From contig JAADHC010000025.1 of the NCBI GenBank assembly GCA_013152085.1, forward strand, positions 45,097 through 109,096: a stretch of 64,000 nt of DNA. The letters run 5' to 3'. A program made the translations under genes and the position numbers. Shown piece after piece: positions 1 through 64,000 of the stretch. The notes under the pieces were generated by a model. It was not told the DNA's origin. It saw only the letters and a list, made by a program, of their open reading frames with translations, and searched no databases. The first letter of the stretch is position 1; each line of letters opens with the position of its first letter. The DNA comes from Chlorobiota bacterium (lineage in GTDB: Bacteria > Bacteroidota > Bacteroidia > Bacteroidales > VadinHA17).

Positions 1-318
1 GAAGTGGATACGGCGGGCAGGGATACGGCACTGCAGGAGATTTTTTATGAAATTGAACAATTGAGAAAAGAGAAAGTTCCTGACCATGAGTTGCAACTGG
101 TCAAAAACTATCATATGGGAAATCTCCTGCAGGCATTCGACGGCGTGATGAATAAAGCCGATCTTACGCGATCGTTGCTGATCACATATACACCATTTGA
201 TTATTTTTCCCGTTTAACAAAAGAAATAAATGCGGTAACACCGGAAAAAATACGTTCTCTGGCACAAAAATATCTGGACCCTGAGTCGTTAACGGTCGTT
301 ACTGCCGGACCGAAATAA
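1..318 (+). CDS. M16 (insulinase-like) zinc peptidase, C-terminal fragment, truncated by window start
   Basis: Open at position 1 in frame with the listed ORF; C-terminal M16-like sequence (LVKNYHMGNLLQAFDG...INAVTPEKIRSLAQKYLDPESLTVVTAGPK). Confidence 0.75.
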   Translation, partial: EVDTAGRDTALQEIFYEIEQLRKEKVPDHELQLVKNYHMGNLLQAFDGVMNKADLTRSLLITYTPFDYFSRLTKEINAVTPEKIRSLAQKYLDPESLTVVTAGPK

Positions 319-328
319 CCTGAGCCAT

Positions 329-1840
329 ATGCATAAAACTTTCGTCAGGGAAGTCATCATTGCTTTCGGGATGATCCTGATCCGATCAGCCTGTTTCCCG
401 GGCTACGGCCAGCAGGATACAATACCTCCTGTAACTCCGGTGCTGGAATATATCTCCGTGGATCCCGGAAACGGAAACACCTCCCTTTTCTGGGAACCAA
501 GTCCTGACAGTGATGTTCTCGGCTATATTATCTACAGGATGCAAAATAATGTCTGGGTCCCTATCGATTCACTTTTTCGTGCTGATGATACTACCTATAC
601 TGATTTGACTTCCCGAGCTGCTTTTTTCCCGGAATCCTATGTTATTGCTGCCTTTGACACAACCAGAAATCGAAGTCCGCTCACCCCACCCCATCAAACG
701 GTATTTTTACAATCCGAACTTGACTCGTGCTTTGCTGAAATAAACCTCGGCTGGAATGCATATACAGGATGGGATACACTCAGCCGGTATCGTATTTTTA
801 TGAAAGAAGGAACAGGTATATACCTGCCAGTGGATTCCGTTTCCGGGAATCGTATAAAAGATACCATAACCGACATCACAGCCAATAAAACTTATTGTTT
901 TTATGTTGCAGCCGTTCATCCCGCCGGATACATATCCACATCAAACGGCACCTGCACACAGGCCGGCATGTTACAACCTCCGGCGTATATTCTGGCCAAC
1001 GGAGCTATGGTATCGGATAATAAAGATGTAGCTCTTTCTTTCTATCCTGATACTTCAGGAGAATTGAACAGGTATAATCTTTTCAGAAAAAACGATCCTG
1101 CTGCTCCATGGAATTTAATTGCTGCACTGGTTGATTCACCCGGCAGGGAAATTCAGTATACGGATCATTTAGATACCATCAATACTCCGCTCTACTATAA
1201 ACTTGCTGCTCTCAATCCATGTGGTGAAAATATCACCTGGTCCAATACGGCAACAGCCATGTTGCTTAACGGGATCAATGACGGATTTATAAATCAACTC
1301 ACCTGGACCCCTTACCTTACTTATCCCGGCGGTGTGGAAAGTTATACGGTTTACAGGCAAAATCCCGACTGGTCATGGAACCCGGTTGGTACGGTTAACG
1401 GAACGGATACCTCTTTTTCGGACAACATTGAAATGTTACAATACCAACCCGGAAATAACGGAAAATATTGTTATTATGTTGAAGCCTCCGGCCGCAACAT
1501 GGACGGGATTGCCTCACTCCTGATCAGCAGGTCAACCATCATGTGCCTGACCGGAAAATTTACCCTTTTTGTTCCCAATGCATTTACCCCCGATAATGAT
1601 GGCCGGAATGATCTGTTTGCTCCGGTAATTACTTTTGCCCCGGTAACCTATCAAATGATTATCCGTAACCGGTGGGGAATAATACTCTTTGAGACAACCA
1701 ATTATCTGAAACCCTGGGATGGAAGGGATCTTTCCGGGAAAGCGGTTTCCGAAGGAACATACACGTATTTTATCCGGCTAACGACACCTGACAATGAGAT
1801 CCTCACCCGTACCGGTACGGTTACCGTGATCTATCCGTAA
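329..1840 (+). CDS. Fibronectin type III-like surface protein with T9SS type B (CHU_C / gliding motility-associated) C-terminal sorting domain
   Basis: Signal peptide-like N-terminus; C-terminus FVPNAFTPDNDGRNDLFAPV...RNRWGIILFETTNYLKPWDGRDLSGKAVSEGTYTYFIRL is the classic CHU_C motif. Confidence 0.88.
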   Translation: MHKTFVREVIIAFGMILIRSACFPGYGQQDTIPPVTPVLEYISVDPGNGNTSLFWEPSPDSDVLGYIIYRMQNNVWVPIDSLFRADDTTYTDLTSRAAFFPESYVIAAFDTTRNRSPLTPPHQTVFLQSELDSCFAEINLGWNAYTGWDTLSRYRIFMKEGTGIYLPVDSVSGNRIKDTITDITANKTYCFYVAAVHPAGYISTSNGTCTQAGMLQPPAYILANGAMVSDNKDVALSFYPDTSGELNRYNLFRKNDPAAPWNLIAALVDSPGREIQYTDHLDTINTPLYYKLAALNPCGENITWSNTATAMLLNGINDGFINQLTWTPYLTYPGGVESYTVYRQNPDWSWNPVGTVNGTDTSFSDNIEMLQYQPGNNGKYCYYVEASGRNMDGIASLLISRSTIMCLTGKFTLFVPNAFTPDNDGRNDLFAPVITFAPVTYQMIIRNRWGIILFETTNYLKPWDGRDLSGKAVSEGTYTYFIRLTTPDNEILTRTGTVTVIYP

Positions 1841-1878
1841 AAAAATTATACACCGATCGTTTTCATTTTTCCCGGAGG

Positions 1879-1900
1879 AAATCCCGTTCGAACGGGATTT
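1879..1900. repeat. Perfect 22-bp palindrome AAATCCCGTTCGAACGGGATTT
   Basis: Read directly; every base pair matches around the centre TTC|GAA. Lies between the T9SS gene stop (1840) and the rsh start (1947). Confidence 0.9.
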
Positions 1901-1946
1901 TAACTAATTTTGCTGAACTGCCTTTTAATAAAGGAAGATTGAAGCC

Positions 1947-4196
1947 ATGACCGTTTTAACCAGTAAAGAGAAAGAGGAGATTCAACATCAGTTCACCCTG
2001 CTTTTGGAGAAAAGCCCGCGACTAAAGAAAAAAACAGATCGTGAACTGGTAGAGAAAGCATTAAGCCTGGCTAATGAAGCCCATAAAAACATGCGCAGAC
2101 GGTCGGGAGAGCCCTACATTTTTCATCCCCTGTCCGTTGCCCGTATTGTTTCCGAAGAAATCGGCCTCGGATCGCTATCCATCATTTGTGCCCTTTTGCA
2201 TGATGTCGTTGAGGATACGGACTACACTCTTGAAGACATTGAATATCAATTTGGTGAAAAAGCGGCTACGATTATTGACGGTCTCACTAAAATTTCCGGT
2301 GCATTTGATAACCAAACCTCTACACAAGCGGAGAATTTCAGAAAAATCTTACTGACACTTTCAGACGATGTCAGGGTTATCCTGATAAAACTGGCAGACC
2401 GGCTGCATAATATGCGTACGCTGCATGCTATGCCTGCCGAGAAACAATTAAAAATAGCCTCTGAGACTATATTTATTTATGCACCTCTGGCGCACCGGCT
2501 GGGATTACATGCGATCAAAACCGAGTTGGAGGACCTTAGTCTGAAATACCGCCACCCGCAGGTTTATGATGAAATTGCTCATAAGATCCGTGAAAAAGAA
2601 AAAAGCCGGATTGCAGAGATCAACAGATTTTCCCTGCCGATCATCGAGGCATTGGAAAAAAATCATATACAATTTGATATCAACGGCAGACCCAAATCGA
2701 TCTATTCGGTCTGGAAGAAAATGCAGACAAAAAATATACCTTTTGAAGAAGTATATGATTTGCTTGCCATAAGGATAATCTTTGAACCAAAGCCAAGAAT
2801 TTCGGAAAAAGCATTATGCTGGAATATTTATTCACTGATTACTGATATTTATATACCCAAACCCGACAGATTGAGAGACTGGATCAGCAAACCAAAGGCT
2901 AATGGATACGAAGCACTACATGCCACGGTGATGGGACCCAGCGGGAAATGGGTCGAAGTTCAGATCCGTTCTCGCCGTATGGACGAGATTGCCGAACGGG
3001 GTTATGCAGCCCACTGGAAATATAAAGGCATCAACGCGCAGGTTAACGAACTGGATGTCTGGCTAAGAAAAATCCGGGAACTTCTTGAGGACCCCAATGA
3101 AAATGCCCTGGAATTCCTTGATGAATTCAAGCTAAATCTCTATTCATCCGAAATACTTGTTTTCACACCCAAAGGGCACATTAAATCCCTGCCTAAAAAT
3201 GCATCAACTCTTGATTTTGCTTATGAAATTCACTCCGAGATCGGGAACCACGCCATCGGAGCCAAAGTAAATCACCGACTGGTACCCTTAAGCTATAAAC
3301 TGTCGAGTGGCGACCAGGTGGAAATTCTGACTTCTGATAAACAAAAACCACAACGGGAATGGCTCGATTATGTAAATACGGTTAAAGCAAAAGTTAACAT
3401 AAAGAAATCACTGAAAACAGATACAAGGAGCCGCATCCAGACGGGGAAACTGAAACTGGAATCCAAATTGAAAGAACTTGATATCCCTTTGAGTGCACGT
3501 GTGTTCCGTAAATTGTTACCTGCTTATGAAGTACTTTCCAAAGACGAATTGTATTCAAAGATCGGCTTGGACCTTATAGATCTTTCAGATATAAAAAAGA
3601 TACTGAAACAAAAATCTAAAAATAAACTGGTCAAATACTGGGAATTGCAGTTCCTCAGAAGTAAAAATACCAAAGAAGCAGAAGATAACGGGGAGGCTCT
3701 GCAGGAAAAACAAAAAAATCAGGAGAAAAAAACCCTTGTCTTGCATGAAGATCCTGATGCCACTGAATCATTCTATAAAATTGCTCCGTGCTGTAAACCT
3801 ATTCCGGGAGACCAGGTTACAGGCTATCAGGATCCTGACACCGACCAGGTGATTATCCACAAATCCAATTGTCCGGTGATTGTCAAACTGGCTTCCGAAC
3901 ATGGTGAAAGGATCATCCCTGTCAGATGGACTGCTCACAAAGTCCTTTCTTTTCTGACAAGAATCAAGATTGTTGGTATTGACCGGATAGGAATTTTGAA
4001 TGATATTACCTCTGTAGTCTCAAAAGTTCTTAATGTAAACATCCGTGCCCTCAATGTTGATGTAGATGATGGTATTTTTAATGCAACCCTGGATATCTAT
4101 GTTCACAGCACTGTCCATCTGAACAACCTGGTATATGAACTGGCAAAAATTAAAAGCGTAGAGAAAGTGAACCGCGAAGAAACCATTGTGGAATAG
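1947..4196 (+). CDS. Bifunctional (p)ppGpp synthetase/hydrolase, Rel/Spo family (HD + synthetase + TGS + ACT)
   Basis: HD region HPLSVARIV...ALLHDVVEDTDYT; synthetase region RLRDWISKPKANGYEALHATVMGPSGKWVEVQIRS; TGS VFTPKGHIKSLPKNASTLDFAYEIHSEIG; C-terminal ACT. Confidence 0.96.
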   Translation: MTVLTSKEKEEIQHQFTLLLEKSPRLKKKTDRELVEKALSLANEAHKNMRRRSGEPYIFHPLSVARIVSEEIGLGSLSIICALLHDVVEDTDYTLEDIEYQFGEKAATIIDGLTKISGAFDNQTSTQAENFRKILLTLSDDVRVILIKLADRLHNMRTLHAMPAEKQLKIASETIFIYAPLAHRLGLHAIKTELEDLSLKYRHPQVYDEIAHKIREKEKSRIAEINRFSLPIIEALEKNHIQFDINGRPKSIYSVWKKMQTKNIPFEEVYDLLAIRIIFEPKPRISEKALCWNIYSLITDIYIPKPDRLRDWISKPKANGYEALHATVMGPSGKWVEVQIRSRRMDEIAERGYAAHWKYKGINAQVNELDVWLRKIRELLEDPNENALEFLDEFKLNLYSSEILVFTPKGHIKSLPKNASTLDFAYEIHSEIGNHAIGAKVNHRLVPLSYKLSSGDQVEILTSDKQKPQREWLDYVNTVKAKVNIKKSLKTDTRSRIQTGKLKLESKLKELDIPLSARVFRKLLPAYEVLSKDELYSKIGLDLIDLSDIKKILKQKSKNKLVKYWELQFLRSKNTKEAEDNGEALQEKQKNQEKKTLVLHEDPDATESFYKIAPCCKPIPGDQVTGYQDPDTDQVIIHKSNCPVIVKLASEHGERIIPVRWTAHKVLSFLTRIKIVGIDRIGILNDITSVVSKVLNVNIRALNVDVDDGIFNATLDIYVHSTVHLNNLVYELAKIKSVEKVNREETIVE

Positions 4197-4295
4197 TTCT
4201 CTTTGTTATGTGTCTTATTAAAAATAAATCTAAATAAGCTTTTCTTTGCGATTTTTTTTTTCTATTTTGGCAAAGTTAAATAAAACGCTCCTGTA

Positions 4296-4760
4296 ATGGT
4301 AAATGAGGAAACGAAACAGACAGTGAAGAAGATTTTCACGGACTACCTTGAAAAAAAGGGACATCGCAAAACACCCGAACGTTTTGCCATCCTTGAGGAG
4401 ATATATTCGCGGAACGGACATTTTGACATCGAATCGCTCTACATTTCCATGAAAAACAAGAATTACAGGGTCAGCCGGGCCACGCTTTACAATACCATTG
4501 ATCTGTTGTTAGACTGTAACCTGGTGATTAAACATCAGTTTGGGAAGAATATCGCACAATTTGAGAGATCATACCAATGCAGCCAGCACGATCACCTGAT
4601 CGATACAGAAACCGGTAAAGTCATTGAGTTTTGCGATCCGAGGATACATGATATCATCCGCACAGCATCGGAGCTAAATAATTTCAAACCCCTATACCAC
4701 TCTCTGTATATTTACGGGGTAAGTGCAGATATCAAGGAAAAAACTACCGGGAACAGATAA
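4296..4760 (+). CDS. Fur family transcriptional regulator
   Basis: Fur winged-helix ([53 protein letters not shown]) and [15 protein letters not shown]. Confidence 0.88.
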
Positions 4761-4912
4761 TTAACGGAATATTTCATTTACATTCGTGCCCGCTGCACAT
4801 TCGGGATGGTTAAATAATTTGTAATTTGCACTCCGGTTTAAAGGTTTGGATGACTGTATGACACAAAATATCAAAACATTAACTATCAATATACTTATAA
4901 AACCAACCCGTT

Positions 4913-6178
4913 TTGAAAGCTGATATTCTGTTAGGTTTACAATGGGGAGACGAAGGCAAAGGGAAAATTGTAGATGTCCTTACACCCCGCTATGATGTTA
5001 TTGCCCGTTTCCAGGGTGGACCGAATGCCGGACATTCATTGCAGTTTGACAATCAACAACATGTTTTGCATACCATTCCGTCAGGTATCTTTCATAAAGA
5101 TAAGCTCAATATCATCGGCAACGGCGTTGTAATTGATCCGGTAATTTTTATTCATGAAATTCAGGAACTGAAGGCTTACGGGATAGATCCTTCTTCTAAC
5201 CTGGTCATATCTCAAAAAGCGCATCTTATCCTTCCCACCCACAGGATGCTGGATGCGGCAGCAGAGGCATCCAAAGGGAAAAGCAAGATCGGTTCGACCC
5301 TCAAAGGTATCGGCCCGACCTATATGGATAAAACCGGCCGTAACGGATTACGTACCGGTGATCTGATATTGCCCGGTTTCAGCGAGAAGTATAAAACATT
5401 GAAAGAAAAGCACCTGAAACTGCTCAAACTTTATGATTTTGACGAAGATCTTTCTGACTATGAGAATGAGTGGTTCAGTGCCATTGAAATCCTCCGCTCT
5501 TTTCCTTTGGTGGAAAGTGAATACCTGGTAAAAGAAATTCTTGATGAAGGAAAGTCTCTGCTGGCCGAAGGGGCCCAGGGGACATTACTGGATATTGATT
5601 TTGGCTCCTACCCTTTTGTAACCTCATCCAATACTATTGCTGCCGGAGCACTCACCGGGTTGGGTCTGGCCCCTTCGCGATGCGGTAAAGTCTATGGAAT
5701 ATTCAAAGCTTATTGCACGCGTGTGGGAATGGGGCCCTTCCCTACCGAGTTGCAGAATGATGCCGGTCGCTTTTTACAGGATAAAGGCCATGAATTCGGG
5801 GCAACTACAGGCCGGCCCCGGCGTTGCGGCTGGCTCGACCTGCCTGCCTTGCGCTATGCCATTATGCTCAACGGTGTAACAGAATTGATCATGACCAAAG
5901 GGGATGTACTTACCGGACTCAAAACATTCAATGTATGTACGCACTACCAAAAAGACGATCAAACAATTGATCGTGTTCCTTTTGATATAAGCGATGACTA
6001 CAAACCTGTTTACAAGACTTTTAAAGGTTGGGACCGGAATATCTCGGACATCCGTACCTACAGCTCTTTACCCCCGGAGTTCAGGGTATATAAAGAATTT
6101 ATTGAATCGCAAACGGGCATTCCGTTAACCATAATCTCTGTCGGACCAGAAAGGGAGGCCGTTATCCGACTAAAATAA
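4913..6178 (+). CDS. purA: Adenylosuccinate synthetase (TTG start)
   Basis: LLGLQWGDEGKGKIVDVLTPRYDVIARFQGGPNAGHS and IGPTYMDKTGRNGLR, ATTGRPRRCGWLDLPALRYA signatures. Starts on TTG at 4913. Confidence 0.97.
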   Translation: MKADILLGLQWGDEGKGKIVDVLTPRYDVIARFQGGPNAGHSLQFDNQQHVLHTIPSGIFHKDKLNIIGNGVVIDPVIFIHEIQELKAYGIDPSSNLVISQKAHLILPTHRMLDAAAEASKGKSKIGSTLKGIGPTYMDKTGRNGLRTGDLILPGFSEKYKTLKEKHLKLLKLYDFDEDLSDYENEWFSAIEILRSFPLVESEYLVKEILDEGKSLLAEGAQGTLLDIDFGSYPFVTSSNTIAAGALTGLGLAPSRCGKVYGIFKAYCTRVGMGPFPTELQNDAGRFLQDKGHEFGATTGRPRRCGWLDLPALRYAIMLNGVTELIMTKGDVLTGLKTFNVCTHYQKDDQTIDRVPFDISDDYKPVYKTFKGWDRNISDIRTYSSLPPEFRVYKEFIESQTGIPLTIISVGPEREAVIRLK

Positions 6179-6220
6179 CATGTTTTAACAGACTTGTTTG
6201 GTTCCGGAAACTGAAAATAC

Positions 6221-6257
6221 AAAAGAGACTGTCTGATTCTATTCCGGACAGCTTTTT
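6221..6257. terminator. Intrinsic terminator between convergent purA and MFS genes
   Basis: CTGTCTG...CGGACAG stem (one G-T pair) with A-rich/T-rich flanks. Confidence 0.55.
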
Positions 6258-6276
6258 GTATCATCAAAATACCGGA

Positions 6277-7974
6277 TTATGCTTCGGCCTTTTGAATGTT
6301 AGGCTTCTCAAGTCCGTAATCCTTCTTGCGATCTTCGATCTTAAGCAGGAAGGCAAATAACAGGGATATTACCGAAAGAGCAAGGAATATCAAAATATCA
6401 TAGAGATAATTATACCGGAGATTCAGCTTTTCTTCATTAACCGCCTGAAATGCACTTTCTGACCCGGCCCGTATCACTTTAATAAGAACAACATCCTTGT
6501 TACCGGAAAGATTTACATTATTAATGTTTTGACGAATTCCGGTATAGATTTCATTGCCGACTTTCTTCTTATCCAAAACATCAGAAGGTACCGGTTCATA
6601 ATGCGAATACTGAACGATAGAATCCACCGCTGTTCCCGTAGCCTTTTCAATGGCCCTGTCTATCTCTTTTGGAGTAAACATAGCCGTTGAGAGGGATTCT
6701 TTAAATGCTTTCTCTATAGCTCCTTTCACTAGTATTTTATTGGGGGAAACATCGGGATTGGTGGCATTCAGTACAAAGCCCAACAGCAGCGGAATAAACA
6801 ATAAACCAATATTCTGTATCCAGAATATCACGGCATAGGCTGTCCCCAGTTGTTTCTCCGGAATGATTTTCGGTACCGAAGGCCACATAGCAGATGGAAC
6901 CAGCGAAAATCCAACCCCCAGAATGATCACCATTGCAGCTGCCACCCACCACATTCGTAAAGAAGGAATTGCCAGCACCCCGTGAACAAAGACCAGGATC
7001 ATCGCTCCAACGATCATGATCGTGGCTCCCTTACCGAATTTATCATATATTCCACCAAAAACCGGTGTTAGAAAGATCGTTCCGAAAGGCAGTAAAAGAG
7101 TGATGGTCCCGGCCAGATTGGGACTCACATTATATTTATTGATCATCAGGTCATTGGCATAGAACAAAAATGGGAATACCGCCGAATAAAATAAAACACA
7201 TAAAATGGCAATATACCAGAATCCCCGGTTTGTAATAATGTAACCAATATCTTTGATCTTGAATTCATCTTCTTCCGATTTTTCTTCTTTGGACGCCTCC
7301 TCTGACTTATCAAGTTTAATATCCATGATGGAAAAGGAGATAAAGGATATCACTCCGATCAACATTACAATTAATGCAAACAGGATAGGTGCCGTTACAC
7401 TGAATTTTTTTGCCAGCGGTATGGATATCCCCAGTGCCAGGCCAGTACCCAGCCGGGCAATTGACATTTGCATCCCCATGGCCAGGGCCAACTCCTTTCC
7501 CTTGAACCATCTCACTACCGCCTTGGAGATCGTGATTCCCGTGGCTTCGGTTCCAACCCCAAATATGGCAAACCCAAAGGACGACCATAAAACCTGGGTT
7601 TTCATATCTCCAAGCAGGGGTAAATGCACTACAGCATTTTCTGGAAACTGATGAGATATGGCCCAGTAATTTATGGCTGTGCCAATAAACATAATCAGTG
7701 TTGCTCCCAAACCCGTTTTTCTGACGCCCAGTTTATCCAGAATAAAACCACTGATGATAAGCATAACCAGAAAAACATTAAACCAGGCATAAGCAGAGGT
7801 ATAGGTTCCAAAATCCCCGCTATTCCATCCAAGGATACTTTCCAGCATAGGCTTTATAGCGGAAAGTGCATAATTAAAATAGTAGGCACCGAAAATAGAT
7901 AATGAAACCAGAACCAAGGCCGTCCATCGCGCTACTGTCGATTCTCTCAAAGATTTTCTGATATGCTCTGTCAT
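6277..7974 (-). CDS. MFS transporter
   Basis: 12-TM-like hydrophobic pattern, IIGFILDKLGVRKTG-type MFS loop motif and GGIYDKFGKGATIMI in the second half. Confidence 0.88.
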   Translation of the reverse strand: MTEHIRKSLRESTVARWTALVLVSLSIFGAYYFNYALSAIKPMLESILGWNSGDFGTYTSAYAWFNVFLVMLIISGFILDKLGVRKTGLGATLIMFIGTAINYWAISHQFPENAVVHLPLLGDMKTQVLWSSFGFAIFGVGTEATGITISKAVVRWFKGKELALAMGMQMSIARLGTGLALGISIPLAKKFSVTAPILFALIVMLIGVISFISFSIMDIKLDKSEEASKEEKSEEDEFKIKDIGYIITNRGFWYIAILCVLFYSAVFPFLFYANDLMINKYNVSPNLAGTITLLLPFGTIFLTPVFGGIYDKFGKGATIMIVGAMILVFVHGVLAIPSLRMWWVAAAMVIILGVGFSLVPSAMWPSVPKIIPEKQLGTAYAVIFWIQNIGLLFIPLLLGFVLNATNPDVSPNKILVKGAIEKAFKESLSTAMFTPKEIDRAIEKATGTAVDSIVQYSHYEPVPSDVLDKKKVGNEIYTGIRQNINNVNLSGNKDVVLIKVIRAGSESAFQAVNEEKLNLRYNYLYDILIFLALSVISLLFAFLLKIEDRKKDYGLEKPNIQKAEA

Positions 7975-8228
7975 GATTATGCGGTTTAATTTTCAAAATA
8001 ATGATTGCGAAATTAAGAGAATAGAATGCATCACAAAAGAAAAACCCATAAAAATGTTCAGGAATAGTCGAAAAATGTTTACGTAATCCCTGAATTTCCT
8101 GATTTTTACAACTACATCTTTTTTAGCAGAGGCCTTCTGTTTTTTTCAAGTTGAAGAATTCCTGTTGAGTAAATGGGAATACTACAATGTTGTTTAACAT
8201 TGCTTTTCAGATAAAAAATGATTAATTT

Positions 8229-8939
8229 TTGCAGTTCAATATTATAGTCATGCCTGTTGATATTACACGCTATGCTATCGAACGGCTCAGGGAAAGGGAA
8301 ACCCGGAAATCCCAAGCCGGACCGGTGATTACTATCAGCCGTGAATATGGATGTCCATCCAAAATTATTGCCGGAGAATTAACCAAAGTCATTCGTTCAG
8401 AAAGTAAGAAAAAAGATCGCACGAAATGGCACTGGGTAAGTAAAGAGATCCTTCAGGAAGCTGCTTCTTCTCTGGGAATGACCCCGCGTGAAATCAAATA
8501 TGTTTTTGAGTACAAAGAACATACGGTTTTTGATGAAATACTGGTTGCACAGTCAAAAAGATATTATCACAGTGATAAGAAAATTCGCAAAACCATAAGT
8601 GAGGTTATACGCGCACTCGGATGGGAAGGACATGTGATAATCGTAGGTAGAGCCGGTGTTGCCATTACACGTGAAATTGAAAAATCGCTACATGTCCGGC
8701 TAATGGCACCTAAACGCTGGCGTACCGTCCAGGTAGCAAAAAACCACAATATTTCACCCGCTGAAGCAACCAAACTTATTGACGAAATGGATACCAAGCG
8801 GCGGAAGTTTATGGAATACTATCTTAAATCAAGTCCCGGTATAGATTTGTTTGATATCGTTCTCAATTGCAGTACGCTGTCGGTACAGGAGATCGTACGT
8901 TTTATCTTCCTCCTGGCTGAAGAAAAAAAACTCGTTTAG
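8229..8939 (+). CDS. Cytidylate kinase-like family protein
   Basis: VITISREYGCPSKIIAGELTKVI... with VIIVGRAGVAITREIEKSLHVRLMAPKRWRTVQVAKNHNISPAEATKLIDEMDTKRRKFMEYY. Confidence 0.8.
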   Translation: MQFNIIVMPVDITRYAIERLRERETRKSQAGPVITISREYGCPSKIIAGELTKVIRSESKKKDRTKWHWVSKEILQEAASSLGMTPREIKYVFEYKEHTVFDEILVAQSKRYYHSDKKIRKTISEVIRALGWEGHVIIVGRAGVAITREIEKSLHVRLMAPKRWRTVQVAKNHNISPAEATKLIDEMDTKRRKFMEYYLKSSPGIDLFDIVLNCSTLSVQEIVRFIFLLAEEKKLV

Positions 8940-9047
8940 CTTACATCTCAATTTCCCTCTTCCGGGATTTATTAATGAATCCTGATCATCCAAAAGTTTT
9001 TTCACAGGATTTTTCTATCTTGAGCCGTAATCCAAAAACATCTTACC

Positions 9048-10949
9048 ATGCAAACCATCATTAATTTTTTCGAAGACAGTGTTTCCCGTTTTGGTGAAAA
9101 TATATACATGTGGGAAAAGGAAGAAGATGCATATACGGGGACAACCTACAATGAAATCAGAAACCAGGTATACCGGTTTGCTACCGGTTTATTGAGCCTC
9201 GGTATCCAAAAAGGCGACCGGCTTGCACTCCTTGCCGAAGGAAGAAATTTATGGATGATCAGTGAACTTGGTATCCTCTATACCGGAGCAATCAATGTGC
9301 CGCTGTCTATAAAACTGGCTGAACCCGAAGAAATTAAATTTCGTATCGATCATTCCGGTAGCCGGATGGTAATCGTTTCGGGACAGCAACTGAAAAAGAT
9401 CAGGCCAATAAAAGGGCAGCTCAGGACACTGGAAAAGATTATCCTTCTGGACCCGGAATCAGACCTCCAGCCGGATGAGATTTTTGTGGAAGAACTGATG
9501 AAAAACGGTGACCGCTGGCTCTCGGAACATGAAAACGGATTGAAAGAAAGGATCCGTACCATAAAGGAAGATGATTATGCAAATATCAGTTATACTTCCG
9601 GTACTACAGCCGATCCGAAAGGAATTATCCTTACCCATAAAAACTATGTTACCAATGTAAATCAGGCCTATACTTTGCTGGATATCCCGCCATATTACAG
9701 AAATTTGCTGATCCTGCCATGGGATCATTCCTTTGCCCATACCGCAGGCTTGTACAGCCTGATGGGAAAAGGAGCCAGTATTGCCTCGGTACAGATCGGA
9801 AATACAGCAATAGAAACCTTAAAGAATATTCCTGTAAATATTAAGGAGATAAAACCACACATGCTGTTCAGTGTACCTGCATTGGCTAAGAATTTCAGAA
9901 AAAATATTGAAAAAGGGATCAGTGCCAAGGGGAAATTTGCCGAAAAGCTTTTCCGTCATGCCCTGAAAATGGCCTATTCGTATAACAAGGAAGGATATAA
10001 CAAAGGGCGCGGATTACAGAAGTTGAAAAAACCTTTGCTTGCCCTTTATGATAAAATACTTTTTTCAAAAATTCGTGAAAATTTCGGTGGGGAACTGGAA
10101 TATTTCATCGGCGGTGGGGCCCTCCTGGATATTGAATTACAGAGATTCTTCTATGCACTGGGTATCCCGATGTACCAGGGATATGGACTATCGGAAGCCG
10201 CACCCATTATTTCTTCCAACAGTCCTAAAAAACATAAACTCGGATCATCAGGCTTCCTGGTTACACCTTTAGAGCTGAAAATCCTGGATGAAAATGGGAA
10301 CAGCCTGTCTGTTGGAGAAAAAGGGGAAATTGTGGTTAAAGGTGACAATGTCATGGCAGGTTACTGGAAAAATGAGGAAGCCACCAGAGAGACGCTGAAA
10401 GATGGCTGGCTTTACACCGGCGATATGGGATATATGGATAAGGACGGATTTTTATTTGTGCTTGGCCGTTTCAAAAGTTTACTGATCAGTGACGACGGTG
10501 AAAAATACAGTCCCGAAGGTATCGAAGAAGCATTTACCGACCAGTCTCCGATTATCGAACAGTGCATGCTGTACAATAACCAGAATCCTTACACGGTTGC
10601 CCTGGTCTATCCGAACAAAGAAACCCTGAAAAAGTATCTTGCAGGAAAGGATACGGCAGGGGAAGAGACCGGAAAAGAAGCGTTGAAACTTATCGAACAG
10701 GAACTCCGGGAATACCGTACCGGAGGCAAATATGGCGATATGTTCCCGCAAAGGTGGTTACCGGCAGCAGTTGGAATTCTCAGCGAAGGGTTTACCGAAG
10801 AGAACCACCTGATGAATTCAACCATGAAAATCATTCGCGGAAAAATTACTGAAAAATATCAGGGATTGATCGATTACTTGTATACATCTGAGGCAAAGAG
10901 TATTACCCATCCGGAAAATCTAAAATCCATTCAGAAGCTGTTTGAATAG
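9048..10949 (+). CDS. AMP-binding long-chain acyl-CoA synthetase
   Basis: ISYTSGTTADPKGIILTHKNYVTNV (A3 motif), QGYGLSEAAPIISSN, GWLYTGDMGYMDKDGFLFVLGRFKSLL. Confidence 0.93.
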   Translation: MQTIINFFEDSVSRFGENIYMWEKEEDAYTGTTYNEIRNQVYRFATGLLSLGIQKGDRLALLAEGRNLWMISELGILYTGAINVPLSIKLAEPEEIKFRIDHSGSRMVIVSGQQLKKIRPIKGQLRTLEKIILLDPESDLQPDEIFVEELMKNGDRWLSEHENGLKERIRTIKEDDYANISYTSGTTADPKGIILTHKNYVTNVNQAYTLLDIPPYYRNLLILPWDHSFAHTAGLYSLMGKGASIASVQIGNTAIETLKNIPVNIKEIKPHMLFSVPALAKNFRKNIEKGISAKGKFAEKLFRHALKMAYSYNKEGYNKGRGLQKLKKPLLALYDKILFSKIRENFGGELEYFIGGGALLDIELQRFFYALGIPMYQGYGLSEAAPIISSNSPKKHKLGSSGFLVTPLELKILDENGNSLSVGEKGEIVVKGDNVMAGYWKNEEATRETLKDGWLYTGDMGYMDKDGFLFVLGRFKSLLISDDGEKYSPEGIEEAFTDQSPIIEQCMLYNNQNPYTVALVYPNKETLKKYLAGKDTAGEETGKEALKLIEQELREYRTGGKYGDMFPQRWLPAAVGILSEGFTEENHLMNSTMKIIRGKITEKYQGLIDYLYTSEAKSITHPENLKSIQKLFE

Positions 10950-11096
10950 CCGGGATATACTCTGCGTGTACGTACACGCAGATTGTCTCTTGTGATGTGT
11001 TGTTTTCTTTTGATGAAAATACCCGGATTTCGGGGGGAAATCGAAATAACCTGACATGAACTTTTACAGTCTCTGTTCCATTTGAATATCTTTCCG

Positions 11097-11104
11097 TAAC
11101 TTTG
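11097..11104 (+). promoter_or_regulatory. Bacteroidota -7-like element TAACTTTG
   Basis: Matches TAnnTTTG 16 nt before the ATG at 11121; no convincing -33 element seen. Confidence 0.4.
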
Positions 11105-11120
11105 GATAAGAATTTTATCC

Positions 11121-14100
11121 ATGAACAAGATTCGTAAATACACGCGAAAAACTTGTTATCTGAAAACCACATTTTATTTTCTTGTGGCTACCTTTTTTTT
11201 GGGTACGCTCATTAAGGCATATCCTGCCGAATCCACCGGGACCCCATTGATCAGCCATTTTACGCCACCTGAAGATTTTAACACCGAGGTGCGGGCTGTT
11301 TCACAGGATGGAAACGGGAATCTTTACCTCGCTAACCGCCAGGGAATTCTATGGTTTGATGGCATTTCGTGGAAGTTGCTTCCTGAAATCAGACAGGTAT
11401 ACAGCTTGCATTACGATGCTGCAAATGAACGTATCTGGGTTGGCGGTAACGGATATATCGGATATCTCAATACCAAAAACGATATTCCCGGACCCTTTCA
11501 TATGATATCCGTAAGCGATTCTCTTTCCGGAAAATTCGATCACATCCTTACCCTGGAGGAGAATCTTATCTTTTGCAGTGAACAGTCCATTGTCTCCGTT
11601 TCACCTGATATACGCGCCAGTATCATGTCTGAAGCCGGAGATCATGTTTTTACCGGGTTTTTTATCCACCGCCAAAACCTGTATGTTAATATTGAAAAAG
11701 AAGGATTAACGGTTTATACAGCAGGGAAATTAGTCCCTGTGGACGGCGGTAAGCGTTTTCAGGAAGATATCATTTTGTTTGGTATCGGTTTCGACCGGCA
11801 ACATACGCTTTTTGCTACCGACAACAGCTTTTTATATCTCTTTGACGGACAACAATTCAGTGATTACATCCCGGAAGATGAAGAATATTTATTTAACCGT
11901 ATCCTTACCCATGCAGTATTGTTTGACGATACAACCCTCATCCTTGGAACCCGTAACGGCGGATGTCTCATCCTGGATAAACGGAACCGTAAAACACGTT
12001 ATATCATCAATTACCAGAGTGGTCTGCCTGACAACGAAATCCTGTCGCTGGGCCGGACAGCCGATCAGGAACTTATTATCGGGCACATCTATGGTTTCTC
12101 AATGGTTAACCTTACCATTCCGGTTAAAAGTTACAATGTTTATCCCGGACTTGAAGGCAATATACTTACCTTACTGCCTGAAAAAGGACATCTTCTGGTT
12201 GGAACCAGCGAAGGTATTTTTCTGCAGAAACAGATCAAAGAGTATGAGAAAAGCCGGATTATGGTACGGGTACGGGTACCGTTCACGGATACAACATCTT
12301 CAGAAAAAACCGGAGAAACACAGCATTTAAAACAACAAACCGTTCAGAAACCGGAAGTACCTCGTGAATCAGAAGCTTTTAAGAAACAAAGTTTTTTTTC
12401 ACGGATCTTTGGAAAAAGAAAAACCGGAGAAGAAGTGGCATCACCGGAAAAGCCGATAGCTACGCCGCAACTGTTTCCGAAAACAACGCAAAAACATATA
12501 AAAAAAGTAATTTACCGATATGTCCCAAAATATATATACAAATTTAAATCAATAACATACCGGTATAAGAAATTAGGCAGTCTGAACGCACGTTGTACAA
12601 AACTGGTTCCTTTCGGGGGACAGATTCTGGCAGCTACCAATGCAGGCCTCTACTCCATTCGTAACGAAAAAGTCGAATTTGTATTCATGGGGACACAGGT
12701 ATATGATATTTTACCCGATCCGGTTAGCCGCAATGTGGTTTTCTGTGGTACGGAAGACGGGGTTTATCTTTTAAAGTTCTCCGAAGGCCGTTGGCAGGTC
12801 GATCGGGATTATTTTCCATCAGATTTACCGGTTTACAGCATCATCAGGGATGGGAAAAACCTCTGGCTGGGTTCCGAATCCGGGGCACTCCGGCTTACTG
12901 TAGATAATGAAACCCTGCAGGTTGAAAATGTAAAAAAGTATCTTTTCCCGACAACCTATCCCCAACCTGTCATATCCATATTCATTAACGGGTCTCCGGC
13001 CTTTCTGATGAAAGAGGGATGGTATGATTTTAACCCGGAAATGCAAAAAATGATCCTGCACGCTGATTTTCCCGGAACAAACCAACCCTGGTTAAACTTT
13101 ATTCGCGCCCGTGAAAATGTTTGGATTAAAGGGGATGAGGGATGGTTCGCCACAGGTATCCTTCCCGATGGCACGGTAACCACCTTTCCATATCTGAATA
13201 TTTTTAACCGGATCACAGGACTGCAGGCCGACACGGACGGGAACCTTTGGGTTATTGTGAATCATTCAATGATCTATAAACTGGAGCCCGGTACAACACA
13301 CGAACCTCTTTTTCATGTGCGCGTCAAAGAAATGGTTCGCTCAGGTCAGACAACGGCAACCAACTTCTTTTATACGCTGCTTCAACCTTCCGGCGAAACC
13401 CGGGTAACCTTTTCCGCACCGTGGTTTTTGCAACCTTCCAAAACAGAATACCAGTATATGCTGGAAGGATTCGGCAATGTCTGGAGTGAATGGAATACAG
13501 GTCGTCAGATCACGATCCCATACCTGCCACCGGGAGATTATGTTCTTCACTACCGTGCCCGAAACGTCTTGGGAGGTGTCGCCGAAGGGGAACCGGTACC
13601 ATTGCATATTCCTGTTCCGTTTTGGCAACGCTGGTGGTTTATCCTGACCGTTTTCCTGGTTGTGATATTCATTATCTGGGGGATAATACGTATCCGGTTA
13701 CATAAACTTGAAAAGGACCGGCGCCTCCTGGAAGAAAAAGTGCGGAAACGAACAGCCGAGATACGGAAACAAAAAGAAAAAATTGAAGCACAACGTGATG
13801 AAATCGCCCGGCAAAAGCAGGACATTACCGACAGTATCGCTTATGCACAACGTATTCAAAAAGCCTTACTCCCTCCCGAGCACATGATCGAAAAATTACT
13901 TCCCGAACATTTCATCCTCTTCCGCCCGCGCGATATTGTGAGTGGTGATTTTTACTGGATCAGGCGCAGTAATAATCATATTGTGGTTGCCGCAGCCGAT
14001 TGCACCGGCCATGGTGTCCCGGGAGCGTTTATGAGCATGCTGGGTTCCTCCTTTCTTAATGAAATTATCAGCCGGCACAAGGTACTTTCGGCTCCGGATA

Positions 14101-14588
14101 TCCTCAATCAACTCAGGCAAATGGTTAAAGAAGCGCTGCATCAAACCGGCAGAACCTACGAAACGAAAGACGGCATGGATATGGCTCTCGGTGTTTTTGA
14201 TATTAAAAATCACACCCTTGAATTTTCAGGAGCCTACAACCCGCTTTATCTGATCAGAAACGGGAAACTTACTGAATATAAAGCGGACAAAATGCCTATA
14301 GGTGTCCATATTCGCGAAGATTTGCCTTTCTCCGTTACCAAAATACCGCTTAAGGACATGGATATGATTTATATGTTTTCTGATGGATATGTCGACCAGT
14401 TCGGGGAAAAAGAAAACAAGAAATTTAAATCATCACGATTCAAAGAGTTATTGATTTCCATCTCCGGCAAGGATGCCGTCCGCCAGAGAGATATCCTGAT
14501 TGAAACTTTTGAAAAGTGGAAAGGCAACCTTGAGCAGATAGATGACATCCTTATACTGGGCATACGATATTACAAAGATCATCGTTAA
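11121..14588 (+). CDS. Two-component-regulator-type beta-propeller + Y_Y_Y domain + TM + coiled coil + SpoIIE/PP2C serine phosphatase
   Basis: Repeated propeller-like blades (VSQDGNGNLYLANRQGILWFDG...), Y_Y_Y-like region (YQYMLEGFGNVWSEWNTGRQITIPYLPPGDYVLHYRARN), TM helix, then YAQRIQKALLPPE...FRPRDIVSGDFYWIRR...AADCTGHGVPGAFMSMLGSSFLNEI. Confidence 0.92.
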   Translation: MNKIRKYTRKTCYLKTTFYFLVATFFLGTLIKAYPAESTGTPLISHFTPPEDFNTEVRAVSQDGNGNLYLANRQGILWFDGISWKLLPEIRQVYSLHYDAANERIWVGGNGYIGYLNTKNDIPGPFHMISVSDSLSGKFDHILTLEENLIFCSEQSIVSVSPDIRASIMSEAGDHVFTGFFIHRQNLYVNIEKEGLTVYTAGKLVPVDGGKRFQEDIILFGIGFDRQHTLFATDNSFLYLFDGQQFSDYIPEDEEYLFNRILTHAVLFDDTTLILGTRNGGCLILDKRNRKTRYIINYQSGLPDNEILSLGRTADQELIIGHIYGFSMVNLTIPVKSYNVYPGLEGNILTLLPEKGHLLVGTSEGIFLQKQIKEYEKSRIMVRVRVPFTDTTSSEKTGETQHLKQQTVQKPEVPRESEAFKKQSFFSRIFGKRKTGEEVASPEKPIATPQLFPKTTQKHIKKVIYRYVPKYIYKFKSITYRYKKLGSLNARCTKLVPFGGQILAATNAGLYSIRNEKVEFVFMGTQVYDILPDPVSRNVVFCGTEDGVYLLKFSEGRWQVDRDYFPSDLPVYSIIRDGKNLWLGSESGALRLTVDNETLQVENVKKYLFPTTYPQPVISIFINGSPAFLMKEGWYDFNPEMQKMILHADFPGTNQPWLNFIRARENVWIKGDEGWFATGILPDGTVTTFPYLNIFNRITGLQADTDGNLWVIVNHSMIYKLEPGTTHEPLFHVRVKEMVRSGQTTATNFFYTLLQPSGETRVTFSAPWFLQPSKTEYQYMLEGFGNVWSEWNTGRQITIPYLPPGDYVLHYRARNVLGGVAEGEPVPLHIPVPFWQRWWFILTVFLVVIFIIWGIIRIRLHKLEKDRRLLEEKVRKRTAEIRKQKEKIEAQRDEIARQKQDITDSIAYAQRIQKALLPPEHMIEKLLPEHFILFRPRDIVSGDFYWIRRSNNHIVVAAADCTGHGVPGAFMSMLGSSFLNEIISRHKVLSAPDILNQLRQMVKEALHQTGRTYETKDGMDMALGVFDIKNHTLEFSGAYNPLYLIRNGKLTEYKADKMPIGVHIREDLPFSVTKIPLKDMDMIYMFSDGYVDQFGEKENKKFKSSRFKELLISISGKDAVRQRDILIETFEKWKGNLEQIDDILILGIRYYKDHR

Positions 14589-14614
14589 TCACCAAAGGCA
14601 TTAAAAGTTATATA

Positions 14615-16114
14615 ATGACTTGGAAGAAAAAGATTTTTATATCCGGGATACTGGGAGCAGCATTTTTATTTATGGTCTCTTGCATCAATCTTGATGTGGA
14701 TCCGCCTTTCCCCGACACCCAAAACATCTACGGCACGACACAGGAGATGATCGATGCTGCCGGGCTTCTTTACAGGAACTGGTACAATGCTGCTCACGCC
14801 CTGAAAGGGCCTGCCCTCGGCCTGGCTGCCGCTGCCGACCAGATCACATCGCTTAAAAGTAACGCCGGCATTCGTGATCTGGCTAAAGAACCACGTGTTG
14901 CATTTAACAATATTACCGACTATAGCTATCTCTATATAACAAAGAATTTCTGGACTGACATGTACAGGGTTTCACTGACAGCCAATGATATTCTCAGGGT
15001 TATCCAGAACAAGGACAGGGTCTTGCAAACCAACGGCGTGGATGCAAAACCCATGTTGCAGGCATGGGCCTATTTTATCCGGGGTATCGGTTACGGTTAC
15101 CTAGGCCTCCTTTTCGACCAGGCAACGGTTATTGATGTTAATACACCGCTTCCCGTCAAGAACTTTTCAGACTATCATGAGGTTATTGATTTTGCCCTGG
15201 CATCCCTCGACAGCGCTATTGTCATTTCACAGCGTAACAGTTTTACCCTGCCCGAAAGCTATATCCGGGGCTATCAGCTTACCTCCTCCGACCTGGCAGC
15301 CATTGCCTCCGGCTATGCCGCCCGGATATTAATTTCCGCCCCAAGGAACGACCTGGATAATTTACGTAACGACTGGCAAAAAATCAAAGATTACGCAATT
15401 GCAGCATGGACTCAGGATCTGGCTCCCGATACAGATAACGATAACTGGAAAGATGAATACAAAAGAAATGGCGCCTATCCCGAATGGGCCTACACCGATT
15501 TGCGAATCATCCACCTGCTGGACAATCATTTTCCCGCACGTTGGCCGGAGGATAATGTTTCATGGGATACGGACAGCGGCACCGAACCCGACAGTTCCTA
15601 CCTGCATTCTGACGATGCACGGGCAACCACAGACTTTGCCTGGGTAAAAAAACTAAAACCGGAAAATCCTTTTTATCTCAATTCTTTTTACCGGTACAAG
15701 CGTTATGATAACTGGCTGAGCTACAGTGCAGGTCCGTCCCCTGAGCTGACTGTTACCGAAACAAATCTGATCCTTGCCGAAGCCGAAACCATGCTCAATA
15801 ATCTGAGCGAGGCCATTACCATCATAAATAACGGGACACGAACACAACGGGGACAGCTTTCCCCTATCGATGCCGGAGCGGATAAAATCACCATTCTCAA
15901 CGCTATTTTCTATGAACGGGATATCGAATTAATGTTTACCGGAGCTGGTACCTCCTTTTTTGATATGCGGCGACGTGACATGCTTCAGACAGGTACCCCC
16001 CTGCATTTTCCCGTACCGGCCGGCGATCTGGAAATATTAGAAATGGATATTTACACCTTTGGCGGGGTGGAAAATGCTGATGGCATCAACACATCTAACG
16101 GGGGATGGTTTTAA
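14615..16114 (+). CDS. SusD/RagB-like outer membrane lipoprotein, copy 1
   Basis: Lipobox-like FMVSCIN; SusD-type helical pattern and C-terminal ILNAIFYERDIELMFTGAGTSFFDMRRRDML. Confidence 0.82.
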   Translation: MTWKKKIFISGILGAAFLFMVSCINLDVDPPFPDTQNIYGTTQEMIDAAGLLYRNWYNAAHALKGPALGLAAAADQITSLKSNAGIRDLAKEPRVAFNNITDYSYLYITKNFWTDMYRVSLTANDILRVIQNKDRVLQTNGVDAKPMLQAWAYFIRGIGYGYLGLLFDQATVIDVNTPLPVKNFSDYHEVIDFALASLDSAIVISQRNSFTLPESYIRGYQLTSSDLAAIASGYAARILISAPRNDLDNLRNDWQKIKDYAIAAWTQDLAPDTDNDNWKDEYKRNGAYPEWAYTDLRIIHLLDNHFPARWPEDNVSWDTDSGTEPDSSYLHSDDARATTDFAWVKKLKPENPFYLNSFYRYKRYDNWLSYSAGPSPELTVTETNLILAEAETMLNNLSEAITIINNGTRTQRGQLSPIDAGADKITILNAIFYERDIELMFTGAGTSFFDMRRRDMLQTGTPLHFPVPAGDLEILEMDIYTFGGVENADGINTSNGGWF

Positions 16115-17562
16115 TGATCCGATTTGGAAAACATTTTCTGGCTGCAGTAATTCTGGCCGCTTTTTCTTTCTCCGGCTGTGTGAAACCCGATAAGCAAAAT
16201 CCGGATACGGATGCATCTCTTTATTATCTTATCAATGCCTTTCCAACATGGTACAATGCATTGTATAATTACCGTGGGCCGGGTGTCCCCATGGCGGTCA
16301 TGGCCGATCAGGTTACTTGGGATTTTGCGAACTTCGGTTATGCACAAAAATTCGGCGGTGAACCCAGGCTGCCTTTTGCCAATTATTACAAATCACCCGA
16401 TACTTATTTTATTGACCGTTTCTGGATCAGTGCATATGAGGCTCTTAACTACGTAAACCTAACCCTGCAAACGCTGGAACAGGGAGGTTTGATATCCGGG
16501 TTTGGCCCCGAAGATGAAAATATGATCCGCAGCTGGTGTTATTTCCTGCAGGGTGTCATACACGGATATCTTGGTCTGATTTTCGACAAAGCGGTCATAC
16601 AGGATGAGTTTACCGATCCCATGCAACCGGTTTTATCCGAATGGCCGGCCGTACTCAAAAGTGCTGTCTCCTCTCTGGATAAATCCATCCAGATCTCCGG
16701 ACAGGGTGATTTTATCATTCCGGATACCTGGTATAGCGGTCCGGCACTTTCTGCCGGCGACCTGGCGGGTATCTCCTCGACTTTTGCAGCCATGTTTCTG
16801 GCATACGGCAGCCGGAATGCGGCACAGAATGATTCTACTAAATGGTCCCTGGTAGAAAGTTATGCACAATCAGGAATAAAATCTGATTTCATGATCATCA
16901 CCGATCAACAGATATGGGTCAACAGCATGCTTGAAAAAGCCATAGGCCCCGGCTACGGACGGGTAGACAACAGGGTCATCCATTTGTTTGACAGCACCTA
17001 TCCGGCACATTACCCCGCTGACGGGTTACCACCCGATCCGCCTGATGCTTCTTCGGCAGATGCAAGGCTTGATAACGACTTTGAATATCTTTCAACCATC
17101 AATTTTGCTCCTGAAAACGGAACCTATCTTTTCTCCAATTACAGGCTGAAAAAATATGATGACTGGCTGCCTGAGATGTCGGGAGCAATACCTTTCGTCA
17201 CAAAAACCGAAAATGACCTGCTGTATGCCGAAGCTTTGGTGCGTACCGGCAATACCTCCGAAGCCATTAACATCCTGAATAGCAGTACCCGGATAAAACG
17301 CGGACATCTGCCCCTCCTTGATCCGGCTGCGACAAATCATGAAGTTCTTGAAGCCATTTTTTATGAACGGGAAGTGGAACTGATCGGAAGCGGCATTGGT
17401 ACAGCCTTTTATGATATGAGGCGAAGGGATATGCTGCAAAAAGGCACCCTGCTGCATTTTCCGGTACCTGCCGAAGAACTCGATATTATGGGATTGCCTG
17501 TCTATTCTTTTGGCGGTGAAGACCATGCCGACGGGGTAAATACCTCAAACGGCGGATGGTAA
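16105..17562 (+). CDS. SusD/RagB-like outer membrane lipoprotein, copy 2 (overlaps copy 1 end; likely start near 16114)
   Basis: Lipobox-like FSGCVKP; clear paralog of the previous gene (AIFYEREVELIGSGIGTAFYDMRRRDMLQKGTLLHFPVPAEELDI...NTSNGGW). Confidence 0.82.
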   Translation: MVLMIRFGKHFLAAVILAAFSFSGCVKPDKQNPDTDASLYYLINAFPTWYNALYNYRGPGVPMAVMADQVTWDFANFGYAQKFGGEPRLPFANYYKSPDTYFIDRFWISAYEALNYVNLTLQTLEQGGLISGFGPEDENMIRSWCYFLQGVIHGYLGLIFDKAVIQDEFTDPMQPVLSEWPAVLKSAVSSLDKSIQISGQGDFIIPDTWYSGPALSAGDLAGISSTFAAMFLAYGSRNAAQNDSTKWSLVESYAQSGIKSDFMIITDQQIWVNSMLEKAIGPGYGRVDNRVIHLFDSTYPAHYPADGLPPDPPDASSADARLDNDFEYLSTINFAPENGTYLFSNYRLKKYDDWLPEMSGAIPFVTKTENDLLYAEALVRTGNTSEAINILNSSTRIKRGHLPLLDPAATNHEVLEAIFYEREVELIGSGIGTAFYDMRRRDMLQKGTLLHFPVPAEELDIMGLPVYSFGGEDHADGVNTSNGGW

Positions 17563-17931
17563 AATAAAAAAATCATTCCGGAAAAAAACGTTTAAAATTT
17601 TTTAAGACATACAATTCATATTATTGTTAATACTTTAACCTTTGAGAGGATAAACACTACAAATTAATGCTTCTTTATTATTAAAGTATCTATTCCCGGA
17701 AAAACAAGCTCCTTCATGTTTTGTATAGCAAGTGATCTTCTTTCGCAGTATTCCCTGTCAAGCTCCTGAAGCAATCACCATATCCCGACACTTAAAAAAA
17801 AACAATAATATTTGTTTTTTAGAGAAATATTATGTAAACTTGGTGATGTGATTTTATTAACAATATTTTTTACTATTAAGAAAATAATTTAGATTATTCA
17901 TTTAATAAATTATAGTAAATATAGTAACCCA

Positions 17932-19653
17932 ATGAAAACACAAAGTACCCTTAAAACCGTTATCGTTGCAGTATTTGCAATAAATTTAATGATGACCCCA
18001 CGAATGATCTATTCGCAATCCACGCTGGATTGTAAAACTTGTCACAATGAAATTTTCCTGGCCTGGCTGGCGGGAAGTCATTCCCATACACAAAAGGATA
18101 TTGCCCTTGAACTGGCGGCAGAGCGTATCGGACAATCGGCGGATACCGTTATAAATGGTTCGGATGCGGAAAATTGTATCGCATGCCATGCCCCGTTGGC
18201 AATTACTGAAAACGGTGGTATGACCGAAGTCCAGGCACTGGAACATTTCTTTACGACAACCGGAGGAGTTTTCACTTCTGGTACAACCATTGCAGATTCT
18301 GCAAACTGGCCTCACAATTATTGCACTACCTGCCATAATGTACCTGGTAACCATCCGACCGGTTTACCTGAATTTGGTTATTTCAACTCTTCAACGGCAA
18401 CGTATGATTCAATTGGGAAAGTTGCTTCCCTTTGCGGTCAATGTCATGGGAATCTCCAGTTTGAAGGGACAGACCACTTGACTTATAATGCCTGGAATAT
18501 GAGCAAGCACGCTTTAACACAGGATGATGTGAGCTCAGAGCTGGCAGAAGAAAGAGCCGGCGAATCCCCGGATACGGTTGTCAACGGTTCAGATCCTGAA
18601 AATTGTATTGCCTGCCATGCCCCAACGGCTGTGTTGGCCAATGGAGGAATGAGCGAATCAGAAGCACTGAACTATTTTTTCTCGACAGAAAGTGGCGTTT
18701 TTACAGCAAATACAACATCCTTGAACGGGGATCAATGGCCTGATGTCTCATGTATATCCTGTCATAATCCTCACGAACCGAACCTGGTTTCCTATTTCAA
18801 TTCATCCACAAAGCAATATGAGGTTATGGATAGTACGGCAAAACTATGCGGTCAATGTCATGGAAATTTACGCTTTCCCGGCACAGACCATCTGAGTTAC
18901 AATATTGCGAAAGGCGTAGGCGCCATCGGAGTCACGTATAAAGAAACAATGCCGGGTATAACTTGTACAGATTGTCACATGGCTGCCGGCCCGGAAGACA
19001 CAAAAGCCGATATGTATCACGGACACAGCTGGTCGGTGTTTGTCACAGAAGATGACGGGAGTGAAACGGTTGCATGCCAGAATTGCCATAGCAGTATGGA
19101 TGCGGCAGTATCCAGAACGCAGATTCAGGCATATAAAGATGAAGCTGCTGCAAGTCTGAGCAGTGCAGAACAGGAAATGAGTACAGCCGATAGTTTATTG
19201 AATTTATCCGGTGATGCTGAATTACTGGCACAATTAGATTCGGCAAAAACCAACCTGTCTTTGGTTGAAGGCGATGAGAGCGGCGGATTTCACAATCATA
19301 AGTATCAAATGGACCTGCTGGCAGATGTTTTACAAAAACTGGATCATATTATTTCAGTCGCAACAGGTATTCATAATTCCAGCTTGCCTTCCGGTTTCGA
19401 ACTTTCTCAAAATTTCCCGAACCCATTCATTTATTATACCGATATCAAATATGCCATTCCGTATAATTCTTATGTCCATATGAATATTTACGATAATACC
19501 GGCAGGCTTGTAAAAACCGTCGTTAATAAATATCAGAATCCGGGCGTTTATAAGGTAAATATTGATATGACTGCATTCCCGGCCGGAAATTACTATTATG
19601 TCCTGAAAGCCGGAAATACAAAAATCTCAAAATCGATGATTATATTAAGATAG
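17932..19653 (+). CDS. Secreted multiheme cytochrome c (nine CxxCH) with T9SS type A sorting domain
   Basis: CKTCH, CIACH, CTTCH, CGQCH, CIACH, CISCH, CGQCH, CTDCH, CQNCH counted in the translation; C-terminus FELSQNFPNPFIYYTDIKYAIP...FPAGNYYYVLKAGNTKISKSMIILR. Confidence 0.93.
   Translation: MKTQSTLKTVIVAVFAINLMMTPRMIYSQSTLDCKTCHNEIFLAWLAGSHSHTQKDIALELAAERIGQSADTVINGSDAENCIACHAPLAITENGGMTEVQALEHFFTTTGGVFTSGTTIADSANWPHNYCTTCHNVPGNHPTGLPEFGYFNSSTATYDSIGKVASLCGQCHGNLQFEGTDHLTYNAWNMSKHALTQDDVSSELAEERAGESPDTVVNGSDPENCIACHAPTAVLANGGMSESEALNYFFSTESGVFTANTTSLNGDQWPDVSCISCHNPHEPNLVSYFNSSTKQYEVMDSTAKLCGQCHGNLRFPGTDHLSYNIAKGVGAIGVTYKETMPGITCTDCHMAAGPEDTKADMYHGHSWSVFVTEDDGSETVACQNCHSSMDAAVSRTQIQAYKDEAAASLSSAEQEMSTADSLLNLSGDAELLAQLDSAKTNLSLVEGDESGGFHNHKYQMDLLADVLQKLDHIISVATGIHNSSLPSGFELSQNFPNPFIYYTDIKYAIPYNSYVHMNIYDNTGRLVKTVVNKYQNPGVYKVNIDMTAFPAGNYYYVLKAGNTKISKSMIILR
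18097..18489 (+). repeat. Internal duplication unit 1 of the cytochrome
   Basis: ELAAERIGQSADTVINGSDAENCIACHAP...CGQCHGNLQFEGTDHLTYN parallels unit 2. Confidence 0.85.
18523..18903 (+). repeat. Internal duplication unit 2 of the cytochrome
   Basis: ELAEERAGESPDTVVNGSDPENCIACHAP...CGQCHGNLRFPGTDHLSYN parallels unit 1. Confidence 0.85.
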
Positions 19654-20013
19654 ACTGTTTTTAAATATTCATTTTTTACCTGCATAACCATCCGTGTTAG
19701 GAGTATAGAATAATAAACGGGAGAGAAACCGTTTGCGAATCCGGATACTCGATAATAAAAACATATTATTCGATTAAATTGTTTCGTGTTCCGTCCGGTG
19801 AATAATCTCGTTTTGATGATCAATCTTTGATACCGGTTTAATAACTGATGTCGGGCCGTTGGTGTCAGCTCCCTGAACAGGCAAGCTGTGCACAAAACGA
19901 TATTTATTAAAACCGGTGATTTATAATTCCAGATACCGGAACACTTTCTTTCTCTTAAAACAAAAGAGCGGGAAATTCACGCCCTACCGTTCAATATAGA
20001 ATCAAGAATAGTA

Positions 20014-21474
20014 CTATTTCTCCGGAATATGTTCCAGTGTTTCCACCAGAAAATCCCAGAATTTCTGCACCGTAGGAATATTCACCTTTTCATCGGGAGA
20101 GTGCGGGAAACGGATGGTAGGTCCGAAGGAGATCATATCGAGTCCGGGATAGGCACCCCCCAGCAGGCCGCATTCCAGTCCTGCATGGATCGCCCTGATC
20201 TCCGGGATTTTACCAAATTTGTTATTATAAATTTCCTTCATTTCTTTCAGGATCAAACTGTCCGGGTTGGGTTTCCAACCAGGATACTCTCCTTCAAACT
20301 GCACTTCGGCACCGGAAGGTTCGAAGACACTGCGGAACATATTTTTCAGGTCTTCCCGGGCGGAATCTACCGAGCTACGCATCAGGCAAAGCACTTCCGT
20401 ATCGGCCTTACCGGTTTTGTAAACAGCCAGATTGGTAGAGGTTTCTACCAACCCTTCCATATCCGTACTCATACGGATTACCCCGTTGGGACATGCATAA
20501 ACAGCATTCAGTAACCTGTAATGGGAATCAGCATCCAATACGGTTTCAGGACTTTTCGTTTTTTCAGCCGTGAGCGAAATACCGGGTTCTACCGAACCAT
20601 ATTCATTTTTCAAAATGGTTTCCATATCCGTTACAAGTTTTTCAAATCTCCCTGCAGTGGACTCCGGCACTACTACCGTCGCAAAAGCCTCACGTGGAAT
20701 GGCATTGCGGAGATTTCCCCCTTCAACGGTTGATAACATCATTCCAACCTGGCGATATGCTGTCCAAAGCAGGCGGTTCATTAACTTGTTGGCATTCCCT
20801 TTTCCCATGTGGATATCAATCCCCGAGTGTCCGCCTTTCAGGCCGGTAAGGCTTACTTTATAGGCAACCACTTCTAGAGGAGTCTTTTCCCTGGTAATCT
20901 CAAAACGAATGTTTGCATTGGTGCCACCGGCACAGCCGATATAGAGCTCCCCTTCGTCCTCCGAATCCAGATTGATTAATATTTCCCCGCTCAGGATGCC
21001 GGGTTTAAGCCCAAAAGCACCGGTCATTCCGGTTTCTTCATCAATGGTAAACAGTGCTTCTACCGGGCCATGCTTCAGATCTTTGGATTCCAGAACAGCC
21101 ATGGCAGCAGACACACCAATACCATTATCAGCGCCAAGGGTAGTACCACGGGCTGTCACCCATTCACCATCAATATATGCATCAATCGGATCATTTTCAA
21201 AATCGTGCTCAACATTACTGTTTTTCTGTGGCACCATATCGAGATGCCCCTGCAACACCACAGCTTTACGGTTTTCCATACCCGGTGTTGCCGGTTTACG
21301 GATAATGACATTGCCCACTTCATCAACGATGGTTTCCAGTCCCAGGTCTTCTCCGAATTTTTTCATGTAGGCAATGATTTTACCCTCCTTTTTCGAAGGT
21401 CTCGGAATCTGTGTCAGCGCATAAAAGTGTTTCCACACAATCTTCGGTTCCAGTTCAACGATTTCTTTACTCAT
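20014..21474 (-). CDS. pepD: Aminoacyl-histidine dipeptidase / M20-family peptidase (start chosen at MSKEIVELEPK)
   Basis: VVLQGHLDMVPQKN, LGADNGIGVSAAMAVLE, FTIDEETGMTGAFGL, HAGLECGLLGGAYPGLDMISFGP. The ORF extends to 21549 but the conserved start is the internal Met. Confidence 0.92.
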   Translation of the reverse strand: MSKEIVELEPKIVWKHFYALTQIPRPSKKEGKIIAYMKKFGEDLGLETIVDEVGNVIIRKPATPGMENRKAVVLQGHLDMVPQKNSNVEHDFENDPIDAYIDGEWVTARGTTLGADNGIGVSAAMAVLESKDLKHGPVEALFTIDEETGMTGAFGLKPGILSGEILINLDSEDEGELYIGCAGGTNANIRFEITREKTPLEVVAYKVSLTGLKGGHSGIDIHMGKGNANKLMNRLLWTAYRQVGMMLSTVEGGNLRNAIPREAFATVVVPESTAGRFEKLVTDMETILKNEYGSVEPGISLTAEKTKSPETVLDADSHYRLLNAVYACPNGVIRMSTDMEGLVETSTNLAVYKTGKADTEVLCLMRSSVDSAREDLKNMFRSVFEPSGAEVQFEGEYPGWKPNPDSLILKEMKEIYNNKFGKIPEIRAIHAGLECGLLGGAYPGLDMISFGPTIRFPHSPDEKVNIPTVQKFWDFLVETLEHIPEK

Positions 21475-21742
21475 AATTACAATTGCTTTAATTGTTGCAT
21501 AGAATATATTGATTCGGACAATGATTTCATCTGATCTCCGTTTAATCAAAGTGGTTGCAAAAGTAAAAAAAAATATATGTAAGAAATGTGTTTCACATCA
21601 TTTCCGTGAATAAAGATGCAAAATGTCATTTTACCGACAAAGCGATTATTCGGATCGTGTTATCTTTTATATTCTGATAAAACATATATTAAAATATCTG
21701 TATATTTGCATTAGAGATTGAATAAAAAGAAAACCTGAAAGA

Positions 21743-22285
21743 ATGAGGAGATTCCGGAATACCATTTTTGCTTTGATCTTACTCATGCTGTTGCCTGTAC
21801 ATTTACAGGCACAAAAAGGAGGGGTTAAATGGCTAACCATCGAAAAGGCCCTGGAACTTAATAAAAAAGAACCACGAAAACTTTTCATTGATGTATATAC
21901 CGACTGGTGTGGTTGGTGTAAAAAAATGGATCAGTCAACTTATATGGATCCTGTCATCGCTGACATCCTGAATAACAATTTTTACCCGGTAAAATTTAAT
22001 GCCGAATCCAAAGACCCCGTTGAATTTGCGGGCAAGACTTTTACCAATCCGGGGACTTCACAACGCAGTGCTCATCAGCTTGCCTTTGCTCTGCTTCAGG
22101 GAAAAATGGCTTATCCGTCTGTAGCATACCTGGATGAAAAACTCCAGCTCCTTACTACGGTACCGGGATATTTTACGGCCCAACAAATGGAACCGATTCT
22201 TACTTACTTCTCCACCGACAGCTACAAAACAATGACCTGGCAGCAATACCAGGAATCATTTAAGGGTCAGCTTAGTAAAAAATAG
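21743..22285 (+). CDS. Secreted thioredoxin-fold protein (CGWC active site)
   Basis: Signal peptide; LFIDVYTDWCGWCKKMDQSTYMDPVIADILNNNFYPVKFNAE. Confidence 0.85.
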   Translation: MRRFRNTIFALILLMLLPVHLQAQKGGVKWLTIEKALELNKKEPRKLFIDVYTDWCGWCKKMDQSTYMDPVIADILNNNFYPVKFNAESKDPVEFAGKTFTNPGTSQRSAHQLAFALLQGKMAYPSVAYLDEKLQLLTTVPGYFTAQQMEPILTYFSTDSYKTMTWQQYQESFKGQLSKK

Positions 22286-22309
22286 GAATTCTGCCTTTAA
22301 GGGTTGATT

Positions 22310-23443
22310 TTAGTGATCCGAATGATTGATACCGGGAAATACAACATTTGCCGGTATTTCTGTTTTGGCTCCCATTTGATATAACAATGCATGATGGGAA
22401 AAAAGGACCCTGTTTCCGAAATAGACTTTGAGATTTGCCACTTCCGGAATCCGGTAAATTATGGAAGGGATACCTGTACTTAACGTATCTGCCGGGCTGA
22501 CGATCAGGCTTGTTTTCCCCAGTTTCTCCCAGGATACGTTTACCGCATCACCACGCAGGTCTTCCGGAGGTAATACGCCAAGGGCAGGAAGAAATCTGAA
22601 AAGTATAATTGGATTATCCGTTGTATCCGAGGGAGTAAAAACATACCGGTAATGGTATGTCCTGCGGTACTTCTTACCGGCAAATAAGGCCAGGTAATCC
22701 GCTTCCAGTTTGTCCAGTTCACGAACAGCAATTTCAAGTCCCGGTCCATCGGGAAGAGAAACCTCATCATTATTCCTGGAAACCAGCCGGAATTTCCGTT
22801 TCCTGATCCTGATAAGGGTCTGTGCCGCATCTGCAGCTTTTTCTTCCGGGGTCAGTATCCGTTGTTTTGTTATAATAACCGGAATTTGTATAAAAGAAGT
22901 ATCCGTTGCCACTGTCCGGTAAGCAGTATCCCGGTATTGTTTTACGGAACCGGACAGATTCCGGAACGGGAAAGCCATGCCGTTAAAAGGCAGGGATTCA
23001 TCTGCAAAAGCAGAAGGCATCTTATTATAATCAGAAGGATTAAGAAGCAGGATCAAACCTTCATGGCTAAGCTTCATCGCTGCCGGCTGCAGATCCCCGT
23101 TGCTGATCACCTGATAATATTCACCGGGATCTGCTTCCAGATACTGTCTCACACTCACCCTGTCCAGCGTCCATTCCTCCCTGTCACGATCTATAATCTC
23201 ATCCAGGTCAAGGAGTTTATTTGCATAAGCATAATATGGCCCTCTTTTATAAATAATCCGGGTTGCCTCAACATCTACGGAAAACGAAGTCATCGGAAGG
23301 GCATAAAGCAATCCCGGTTGCGTAAGCGATTTCCCATCCTCTATTTTGATCACGCTTGTGTTCATCTCCTTTTGCGGAATGCACCCTGTCATCAGGACAG
23401 CCACAAATAAAAAGGATAATTGTTTAAATAAACGTATCATCAT
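22310..23443 (-). CDS. DUF4831-type lipoprotein
   Basis: Lipobox-like VLMTGCIP; sequence pattern resembles Bacteroidota DUF4831 proteins (recognised from memory, not searched). Confidence 0.65.
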   Translation of the reverse strand: MMIRLFKQLSFLFVAVLMTGCIPQKEMNTSVIKIEDGKSLTQPGLLYALPMTSFSVDVEATRIIYKRGPYYAYANKLLDLDEIIDRDREEWTLDRVSVRQYLEADPGEYYQVISNGDLQPAAMKLSHEGLILLLNPSDYNKMPSAFADESLPFNGMAFPFRNLSGSVKQYRDTAYRTVATDTSFIQIPVIITKQRILTPEEKAADAAQTLIRIRKRKFRLVSRNNDEVSLPDGPGLEIAVRELDKLEADYLALFAGKKYRRTYHYRYVFTPSDTTDNPIILFRFLPALGVLPPEDLRGDAVNVSWEKLGKTSLIVSPADTLSTGIPSIIYRIPEVANLKVYFGNRVLFSHHALLYQMGAKTEIPANVVFPGINHSDH

Positions 23444-24953
23444 CTTTCTTTAAAGTTTTAAACGCTGCTCCAAGGTTATTTGTTATATCCGAGGCAATCA
23501 TTGCTTCGGCACTCATTTGAGTGAAGGCAATATCGCCAGCAAGCCCATGAATATATACACCAAGAATGGCAGCATCCAATGGCTCATAACGCTGTGCCAG
23601 CAGGGAGAGGATTATTCCTGTCAGGACATCCCCGCTGCCTGCCGTAGCCATACCGGGATTGCCTGTACTGTTAAAACAGCATGTTCCTTCCGGAGTTAAT
23701 ACGGCAGTATGAGCACCTTTTAAAACTACAATAATTTTATTCTTGTGTGCAAATTCAATGGCCTTATGTAACCGTTCCCAACCGGTTGCAGAAGCACCTG
23801 CCAGCCTGTCAAACTCTTTGGGATGCGGGGTTAATATCGTGTTGGCAGGCAGCTTTGTCAGCCACTCAGGATTTCCGGAAAGAATATTGATGGCATCGGC
23901 GTCAAGGACAAGCGGCACACCCGCATTTTCAAGCAAAGCGATCAAAGCTTTCTGAGAGTTATTGCGGCACCCCAGGGCCGGGCCGGCCCCAATAGCCGAA
24001 TATCCCCGAAGATCAGGAATCTGACTGAACAATATGTCAGATTGGTCGAGACTGATCATCGCCTCGGGGACAGTCATCTGCAGGATATTATTGCCATATT
24101 TTGGAACATGGGTAGTGAGCAATCCCACACCGGTGCGTAAACACGACCGGGAAGCAAGCACTGCAGCGCCCATACGTCCGTAACATCCGGCAATCAGCAA
24201 AGCATGTCCGTAGGTTCCCTTATGACTGAATTTCCTTCTCGGCCGGATCAGCGGAACAGCATCCTCCCGCGTTGTATAATAATAAGGTGTCTCTCCGGCA
24301 GCTATGGCCTCAGGATGCAAACCAATGGGAATAACCTCCCAGTTACCCGTATACTTCCCGTTTTCCGGTAAAAAAAAAGAAAGTTTGGGAAATTGAAGGG
24401 TCAGGGTAATGGTAGCCCTGATAATGGTATCGCCGGTATTTTGACGATTATCTTCGCCAAATAATCCGGAAGGAATATCAATGGAAATTACCTTCCCGGC
24501 ATAAGTATTGATGTGTTCAACAACCCTTGCAGCAAATCCTTGCAGTGGCCGGTTAAGGCCGGACCCGAAAAGTCCTTCAATAACCACATCCTCCCGATCA
24601 ATAACCGGAAGATTATCATCAGGATGTAATACGGAAAAAAAAACGCCATTAAAATCTTTTATTCTTTGAACATTTTCTGTACAATCCGGTGACAGGCGGC
24701 TTGAAACCAAAACCTGAAAAATCCTGACGACATAACCCGACGCTGCCATCATCCGGGCCAGGGCCAGGGCATCACCCCCGTTGTTACCGGTACCGGCAAA
24801 TACCATCACCCTTCTATGACGGCTGACGTGACTGAGAATCCAGTCATGCATACCCCTGGCAGCACGCTCCATCAGATCAACCGAGGCGACAGGCTCATGT
24901 TTTATCGTATAAGCATCAATGTCGTGAACTGCGGATGTAGGAAAAATCTTCAT
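23424..24953 (-). CDS. nnr: Bifunctional NAD(P)H-hydrate epimerase / ADP-dependent NAD(P)H-hydrate dehydratase
   Basis: YjeF_N VMVFAGTGNNGGDALALARMMAASGYVV; dehydratase NTILTPHPKEFDRLAG, NSTGNPGMATAGSGDVLTGIILSLLAQ. Confidence 0.94.
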   Translation of the reverse strand: MKIFPTSAVHDIDAYTIKHEPVASVDLMERAARGMHDWILSHVSRHRRVMVFAGTGNNGGDALALARMMAASGYVVRIFQVLVSSRLSPDCTENVQRIKDFNGVFFSVLHPDDNLPVIDREDVVIEGLFGSGLNRPLQGFAARVVEHINTYAGKVISIDIPSGLFGEDNRQNTGDTIIRATITLTLQFPKLSFFLPENGKYTGNWEVIPIGLHPEAIAAGETPYYYTTREDAVPLIRPRRKFSHKGTYGHALLIAGCYGRMGAAVLASRSCLRTGVGLLTTHVPKYGNNILQMTVPEAMISLDQSDILFSQIPDLRGYSAIGAGPALGCRNNSQKALIALLENAGVPLVLDADAINILSGNPEWLTKLPANTILTPHPKEFDRLAGASATGWERLHKAIEFAHKNKIIVVLKGAHTAVLTPEGTCCFNSTGNPGMATAGSGDVLTGIILSLLAQRYEPLDAAILGVYIHGLAGDIAFTQMSAEAMIASDITNNLGAAFKTLKKDDDTFI

Positions 24954-25028
24954 TTCTTACTGCCTTCTGAATTCAATTACAAATTTAGCAGAAATAAGTT
25001 GTTATAAATAGCGTACCTAAATAGTTTC

Positions 25029-25058
25029 TTGGTGCGGATAAAAAATAAATTATATTTG
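25029..25058 (+). promoter_or_regulatory. Bacteroidota-type promoter: TTG-N19-TATATTTG
   Basis: TTG at 25029-25031, 19-nt spacer, TATATTTG at 25051-25058, 43 nt before the start of the POT transporter. Confidence 0.55.
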
Positions 25059-25100
25059 CCTTACAAACGCTTTATTTTGTATCACTAAAAATAAGATTTC

Positions 25101-26768
25101 ATGTTTAAAGGACATCCCAAAGGACTTTATGTAGCTTTTTTTGCCAATATGGGTGAACGATTTGGTTATTACACCATGTTGGCTATTTTCACCCTTTATC
25201 TGCAGGCAAAATTCGGGTGGACCGCCACCGAAGCAGGCAGGGTATACGGAAGTTTTCTTTTTGGTATTTATTTTTTACCTCTTCTCGGCGGACTTATTGC
25301 CGATAACTGGCTTGGATATGGAAAAACCATTATACTGGGAACCATCATCATGTTTATCGGATATGCCATGCTGGCAGTCCCCGGCCAGTCTAAGTATTTC
25401 ATCTTCGGTTCACTGACCGTGATCTCCCTGGGTACGGGATTTTTTAAAGGAAATTTGCAGGCCCTGGTCGGTAATATGTATGATGATCCGAAATATGAGA
25501 AGGTAAGAGACTCTGCTTTCAATATTTTTTATATGGGGATCAATGTTGGTGCTTTTTTTGCCCCCAATGCAGCACAGGCAATCAGCAACCTGGTCTTAAA
25601 AAAATACGGACTTTTTTACAATAGTGCTGCTATCGACCTGGCTAATAAATTCAAAGCAGGGATTATTACAGCTACCGAACAACTGAAGCTGGAAACCATC
25701 GGAAAAACCCAGTTAGGTGACCATTTCCATAGTATAGCTGATTTTGCCAATCGCTATATCGATGGTCTGTCAGCTTCCTACAATGCAGGATTTGCCATTG
25801 CCTCGGCAAGTATGATCATCTCCCTGCTCATTTTTATCGGTTTCCGGAAGTATTATAAATCCGCTGATATCACTTACAAACAACAGAAAAAACAGAAGAG
25901 TGAAAATCTTGTTATACTTACCCCGGAACAAACCAAGAAAAGACTTGTTGCTCTCGGACTGGTATTCCTTGTGGTCATGTTTTTCTGGATGTCCTTCCAC
26001 CAGAACGGTTTTACACTGACATTCTTTGCCCGCGATTACACGGTTGGAGCTGTAAACCGCCCCACAGCGATACTGTTTAACCTGAAATCATTGCTGCCAC
26101 TGCTGGCTGTAATTGTAGGTATCATCCTGGCTGTGGGTAAAAATAATACGAAAAATACAAAACTCATTGGTGCCTTAACGGCTATAGCGGGTGCAGTAAT
26201 TCTGGCGCTGGTCGTTAGAAGCTATAATCCCGCAGGAAATCCGATATCTCCACAAATCTTCCAGCAATTTAATCCTATTTTCATCGTATTCCTTACACCG
26301 GTCATTGTCGGTTATTTCAGCTGGCTGCAAAAAAGGGGGAAAGAGCCTTCCTCTCCCCGGAAAATCGGAATAGGAATGCTGATTACTTCGGTTGGTTTTC
26401 TGGTGATGGTCATCGCTTCACAAGGTTTGCAAAGCCCGCACGACCTTCAGGGAGGCGTTTCTACGACACTGCGTTCCCCCTTCTGGCTCATAGGAACTTA
26501 TTTCACCCTTACCATTGCCGAACTGTTCCTTAGCCCGATCGGAATTTCATTTGTCTCGAAAGTAGCGCCACCACAGTTTAAAGGACTGATGCAGGGCGGA
26601 TGGTTTGCGGCTACTGCCATCGGAAACCTGCTGGCCGGGCTGATCGGCCCGTTCTGGGACAAATGGGAGCTTTGGCAGTTTTTCCTGTTACTGGTGGTAC
26701 TCTGCCTTCTTTCAGCAACTTTTATCTTTTCGATACTGAAAAGACTGGAAAGCGCTACCGAAGACTAA
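25101..26768 (+). CDS. POT/PTR-family oligopeptide MFS transporter
   Basis: FANMGERFGYYTMLAIFTLYLQ..., GGLIADNWLGYGKTIILG, FNIFYMGINVGAFFAP, ELFLSPIGISFVSKVAPPQFKGLMQGGWF. Confidence 0.95.
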   Translation: MFKGHPKGLYVAFFANMGERFGYYTMLAIFTLYLQAKFGWTATEAGRVYGSFLFGIYFLPLLGGLIADNWLGYGKTIILGTIIMFIGYAMLAVPGQSKYFIFGSLTVISLGTGFFKGNLQALVGNMYDDPKYEKVRDSAFNIFYMGINVGAFFAPNAAQAISNLVLKKYGLFYNSAAIDLANKFKAGIITATEQLKLETIGKTQLGDHFHSIADFANRYIDGLSASYNAGFAIASASMIISLLIFIGFRKYYKSADITYKQQKKQKSENLVILTPEQTKKRLVALGLVFLVVMFFWMSFHQNGFTLTFFARDYTVGAVNRPTAILFNLKSLLPLLAVIVGIILAVGKNNTKNTKLIGALTAIAGAVILALVVRSYNPAGNPISPQIFQQFNPIFIVFLTPVIVGYFSWLQKRGKEPSSPRKIGIGMLITSVGFLVMVIASQGLQSPHDLQGGVSTTLRSPFWLIGTYFTLTIAELFLSPIGISFVSKVAPPQFKGLMQGGWFAATAIGNLLAGLIGPFWDKWELWQFFLLLVVLCLLSATFIFSILKRLESATED

Positions 26769-26798
26769 ATCATAGTATCAATGTTTTAACCCTGTCAG

Positions 26799-26831
26799 AA
26801 AGACCTCTTCGTTACGAAGTGGTCTTTTTTT
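26799..26831 (+). terminator. Intrinsic terminator after the POT transporter
   Basis: AAGACC-t-CTTCG-tta-CGAAG-t-GGTCTT hairpin followed by a T-run. Confidence 0.8.
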
Positions 26832-26895
26832 ATTAGTTTTGGGATACAAAAATGCCCGAATCCTTATTACAACGACCAAATAAATATTTTTTCAA

Positions 26896-28362
26896 ATGAA
26901 ACCAGGTAACTTTTTTCCGCTATTGCTTTTGCCGGTAATTCTTTATTTCAGTTCCTGTCAACCTGCGCGTGATATTTCTCACCCGAACATTGTATTGATA
27001 TTTATCGATGATCAGGGATATGGAGATATCGGGGTCAATGGTGCAATTGATTATAATACCCCCAATATCGACCGTCTGGCTAATGAGGGTATGCGATTCA
27101 CCAACTTTTATGCAGCCCAGGCCGTTTGCAGTGCCTCACGTGCCGGCCTGCTTACGGGCTGTTATCCCAACAGGATCGGTATTACCGGGGCACTGATGCC
27201 ATGGGCGAAAATCGGAATAGATACCGGAGAGGTAACTATAGCCGAAATGCTCAAATCGGCAGGATACACAACAGGTATGGTCGGGAAATGGCATCTTGGC
27301 CACTACAGACAATTTCTGCCCCTGCAGCACGGTTTTGACGATTACCTGGGCCTGCCCTACTCCAATGATATGTGGCCGGTAGATTATGACGGGACTCCGG
27401 TTACGGATAGCTCTTCAAAACCCTGGAAAGCAAAATATCCACCCCTGCCACTTATTGACGGAAATGAAAAAGTAGCCGAAATCAGGACCCTTGAAGATCA
27501 GAATACCCTTACCACACGGTATACCGAAAGAGCTGTTGATTTCATCACAAAGAATCATGACAAACCTTTCTTTCTGTATTTTGCCCATTCAATGGTACAC
27601 GTTCCGCTCGGCGTTTCAGACAAGTTCCGCGGAAAAAGTAAACAGGGGATGTTCGGAGATGTCATGATGGAAGTGGACTGGTCGGTAGGCGAAATACTTA
27701 AAACACTGGATAAATATCATCTTACAAAAAACACATTGGTTATTTATACCAGTGATAACGGACCGTGGCTTAATTTTGGCAATCATGCCGGCTCAACCGG
27801 CGGGCTGCGGGAAGGAAAGGGAACCAGCTGGGAAGGCGGACAACGCGAACCCTGTATTATGAAATGGCCGGGGATCATCCCCGGCGGAACGGTCTGCAAC
27901 AAAATGGCTTCCACGATTGATATTTTCCCCACACTGGCTGCCATCACCGGCTCTGCTTTACCGGATCATAAAATCGACGGTGTCAATATTTTGCCATTGA
28001 TGAAAGGAAATCCCGAAGCCAATCCCCGTGATCATTTTCTGTATTATTACCAGCGAAACAGCCTCGAAGCCGTCAGACAGGGACACTGGAAACTTGTTTT
28101 TCCACATACATATCGCTCCTATGAAGGTGTTTTGCCCGGGAATGATGGTTGGCCGGGACCTTATGCTCAAAAAGAAGCCGGTCTTGAATTGTACGACTTG
28201 CGTAGGGATCCCGGTGAAGAATATAATGTAATCGAACAATATCCGGAAGTGGTGGAAAAACTTATAAAAATAGCTGATCAGGCACGCGAAGACCTCGGAG
28301 ACGATCTGACAAATCATCCCGGAAAAAACAGACGCCCTCCGGGTAAGGTGGAAGAAAAATGA
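26896..28362 (+). CDS. Sulfatase (arylsulfatase family, Cys-type)
   Basis: Lipobox-like FSSCQP; NIVLIFIDDQGYGDIG; formylglycine motif VCSASRAGLLTG; MVGKWHLGH. Confidence 0.93.
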   Translation: MKPGNFFPLLLLPVILYFSSCQPARDISHPNIVLIFIDDQGYGDIGVNGAIDYNTPNIDRLANEGMRFTNFYAAQAVCSASRAGLLTGCYPNRIGITGALMPWAKIGIDTGEVTIAEMLKSAGYTTGMVGKWHLGHYRQFLPLQHGFDDYLGLPYSNDMWPVDYDGTPVTDSSSKPWKAKYPPLPLIDGNEKVAEIRTLEDQNTLTTRYTERAVDFITKNHDKPFFLYFAHSMVHVPLGVSDKFRGKSKQGMFGDVMMEVDWSVGEILKTLDKYHLTKNTLVIYTSDNGPWLNFGNHAGSTGGLREGKGTSWEGGQREPCIMKWPGIIPGGTVCNKMASTIDIFPTLAAITGSALPDHKIDGVNILPLMKGNPEANPRDHFLYYYQRNSLEAVRQGHWKLVFPHTYRSYEGVLPGNDGWPGPYAQKEAGLELYDLRRDPGEEYNVIEQYPEVVEKLIKIADQAREDLGDDLTNHPGKNRRPPGKVEEK

Positions 28363-28486
28363 GGTTTTTCTTTCTCTTTAAACTACATTTTTAACACTTT
28401 TTATTTTCAGATAACAAATTAGTTTATTATTTTGCATGTGATTCTTCCAGGCATGTAAGTATATAATTATTTCAGAGGAGATAAGT

Positions 28487-28867
28487 ATGGAGCCGATAGA
28501 TGTAAAAGAGACACCTAAAACGCCCATGATCCGGTATGAGCCGGAGAATAGCAAAATCGTCATTAAAGGGAAATCCATTCCTGAAGATCCAAGAGATTTC
28601 TTCGGCCCTGTTTTGAAATGGTTTGAAGATTTTACCCATGACCCCCCGGACCATACCCAGGTGGATATCAAACTGGAATATTTCAATACGAGTTCTTCAA
28701 AAACTTTCCTGCAAATATTTAAAAGACTGGAAGATTTACGAAAGAAGAACAAAGATGTTGAGATCAACTGGTATTATGAAGTAGATGATTATGATATGAA
28801 AGAATGTGGAGAAGACTACCGTACCATGCTCAACATGCCTTTCAAAATGATCGAAGTCCTCGAATAA
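28487..28867 (+). CDS. SiaC-family regulatory phosphoprotein (DUF1987)
   Basis: ETPKTPMIRYEPENSKIVIKGKSIPEDPRDFFGPVLKWFEDF...IKLEYFNTSSSKTFLQIFKRLEDL. Confidence 0.88.
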   Translation: MEPIDVKETPKTPMIRYEPENSKIVIKGKSIPEDPRDFFGPVLKWFEDFTHDPPDHTQVDIKLEYFNTSSSKTFLQIFKRLEDLRKKNKDVEINWYYEVDDYDMKECGEDYRTMLNMPFKMIEVLE

Positions 28868-28886
28868 TTTTTTTTATAAAATTGAT

Positions 28887-28917
28887 AATACCCGTTCCTA
28901 TTGAACGGGTATTTTTT
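28887..28917 (+). terminator. Intrinsic terminator after the SiaC-like gene
   Basis: Perfect 11-bp stem AATACCCGTTC-ctatt-GAACGGGTATT plus T-run. Confidence 0.85.
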
Positions 28918-29100
28918 ATAATGATCACAGACCCGGATACACATTTCCGATATCTAAATTCGATCACCATGAATTTCCTTATTTTAGTAATTACTTTTTC
29001 AGTATCCATCCCGACCATATCATACGCTGACCGGGGTATCGGGGTGCTTATACGAACATTTTTATTCCGGTACCGCATTTAGCCCGGGAATTTATTATAC

Positions 29101-29126
29101 AAAAAGCCCGTAAATCTCCGGGCTTT
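29101..29126 (-). terminator. Intrinsic terminator downstream of the tRNA gene
   Basis: On the minus strand: AAAGCCCG-gagattta-CGGGCTTT followed by TT. Confidence 0.8.
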
Positions 29127-29130
29127 GACG

Positions 29131-29204
29131 TAGCGAGAGAGGGGCTCGAACCCTCGACCTCAGGATTATGAATCCTGCGCTCTGACCAGCTGAGCTATCT
29201 CGCC
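29131..29204 (-). tRNA. tRNA-Met (anticodon CAT), no encoded CCA; elongator-like (could be Ile2, not distinguished)
   Basis: Reverse complement GGCGAGATAGCTCAGCTGGTCAGAGCGCAGGATTCATAATCCTGAGGTCGAGGGTTCGAGCCCCTCTCTCGCTA folds as a cloverleaf; loop TTCATAA; no initiator C1-A72 mismatch. Confidence 0.93.
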
Positions 29205-29604
29205 ATTTTTGCGGTGCAAATATACAATTTCCTGGATTTTTTCTATGTTTTTATATTAATCATCCGATTATATATCTTCGTCATAAGTGGCAAGGAACCG
29301 GGTTTACGGGTTTGGTGCAGCCAATCTTCGATCCTTTTTCGTATTTTTTTTCGCTCGCAGGATGCAACCGGCTGGCTCCCGGTGAATAAGCAACAGACTC
29401 ACATGAACCAGGAGCAGCCATCATAGATTTATAAAAACAAACCAGGATTATCATTGGTCCCACATCCCACATTATCAAAACTTTATAAAATACTATTATC
29501 CATAGTATCAGGATCTTCAGTCAGTTCTTTTTTCACCATTCTCAGACGTTGTGAATTCGTTTTTTTTAGTTATATTGCAATCCAACATACTCATACGACA
29601 GAAG

Positions 29605-29982
29605 ATGAAAACCAAATATGAACTGGAATATACCGTCAATACTTCCCCCAATGTTTTATTCAACAGGCTAAGTACTGCAGGTGGATTGGCTGAATGGTTT
29701 GCCGAAGATGTACATATCAAAGATAATGTTTTCACTTTTGTATGGGAAGGAAACGAACAGGAAGCCAAAATCCTGCAAAAAAAGGATCAGTCTTATATCC
29801 GGATGCATTGGTTAGATGACGAAAATCCCGACACCTATTTCGAATTCCGCCTCAACAGGGATGAATTAACCGGTGATCTGGCTTTACTGATTACAGATTT
29901 TGCAGAGGAAGATGAGAAAGATGACGCTATTGATCTTTGGAATACACAAATATCCGAACTAAAGCGCAACCTCGGACTCTGA
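29605..29982 (+). CDS. START-like / AHSA1-superfamily small protein
   Basis: MKTKYELEYTVNTSPNVLFNRLSTAGGLAEWFAEDVHIKDNVFTFVWEGNEQEA pattern; start chosen at the internal Met (29605). Confidence 0.75.
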   Translation: MKTKYELEYTVNTSPNVLFNRLSTAGGLAEWFAEDVHIKDNVFTFVWEGNEQEAKILQKKDQSYIRMHWLDDENPDTYFEFRLNRDELTGDLALLITDFAEEDEKDDAIDLWNTQISELKRNLGL

Positions 29983-30052
29983 AGTCTCATCTGAACAAGC
30001 CGGTAAAATATCTTAACTTTGTTCTCGTTTCAAAAGAAAACTGTTTCCGTAT

Positions 30053-31564
30053 ATGAAGCGCCTTCACAGGTATGTTCTTGGCTCCTTTGTCGGGCCGCTG
30101 GTCCTGACATTTTTTATTGTCATGTTCCTGATGATCATGCAATTTTTATGGCGCTATATTGACGACCTGGTAGGAAAAGGATTAACCTTTAATATACTTT
30201 CGGAACTTTTGTTTTATCTGGCAGCCAGTTTTGTACCTATGGCACTCCCGCTGGCTATTTTACTGGCAGCATTGATGTCATTCGGGAACCTGGGGGAAAA
30301 CTTTGAACTAACCGCCATGAAATCCTCAGGGGTCCCCCTCCAGAAAATTATGTTGCCGGTTTTCTACCTGATGATCCTTCTCACCGTATTTTCTTTCTAT
30401 TTTGCCAACAATATCCTGCCGATCGCCAATCTCAAATCGAGGTCTCTGTTGTGGGATATCCAGCATCAACGTCCCGAATTAAACATCAAGGAAGGTGAAT
30501 TTTATGGTGGGATTGACGGGTACAGTATCAAAATCGGTGAGAAAAACTATAAAACAAATGTGTTATACCGGGTGCTCATTTATGACCATACGAAGAAAAA
30601 AGGAAATATATCCGTCACTTATGCAGATTCGGGAAAGATGTACGTTAACCCTGATGAAACAAAACTTTTTTTCACCCTCTATCATGGCAGGTCCTATAAT
30701 GACCTCATACAGGATGAAAAGAACAAACGCAGAAGAGCTGAAAAAACGTATCCGTTTCGTGAAGATGATTTTAAGGAGCAAACCCTGATGATCAAGTTAA
30801 CGGGATTCGGTCTTAAACGTACAGATGAAAATTTGTTTAAGAACAACTATTCCATGCTGAATCTCAGCCAGCTTAAGCATACTACCGACTCACTGTTGAC
30901 CCAACTTGAACAGCGCAAAAAGATGTTTTTAAAAAGCCTGGTGAATTCACAATATTTAATATTTGTCAAGAATTTCAGGAAGATGCATGAAAATGACAGT
31001 ACCGGAAAATATGCTACAAATAAAGATAGTGCAGCTTTTGATTTATGGACGGCATACTACCGGTTAAGCTATTCTGTTAAACAAACAGTGGTAGATCAGG
31101 CTCTTGCCTATGCCCATAATACGCTGAAATATATTCAGAATAATAATACGGCATTTACCAGCAGGATAAAATATATTCGTCGTCATCAGATTGAGTGGCA
31201 TCGTAAATTTACCCTTTCGCTGGCCTGTGTGATCTTCTTCTTTATAGGGGCACCTCTCGGGGCCATTATCCGCCGGGGAGGTCTCGGCATGCCTATTGTT
31301 ATTTCGGTGGTATTTTTTGTCTTCTATTATATTATTTCCATGTCGGGAGAAAAATTTGTCCGCGAGGATGTCTGGTCTCCTTTTGCCGGAATGTGGATAT
31401 CAACCTTCATCCTGTTACCTATTGGCATTTTTCTGACTTATAAATCAACTACTGATTCGGCTATTATGAATACGGATACCTATTCTCAGATGCTTAAAAG
31501 ATTTTTTGAAAAAATCAGGATAGCCTGGTTATGGAAGCGCAGGAAAAATCACCAAAATTCATGA
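30053..31564 (+). CDS. LptF/LptG-family permease (YjgP/YjgQ)
   Basis: MKRLHRYVLGSFVGPLVLTFFIVMFLMIMQFLWRYIDDLVGKG..., FVPMALPLAILLAALMSFGNLGENFELTAMKSSGVPLQKIM, FFFIGAPLGAIIRRGGLGMP. Confidence 0.93.
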   Translation: MKRLHRYVLGSFVGPLVLTFFIVMFLMIMQFLWRYIDDLVGKGLTFNILSELLFYLAASFVPMALPLAILLAALMSFGNLGENFELTAMKSSGVPLQKIMLPVFYLMILLTVFSFYFANNILPIANLKSRSLLWDIQHQRPELNIKEGEFYGGIDGYSIKIGEKNYKTNVLYRVLIYDHTKKKGNISVTYADSGKMYVNPDETKLFFTLYHGRSYNDLIQDEKNKRRRAEKTYPFREDDFKEQTLMIKLTGFGLKRTDENLFKNNYSMLNLSQLKHTTDSLLTQLEQRKKMFLKSLVNSQYLIFVKNFRKMHENDSTGKYATNKDSAAFDLWTAYYRLSYSVKQTVVDQALAYAHNTLKYIQNNNTAFTSRIKYIRRHQIEWHRKFTLSLACVIFFFIGAPLGAIIRRGGLGMPIVISVVFFVFYYIISMSGEKFVREDVWSPFAGMWISTFILLPIGIFLTYKSTTDSAIMNTDTYSQMLKRFFEKIRIAWLWKRRKNHQNS

Positions 31565-32754
31565 AAGTCCTGGTATTGACAAATAAACCGCCATACCCGC
31601 CTATGGATGGCGGATCACTGGCTACCCTGCAAATGATCACAACCCTTGCAAACACGGGAAATGATGTATCGGTATTTTATTTAAACACTTTTAAACACCA
31701 GTACGATCCGGCAGATATTCCCGGAGAAATTGCCGTACAAATCGCATTTCATAACGCTTTCGTGGATACACGGATTAAAATCCTGCCAGCTTTATTTTCT
31801 CTCTTCAGCTTAGGAGAACCCTATACATTACGGAGATTTTACAGCCAACCCATATCAAATCAGATTTTGCTTCTGGCAAAAAAAAGGGATTATGACCTCA
31901 TCCAGTTCGAGGGGCTGGCCATGACCGTTTATCTGAATGATCTTTCCTTCCTGTCTGCAAAAAAAGTACTCCGCGCTCACAATGTTGAATCGGTAATCTG
32001 GAATAGGTTACAAATGATCCAACGTTCTCCTTTCAGGCGATTTTACCTAAAACATCTGGCTAAAAGGATAAAGGTGTACGAAAAAAAAATGATCCAAAGG
32101 TTTGATGCACTTATGCCCGTAAGCCCGATAGATGCTGCACAATTTTCATCATGGGGCTTCCACGGAAAAGTGCAGGTTGTTCCCGTTGGTATCGATCTTG
32201 AAAAATACACAGCAAACACTGAACCTCCGGAAAATGTACTTATCTTCCTTGGCGCTCTGGACTGGTTGCCTAATATTAATGGATTACAATGGTTTGTAAA
32301 GGAAATATGGCCGGAAATTCACCGCACTTTCCCGGATGTTGTTTTTCGTATTGCCGGCAGAAATCCTGATCCCGGGTTACAGTACCTGAAAAAACGATCA
32401 AACATAGCGTTTGTGGGAGAGGTCAAAGACAAAATAAAGTTTCTTCATTCGGGCAGGATTTTTATTGTACCCCTGTTTGCCGGTAGTGGCGTACGGATAA
32501 AAATTCTGGAGGCTATGGCTGCCGGATGTGCCATCATAAGTACTACGACAGGAGCAGAAGGATTGCCAATAGAAGACGGGAAACATCTGTTGCTGGCCGA
32601 TAACCGCCGGGAGTTTATTAATAAAGTAAAAAGTTTACTTTCAGATGACAAAAGAATCCGTAAAATAACCGAAAATGCTTTACTTTTAGTCCGCGATCAT
32701 TTTGATAACCGGAAGATCACACCATTAATAAAAAAATTCATAGCACAGTTGTGA
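31561..32754 (+). CDS. Glycosyltransferase (GT4-like)
   Basis: N-terminal LVLTNKPPYPPMDGGSLATLQM; VVPVGIDLEKY; IFIVPLFAGSGVRIKILEAMAAGCAIISTTTGAEGL. Confidence 0.9.
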   Translation: MKVLVLTNKPPYPPMDGGSLATLQMITTLANTGNDVSVFYLNTFKHQYDPADIPGEIAVQIAFHNAFVDTRIKILPALFSLFSLGEPYTLRRFYSQPISNQILLLAKKRDYDLIQFEGLAMTVYLNDLSFLSAKKVLRAHNVESVIWNRLQMIQRSPFRRFYLKHLAKRIKVYEKKMIQRFDALMPVSPIDAAQFSSWGFHGKVQVVPVGIDLEKYTANTEPPENVLIFLGALDWLPNINGLQWFVKEIWPEIHRTFPDVVFRIAGRNPDPGLQYLKKRSNIAFVGEVKDKIKFLHSGRIFIVPLFAGSGVRIKILEAMAAGCAIISTTTGAEGLPIEDGKHLLLADNRREFINKVKSLLSDDKRIRKITENALLLVRDHFDNRKITPLIKKFIAQL

Positions 32755-33938
32755 AGATTGTATTGATCATTGTATTCTGGGCTGCTGTTTTTGCTTTATT
32801 CCACACCTATGTCCTCTTTCCGGCAGGATTATGGCTGCGAACACGCGGTAAAAAGCTTTCCCCGCCTGACAATATATTTGCGAATCTCCAAGATCAGGTA
32901 TCTGTACTCATACCCGCTTATAATGAAGAAAAGATAATAGAAGAAAAAATACACAGCATTTACCGTTCAGATTTCCCTCCGGAAAACTTTGAGGTTCTGG
33001 TCATGTCAGATGCATCAACGGATAAAACCGATACAATCGTGAAGCGGATGACCTGCAAATATGCTAACCTGAAATTCTACAAGTCTGATGAACGCAGGGG
33101 GAAGCCCGGAATACTGAACAGGCTTGTCTCTTACGCTACCGGAAACATCCTGGTACTTACAGATGCCAACGTAATCTTTCACCGGGACACATTAAAAAAG
33201 CTGGTCCGTCATTTCAACGATCCGGAGACCGGACTTGTTGATACGCGGCTTGAGCCCGAAGGAAACCATAATAAGGGTATTGCATACGAAGAGCACCAAT
33301 ATACATCACGCGAGTTCCGGATTAAATACCGGGAAGGTATCCTGTGGGGTATGATCATGGGGCCTTCCGGAGCCTGTTATGCCATCAGAAAATCATTATT
33401 TCGTCCCGTACCGGAGAATTTTCTCGTGGATGATTTTTTTATAAACATGCATATTTTGCAATCGGGTCATAAAGCCGTCACTGATCCTGAAGCTGTGGTT
33501 TTTGAGGATGTCATCATCCGTTTTTCCGAAGCTTTCAGAAGAAAAGTAAGGATTGCTGCCGGAAACTTTCAGAATCTTTTCTTTTTCAGGAAAATGTTAT
33601 GCAACATCTTCAAACCTGCCGGATTTCTTTTCTGGTCGCATAAAGGACTCAGGTGGTCAGGCCCCCTCTTTCTGTTGATTGCATTGATCTTAAATATTTT
33701 TCTCATTTCCTGTTCACAACTTTATCGGATTACCCTGGGTGTACAAATATTCTTTATGTTTTTGATACTCCCTGACATCTTTCTCGTAAAAATCAATAAA
33801 CATGTTGTAATTTTGCGCTTTGTAACACATTTTTATCTGATGAACCTTGCCCTCCTTATTGGTATGGTTAAATTTTTTAAAGGAATTAAATCAAATGTCT
33901 GGGAACCCACACAAAGAAATATCAAAAGAGAACAGTAG
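32751..33938 (+). CDS. Glycosyltransferase family 2, membrane-associated (GTG start)
   Basis: [47 protein letters not shown] and C-terminal TM helices. Confidence 0.92.
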
Positions 33939-35184
33939 TTCTGCTTCCACACTGGATCGTATCGAGGAAGCGATTGAAGATATCCGGAAAGGAAGACCTG
34001 TCATTGTGGTAGATGATGAAGACAGGGAGAATGAAGGGGATTTCATTGTTGCCGCCGAACTTATCACTCCCGAGACGGTAAACTTTATGGCCACGGAGGC
34101 CAGGGGTTTGATTTGTGTAGCACTAACGGAAGAACGGTGTGAAGAACTCGAACTGGATCTGATGGTTGGTAAAAATACGGCACTTCACGAAACACAATTT
34201 ACCGTAACGGTTGACCTTAAAGGCCGGGGTGTAACTACCGGTATTTCTGCCGCCGACAGGGCGGCAACCATCAAAGCCCTGATCGATCCGGCCACCAAGC
34301 CTGCAGACCTCGCCCGTCCGGGGCATGTCTTTCCGTTAAAATCAAAATCCAGAGGAGTGTTACGCAGAGCCGGACATACTGAAGCCGGTATGGATCTTAC
34401 CCGCATGGCCGGGCTGAAAACCGGTGCTGCCCTCGTAGAGATCATGAACCCCGACGGAACGATGGCCCGTCTGCCGCAACTGAGGATCCTGGCAAAAAAA
34501 CATGGCCTGAAACTGATTTCTATCAAGGACCTGATCGCATACCGGATTCAACATGAAACCCTGATTGAACGAGGCGCAGAGGTAAAACTCCCCACACGAT
34601 GGGGAGATTTCAGACTGATACCCTATCGTCAAAAATCAAATCAACTCGAACATATTGCCCTTTTTAAAGGCTCCTGGACACCGGATGATCCTGTTCTGGT
34701 ACGCGTACATTCATCATGTGTTACCGGTGATATTTTTGGATCGTATCGTTGTGATTGCGGTGATCAGCTTCACCTGGCCATGCAAATGATCGAAAAGGAA
34801 GGCTGCGGCGTGCTCGTCTATATGAATCAGGAAGGAAGAGGTATCGGACTTTTCAATAAAATCAAAGCATACAAACTCCAGGAAGAGGGCCGCGACACCA
34901 TCCAGGCAAATATTGAACTCGGGTTTAAAGCTGATGAACGGGATTATGGAATCGGTGCCAGCATTATGCGTGATCTCGGTCTCGGAAAAATAAGATTGAT
35001 GACCAACAATCCGGTAAAAAGGGCCGGATTGGAAGGTTACGGCCTGGAAATTGTCGAAGTAGTTCCCCTTGAAGTTTCTCCCAATCCATACAACCTTCAT
35101 TATCTGGAAACAAAAAAGGAAAAAATGGGTCACCTGCTTGAGTTGGTTCATCCTGAAAAATATTCCACCCAACAAGATGACTGA
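33895..35184 (+). CDS. ribBA: Bifunctional 3,4-dihydroxy-2-butanone-4-phosphate synthase / GTP cyclohydrolase II
   Basis: [44 protein letters not shown] cyclohydrolase [52 protein letters not shown]. Start at the internal ATG 33895. Confidence 0.96.
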
Positions 35185-36163
35185 TCCCATGAGGGAAAAA
35201 TCAGCTAAATATCCGTCCATTGTTTTTTTCGGCACTCCTGATTTCGCCGCAGGGATATTGTATTATATGATCCGTAAAGAGATTCCGGTCAGCGGGGTAG
35301 TAACCGCCCCTGATAAACCCGCCGGCAGAGGACGTAAAATTCTCAGTCCACCGGTAAAAACCCTGGCTCAACAACATGAAATACCCGTATTGCAGCCTAA
35401 AAACCTGAAAGATCCCGCATTTCTGTCAGCGCTGAAACAATGGAACCCGGAGTTGCAGGTAGTTGTTGCCTTCAGGATGCTGCCGGAATCGGTCTGGGCA
35501 CTGCCTGAACTCGGAACATTCAACCTGCACGCTTCCTTGTTGCCACAGTATCGTGGGGCTGCCCCTATACAGTGGGCACTGATCAACGGAGAAACGGTAA
35601 CGGGAGTAACTACCTTTTTTATCAGTCATGAGATTGATACCGGAAAAATCATTTTTCGCAAGGAGGTTCCCATTGCTCCTATGGATAACGCAGGAACCCT
35701 TACGGACAAGCTGATGAACAAGGGAGCCGAACTGGTCACCCGCACAATAGAGGCCATCATCACCGGCAACCTGGAACTGACCGACCAGCAAACCCTGGAT
35801 ACGGATCTTTTAAAGAAAGCCCCAAAGATTACCCGTGAAGATACCATCATCAACTGGAACCGCCGTCCCACGGAGATATGTAACCTGATCCGTGGCATGA
35901 GTCCTTCACCTGGAGCTACAACAAGTATCGTTACAGCAGAAGGGATAATATCCCGGTTAAAAATATATGATGCCTCTCCCCGGGTTAAAAATCATAATTT
36001 ACCTGTTCCCTCATTGGTTTCTGACGGAAAAACTTTTTTAGATGTCGCGGTACCAACAGGATATGTACATCTCCTGGAACTTCAACTGGAAGGAAGAAAA
36101 AAACTGCCTGTTGAGGAATTCCTGAGAGGATTCCGGCCGGAAACTGTAAAAATTAACGGCTAA
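35177..36163 (+). CDS. fmt: Methionyl-tRNA formyltransferase
   Basis: [59 protein letters not shown]. Start overlaps the ribBA stop (ATG at 35177 or 35189). Confidence 0.95.
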
Positions 36164-36174
36164 AAACAGTATGT

Positions 36175-37173
36175 TTATTTGCGGAGTTTGATCTGTGTGC
36201 CGGGTTCCGGCTCTTCCCCCTCCTTTATCTGGTTTAGCTCATACAAACTTTTCAGCCGGATGCCATATTTCTGTGAAATAGTGTACATGGTATCCCCTTC
36301 CATAACCATATGAGTCTTAAAACCTGCTTCAGCTTGTTTGCGTTTCGGTTGGAGATAAATGATCTGTCCCGGAACCAGAACGGCATTCTGATCCAGTTCA
36401 TTATATTTTCCCAATTCCCAGGGTAACAGGTCCAGTTCTTTTCGCAGGCTTTCCATAGTATCACCAGACCGGACAATAATATAATCAATTCTGTTATTCT
36501 GATAGACCGGATGTCCGGGATTTTTAATAGTGAATTGTTCCGGTTCGGAAAGTGCAGACGCCGGTGTTACCGACGGTTGTCCGGATTTCTTTTTCGCAGA
36601 TGGCAGTGCAGAAGTATATTTACGGTCATCCAGTTCATAGAGCCGGTTTTCCTCGATAATCTTTATTAACATCTTGTCGTAATGGGGATGCGTGGCGTAA
36701 CCGGCTTTTTTCAGTCCTTTGGCCCACCCTTTGAAATTCCGTGGATCAAGGTCAAAAAGAAAGGCATACCTGGAACCATTCGCAATAAAATCGGAATGAT
36801 CGCGAAAAGATTGCTCGGCCGAAGCATAACGCCTGAAACACTCGTGCCGTTTATCGTCATCATAAAAAATCTTCCTGCCATTCCAGCCATTATGACATTT
36901 AATCCCAAAATGATTATTCCCTTTGCGAGCCAGATAGCTGTTACCATTATCCGATTCCAGCAGAGCCTGTGCCATAGTAATACTGGCAGGAATGCCTGTA
37001 CGCTTCATTTCCTCGCGAGCCAGGCCGCTGTATCGCGCAATATATTCCTGGCGTTCCATGGCAATCACGGGCCGGGTGGCTTTACGTGAGGTCCCACACC
37101 CGCCGGAAATAAGCAGAAAAATGATAAATCCAAGGCCGGGAAAGATTTTTTTCCATGTAAAATACGTTATCAT
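36175..37173 (-). CDS. Glucosaminidase (flagellum-type muramidase-like) with two C-terminal LysM domains, lipoprotein-like
   Basis: YIARYSGLAREEMKRTGIPASITMAQALLESDNGNSYLARKGNNHFGIKCH; LysM IVRSGDTMESLRKEL and MVMEGDTMYTISQKYGIRLKSLYELNQI. Start at internal Met. Confidence 0.9.
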   Translation of the reverse strand: MITYFTWKKIFPGLGFIIFLLISGGCGTSRKATRPVIAMERQEYIARYSGLAREEMKRTGIPASITMAQALLESDNGNSYLARKGNNHFGIKCHNGWNGRKIFYDDDKRHECFRRYASAEQSFRDHSDFIANGSRYAFLFDLDPRNFKGWAKGLKKAGYATHPHYDKMLIKIIEENRLYELDDRKYTSALPSAKKKSGQPSVTPASALSEPEQFTIKNPGHPVYQNNRIDYIIVRSGDTMESLRKELDLLPWELGKYNELDQNAVLVPGQIIYLQPKRKQAEAGFKTHMVMEGDTMYTISQKYGIRLKSLYELNQIKEGEEPEPGTQIKLRK

Positions 37174-37196
37174 AAGACTACAATTTTCACAACTTC

Positions 37197-37233
37197 CAAA
37201 ATTATAACAATAACGGAATAAATTGTACATTTG
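37197..37233. promoter_or_regulatory. Divergent -7-like elements (TAATTTTG on minus, TACATTTG on plus)
   Basis: CAAAATTA at 37197-37204 reads TAATTTTG on minus; TACATTTG at 37226-37233 on plus, between divergent lysM/glucosaminidase and cdd genes. Confidence 0.45.
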
Positions 37234-37264
37234 TTATCATCTCCTTTTGCACATTTTATCGGGT

Positions 37265-37744
37265 ATGAAAGAAAAAAAGATCACCATTACCATACAGGAA
37301 TATTTACCTGAAGAAGTTTATGACAATGATAAAATTTTAATTGAAAAGGCAACGCTGGCAGCTCATAATGCTTACGCCCCTTATTCTTCATTTTGTGTTG
37401 GGGCTGCCCTCAAGCTTGATAATGGAGAAATTATTGTAGCAAATAATCAGGAGAATGCCGCTTTTCCTTCAGGAATGTGTGCCGAAAGGGTAGCGATGTA
37501 TTACGCCAATGCACGGTATCCGGATACTGCCATAGTAGCCCTGGCTATCACAGCCATAAAAGATGGTAAGGAATTGGAAACAGCTGTTTATCCCTGCGGG
37601 GCATGCCGCCAGGCACTGATTGAATCCGAAATCCGCTTTGGTAAAAAAATCAGGATGATTATGGCCGGGAGCCAAAAAGTGGAAATTACTTCATCGGTTT
37701 CCGGATTGTTACCTTTACATTTTACCGCCAGTTTTCTTAAATAA
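37265..37744 (+). CDS. cdd: Cytidine deaminase
   Basis: AYAPYSSFCVGAALKLDNGEIIVANNQENAAFPSGMCAERVAMYYA...YPCGACRQAL zinc-site motifs. Confidence 0.94.
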   Translation: MKEKKITITIQEYLPEEVYDNDKILIEKATLAAHNAYAPYSSFCVGAALKLDNGEIIVANNQENAAFPSGMCAERVAMYYANARYPDTAIVALAITAIKDGKELETAVYPCGACRQALIESEIRFGKKIRMIMAGSQKVEITSSVSGLLPLHFTASFLK

Positions 37745-38426
37745 TATTCCCCGGGACAAAAAGTTCCCACAAGGATTCAGACGGCGGTTCTGCCGTAATA
37801 ACCATTTCCTCTTTCTTCACCGGATGTTTAAAACAGATCGAACGGGCATGCAGGGAAATTCCTCCGTCATTATTAGAACGAGCTGCTCCGTATTTCAGAT
37901 CCCCTTTGATAACACATCCTATCCTGGCCAGTTGTGCCCTGATCTGGTGATGTCTCCCGGTAAGCAGGTCAATTTCAAGAAAATAATATTTCTGCCCTCT
38001 TCCTGTCAGGCGATAATGTAATTGTGCCAACTTACTCCCTTTGACCTGCTTATTGTATGCATAGGATTTGTTCTGCTGCCTGTTCCTTACCAGGAAATGC
38101 TCCAGTGTTTCTTCCTCGGCCGGAGGTTTTCCTTCCACAATCGCCCAGTATTTTTTATTAATTTCACGATTACGGAACAGTTCATTCATCCGGCTCAGCG
38201 CTTTGCTTGTACGTGCATATAAAACGATACCACTTACCGGACGATCCAGCCGGTGTATAACACCCAGAAATACATCTCCGGGTTTATTGTACTTTTTTTT
38301 AATATAAGATTTAACCACCTCGTCAAGCGACGCGTCACCGGTTTTGTCTGACTGCACCAGATCGGCCGGAGATTTATTCACAGCGATCAGGTGATTGTCC
38401 TCATAAAGAATGCGGAGCGGTTCCAT
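37737..38426 (-). CDS. RluA-family pseudouridine synthase
   Basis: VIHRLDRPVSGIVLYARTSKALSRMNELFRNREINKKYWAIVEG; LLTGRHHQIRAQLARIG. Confidence 0.94.
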   Translation of the reverse strand: MEPLRILYEDNHLIAVNKSPADLVQSDKTGDASLDEVVKSYIKKKYNKPGDVFLGVIHRLDRPVSGIVLYARTSKALSRMNELFRNREINKKYWAIVEGKPPAEEETLEHFLVRNRQQNKSYAYNKQVKGSKLAQLHYRLTGRGQKYYFLEIDLLTGRHHQIRAQLARIGCVIKGDLKYGAARSNNDGGISLHARSICFKHPVKKEEMVITAEPPSESLWELFVPGNII

Positions 38427-38445
38427 ACATTATTACAGAAATAAC

Positions 38446-39279
38446 TCAGTATTTTTCATTTTCATTAGGAAAGTCGCTGGTACGTACGTCCTGGATATAA
38501 GCTTTTACAGCACCGTCGATTTCTTCATTCAGATTATGATAACGCCTCAGAAAACGCGGGGAAAACTCCTGGGTAATTCCCAGCATATCATGCAAAACCA
38601 GAACCTGTCCGTCAACATCCGGACCGGCACCTATACCGATAACCGGAATTTTCAATTCGCCGGCAACTTTTCCGCCCAATTCGGCCGGAATCTTTTCCAG
38701 TACCAGTCCGAAACACCCGGCTTCTTCGAGTAAATGTGCATCTTCTACCAATTTTTCAGCCTCGTCTTTTTCTTTGGCACGAACCACATATGTTCCGAAT
38801 TTATGGATCGATTGTGGTGTCAGTCCCAGATGCCCCATAACCGGAATACCGGCAGAAAGGATTCTCTCTACCGACTCCAGGATTTGCCTGCCACCTTCCA
38901 TCTTAACCGAATGGGCTCCCGTTTCCTTCATGATCCTGATGGCTGATGAGAGCGCTTCCTTGGAATTACCCTGGTAAGTACCGAAAGGCATATCGACAAT
39001 GACCAGGGCACGTTTTACCGCCCTGACAACCGATGCCGCATGGTAAATCATATTATCCAAAGTAATAGGCAGGGTCGTTTCAAATCCTGCCATTACGTTA
39101 GATGCCGAATCACCGACAAGAATAGCATCAATTTTTGCCTGGTCAATAATTCGTGCAAATGAATAATCATATGCTGTAAGCATAGCAATTTTTTCCCCCC
39201 GGAGTTTCATCTCATGCAAAACATGCGTAGTAACCCGCTTAACCTGTTGGTAAAATGACATAGCTTTATTTTTTGACAA
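38446..39279 (-). CDS. panB: 3-methyl-2-oxobutanoate hydroxymethyltransferase
   Basis: [73 protein letters not shown]. Confidence 0.96.
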
Positions 39280-39572
39280 ACTTACAAACTTCCACTCAAT
39301 TAACGCAAAGGATTTAAACGTTTACAAAATCCTGTAAATAAAGCAACCTGCCTTTTTGTCACAATATATCTTATGAGATGAACACAATAATCTTCCATGC
39401 TGCCAAAAACTGACAAACCCGATTTTCATCAGTCAACTCATATATTTTTATTGAAATAATTTTATAACTTACTGATTACCTGTAATTATCAAAAACACTT
39501 TGCCTCCCGGGCACAGTTCAGGAAGAATCATTCCATCTTAAATCAAGGTGCCAGATGTTCATATAAAAACAG

Positions 39573-39590
39573 TTGGCATAATCATTGATT
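39573..39590 (+). promoter_or_regulatory. Possible sigma-54-like -24/-12 element (TTGGCATAATCATTGATT) upstream of dnaK
   Basis: TTGGCA then TTGA with sigma-54-like spacing (GG-N10-GA; canonical is GG-N10-GC), 48 nt before the ATG. Confidence 0.3.
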
Positions 39591-39637
39591 AACTGGAACG
39601 AACAAATTGATGTTGAATAAAAACTAAAACATATATT

Positions 39638-41548
39638 ATGAGCAAGATTATTGGTATAGACTTAGGAACAACCAACTCCTGTGTTGCGGTAATGGAAGGC
39701 AGCGAGCCTGTCGTCATTGCAAACAGTGAAGGTAAAAGAACTACACCATCCGTAGTTGCTTTTATCGAAAACGGGGAGCGAAAAATCGGAGATCCGGCAA
39801 AACGACAAGCCATTACCAACCCCCAAAAAACCGTATCATCGATAAAAAGGCTGATGGGAGAATCGTTTGACAGAGTAAAAAAAGAAGTTGAGCGGGTTCC
39901 GTATAAAGTGGTAAAGGGAGATAACAACACCCCGAGGGTAAAAATTGACGACCGGATGTATTCTCCGCAGGAAATTTCGGCCATGGTACTGCAGAAAATG
40001 AAGAAAACTGCCGAAGATTATTTGGGACAGGAAGTTACCGACGCTGTAATTACGGTGCCGGCATACTTTAACGATTCGCAGCGTCAGGCTACCAAAGAAG
40101 CCGGCGAAATTGCGGGACTGAAGGTACGCCGGATTATCAATGAGCCCACGGCTGCCTCATTGGCTTATGGGTTGGATAAAAAAGGAAAAGATATGCGTGT
40201 TGCCGTTTTCGACCTGGGCGGTGGCACTTTTGATATCTCTATACTGGAACTGGGAGATGGTGTTTTTGAAGTAAAATCCACTAATGGAGATACACATCTT
40301 GGAGGAGATGATTTTGACCAGACCATTATCAACTGGCTGGCCGACGAATTTCAAAAAGATGAGGGCATCGACCTGAGGAAAGACCCGATGGCTCTGCAAC
40401 GTCTCAAGGAAGCTGCCGAAAAGGCAAAGATCGAAATTTCCAGCTCTACCTCTACAGAAATTAACCTGCCCTATATTATGCCGGTGGACGGAATTCCCAA
40501 ACACCTTGTAAAAACCCTGACCAGAGCACAATTTGAAAAGCTGATTGATCCTTTCATGCAAAAAATGTTTGATCCCTGTAAAACCGCTCTGAAAGATGCC
40601 GGTGTTTCAGCATCAGATATTGATGAAGTATTACTCGTCGGTGGTTCTACCAGGATTCCGATTATCCAGCAAAAAGTGGAAGAATTCTTTGGTAAAGCCC
40701 CTTCGAAAGGAGTTAACCCTGATGAGGTCGTGGCTATCGGTGCTGCCATCCAGGGGGGTGTGCTTACAGGCGAGGTTAAAGATGTCCTGCTGCTTGATGT
40801 AACACCTCTTTCATTGGGAATTGAAACACTCGGTGGTGTCATGACCAGGCTGATTGAAGCAAACACAACCATCCCGACGAAAAAAACGGAGACATTTACA
40901 ACAGCTGCTGACAACCAACCTTCCGTCGAGATCCATGTCCTCCAGGGCGAACGCCCCATGGCAAAAGACAATAAAACCATCGGACGATTCCATTTGGACG
41001 GAATCCCGCCTTCACCACGTGGTGTGCCTCAAATCGAAGTGACTTTTGATATTGATGCAAACGGTATTCTCAATGTTTCGGCAAAAGATAAAGGAACCGG
41101 GAAAGAACAGAAAATCCGTATTGAGGCCTCTTCAGGACTTAACGATGAAGAAATCAAACGGATGCGGGAAGAGGCAAAAGCCAATGAAGAAGCTGACAAG
41201 AAAGCAAAAGAACGGATTGATAAACTCAATGCCGCCGACAGCCTGGTTTTCCAGTCAGAAAAACAACTGAAAGAATTTGGCGACAAACTTCCTGCAGACA
41301 AGAAAGGAAGAATTGAAAAAGCCCTGGAAGATCTGAAAAATGCTCATAAGAATCAGGATGTGGAAGCTATCGACAAAGTAATGCCCGAACTGAATGCTGC
41401 ATGGCAGGCCGCCAGTGAAGAAATGTATAAGGCAACACAAACAAATGGCGGGCCTCAGCAACAATCCACGGCAGATACTTCTACCCAAAGCGGTGACAAT
41501 AAGGGTGATGAAGAGGTGACAGATGTGGATTTTGAAGAGGTAAAATAA
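39638..41548 (+). CDS. dnaK: Chaperone DnaK (Hsp70)
   Basis: [71 protein letters not shown]. Confidence 0.99.
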
Positions 41549-41566
41549 TATGATCAGGTGTCCCGG

Positions 41567-41598
41567 AAAAGCTGTTCAGCATTGAACAGCTTTTTTTT
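41567..41598 (+). terminator. Intrinsic terminator after dnaK
   Basis: 12-bp stem AAAAGCTGTTCA-gcat-TGAACAGCTTTT with T-run. Confidence 0.88.
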
Positions 41599-41670
41599 AT
41601 ATTTTTATACTGAAATAGGCGGGAAAGATTTCCGTTATTTAATCACCTCCCACGTACAGGTAGTAAACCT

Positions 41671-42489
41671 ATGAGATTAAAAATATTGATATTAACCGCC
41701 GGGCTGTTTACAATCATTTTCCATACAACACTTTCCGGACAGACAATCACTGCAGGAGATACATTATTCAATCAGATTGATAAACTTAACCGTAAACAGG
41801 GATATTGGAAAAAACTTGATGACAAGGGGACCCTGGTATACAGGGGGTTTTTTAAAGACGGAAAGCCTCAGGGAGCATTTATCAGATATCATGAAAACGG
41901 TACCGTAAAATCAAAGATGAATTACCTGCCTGACGGACATACCGTAGAGGTGAAATTTTTCTATGCCAATGAAAAACCCGCTGCTGAAGGCCGTTATTAT
42001 GACCGGCAAAAAGACGGTGAATGGAAATATTACTCTTTTTATGAGGATTTCCTGTCCTATACAGAAAATTACACCCGCGGAAAGAAAAACGGACTCAGTA
42101 TAAAATATTTTTCCAATGGCAATATCGCTGAGAAACTGAATTGGAAAAACGGATATAAAAACGGTGAATGGCTGCAGTTTTTTCCAAACTATAAACCAAA
42201 ACTCAAAGCTTATTATGTGAATGATAAGCTTGAGGGTTCTTTCACCGTATATCATTTGAACGGATTCAAACAAATTGAAGGATCATATAAGAATAACCTC
42301 CGTGATGGGGAATGGCACACCTATGATCTTGAAGGAAACCTCACTGCCACAATCCATTATCGCAACGGCGTCGGGGATAACGAAGAAAAGATCACACGCC
42401 AACAGATGGAACTTCTTGATTCTCTCGAACGAAACAAGGGAAAGTTCAGCGAACCTGATTTAAATGGGCTGGACTTCCGGAAAAGATAA
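41671..42489 (+). CDS. Secreted MORN-repeat-variant (YwqK-like) protein
   Basis: Signal peptide and repeated G-x-F/W-x-x-Y-x-x-N-G units (GFFKDGKPQGAFIRYHENGTVKSKMNYLPDG, DGEWKYYSFYE, NGEWLQFFPNYKPK, DGEWHTYDLEGNLTATIHYRNG). Confidence 0.85.
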   Translation: MRLKILILTAGLFTIIFHTTLSGQTITAGDTLFNQIDKLNRKQGYWKKLDDKGTLVYRGFFKDGKPQGAFIRYHENGTVKSKMNYLPDGHTVEVKFFYANEKPAAEGRYYDRQKDGEWKYYSFYEDFLSYTENYTRGKKNGLSIKYFSNGNIAEKLNWKNGYKNGEWLQFFPNYKPKLKAYYVNDKLEGSFTVYHLNGFKQIEGSYKNNLRDGEWHTYDLEGNLTATIHYRNGVGDNEEKITRQQMELLDSLERNKGKFSEPDLNGLDFRKR

Positions 42490-42505
42490 AATAAATCTGG
42501 TAAAA

Positions 42506-44161
42506 ATGACCGGTAAAAGGCATATTTGCCTTCTCATTGTGATTCTTGTTTTTCAAGTGATGCAGCTTACAGCCCAGCATACGCCCGGTTTTTATTTTAT
42601 ACGTTTTACCGATAAAAACGGTTCTGCTTTCTCCATAGACTATCCTGAAGCTTTTCTTTCTCAGAAAGCCATCGACCGGCGCATCAGACAAAACATCCCG
42701 GTCACCGTAGAAGATCTGCCGCTTTCATCCTTATACACAGACAGTCTTCACTCACTTGGACTGGATATACATGCAAAAACAAAATGGATGAATGCCGTTA
42801 CGGTAAGGACTTCGGATACCGCATTACTGGATACACTGGAAAAACTCGACTTTATTGCATCTGTCGAAAGAACCCGGCCACTCACGATAAAAAAATCACT
42901 GATTAAGAAGTGGAGAGATAATCTTACTAAAAATGCAAATTCGACCTTTTCCGAAACAGGGATAACTTCCCTGAAACAACTCTCTATGTTGAATGGGGAC
43001 CAGCTTCATGATTTGGGATACACGGGAAAAGGGATCACTATTGCCATTCTGGACGCCGGTTTTTATCATGCCAATGCTTTACCTGCCTTTGACAGTCTCT
43101 TTACAGGAAACCAAATCCTCGGAACCTATGACTTTGTCTCCGGTGATTCAGAAGTATATAATGATCACGCTCACGGTATGTATGTGTTAAGTTTGCTTGG
43201 AGGGAACATCCCCGGACAACTGATCGGTTCGGCACCCGGTGCCGATTATTGGTTATTGCGCTCCGAGGATGCACTGACAGAATATATCATCGAAGAAGAT
43301 TACTGGACTATGGCCGCAGAATTTGCCGATAGTGCAGGGGCTGATATCATTTCCTCATCTCTTGGATATTTTCTTTTTGACGATTCAACACAGAATCATA
43401 CCTATCAGGACATGAACGGTCGTACCACACGGGTGGCCCGTGCGGCTGCAATGGCTGCCGCACGAGGGATCATTGTAGTGGCCAGTGCAGGTAATGAGGC
43501 CCTGAGTTCATGGCACTATATCATTTCTCCTGCCGATGCAGACAGTATACTGGCGGTAGGTGCCGTTGATTCGCTGAATAACGTGGCATCTTTCAGTTCA
43601 AAGGGTCCGTCATCAGATGGCCGGGTTAAACCGGATGTCAGCGCCATGGGCGTTCAGGATATTATCCAGGGATCTTCAGGTACCCTTGTACGCGGAAATG
43701 GCACATCTTTTTCTGCTCCCATCATCAGCGGACTTACTGCCTGTCTCTGGCAGGCATTCCCTGATGCCGGTGCCCTTGAAATTATCGAAACGATAAAACA
43801 AAGTGCTGATCATTTTAATAATCCTGATAATGATACCGGATATGGAACTCCGGACTATCTCCTTGCTTTCAGCCAACTCAGCTCAATACGTCATCTCAAC
43901 CCGGCAAAAGAAGCGATGGTTTTTCCAAATCCATTCTCCAATCAACTTTTTATTGCACTGAGTGATTCTCAAAATACCCTCCTGACCTTAACATTTTATG
44001 ATCTTACAGGAAAAATACTCCTGAAAGAACAGTTAAAAAGATCTTCTCCAAACCAAATAATCATAATCACCGATCATCTCTCCGGTCTTCCTGCCGGTTT
44101 TCTCATCTTAAGAATATCAGGGAAAAATCTCGAATTAAGTTTAAAAATTATTAAAGAATAA
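42506..44161 (+). CDS. Subtilisin-like (S8) serine peptidase with T9SS type A sorting domain
   Basis: ITIAILDAGFYHANALPAFDSL, DHAHGMYVLSLLGG, VRGNGTSFSAPIISGLTACLWQAFP; C-terminus VFPNPFSNQLFIALSDSQNTLLTLTFYDLTGKIL...LSLKIIKE. Start at internal Met. Confidence 0.9.
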   Translation: MTGKRHICLLIVILVFQVMQLTAQHTPGFYFIRFTDKNGSAFSIDYPEAFLSQKAIDRRIRQNIPVTVEDLPLSSLYTDSLHSLGLDIHAKTKWMNAVTVRTSDTALLDTLEKLDFIASVERTRPLTIKKSLIKKWRDNLTKNANSTFSETGITSLKQLSMLNGDQLHDLGYTGKGITIAILDAGFYHANALPAFDSLFTGNQILGTYDFVSGDSEVYNDHAHGMYVLSLLGGNIPGQLIGSAPGADYWLLRSEDALTEYIIEEDYWTMAAEFADSAGADIISSSLGYFLFDDSTQNHTYQDMNGRTTRVARAAAMAAARGIIVVASAGNEALSSWHYIISPADADSILAVGAVDSLNNVASFSSKGPSSDGRVKPDVSAMGVQDIIQGSSGTLVRGNGTSFSAPIISGLTACLWQAFPDAGALEIIETIKQSADHFNNPDNDTGYGTPDYLLAFSQLSSIRHLNPAKEAMVFPNPFSNQLFIALSDSQNTLLTLTFYDLTGKILLKEQLKRSSPNQIIIITDHLSGLPAGFLILRISGKNLELSLKIIKE

Positions 44162-44171
44162 TCTTTATCCC

Positions 44172-45551
44172 ATGCCCGAACAAAACAAGAAAAAAATATG
44201 GACCCTGTATGCTTTGAATCACAGGATTGGTAATCGTCTGAAACAATCTTTCCCTGAGAGTTACTGGGTTACGGCAGAAATCAGCGAAATGACTGTAAAC
44301 AGTAACGGACATTGTTACCTGGAATTGATAGAAAAAGAACATGAAGCAGAACCTATTATTGCACGCAGTCGTGCCATCATCTGGGCATACACTTTCCGGA
44401 TGCTCAGACCTTATTTTGAAACCACTACCGGAAGACCTTTATCGCCCGGAATCAAAATAATGATACTTGCAGAAATTACTTTTCACGAAGTCTATGGCTT
44501 GTCATTGATCGTTAAAGATATTGAGCCGGGTTTTACCATTGGAGATATGGCCCTCAGAAGACAGAAAATTATCAGGCAATTAAAAGAAGAGGGTATTTTT
44601 GATATGAACAGGCGTCTTACGTTACCAATGGTACCGCAGGATATTGCTATCATTTCTTCTGAAAAAGCCGCAGGCTTGCAGGACTTTATCAGACATTTGT
44701 CCGGGGACTCTCATCATTATCGGTTTTGCTGGAAACTCTTCCCGGCCATGATGCAGGGGAAAGAAGCAGAACCTACCATTATCAATGCGCTCGAAGAGAT
44801 CAATATCCGTTCAGATGATTTTGATGTGGTTGTGATCATACGTGGCGGCGGAGCCCGTACGGATCTCAGTGCTTTTGACCAATACCGGTTGGCAGCACAT
44901 ATTGCACAATTTCCCCTGCCGGTTATCACAGGTATCGGCCACGAAAAAGATGAGTCAGTCACCGACCTGGTTGCAAGGACAAACCTGAAAACCCCAACAG
45001 CCGTGGCACAATTCCTGATTGACCGGATCGAAGAATTTGAGATCAGGATGCTGGAAACCATAACTGCCATTAATGAATTAGTACATCGAAACCTTGTTTT
45101 GCAACAACAGGATCTGAAGAAAGCAGCCTATTTCCTGCAGACAGCCATAATACACAAAATCTCAGATGCAGAACGAATACTCCACCAGCATCATTATCAT
45201 TTCAGGGTTTCGATTGCACAATATTTAAGAAATAAAATGCAGAAAATCAATCAGCTTCGTACAGAAATAAAACAAACCACTCCGGCGGGTATTCATATAA
45301 CACAGGAGCATTTAATATCCCTGAAAACAAAATTTCATTATATTGTCAACCTGAATCTGGAAGGACAAAAGCATAGAACCGAACTTTTACAAAAATCTAT
45401 TGATCTTCTCAATCCGGCAAATACGCTTAAAAGAGGTTATTCAATAACACGCAGGAATAATAAAGTAATCCGTCAGGCCGTGAGCCTCAGGCCGGGTGAT
45501 ATCCTCATTACAGAGTTTGAAAAGGGTAAGAAAAAAAGTAAAGTCATTTAA
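44172..45551 (+). CDS. xseA: Exodeoxyribonuclease VII large subunit
   Basis: N-terminal OB-fold (YWVTAEISEMTVNSNGHCYLELIEK), VVVIIRGGGARTDLSAFDQYRLAAHIAQFPLPVITGIGHEKDESVTDLVARTNLKTPTAVAQFLI. Confidence 0.95.
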   Translation: MPEQNKKKIWTLYALNHRIGNRLKQSFPESYWVTAEISEMTVNSNGHCYLELIEKEHEAEPIIARSRAIIWAYTFRMLRPYFETTTGRPLSPGIKIMILAEITFHEVYGLSLIVKDIEPGFTIGDMALRRQKIIRQLKEEGIFDMNRRLTLPMVPQDIAIISSEKAAGLQDFIRHLSGDSHHYRFCWKLFPAMMQGKEAEPTIINALEEINIRSDDFDVVVIIRGGGARTDLSAFDQYRLAAHIAQFPLPVITGIGHEKDESVTDLVARTNLKTPTAVAQFLIDRIEEFEIRMLETITAINELVHRNLVLQQQDLKKAAYFLQTAIIHKISDAERILHQHHYHFRVSIAQYLRNKMQKINQLRTEIKQTTPAGIHITQEHLISLKTKFHYIVNLNLEGQKHRTELLQKSIDLLNPANTLKRGYSITRRNNKVIRQAVSLRPGDILITEFEKGKKKSKVI

Positions 45552-45613
45552 TCGACCTTGAATTAAACATCTTTTATTATTTTACGTATATATTTCAAAC
45601 CTTAACTTTCTTT

Positions 45614-47563
45614 ATGCCGGGTAAAACGTTCAGGAGGCATTATATTACCTTTAGCATGCTGATTATCAGCTTTGCATCTCCTGTGTTGGGCATCGCTCCC
45701 GAGGCTGACAGTTTAATGAACAGACTTTCCTTTGCTTCTGATTCTGAAAAGGTTTCTATCTATTCACAACTTTCTCTTTTATCACTTTCCTCGTCACTGA
45801 ATGAAAGTATGATATATGCCATGGAAGCCAAATCCATCGCCGATTCAATAGGAGACATCCGTCTTAAAGCCGAAGCATATAACAGGTTGGGCACAGTATA
45901 TTATACCTATAATCATTTTAGCAGGGCTATGGATTATCTTCTTAAAGCACTGAACCTCCGCATGGTACTCCACGATTCTGTAGGAATGTCCGCATCATAT
46001 GTAAATATCGGCGTTCTTTATCATTCAATGGGAAATATTGACAAAGCCATTGAATTTACCCAACAAGCACTCGATATCAGGGAAAAGCTGGGCATACATC
46101 AAAAGTTGGGAGCCATTCTGAATAACCTGCTGGTTTATTTTACCATGCAAGAAAAATATCAACAGGCCCTGGAATATGGGAACAGAGCTCTTGATTTTTA
46201 CTTACAGAGAGGCATTGGCGGAGGGATGTCTGATATCTATGTTAATCTGGGTGAATTGTACTACAAACAAAAAAATCTCAACAAAGCTTACGAATTTTAT
46301 CGGAAAGCAAAGCAACATGCTAAAAATATCCATGATATTTCAAGAATTATAAACATTAATACCAGTTTGATAAATGTATTGCTGGATAAAAAAGATTATT
46401 CCCAAACACAGGATCTGATTAATGAATCCATCCCATTGGCTGAAAATTATGGAGAACTGGAAGGCCTGACACTGTTATACGAACAAGCTACACGTTTTTA
46501 TGAAGCCCGGAAAAAATTTCAACAGGCATATAAATTTCAGGAAAAATATGGAGCCGTAAAAGACAGCCTGCAGGTCCGGCAGCAAAAGGATAAAATACTC
46601 AGGCAACAGGCTAGATTCAATGCAGAACTTGCCAATCAGCAAATCAGAACGATCAAACAAAATGGACAATTACAGAAAATCAGGGCAGAAAACTCCAATC
46701 TCTTTATATTCAGAACAGCAATACTGTTATTCTTTCTGGTATTACTCATAGCCGTATTATTTGGTTTTCTGCGAACAGTTGCGCGTGCAGAAAATGAACT
46801 CAAAGAACAGAACCTCATTCTGGATTCTATGAATACAAGGCTCCATAATTCAGACCTCCATCTACAAAGTATTATCCGCTCAAAAGATAAATTCTTCTCT
46901 ATTATTGCCCATGATATTATCAACCCTTTTCAACCCCTGCTTGGGTTATCCGAACTGTTGATAACGGACATTGACCGGTTGAAAGACAATGAAATTAAGA
47001 AATATGCGGGACTGATCCATGAATCAGCAAACCGCATCTTCATGCTTCTTGAAGACCTTTTGCAATGGACAAGGGCACAAACCGGAAAACTTTCTTATAA
47101 ACCGGTTAAACTTCCTCTCCCGGATGTAACCAAAGAAGCAATTGAAAATTGTATTGAACAGGCCGGGATAAAAAAAATTCATCTAACCGTCGCAATGGAT
47201 AAAAATTTCCAGGCATACGGTGATAAAGAATTATACAAAGCTACCATTCGAAACCTTGTCAACAATGCGATCAAATTCACACCGGGAAAAGGGAAAATCA
47301 CCATTTCTGCGAAAAAGATTAATAAAGATATTGAAATTACCGTGGAGGATACCGGAATTGGTATTTCTTCGGAACGGATCGGGAAGTTATTCCGCATAGA
47401 AACCATCAGCTCAACAAAAGGAACACAAAATGAAGAAGGAACCGGTCTTGGCCTTTTGCTTTGCAAAGAATTTGTAGAGCTTAATAAGGGAAAAATCCGG
47501 GTTGAAAGCAAATTGGGCGTGGGAACTGCTTTCCATTTTACCATCCCGGTTTTTGAAAAATAA
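45614..47563 (+). CDS. TPR-domain sensor histidine kinase, paralog 1
   Basis: Signal peptide, TPR repeats (AEAYNRLGTVYYTYNHFSRAMDYLLKALNLR), TM, H-box FFSIIAHDIINPFQPLLGLSELL, N-box NLVNNAIKFTP, G-boxes EDTGIGIS and GTGLGLLLCKEFV. Confidence 0.94.
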   Translation: MPGKTFRRHYITFSMLIISFASPVLGIAPEADSLMNRLSFASDSEKVSIYSQLSLLSLSSSLNESMIYAMEAKSIADSIGDIRLKAEAYNRLGTVYYTYNHFSRAMDYLLKALNLRMVLHDSVGMSASYVNIGVLYHSMGNIDKAIEFTQQALDIREKLGIHQKLGAILNNLLVYFTMQEKYQQALEYGNRALDFYLQRGIGGGMSDIYVNLGELYYKQKNLNKAYEFYRKAKQHAKNIHDISRIININTSLINVLLDKKDYSQTQDLINESIPLAENYGELEGLTLLYEQATRFYEARKKFQQAYKFQEKYGAVKDSLQVRQQKDKILRQQARFNAELANQQIRTIKQNGQLQKIRAENSNLFIFRTAILLFFLVLLIAVLFGFLRTVARAENELKEQNLILDSMNTRLHNSDLHLQSIIRSKDKFFSIIAHDIINPFQPLLGLSELLITDIDRLKDNEIKKYAGLIHESANRIFMLLEDLLQWTRAQTGKLSYKPVKLPLPDVTKEAIENCIEQAGIKKIHLTVAMDKNFQAYGDKELYKATIRNLVNNAIKFTPGKGKITISAKKINKDIEITVEDTGIGISSERIGKLFRIETISSTKGTQNEEGTGLGLLLCKEFVELNKGKIRVESKLGVGTAFHFTIPVFEK

Positions 47564-47564
47564 T

Positions 47565-49535
47565 ATGAAGATTCGGTATCACATATTGCCCCTGATCCTG
47601 ATCCTGATCCTGACGCTTCCTTCCAAAGCTCAAACCAGGAAACTGGATAGTCTTCAGTCGATTTTAGATACAACAACTTCTGATGAACGAAAAGCAAGCC
47701 TCTTTAACGAAATGTCCAAAACGATTTTGCCATCGGATTATACTCGCGGGCTTTCTTATGCTTATCTTTCCCTTGAGTTTGCATTAAGAAGTAAAAACCA
47801 GGCTGATATCGGACATGCATACATGCGTATTGCCAATACATATTCCTTTGTGGATGTTCAGGATATTGCACTCGATTATTACAAACAGGGATTACCTTAT
47901 TTAGAAAAAGCCGGCGATAGTCTCTCTCTCGTTCTTACGCATACTTTTATCGGGCAAACATATTTTGGAATACAACAATATGACTCAGCACTGATTCATT
48001 ACAGGATGGCCAGAAAACTCATAAAGCCCCTCCTTCCTAATCTGTGGTACGGATTTCTTGATATGTTTGAAGGTGAATTGTTTTCGAAAACCGGACAACC
48101 CGACTCTGCTCAAAAATATCTGGAGCATGCCCTGGATTTTTACACGAGATCGGGGAATAAAAACATGATCATGGAAAGCTGTCTCCAACTGGCAGATTTC
48201 TACTCTGCACAAAATAAAGAATCCAAAGCTTATGCCTATCTAATACAGGCAGAAAGTACCGGTAAGAAAATTCCTTCTTCACACTTCTATTGCCGGGTTG
48301 AACAAAAACTGGCCGAATACTTCATCTCCACCGGAAACAACCATGCTGCACTTATTCACCTGCAACGGGCAGACACCTCTCTTCTGTTAAAACCCGTAGC
48401 TGTTCTCAGGGAAAAACAATACCAGCTATATGCAAATTATTACAGTATAAAAAAAGATTACCGGCCGGCTTTCTATGCCCGGAAACGATATCTCCGGATA
48501 AAGGACTCCCTGTACCAGGAGAGATTAAATCATATCCAGGAATTGATGGAAATCCGCTATCAAACCGAATCTAAAACCGGTGAGATTGAATTACTTCAGA
48601 AAGATTATAACATACAATTGCTTAAAAGCAGAAAAAACGAAACATACCGTAGGATCGGGATTGCAGCCATAGTTGTTCTGTCAATAACATTATTGCTGAT
48701 CATTTTCTTTCTCATTTTCAAACAAAGGTCTGCCAATCGATTAAAATTAAAAAAGGAAGAACTTCAGAAAATAAATGATCAATTGAAAGTAAAAGAAAAA
48801 GCCCGACTACATGAGAAACAGATACGGGATAAGCTCTTTTCAATTATTGCCCACGACCTGATTAATCCCTTTAATATCCTGCTGGGTTTTACTGCCCTGC
48901 TGTACGAAGAAATTCAGGAATATTCACGTGAAGAAGTCAAACGTTATGCAGGCTTGATTCACGATTCAGCAAAAAGACTTCAATTTTTACTGGAAAATCT
49001 TTTGCAATGGTCACGACTGCAAACAGGCCGGATAACCTTCCATCCCGGCTACTTTGAGATCAAAAATGTCATCAACCGTATCATTACTGCATTCCAGATT
49101 ATGACAGATAAAAAGAAAATCCGTATTGAGTTTCACTTGCCGGATGAAACGATTGTTTTCGGAGATGAATCACTGATTGAAGTTGTATTACGAAACCTCA
49201 TCCATAATGCAATAAAATACAGTAAACCGGATAGCCAAATAAATATCGTGGGCCGGAACAGCGAAAATCAGCTATTCCTTGAAGTAAAAGACATGGGTAT
49301 AGGAATTGAACCTCAGGATGCAAAGAAACTATTTAATCTTGAACATCATTTTACGAAAAAAGGAACTGCAGGAGAAGATGGCACAGGTCTGGGATTGATT
49401 CTGGTAAAAGAAATCCTGAAAATGCATAACCGGGAACTCCGGTATTATACAAAACCCGGAGAAGGAAGCACTTTTATTTTTTCCTTACCTTTAACCCGGG
49501 ATAAATTTTCTAATCATGACAACCAAAAAGCTTAG
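47565..49535 (+). CDS. TPR-domain sensor histidine kinase, paralog 2
   Basis: Same architecture: TPR region, TM, LFSIIAHDLINPFNILLGFTALL, NLIHNAIKYSK, DMGIGIEP, GTGLGLILVKEIL. Start at internal ATG 47565. Confidence 0.94.
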   Translation: MKIRYHILPLILILILTLPSKAQTRKLDSLQSILDTTTSDERKASLFNEMSKTILPSDYTRGLSYAYLSLEFALRSKNQADIGHAYMRIANTYSFVDVQDIALDYYKQGLPYLEKAGDSLSLVLTHTFIGQTYFGIQQYDSALIHYRMARKLIKPLLPNLWYGFLDMFEGELFSKTGQPDSAQKYLEHALDFYTRSGNKNMIMESCLQLADFYSAQNKESKAYAYLIQAESTGKKIPSSHFYCRVEQKLAEYFISTGNNHAALIHLQRADTSLLLKPVAVLREKQYQLYANYYSIKKDYRPAFYARKRYLRIKDSLYQERLNHIQELMEIRYQTESKTGEIELLQKDYNIQLLKSRKNETYRRIGIAAIVVLSITLLLIIFFLIFKQRSANRLKLKKEELQKINDQLKVKEKARLHEKQIRDKLFSIIAHDLINPFNILLGFTALLYEEIQEYSREEVKRYAGLIHDSAKRLQFLLENLLQWSRLQTGRITFHPGYFEIKNVINRIITAFQIMTDKKKIRIEFHLPDETIVFGDESLIEVVLRNLIHNAIKYSKPDSQINIVGRNSENQLFLEVKDMGIGIEPQDAKKLFNLEHHFTKKGTAGEDGTGLGLILVKEILKMHNRELRYYTKPGEGSTFIFSLPLTRDKFSNHDNQKA

Positions 49536-49728
49536 TTATAAAGAAGCTCTCGCTGAACTCGAAGATATTCTGAGGCAAATTGAAAATGATGAACCGGATA
49601 TTGACCAATTGACGGAAAAAGTCAAACGGGCCAGCTATCTGCTACGTTACTGCCAGGAAAAACTTCATAAAACTGCTGCCGAAGTGGAAGACGCACTTAA
49701 AGATGTGGAAGAAAATCCGGAAGAATAA
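49516..49728 (+). CDS. xseB: Exodeoxyribonuclease VII small subunit
   Basis: LSYKEALAELEDILRQIENDEPDIDQLTEKVKRASYLLRYCQEKLHKTAAEVEDAL; overlaps the preceding kinase by 20 nt. Confidence 0.9.
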   Translation: MTTKKLSYKEALAELEDILRQIENDEPDIDQLTEKVKRASYLLRYCQEKLHKTAAEVEDALKDVEENPEE

Positions 49729-49762
49729 GCTTTCTTTATCTGTCATTTTGCCATTACTCGCT

Positions 49763-51625
49763 TTACCTTTTTGATATTTTGTACGGCTTGACCATATGCT
49801 CGGGAGAGAGGATATCATCCAGTGCTTCTTTGGTTAAAAGATTTTTCTCCAGGACAAGTTCGTACACTCCCCTGTTGGTCTCCAGGGCTTCCTTTGCCAA
49901 CGACGAACACACTTCATAACCAAGTACCGGATTCAGGGCAGTGACAATACCGATGCTGTTCTCTACCAACTCCCGGCATCGTGATTCGTTGGCCGTAATA
50001 CCTTCAATACATCGGGTACGAAGAATACGCATTCCATTTTTAAGCATTTCCACTGATTCAAAAATGCTTTGCACAATAACAGGTTCCATGACATTGAGTT
50101 CTAACTGACCGGCTTCAGCTGCCAGGCTTACCGTAAGATCATTCCCGATTACTTTAAAAGCCACCTGGTTAACTACCTCAGGGATAACAGGATTGACTTT
50201 CCCGGGCATAATGGATGATCCCGGTTGCATCGCCGGCAGGTTTATTTCATTCAGTCCTGCCCGGGGGCCGGAAGAAAGCAGCCTGAGGTCATTGGATATC
50301 TTTGACAGTTTAATGGCAAGCCTCTTAATTGCAGAAGAGTACATCACAAATGACCCCGTGTCCTGAGTCGCTTCAACCAGGTTCTTTGCCATAGAAACAT
50401 CCAGCCCTGTAACCCGGCGGAGATACTTTAGCACAAGCTTACTGTATTCAGGATCCGTATTGATGCCGGTACCAATGGCTGTACCACCCATGTTAATCTC
50501 AAGAAACAGGTCTGCATTAACATTGAGTCGCTTGATTTCCTCTTCCAGTGTAACCGCATAGGCCTCAAACTCCTGTCCCAGAGTCATCGGTACAGCATCC
50601 TGTAACTGTGTCCGTCCCATTTTGATAATCTTTGAAAATGTATATGCTTTATCACGGAATGCCTGCATCAGTTCTTCGAGTATAATGATCAGCCTCTGAT
50701 TATTAAATATCAATGCAAGCTTAACTGCAGTAGGATAAACATCATTAGTGGATTGGGAAAGATTGACATGATTGTTCGGATGGCAATGAGAATAATCACC
50801 TTTGGGATAACCCATAATTTCAAGGGCACGGTTTGCGATAACCTCATTGGCATTCATATTGGTTGAAGTCCCTGCGCCTCCCTGAATCATATCCACTACG
50901 AAATGCTGATGATATTTCCCGTTGATTATTTCCTTACATGCCCTTATAATGGCCTTATAAACCTTATCCTCCAACAATCCCAATTCAAAATTGGCTTCAG
51001 CAGCAGCCAATTTTACCATAGCCAGCGATTCGATCAATACCGGAAAAAAGGTCAGGGTAACCCCGCTGATATTAAAATTCTCCATCGCCCGGAGGGTCTG
51101 TACCCCAAAGTAATATTCATACGGAACATCCCGGAATCCTAACAGATCATGTTCTTTCCTGGTCTTTCCCGATTCGTACTGTGCTGCAGAATTTAACAAC
51201 CGGTTATTGGAGTAACGCATACGCCGTGAAATAACCCGGATGATATTAGAGAATATTTTCACCGAAGCTTCCCCTTCCTGTAGAAAATAATCCCGTCCAA
51301 GGATAAAAACGCCTGAAGGTTCAATAGCCCGTGCTGAAGTTGAATGAAGACTGTCTCCTTCCAGTGATCCCTCGCCCAGGAAATCCCCTGCCCCGAAAAA
51401 TACCAGTTTCTTTTCGGTTCCCGAAGGCAGGGTTTTAAAAAGTTCTACCTCCCCCTCATGAATGATGAAAATATTTTCCCTTCGTGAATTTTCCTCAAAT
51501 AAAAATTCGCCTTTTTTATATTTACGGTAAACGAGCTGATCAATCAAACCGTCCAGATCCTCAGAAGATAATCCTTCAAAAAGATTAACGGCCTGAAAAA
51601 ATGTTTTAATCTTTGCTTTATCCAT
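49763..51625 (-). CDS. aspA: Aspartate ammonia-lyase with N-terminal cyclic-nucleotide-binding-like domain
   Basis: N-term YKKGEFLFEENSRRENIFIIHEGEVELFKTLPSGTEKKLVFFGAGDFLGEGSLEGDSLHSTSARA (cNBD fold); C-term GGAGTSTNMNANEVIANRAL, HVNLSQSTNDVYPTA, PGSSIMPGKVNPVIPEVVNQV (aspartase signatures). Confidence 0.93.
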   Translation of the reverse strand: MDKAKIKTFFQAVNLFEGLSSEDLDGLIDQLVYRKYKKGEFLFEENSRRENIFIIHEGEVELFKTLPSGTEKKLVFFGAGDFLGEGSLEGDSLHSTSARAIEPSGVFILGRDYFLQEGEASVKIFSNIIRVISRRMRYSNNRLLNSAAQYESGKTRKEHDLLGFRDVPYEYYFGVQTLRAMENFNISGVTLTFFPVLIESLAMVKLAAAEANFELGLLEDKVYKAIIRACKEIINGKYHQHFVVDMIQGGAGTSTNMNANEVIANRALEIMGYPKGDYSHCHPNNHVNLSQSTNDVYPTAVKLALIFNNQRLIIILEELMQAFRDKAYTFSKIIKMGRTQLQDAVPMTLGQEFEAYAVTLEEEIKRLNVNADLFLEINMGGTAIGTGINTDPEYSKLVLKYLRRVTGLDVSMAKNLVEATQDTGSFVMYSSAIKRLAIKLSKISNDLRLLSSGPRAGLNEINLPAMQPGSSIMPGKVNPVIPEVVNQVAFKVIGNDLTVSLAAEAGQLELNVMEPVIVQSIFESVEMLKNGMRILRTRCIEGITANESRCRELVENSIGIVTALNPVLGYEVCSSLAKEALETNRGVYELVLEKNLLTKEALDDILSPEHMVKPYKISKR

Positions 51626-51638
51626 AACGCAAAATAAT

Positions 51639-52496
51639 TTATTTGGACATTGAAGATAACCTTTTTAAATGATAATTTGCCAGGGCAGATATCGGATACT
51701 GTTCCACCTGCTCAACATTAATGGAAAATTCCCTTCCCGCTTCCCTGATGATATCACGAAAATAATAAGCCACCGAACCTGTCATTCGTACCCCGGAAAT
51801 TATATCCCGGCAAAGAGACTTGATCTGGTAACGGAACAGATTTGAAAACTCAAGTAATAAAAGTTGCCGGATTACAGGATGTTCACGGTATGCATGAAGA
51901 AACGGGACAAATCCTGCCAGAAAAAGATTAGGACCGGGTTTCCCATAGAGGACTTCTTTAATGTGGCCCGTGTCAGGATGATATTGATCCCTGAAAGCTT
52001 TTTCAAGCCTGTCCGGCAGTGTATGATCAAAATAGGATTGCAAGAGTCGTTTCCCCAGAACTGCTCCACTCCCATGATCCCCTAAAAGATATCCCATGGG
52101 TGTGATCTGCCGTATAATTTTCGAACCATCATAAATTCCGGTGTTTGTTCCTGTTCCAAGTATGACTATAATACCGGGTTGATCCTGCCAAAGGGCTCGG
52201 GCAGCACCCATCAAATCATCCCTGACTTCTACAACAATACTGTTAAAAAGCCCGTGTAAAGTTTCTGAAATCAGGTGAATATGCCCTGGAGTATTACATC
52301 CCGCACCATAATAATAAATTATCGAGATTTCCTTTACGCCAACTTGCTCTATTTGATCAGCTAACGTTCCTGTCCACGTAATTTCCCGATGAAAATATGG
52401 ATTAAATCCCTGCGTTGTAAAATAAAACGGTTCACGGGCCGGATCAAGCAGGCACCAATCCGTTTTTGTTGAACCACTATCTGCAATAAGTATCAT
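51639..52496 (-). CDS. BadF/BadG/BcrA/BcrD-type ATPase / N-acetylglucosamine kinase-like protein
   Basis: MILIADSGSTKTDWCLLD phosphate-1 motif; GIIVILGTGTNTGIYDG; GYLLGDHGSGAVLGKRLL. Confidence 0.88.
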   Translation of the reverse strand: MILIADSGSTKTDWCLLDPAREPFYFTTQGFNPYFHREITWTGTLADQIEQVGVKEISIIYYYGAGCNTPGHIHLISETLHGLFNSIVVEVRDDLMGAARALWQDQPGIIVILGTGTNTGIYDGSKIIRQITPMGYLLGDHGSGAVLGKRLLQSYFDHTLPDRLEKAFRDQYHPDTGHIKEVLYGKPGPNLFLAGFVPFLHAYREHPVIRQLLLLEFSNLFRYQIKSLCRDIISGVRMTGSVAYYFRDIIREAGREFSINVEQVEQYPISALANYHLKRLSSMSK

Positions 52497-52651
52497 AATC
52501 AGGAATTTGACACGCCGGCTTAAAATTGAAGAAAAAATTATATAAACAACAACTTTTCAGCTTCTTTTTTCTGCCCAGTCCCTAAAATTTATTCAGCGAA
52601 ATTATTCGTTCGAATATTACTTTTCCCTTGGTGAATGTCAAGAAAAATAAA

Positions 52652-52677
52652 GAGAGCCGGATTTTCATCCGGCTCTC
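52652..52677 (-). terminator. Strong hairpin, terminator-like on the minus strand
   Basis: Perfect 11-bp stem GAGAGCCGGAT-tttc-ATCCGGCTCTC; on the minus strand followed by TTTATTTTTC. About 200 nt past the TonB receptor stop. Confidence 0.7.
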
Positions 52678-52875
52678 CCGTTATTAAACTAAAAAAATCC
52701 TAAACCTAAAATTAAATTACCAAACCTTGGCTCAACGAAAAAGTGTTCTTAATGTTACCCTCGATAAATATAACGAATTCTTTTCGAAAAAGTTACTTTA
52801 TGCTGAACTTTTTTTAGGAAAAAAATTCAATCCTTGATAATCAACAGGAAACAACTATTAAAAGGTTAAGCAAAT

Positions 52876-55287
52876 TTATATGCCTATGCTTATTCCGAAT
52901 ATAAAATTCCTTTCCGCCTGAGGATAAAAACCGCTCATAGTCTTTAATTCACCGTTCTCATAATATGGATATATCCAGGCATTACTCTCATAAATGGCAT
53001 TGAATACATTATTCACTCTTGCATGAAAGCGAACAAAACGTATATTTTTTATCTTTATCTCTGCCTGCAAAGCAAGATTATTCAACCAATAAGGATTTAA
53101 AGATCTTTCCCGGACAGAAGCATTATCAATATACTGCCGGCTTATATAAACTGAAGTCCAACGGATTTTAATCCCTTTGGACAACCTGTATTCAAAGATA
53201 CTCTTAGCTACCAGGTCAGGGGAAAAGGAGATATCTGTCGTACCCAAAAAGGAAGATCGCTGAACCCATGTATCCCAGTCATCAATATATTGTGTAAAAT
53301 TCAGAATTTTATTCCTGCTTACCGTTGAATTGGCTTCCCACGAAAACCTTTTGGTCATTTGAATCCTGGAAACAATCTCCACTCCCAGGCGGTAACTCTT
53401 TGGAACATTAGACATGATCGGAATTCCCACATCATTGATTTGTCCGGTAAGTACCAACTGATTTATATAGTTCATATAATATAGGTTTGCTGATAAGGTA
53501 GCCGAACCAAGACTGGTTTTCCCCCCGACTTCGATATCCTGTAAGCTTTCGGGTTTTGGGACAGGCCCACCGGGAGGCGCATCCTTAAAATTATACCGGC
53601 TTGGCTCACGATGAGCTATAGCTACGGATCCATAAAGTGCCGTTCCTGAAGGGAAAAAATACTTTAACCCGGCTTTCGGATTAAAAAATGTAAAATGGTG
53701 TAACTGCGTAATATCCCGCTGATCGTCATCCGGTCCGGCCATCTCATAATGAATCCCTCTGTATTGAAAATCAATATAAGAAAAAAGAGATTTACTGATC
53801 CGGATACTCGCTTTGGCGTATACATTTCCGTCTGTTTTTATCCCCGTATTCTTATACCATTCATGTCCCTTCTCACCACTGCTAAAGTATCTCGCCCAGA
53901 TCACTTTACCAAAATGATCACCATTATAACGGTTCAATCCTCCTCCAATATCCAGATTAAATATATTTTTTTTCATATTCAGGTTAAAAACAGTACCGTA
54001 AAAATCATTGTCCAACCATTTCTGACGAATCAGGTCTGTCTGGCGAACGGTGTCTCCGGAAAAAACGACATCGGGCAATAAATAATCCGAAAGACTCTCA
54101 TTCTGTTTGTATTGTTCATAATAACCAGCACCATGAGTATAATGTGCAGCAATATTAAACCGTACTACCGGGCTGAAAGCTCTGGAATAAAACAGTTGAA
54201 GGTGGTCTTGTCTGTAATTGTCCGTTTCGTTATCATAATAACGGGTTGTTCCGTTTTCATCCGTATAAGCTCCCATACCATTATAACGCCTGTTAATATC
54301 AAGCATTTCAGCGGGGACTCCGTCCCAGGATTGATAAGTCTTTTCTTTTCCGGAAAGCAGGACAATCCGCAATATATCTTTTTTATTTCCGTAATAGGCT
54401 CCGCTAAAGGCCATTGAACTCAAACCGGCAGATGCTCTTTCAATATATCCGTCCGATGATATTGAAGAAAATCTTCCGTCAAAAGTAAAACGATCTGAAA
54501 GCAAACCTGTGCCAAACCGAAGTGTATTTTTGAAAGTATTAAAAGAACCGGCAGATGAACTGATTTCTGCATATGGATCTTTCTGTAGCGTAAAAGTCTG
54601 AACATTAAGAGTTGCCCCGAAAGCTCCGGCCCCGTTTGTTGAGGTCCCTACACCACGTTGAAGCTGGATATCCTCAACTGAAGAAGCCAAATCCGGAAGG
54701 TCCACCCACCATACACCATGAGACTCACTGTCATTCAAAGGGATCCCGTTCATCGTAACATTGATCCGACTGATATCTGTACCGCGAACCCGGAAACTGG
54801 TATATCCAATACCGGTTCCTGCATCTGATGTCACTACAACCGAGGGCATATTACTGATCAGGTAAGGTATGTCCTGACCAAGATTCTCTTCAGCAATATC
54901 TTTTCGGACCAGATTAGAATAAGTAACAGGTATTTCCGGACGAGCCCTTGTTCCGGAAACCAGTACCTCATCCGCAAGAATATCTTTTGGTTTTAATTTA
55001 ACATCAAATGTTTTGCTTTCAGATGCTTCAAAAGACAGCCGACTGGTTTGGTAACCCACATAACTCACTATTAGAATATAATGACCGGGAGGGAGCTTTC
55101 TCAATGTATATATTCCTCCGCTATTGGTTATGGTTCCCATAACGGTGTTCTGCAAGTAGACATTGGCCCCCCAAAGCGGTTGATTCTTTTCATCGGTAAC
55201 ATGGCCTGAAATTGTTACCTGAGAAATGGCTGTTACACTCCAACATACCCATATCCAAAACAAAAGTGTCCTCTTCATGGTACACAT
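52876..55287 (-). CDS. TonB-dependent receptor with N-terminal CarboxypepD_reg-like domain; probable thiamine-related transporter
   Basis: GHVTDEKNQPLWGANVYLQNTVMGTITNSGGIYTLRKLPPGHYILIVSYVGYQ; plug SFRVRGTDISRINVTMNGIPLND; terminal aromatic-rich beta strand. TPP riboswitch immediately upstream. Start could also be Met at 55278. Confidence 0.93.
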   Translation of the reverse strand: MCTMKRTLLFWIWVCWSVTAISQVTISGHVTDEKNQPLWGANVYLQNTVMGTITNSGGIYTLRKLPPGHYILIVSYVGYQTSRLSFEASESKTFDVKLKPKDILADEVLVSGTRARPEIPVTYSNLVRKDIAEENLGQDIPYLISNMPSVVVTSDAGTGIGYTSFRVRGTDISRINVTMNGIPLNDSESHGVWWVDLPDLASSVEDIQLQRGVGTSTNGAGAFGATLNVQTFTLQKDPYAEISSSAGSFNTFKNTLRFGTGLLSDRFTFDGRFSSISSDGYIERASAGLSSMAFSGAYYGNKKDILRIVLLSGKEKTYQSWDGVPAEMLDINRRYNGMGAYTDENGTTRYYDNETDNYRQDHLQLFYSRAFSPVVRFNIAAHYTHGAGYYEQYKQNESLSDYLLPDVVFSGDTVRQTDLIRQKWLDNDFYGTVFNLNMKKNIFNLDIGGGLNRYNGDHFGKVIWARYFSSGEKGHEWYKNTGIKTDGNVYAKASIRISKSLFSYIDFQYRGIHYEMAGPDDDQRDITQLHHFTFFNPKAGLKYFFPSGTALYGSVAIAHREPSRYNFKDAPPGGPVPKPESLQDIEVGGKTSLGSATLSANLYYMNYINQLVLTGQINDVGIPIMSNVPKSYRLGVEIVSRIQMTKRFSWEANSTVSRNKILNFTQYIDDWDTWVQRSSFLGTTDISFSPDLVAKSIFEYRLSKGIKIRWTSVYISRQYIDNASVRERSLNPYWLNNLALQAEIKIKNIRFVRFHARVNNVFNAIYESNAWIYPYYENGELKTMSGFYPQAERNFIFGISIGI

Positions 55288-55318
55288 GTTTAAATTAATA
55301 ATAAAGGGGATTGGGTCA

Positions 55319-55396
55319 AACTTCCTACACCGGCATTACCCGGATCAGGTTCAAAGGGTTTGATCTCAGCCCGTAATATTCAGGCACCCCCGTTCC
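55319..55396 (-). promoter_or_regulatory. TPP (THI-box) riboswitch
   Basis: Reverse complement GGGGGTGCCTGAATATTACGGGCTGAGATCAAACCCTTTGAACCTGATCCGGGTAATGCCGGTGTAGGAAG carries the conserved GGGGTGCC, CTGAGA, ACCCTTTGAACCTGATCCGGGTAATGCCGG and GTAGGAA blocks. Confidence 0.97.
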
Positions 55397-55433
55397 TATC
55401 GAAGACAAAGATATGACAGAATAATTTATTAAC

Positions 55434-55464
55434 AAAAAAAAATGGGCACAAACGGCCCATTTTT
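55434..55464 (-). terminator. Intrinsic terminator of the thioredoxin gene
   Basis: 10-bp stem AAAAATGGGC-acaaacg-GCCCATTTTT with T-run on minus. Confidence 0.85.
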
Positions 55465-55481
55465 ATTCTCCGGGTTTCCTC

Positions 55482-55850
55482 TCAGGCTTCCTCTTTTTCT
55501 ACCTTCAGAACATCATTTATTGCCTTGTGTAATGTGTCTTTAGGAAGTGCTCCCAATGCCATTTGCGGGGCATCATCCTTAGGACAAAACAGCAGGGACG
55601 GAATACTGCGGATACCAAAAACAGCAGCCAGTTCCTGATGAGCTTCCGTATCTACTTTATAAATGTTGATTTTATCCTTGAATTCATCAGCCAGTTCCTC
55701 AAGTATCGGAGCAACAATTTTACACGGCTGACACCAGTCAGCATAAAAATCAACCAAACAAGGCTTGTCGCCTTTAAATTTCCAATCTTTGTTTTCTTCG
55801 TAATTGAAAACTTTTTCCTTAAAAGTTTCTGTTGTCAAATGTTCTAACAT
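55482..55850 (-). CDS. trxA: Thioredoxin (variant WCQPC active site)
   Basis: PCLVDFYADWCQPCKIVAPILEELADEFKDKINIYKVDTEAHQELAAVFGIRSIPSLLF. Confidence 0.9.
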   Translation of the reverse strand: MLEHLTTETFKEKVFNYEENKDWKFKGDKPCLVDFYADWCQPCKIVAPILEELADEFKDKINIYKVDTEAHQELAAVFGIRSIPSLLFCPKDDAPQMALGALPKDTLHKAINDVLKVEKEEA

Positions 55851-55988
55851 CCTTACTAAAATTTAATAATTATTCGTATTATGCAAAATTAACACATCGA
55901 AATATCAAGATATGTACCAAGGTGCAAATATAGCGCAAAAATGTAATTAATCTCTTTTTAATTGTAATTTTGTCAGTATTTAGAACCT

Positions 55989-57425
55989 ATGGCAGAAAAG
56001 GATATGAAGAAATGTCTGGATCATCCTGTTTTCAGGGTAATATCAGATATTGTTACCAGAAGGGACGTTTCCGCCTATGTGATCGGTGGTTTTGTCAGAG
56101 ATTGTATCCTTGGCAGAGATCATTCAATACAGGATATAGATATCCTTATTGTCGGAAAAGGGATTGAGATCGCCAGGGAAGTTGCATCATCTCTGATACC
56201 CAAACCAAAAGTCAGCATATTCAAACGTTTTGGTACAGCAATGTTCCGGTATGGTGATATGGAAATTGATTTTGTCGGAGCACGAAAAGAATCGTACAGT
56301 CCCGACTCGAGGAAACCGGCCGTTGAAGAAGGAACCCTGGAAGATGACCAGCGACGGCGTGATTTTACGGTTAATGCTATGGCAATCAGTCTTAAAAGAG
56401 AATCTTATGGTGCATTTATAGACCCTTTTAACGGCCTCAAAGATCTGCAGGACAGGATCTTGCGCACACCACTGGATCCTGATGTGACTTTCTCGGATGA
56501 TCCGCTGCGAATGATGCGTGCCATCCGTTTTGCTACCGAACTGGATTTTCAACTCTCTACCGAAGTGGAAGAAGGAATCCGGAAAAACCGAGACAGGATC
56601 AGTATTGTCAGTATGGAAAGAATCACAACCGAACTCAATAAAATAATGATGGCAGACACTCCGTCGAGAGGATTCCTTCTCATGGATAAAACCGGGTTAC
56701 TGGCAATTATACTGCCTGAGGTTTATACACTCAAGGGTGTGGAGACACGCGAGGGAAAATCTCATAAAGATGTATTTCTTCATACACTGCAGGTCCTTGA
56801 TAATATTAGCCGGAAATCTGATAATCTCTGGCTCCGGTGGGCAGCACTTCTGCATGACATAGCCAAACCTGCAACTAAGAAATTTATGCCGGATCATGGC
56901 TGGACCTTTCACGGACATGAATTCCTGGGTTCCAGAATGGTTCCCCGTATTTTCAGGAATCTGAAACTTCCGCTTCATGAAAGAACAAATTATGTTAGCA
57001 AACTGGTAGCCCTGCATCTGAGACCCATTGCCCTTGTTACCGAACAAATTACCGATTCCGCCCTGCGCCGTTTGATCTTCGATGCCGGGGATGACCTTGA
57101 AGATCTCATGACCCTGTGCGAAGCTGATATCACTTCCAGGAATCCCGGAAAAGTCAGAAAACATCTCAATAATTTTAAGTTTGTCAGACTGAAGCTAAAA
57201 GAAATAGAAGACAAAGATGCCATTCGCAATTTTCAGCCCCCGGTCAGCGGGGAAGAGATTATGAAAATTTTTGGTATTCCTCCGTCAAAGACCGTCGGAA
57301 TCATTAAGGAAGCAATCAAAGATGCTATTCTTGACGGGAAAATACACAACTCGCGTGAAGAAGCACTTCGCCTGATGTATAAACTTGGTGAAGAAATAGG
57401 ACTAAAACCTGCAGATCAGAAATAA
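55989..57425 (+). CDS. CCA tRNA nucleotidyltransferase / poly(A) polymerase family with HD domain
   Basis: VIGGFVRDCILGRDHSIQDIDILIVGKG, DDQRRRDFTVNAMAISL, DPDVTFSDDPLRMMRAIRFATEL, HD motif LLHDIAKPATKK. Confidence 0.94.
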   Translation: MAEKDMKKCLDHPVFRVISDIVTRRDVSAYVIGGFVRDCILGRDHSIQDIDILIVGKGIEIAREVASSLIPKPKVSIFKRFGTAMFRYGDMEIDFVGARKESYSPDSRKPAVEEGTLEDDQRRRDFTVNAMAISLKRESYGAFIDPFNGLKDLQDRILRTPLDPDVTFSDDPLRMMRAIRFATELDFQLSTEVEEGIRKNRDRISIVSMERITTELNKIMMADTPSRGFLLMDKTGLLAIILPEVYTLKGVETREGKSHKDVFLHTLQVLDNISRKSDNLWLRWAALLHDIAKPATKKFMPDHGWTFHGHEFLGSRMVPRIFRNLKLPLHERTNYVSKLVALHLRPIALVTEQITDSALRRLIFDAGDDLEDLMTLCEADITSRNPGKVRKHLNNFKFVRLKLKEIEDKDAIRNFQPPVSGEEIMKIFGIPPSKTVGIIKEAIKDAILDGKIHNSREEALRLMYKLGEEIGLKPADQK

Positions 57426-57469
57426 TTATATATTATTATATGTATTATATTATGTATATTAATATATAT

Positions 57470-58483
57470 TTATTTTATCTTGATCAATATCGGCAGGTGG
57501 TCGCTAAACCCTCCTGTATAAGTAAAACCCCTAAACGTCCGGTAAGGAATCTTCCGGTCATCGCCGGTAAGTAAAAAATCCGGCCTGAAGATTTCCGGAT
57601 ATCCTGTAACGACCCCATATGCATTCCCTGAGACAGTTAAATTTCTGCTGACAAGAAACTGATCGAATAACCACCAGCGATCATTATAGAATAATGTTCC
57701 TTCACCCTTTAAGTGAGACGATGTCATAAGGTTAACAAGCGAACCGGAAATCTTTTCAATACTGCTATTTACCGGATGTCCGATCATTTGGATGCTTTGA
57801 TCATCCGGTTCATCGTTAAAATCACCCATAACAATAACTTTCGCTCCGGGCTGATTTTCTATCAGGGTATCCAGAACATAATGGATTGTCCGGGCGGCGG
57901 CAATGCGTAATTCTTCTGTTTCCAGGTATCCGGAGGTTCTGGATGGCCAGTGGTTGACAAAAAGATGGAGCGGCAGTGTTCCCCCGACCAGCACATCTGC
58001 ATAAAGGATATCCCGCGTTGGCCTGTAATCTTTCGGTAAGGTTACAGAAACCGGGAAAGCCGTCAGAATTTCCACTTCCGAAGGGTTAAACAACAGCGCA
58101 ACATCTATCCCCCGCTTGTCTGGTGAATCGAAATGAACAAAGCGGTAACCGAACTTTGAAAACGGTGTCTCCGCTACAAGATAATGCAAAACGTATTCGT
58201 TTTCCACTTCGGCAAGGCCGATCATTTCCGGCGGGGTCCAGTCTCCGGCTGCCATGAATACTTTATACAAGTGATTCGCTTTTTGTATAAATCTTGTCCG
58301 TGTCCAGTGTCTCTCTCCGTCAGGTGTAAATTCTTCATCAAGGGTCAGACTGTCATCATAGGGATCGAAAAAATTCTCGGTATTATAAAACAGTATTCGG
58401 ACCGGTTTGTCTGTCCGGGCGGAAAGAAACTCCGGCAGGCTGATCAGAAGAAAAACTGCGGGTAATAAGAATTTTACACACAT
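57470..58483 (-). CDS. Endonuclease/exonuclease/phosphatase family protein, secreted
   Basis: Signal peptide; VRILFYNTENFFDPYDDSLT, MIGLAEVENEYVL, VIVMGDFNDEPDDQSI, SDHLPILIKIK. Confidence 0.92.
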   Translation of the reverse strand: MCVKFLLPAVFLLISLPEFLSARTDKPVRILFYNTENFFDPYDDSLTLDEEFTPDGERHWTRTRFIQKANHLYKVFMAAGDWTPPEMIGLAEVENEYVLHYLVAETPFSKFGYRFVHFDSPDKRGIDVALLFNPSEVEILTAFPVSVTLPKDYRPTRDILYADVLVGGTLPLHLFVNHWPSRTSGYLETEELRIAAARTIHYVLDTLIENQPGAKVIVMGDFNDEPDDQSIQMIGHPVNSSIEKISGSLVNLMTSSHLKGEGTLFYNDRWWLFDQFLVSRNLTVSGNAYGVVTGYPEIFRPDFLLTGDDRKIPYRTFRGFTYTGGFSDHLPILIKIK

Positions 58484-59985
58484 TATTTCAGCAATGTAAT
58501 AGTATCTGTCCGTTCAAAGGCTCCCAGATCCGGCGCTGCATCACCGGTTCTGGAATTCCCGTCCAGATCCAGAGGCCAGGCATTTCCAAAAACCGGAGAA
58601 CCTCTGTCAATGATAAAGGCCAGAGAATCCGGGTGAAAATCATAATCCTGAGGGTTGATAAAACCGGGATCATAATTTGCAAAAACTTCACGGAAACGGC
58701 TTGTATCAGACAAATCATATCCATCCTTAACTTTCAGGAGACAATGGTCAAAGGTATAGTTATACTCCGCGGAGGGATCTGATGAGCGTTCCATTTCCTG
58801 ATCCTTGTTCCCATAAATAATAACGTTCCCAAAATCCGCCCGGACCAGATCACCGACAATTAATGCCGTATCATCAATATTATAATAATTGGTTAAAAGC
58901 AGGGCGGGGGTTGTCCGGTTTGACCATGCCCAGTAATTGGCCAGGGTACAATGATAAAAGGTATAATCTCCTCCGGTGGTAAGCACCAAATTATAAAAAC
59001 CACAATCTGCAATCAGCAGATTTCCACCCCTGATGGTCGCACCGATAGTGGATATTCCGGCAAAATTCATATGCATAATCACCGTATTACTAATCACAAG
59101 ATCAGGAGGAGGATCGTTACTATAAAGGTTTCCCAAATGGATACCATAAATCCCATTTTTGATTACAGCATGTTCAATCCGGTTATTTTTACTTCCATTA
59201 AGGAGATAGATCCCCCCCCATTGTCCGGGGATATCCTCATACATCTGTTCAAGACGGTCTCCTGAAAACTGTACCGGAGCATCATATGTACCCAATACTT
59301 CCAGGGTTCCACTAACGTAAACGGTCGAGTTATTATGCAGATAAACCCGTGTCCCCGGCAAAATAGTCAGCGTCTGTAATGTATCAACAAGCATGGAATG
59401 AACGATCAAATAGGGTTTATCATCATTCCATGTCTGGGTAGCAATAATTTCCCCGTCCAGCAGATGAACATCCTGTCCCCAGGCAACAAGATCGATGTCC
59501 TGCCGGTTTCCATTGATTTCAAAGGTTACCGAGTCATGAATATAAACAGGATTATTGTTGTTTTGAGGATCAATGGTTACCTCCACAAAAATATACAGGC
59601 TGTCACCTGCAAGGAGGTCGAGGTCACTAAAATGGGTGCCAGGTTCACCGTCAATATTTAACCTGAAAAATGACTGGTTTCCACCAGCCAGATCAATAGA
59701 TGAGATTTTAAGCGGACTTGAGTAAGGATTATGCACCGTAAAGGATTGTGTTGTGCTCCCAAGTGTTGTAAATATGGTATCAAAAAAAAGAGTATCAACC
59801 GAAAACTTCAACATCGCGTCTGGATCATTGAAATAGAGATCTTTTCTGCAGGACCCCAAGAAAGTTATGGTCAGGAAGGATACCGGTAATATTATAGCTG
59901 TTGTAAAAATAAGGAAAAGCCCTTTAGCCCTGTTATCACTTTTCTGAAACATTTCTTTGTTTGAAGAGGGTGATATTTTATACAT
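58483..59985 (-). CDS. Lipoprotein with right-handed parallel beta-helix-like repeat region
   Basis: Lipobox-like FLGSCRKD; repeats LTILPGTRVYLHNNSTVYVSGTLEVLGTYDAPVQFSGDR...NRIEHAVIKNGIYGIHLG. Start may be Met at 59952. Confidence 0.75.
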   Translation of the reverse strand: MYKISPSSNKEMFQKSDNRAKGLFLIFTTAIILPVSFLTITFLGSCRKDLYFNDPDAMLKFSVDTLFFDTIFTTLGSTTQSFTVHNPYSSPLKISSIDLAGGNQSFFRLNIDGEPGTHFSDLDLLAGDSLYIFVEVTIDPQNNNNPVYIHDSVTFEINGNRQDIDLVAWGQDVHLLDGEIIATQTWNDDKPYLIVHSMLVDTLQTLTILPGTRVYLHNNSTVYVSGTLEVLGTYDAPVQFSGDRLEQMYEDIPGQWGGIYLLNGSKNNRIEHAVIKNGIYGIHLGNLYSNDPPPDLVISNTVIMHMNFAGISTIGATIRGGNLLIADCGFYNLVLTTGGDYTFYHCTLANYWAWSNRTTPALLLTNYYNIDDTALIVGDLVRADFGNVIIYGNKDQEMERSSDPSAEYNYTFDHCLLKVKDGYDLSDTSRFREVFANYDPGFINPQDYDFHPDSLAFIIDRGSPVFGNAWPLDLDGNSRTGDAAPDLGAFERTDTITLLK

Positions 59986-60065
59986 TTGTTCTATTGGAAA
60001 CCGGTATTTTTATGACAGATAATCATTCCCCTGCATAATGAATCAAACTTATAAAAAAAAGCAAT

Positions 60066-61712
60066 ATGAAGAAGTTACAACGCTCCGCAATGCTTATACC
60101 CATTGTGGCATTATTTATAATCAGCTGTCAGAATAACATAAAAAAAGCAGATCTTATTGTTTACGGGGGAACAATCTTTACCATAGATTCAAGTTTTTCC
60201 AAGGTGGAAGCTATGGCCGTTAAAGATGGGAAAATCCTTGCTGTCGGTGCAACGAAAGATATTATGAGCAAATATAAAACAGAAAACAAACTGGACCTCC
60301 GGGGAAAATATGTTTATCCGGGTTTTATAGATGCGCACTGCCATTTTGTTGGATATGGACGCTCTTTGCAATGGGCAGATTTGGTAGGCACGAAATCTTT
60401 CGAAGAAGTAGTGAAGGTTTTGAAAAAGCATCAAAAAGAATTTCCACACGAATGGGTTTTGGGCCGCGGCTGGGATCAGAATGACTGGCAGGATAAACAT
60501 TTTCCCGACCGCCGTCTGCTTGATAAGGCTTTCCCTGATCAACCTGTTCTGATTATCCGCGTGGACGGTCACGGCGCTGTTGCAAACAGGAAAGCCCTTG
60601 AAATTGCCGGAATTACATCCCTGACAGCAGTTTCAGGCGGAGACATCAGGAAAGAAAACGGACGGATCACCGGTGTACTTATTGACAACGCTATTGACCT
60701 GGTCAGAAGATATGTACCCGAACCCGGCAGAGATGAGACGATCCAATCCCTGCTTACTGCTGAAAAAAACTGTTTTGCTGTCGGATTGACAACGGTCAGC
60801 GATGCCGGGCTGGGGTATGAAACACTGAAACTTATTGACAGTTTGCAACAGAATAATAAACTGAAAATACAGATGTATGCTATGTTATCCCCTTCTGAGG
60901 AAAACCTGTCCGGATTTATGACCAAGGGTATTTACCGTACAGATAAATTGCATATCTGCTCGATAAAACTCTTTGCTGACGGAGCTCTTGGTTCCCGTGG
61001 GGCATGCCTGTTTAAACCTTATACCGATGATCCGGGTAACCGTGGATTCCTTGTAACTACGCCTGAGCATTTAACCGCTATTTGTAAACGGGCCTATGAA
61101 GCAGGATACCAGATTAACACGCATTGTATCGGTGATTCAGCGAACCACCTGATACTGAATATATATGCATCATTCCTGAAAGGGAACAATGATCGCCGCT
61201 GGCGTATTGAACATGCTCAGGTAGTTGCACCCGGTGATTTTCATATGTTTGGAGATTTTTCTATCATTCCTTCTGTACAAACCACACACGCAACCTCTGA
61301 CATGTACTGGGCAGAAGACCGCCTGGGAGCCGAAAGAATAAAAGGGGCATACGCCTATCATGATCTGATGGAACAAAACGGATGGATTCCCAATGGCAGT
61401 GACTTCCCGGTAGAGGATATTAATCCGCTGCTGGGCTTTTATGCCGGGATATTCCGGCAGGATACTTCAGGATATCCTCCCGAAGGATTCCAGACTGAAA
61501 ATGCGCTGACCCGGGAAGAGGCATTACGTGCCATGACCATTTGGGCTGCCAAAGCAGACTTTGAAGAAGATTTAAAAGGGAGCCTGGAATCCGGGAAACA
61601 AGCAGATTTCGTGATTCTGGATGAGAATCTCATGGAAATACCCAAAGAGATTATCCCACGGATCAGGGTTCAGGCAACATACATTCAAGGGGAAAAAGTT
61701 TTCCCTGAGTAA
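60066..61712 (+). CDS. Amidohydrolase (YtcJ-like metal-dependent hydrolase), lipoprotein-like
   Basis: ADLIVYGGTIFTIDSSFSKVEAMAVKDGKILAVG, VYPGFIDAHCHFVGYG, NTHCIGDSANHLIL, RIEHAQVV, PNGSDFPVEDINPLLGFYAG. Confidence 0.93.
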   Translation: MKKLQRSAMLIPIVALFIISCQNNIKKADLIVYGGTIFTIDSSFSKVEAMAVKDGKILAVGATKDIMSKYKTENKLDLRGKYVYPGFIDAHCHFVGYGRSLQWADLVGTKSFEEVVKVLKKHQKEFPHEWVLGRGWDQNDWQDKHFPDRRLLDKAFPDQPVLIIRVDGHGAVANRKALEIAGITSLTAVSGGDIRKENGRITGVLIDNAIDLVRRYVPEPGRDETIQSLLTAEKNCFAVGLTTVSDAGLGYETLKLIDSLQQNNKLKIQMYAMLSPSEENLSGFMTKGIYRTDKLHICSIKLFADGALGSRGACLFKPYTDDPGNRGFLVTTPEHLTAICKRAYEAGYQINTHCIGDSANHLILNIYASFLKGNNDRRWRIEHAQVVAPGDFHMFGDFSIIPSVQTTHATSDMYWAEDRLGAERIKGAYAYHDLMEQNGWIPNGSDFPVEDINPLLGFYAGIFRQDTSGYPPEGFQTENALTREEALRAMTIWAAKADFEEDLKGSLESGKQADFVILDENLMEIPKEIIPRIRVQATYIQGEKVFPE

Positions 61713-61728
61713 GTTACTTAAGATAAAA

Positions 61729-63810
61729 TCATTTGTTCTCTTTTTTCTCTTCAAGTAAATGTGGCTTAAACGTAGGCTCCTTCCCTGCCATTTTCAGAAA
61801 TACATCAAGGGGCACTACCTCAAATGTTCTCCCCAGCCGGGTAAATATCTGATTTACCTTATTAATATTGTTCCACTGACGTACATGAATAAGAAGATAA
61901 TAAGGCCTTTGCGGATTTAACCGTGCCAAAGATCGGATATCTGCTTCAGCGTCATCCACGGAGCGTTCCGGATCCAGATAGTAGTCATAGGAGACCAATG
62001 ATCTTCCACCCTGATTATCAAAAGAATAAGCCGGGGCATAACCATTCACAAAACCCAGGCAACCGGGCATACGTTTATAATAGGTATCAACCACTTTTTT
62101 TGTAAGTTCCGTATTTCCTTCAATGGTTGCACCCTCAGAATAATCCATGATCTCAAAAACATTCAGGTCCAGATTTTTCATCAGCAGGTAGGCTGAATCA
62201 ATAAGTGCCGGTAAATACTTATAAGGAACGGCTTTGGGATAAATATATCCGGGACCTGATAAAGAACCTATAAAGTAATCCTTTCCGGTAGCTTCAGAAT
62301 AGAAATATTCCAGCATTGCCGGTGCCAGCCAGTACCAGTTCATCGTAACTTCCCATGCGTAGGGGAGTGTCCCCCTGCCCGGCTGGTTCCAGGCACCCAG
62401 GCCAAGACAATCGGTTTGAACAAAAGAAATATAAACCTTTTTCTCCGGCTTTCTTTTCAGTGCCTTTTCGGGACTATGATTGTTGACAAAATGATACCCG
62501 GGTGAAACCGGGATATGGTGCATAAAGCTCATATTCGGAAGTGTATGCAATCCTTCAACACGAAGTCCGAATGATGAAGCAAGTTTGACGTGATCACGCT
62601 CTTTATCTTTCTTATAAGTATGCCATCCAAAGACAAGACCGAAGGGATGTTGTCCCTGCATAATTTTTTTTGACATAAGATATTCTGCCGTATCCGACGG
62701 ATCCGTGGATAAATTCGTGAAGAAAGTACGGTTCATTATTCCCCAGTCGGCAATACCTGGTTTCATTTCCTCACCGGATTCACCCCCCAGCCAGACAATC
62801 ATATCTTTATTGCACATTGAGTCATATTCTTCATAAACTTTTTTAAAAATTTCCGCATCGTCAAGCCCCTGAAATACACCTCTGAAGTCCTCTTTCTCTT
62901 CCAGCCCGGCTGATTTTGCGAAAGGTATCAAATCCTCTGATATTACAACAGCATCTTTCAATCCTGCTACGGTTAACGCAGCATCCAATGAAACAGGCTT
63001 GTCCGTATCCCAAACGATATAACCGTGAATCTCCTTACGAAAAGTATCCATCAAATCCTCCAGTGAAGTCATTGTAGTAAAGGAAAAATCTTTTTTCTCC
63101 TGTAAAAAGTTATAGATATCACTTGTAAACCGATAATCCCAGTTGTCAGGGTAAATAAAGTATAGCCTCGGACCCTGGCGATTAACCAATCCCTGTAAAC
63201 TTAAAAGGAGTACCTGAATATCCAGGGATTCTTTCACTTTCCAGTTATCAGATAAATAAACAATATATGCTTCCCGGTAGCCATCTCGCTTAAAGACATA
63301 CTTATATCTCTTATTACCAAATATTTCCGGAATATCTACAGTAAACTCCAACTGATTACCATCAAAAGTTAACACCAAACGATTTGTCTCATGTATACTT
63401 CTTGATCCCTGTGAACCCTGAACACTGTAAATTCTCTCCAACAGAATAACATTCCGATCTTTTATTATTTTATATTTTCCTGTAATCTGCTGATCCCCTA
63501 ACACTTTTATGCCTAAGAATACATTGTAGGGAAAGACTCTTGACGACGATAACCATTTTACGGTTTGATCTGCATAAATTATCTGAATGGTATCTTTGAA
63601 TAATCGTGAACCCTTCCCCCAGGTAAAATGCATTTCTGTTTTTTCATGATCAGTAAGTATATCCAGCGTTACTTTACCAAATAACGGGATTGGTTCACTT
63701 TTCCCTTCTATTAATTTCCATTTTCCGGAAAATAAAGATAAATCCACAGCGAAAACCTGAGGAATAATAAATAATCCTATAAACATAAGGAACCAGCGAG
63801 AAATCTTCAT
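61729..63810 (-). CDS. GxGYxYP-domain putative glycoside hydrolase-like protein with N-terminal extension
   Basis: GSLSGPGYIYPKAVP matches GxGYxYP; QVLLLSLQGLVNRQGPRLYFIYPDNWDYRF typical of this family; signal peptide. Confidence 0.82.
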   Translation of the reverse strand: MKISRWFLMFIGLFIIPQVFAVDLSLFSGKWKLIEGKSEPIPLFGKVTLDILTDHEKTEMHFTWGKGSRLFKDTIQIIYADQTVKWLSSSRVFPYNVFLGIKVLGDQQITGKYKIIKDRNVILLERIYSVQGSQGSRSIHETNRLVLTFDGNQLEFTVDIPEIFGNKRYKYVFKRDGYREAYIVYLSDNWKVKESLDIQVLLLSLQGLVNRQGPRLYFIYPDNWDYRFTSDIYNFLQEKKDFSFTTMTSLEDLMDTFRKEIHGYIVWDTDKPVSLDAALTVAGLKDAVVISEDLIPFAKSAGLEEKEDFRGVFQGLDDAEIFKKVYEEYDSMCNKDMIVWLGGESGEEMKPGIADWGIMNRTFFTNLSTDPSDTAEYLMSKKIMQGQHPFGLVFGWHTYKKDKERDHVKLASSFGLRVEGLHTLPNMSFMHHIPVSPGYHFVNNHSPEKALKRKPEKKVYISFVQTDCLGLGAWNQPGRGTLPYAWEVTMNWYWLAPAMLEYFYSEATGKDYFIGSLSGPGYIYPKAVPYKYLPALIDSAYLLMKNLDLNVFEIMDYSEGATIEGNTELTKKVVDTYYKRMPGCLGFVNGYAPAYSFDNQGGRSLVSYDYYLDPERSVDDAEADIRSLARLNPQRPYYLLIHVRQWNNINKVNQIFTRLGRTFEVVPLDVFLKMAGKEPTFKPHLLEEKKENK

Positions 63811-63909
63811 AAGAATAGTGATTTGTAAGTAAGGTTACCAACAAAAATAATAAGTTATATGAATTATAAGGTATTTGATAAACCGTATCTGCCGAATAAG
63901 AAGCAAGAA

Positions 63910-64000
63910 TTAATATCTGTTAATCCAGCGGTATCTGCGGGCGTTGTCACCGAACTTGGCGATAAAAGTCAGCTCATGAGAACCGAAGGTTACCCTGCGA
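63910..64000 (-). CDS. C-terminal end of an unidentified CDS truncated by window end
   Basis: Minus-strand frame reads RRVTFGSHELTFIAKFGDNARRYRWINRY-stop with coding-like composition; upstream part lies beyond 64000. Confidence 0.4.
   Translation of the reverse strand, partial: RRVTFGSHELTFIAKFGDNARRYRWINRY

Follow-up and report, generated by a model that had tools for sequence, protein, structure and literature searches.

One gene of the window (the whole 64,000-nucleotide stretch of Chlorobiota bacterium DNA that was analysed) encodes a nine-heme cytochrome c with a T9SS sorting tail. Judging from its sequence relationships, the protein is probably a terminal reductase of the cell surface, built on the plan of OcwA and exported by T9SS, the export system of Bacteroidota type. 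Known systems for surface redox enzymes are porin-cytochrome conduits, and multiheme cytochromes are not known to leave the cell as holoproteins through T9SS. Inspection of the open-licence literature found no link between T9SS and multiheme cytochromes, nor a protein of nonaheme plan that takes the T9SS route.

Heme plan and comparison with OcwA

The protein contains exactly nine CxxCH motifs (C34, C82, C131, C168, C225, C274, C306, C345 and C382), the number reported in an earlier reading made from the sequence alone. Composition-preserving shuffles contained a mean of 0.022 such motifs, with a maximum of two in 20,000. The parts of the gene, together with candidate partner loci in the same genome, are collected in Table 1. 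The gene is solitary, with two SusD-like genes upstream, a 370-base gap, and a peptidase-like gene downstream on the opposite strand. The statement that no NrfH, porin or other cytochrome gene adjoins it was thus borne out, and the locus lacks the neighbouring outer-membrane porin and periplasmic cytochrome genes of a porin-cytochrome conduit (Mtr/Pcc type). Promoter and terminator scans around the gene gave signals no better than shuffle level.

Table 1. Features of the nonaheme gene (window positions) and candidate partner loci in the same genome
Feature	Location	Strand	Description
Whole gene	17932..19653	+	Single ORF, 573 aa; signal peptide, nine-heme core, three-helix bundle, T9SS type A tail
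Sec signal peptide	17932..18015	+	Residues ~1-28, read by eye; cleavage site without tool prediction
Heme 1 motif CKTCH	18031..18045	+	Resembles heme 1 of c554; H50 of AWLAGSH is a candidate distal ligand
Catalytic module 1 (predicted), residues 44-186	18061..18489	+	Hemes 2 (18175-18189), 3 (18322-18336) and 4 (18433-18447)
Module 1 terminal TDH motif (H182)	18469-18477	+	Placed over putative open heme 2 via alignment with OcwA HH281/282
Catalytic module 2 (predicted), residues 187-324	18490..18903	+	Hemes 5 (18604-18618), 6 (18751-18765) and 7 (18847-18861)
Module 2 terminal TDH motif (H320)	18883-18891	+	Placed over putative open heme 5 via alignment with OcwA HH380/381
Met340	18949..18951	+	Identical in 18/18 orthologs; possible counterpart of the distal Met of OcwA heme 9
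Hemes 8 (CTDCH, 18964-18978) and 9 (CQNCH, 19075-19089)	18964..19089	+	NrfA-like hemes 4 and 5; H365 (GHSW) between them
C-terminal three-helix bundle, residues 391-478	19102..19365	+	Conserved SGGFHN (H454); from alignment, helices in weak model
T9SS type A sorting domain, residues 495-571	19414..19644	+	FPNPF ... SKSMIILR; TIGR04183, kept in orthologs
19-heme/cytochrome b561 protein	C49 (G000)		c554-like and seven-heme neighbours
NapC/NrfH-like six-heme membrane protein (quinol dehydrogenase)	C74 (G000)		With DUF5777 barrel, hexaheme lipoprotein and CcsB/ResB-like biogenesis protein
Alginate_exp-type porin and octaheme cytochrome genes	C11 (G000), L071:4540-7387		Porin gene directly followed by that of the octaheme
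Rieske/cytochrome-b cluster	C56 (G000)		With eight-heme TPR protein

A search of the PDB with the single sequence returned 6i5b as its best match (1.5e-8), and a profile of the 18 orthologs returned the same entry at 1.2e-17, compared with 1.4e-7 for NrfA. This entry is the structure of OcwA from Thermincola potens, a terminal reductase of the cell surface with nine hemes, of which hemes 1-4 overlay cytochrome c554 and hemes 5-9 overlay NrfA (PMC6703420). Its hemes 1, 3, 4, 6, 7 and 8 are bis-His ligated, heme 9 is His/Met ligated, and hemes 2 and 5, each beneath a His-His pair, are left open (PMC6703420). Alignment to 6i5b gave the same order of nine hemes in the window's protein, c554-like (1-4) and then NrfA-like (5-9), with matching positions for the six distal His residues of the bis-His hemes. 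The two proteins also share a predicted His over hemes 2 and 5, a C-terminal helix bundle, an expected extracellular location and, in every ortholog of the present protein, a Met near the heme-9 ligand position.

Residues were mapped onto an OcwA sequence read from a PDB alignment. The OcwA segment SHHLQYPEWLMTGH aligned with TDHLTYNAWNMSKH, which put H182 at the second His of HH281/282 and H193 at the next ligand. The OcwA segment GKEVHHPHKEMNEG aligned with FPGTDHLSYNIAKG, and H320 was placed by eye at the second His of HH380/381, the automatic alignment putting a neighbouring His in that column. In all 18 orthologs H50, H182, H193, H281, H320, H365, H454 and M340 are invariant, while H141 is found in 16 of the 18 and in 25 of 28 wider relatives. 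H50, H193, H281, H365 and H454 are also identical in the 28 wider relatives and in OcwA; these relatives all keep H320, 21 of them have H182, and M340 is absent. M340 lies five residues before the heme-8 motif (seven in OcwA) and does not fall in the OcwA column of the automatic alignment. With six distal His residues and one Met for nine hemes, two hemes would be left open, as in OcwA. Because an AlphaFold2 model built from a two-sequence alignment was too poor (mean pLDDT 40.7, pTM 0.26; three helices at 391-478), these ligand assignments rest on alignment, and the pairing of individual His residues with individual hemes is a predicted one.

The His-His pairs of OcwA over hemes 2 and 5 are replaced here by Asp-His (TDH), only the second His being kept, and the 80-residue beta-sheet insertion of OcwA (residues 75-156, between hemes 1 and 2) is missing, the spacing from heme 1 to heme 2 being 48 residues compared with ~109 in OcwA. 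Since both features were looked for and not found, the protein was classed as a variant rather than as OcwA proper. The host of OcwA is an iron-respiring Gram-positive bacterium, and the wall location of OcwA contrasts with the T9SS tail seen here.

The protein also matches the Pfam family Cytochrom_C552 (NrfA; 3.1e-13), and its hemes 8-9 and C-terminal bundle align with NrfA (2j7a, 1gu6). However, NrfA has five hemes, the catalytic one bound by CxxCK, whereas all nine motifs here are CxxCH and CxxCK is lacking. Full-length NrfA models scored 14.9 bits, far below the cut-off of 692.5. The sequence-only reading had left the function between extracellular electron transfer and a detached reductase. 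Family comparison narrows it: the protein belongs with neither NrfA nor the octaheme enzymes, and its nine-heme plan is one shared with a surface terminal reductase. The combination that would speak against the earlier reading, a known periplasmic reductase with complete catalytic residues and no recognised sorting domain, was not seen; the tail scored above the NCBIfam cut-off.

A tandem duplication of a three-heme module

An alignment of the two repeat units spans 143 columns, 79 of them identical (55%), and scores 422 (shuffle mean 32, sd 5.5). The units abut exactly, with zero residues between them. The two modules of OcwA, in contrast, are not recognisably alike. The duplicated three-heme block noticed earlier is therefore real, but about 140 rather than ~130 residues long. 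TDH motifs end both units, and are kept at both places in the orthologs; what was duplicated would thus be the catalytic module, the repeat corresponding to the two OcwA-like catalytic modules.

In trees of the repeat units of the orthologs, first copies and second copies formed separate groups, pointing to one old duplication. Recent duplication or continuous gene conversion was ruled out, since like-numbered modules of different orthologs group together; as further evidence, the identity between the modules of one protein (42-66%) is not above that between orthologs (56-63%). The Hydrogenedentota ortholog L008, with 66% identity between its modules, may be an exception to this pattern.

Sorting tail, orthologs and wider family

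The C-terminal tail matched TIGR04183 with 26.9 bits (cut-off 23), and with 32.2 bits in the genome scan, while Pfam Por_Secre_tail gave 25.5 bits, just under its gathering score of 27. A type A T9SS sorting tail, as had been proposed, is therefore recognised by the NCBIfam model and narrowly missed by the Pfam one. The same genome encodes SprA (2788 bits), the PorU sortase (1289 bits) and 34 type A tails over the cut-off. The tail is kept in 17 of the 18 orthologs; together with this machinery, it favours the earlier proposal of a T9SS-exported surface or extracellular redox protein. The untailed exception, L008, has a lipobox-like LLLAGC after an N-terminal hydrophobic stretch. Here the same core would carry a different, lipoprotein-like anchor and reach the surface in another way. 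Elsewhere in the window, a type A T9SS tail (38.1 bits) is also carried by a subtilisin-like serine protease encoded at positions 42464-44161, and the protein encoded at 329-1840 has an end that by eye resembles a CHU_C / type B T9SS domain (FVPNAFTPDNDGRND).

An ortholog is carried by 17 of the 391 genomes from the class of G439 (at a guess, Ignavibacteria-like), by two of 295 genomes of the window's own order, the window's genome included, by none of the other 116 genomes of its family, and by one Hydrogenedentota MAG. Alignments and conservation counts refer to a set of 18 orthologs. In the tree, the window's protein forms a pair with the Hydrogenedentota ortholog (support 0.999) rather than with the second protein from its own order. 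This patchy distribution suggests horizontal transfer of the gene. Foreign base composition was not seen (gene GC 43.6%, window 42.6%), so transfer is not visible in this way, and no relatives were found in the viral contigs searched. Conservation of the surrounding genes is lacking for most orthologs, and most have no cytochrome neighbours. In one genome (L040; G316:C149), the ortholog (7274-8986) lies next to the gene (9305-12046) of a 914-aa protein with nine hemes that belongs to the wider type; both genes are on the same strand, and both proteins have a T9SS tail. In two others (L074:8858-10797 and L084:2810-4752), genes for a small helical-repeat-like protein and a sensor-type protein, a PAS/sigma-54 activator in L074, adjoin the ortholog.

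When the phylum was searched with a profile of the core only and a threshold of 1e-20, 59 of 396 genomes had a relative. The tail motif was present at all 30 loci drawn from these matches, and nine CxxCH motifs at 28 of them. TIGR04183 matched 26 of 26 wider relatives, 24 with nine hemes and two with eight. Since the wider relatives carry the tail, tailed nonahemes are a family-wide design and not an oddity of one gene. These proteins (L012-L024 and L092-L117, same phylum) share the ligand positions and the type A tail with the window's protein, but their cores are only 21-25% identical to it, most have an extra N-terminal domain, a His instead of a Met lies near the heme-9 position, and the site-1 His is lost in seven of 28.

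Electron partners and proposed function

The genome was surveyed for partner cytochromes, as the sequence-only reading had advised, and candidates are present, none of them adjacent (Table 1). The survey rests on PF13435, and the partners found are a lower bound. A single-CxxCH pattern occurred at 409 places in the genome, and a double-CxxCH pattern gave zero matches there. The hexaheme lipoprotein (L073:13401-14477) aligns with hemes 4-9 of the nonaheme protein, shares its C-terminal bundle and has an IHH motif. It differs in having a single module, a collagen-like spacer and no T9SS tail, and in adjoining DUF5777 barrel and NapC-like genes; it is a possible outer-membrane partner. At the ortholog locus L055/L074, genes for a 23-heme and a 16-heme protein, both with b561 domains, come after that of the ortholog (51% identical) on the same strand. 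The 23-heme protein is 44% identical over 883 residues to the 19-heme protein of the window's genome, an arrangement seen at this one locus only. Among the other loci, the octaheme cytochrome of C11 matches Multi-haem_cyto and, weakly, hydrazine-dehydrogenase-like proteins. On C49, a cytochrome b561 protein is fused to a glycine-cleavage-H (lipoyl carrier) domain (L070:13455-14687), and a PBP-like protein fused to a GCV_H domain (L070:10637-12364) likewise lies among multiheme cytochrome genes.

The match to Cytochrom_C552 and the two conserved, predicted open-heme sites would also suit a surface or secreted enzyme that acts, in detoxification or respiration, on a small soluble compound (nitrite, hydroxylamine or another oxyanion) and not on solid or shuttle acceptors. 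OcwA, too, can reduce nitrite, though slowly, and it acts on hydroxylamine in both directions, by reduction and by oxidation; its kcat for nitrite is just ~1 per minute (PMC6703420). With CxxCK absent, NrfA models far under their cut-off and no NrfH adjacent, such a role appears unlikely. Conservation of the open sites bears on another view, that of a non-catalytic conduit or hub at the surface, serving partner cells, electrodes or other surface cytochromes, and possibly the uptake of electrons, in which the open hemes are incidental. A chain of nine hemes could conduct, the distribution is patchy and partner cytochromes are numerous in the genome; yet a wire would not require H182 and H320 to be identical in every ortholog, or TDH to be kept over both modules, and we regard this role as distinctly doubtful. 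Least can be said for a periplasmic cytochrome with a weak or unused tail. The Pfam score just under gathering and the untailed Hydrogenedentota ortholog point that way, but a tail that exceeds the NCBIfam cut-off and is kept in all other orthologs, in a genome with a working-looking T9SS (SprA, PorU and 34 tails), makes it very improbable.

As a T9SS-exported surface reductase, the protein would enter the periplasm through its Sec signal and there receive its hemes, a CcsB/ResB-like protein being encoded in the genome. Its nine hemes would form a c554-like part (1-4) and an NrfA-like part (5-9), in which the tandem duplication produced two near-equal modules, each predicted to contain one heme without a distal ligand (2 and 5) under Asp-His. 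The folded holoprotein would cross the outer membrane via SprA, PorU acting at the tail. Electrons might be supplied by a quinol dehydrogenase of the multiheme/cytochrome-b kind and by hexaheme partners in the periplasm or outer membrane, pass along hemes 1-9, and exit through one or other of the open hemes or through exposed edges of hemes. The acceptor would be extracellular: a metal oxide, a humic or flavin-like shuttle, and possibly also nitrite.

The near-identical modules provide direct sequence evidence on a published question, the origin of nonaheme and octaheme cytochromes from smaller ones: hemes 2-4 and 5-7 clearly go back to a tandem duplication, and a relative with six hemes and just one module is encoded in the same genome. 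The broader proposal, that T9SS serves in many genomes of the phylum as a general export route for OcwA-type multiheme reductases, via SprA and not a porin, with one subfamily bearing two near-identical Asp-His open-heme sites through tandem duplication, seems to us about evenly balanced. If true, the tailed nonaheme family would represent a T9SS route for surface redox enzymes in Bacteroidota and their sister classes, one that is genetically testable.
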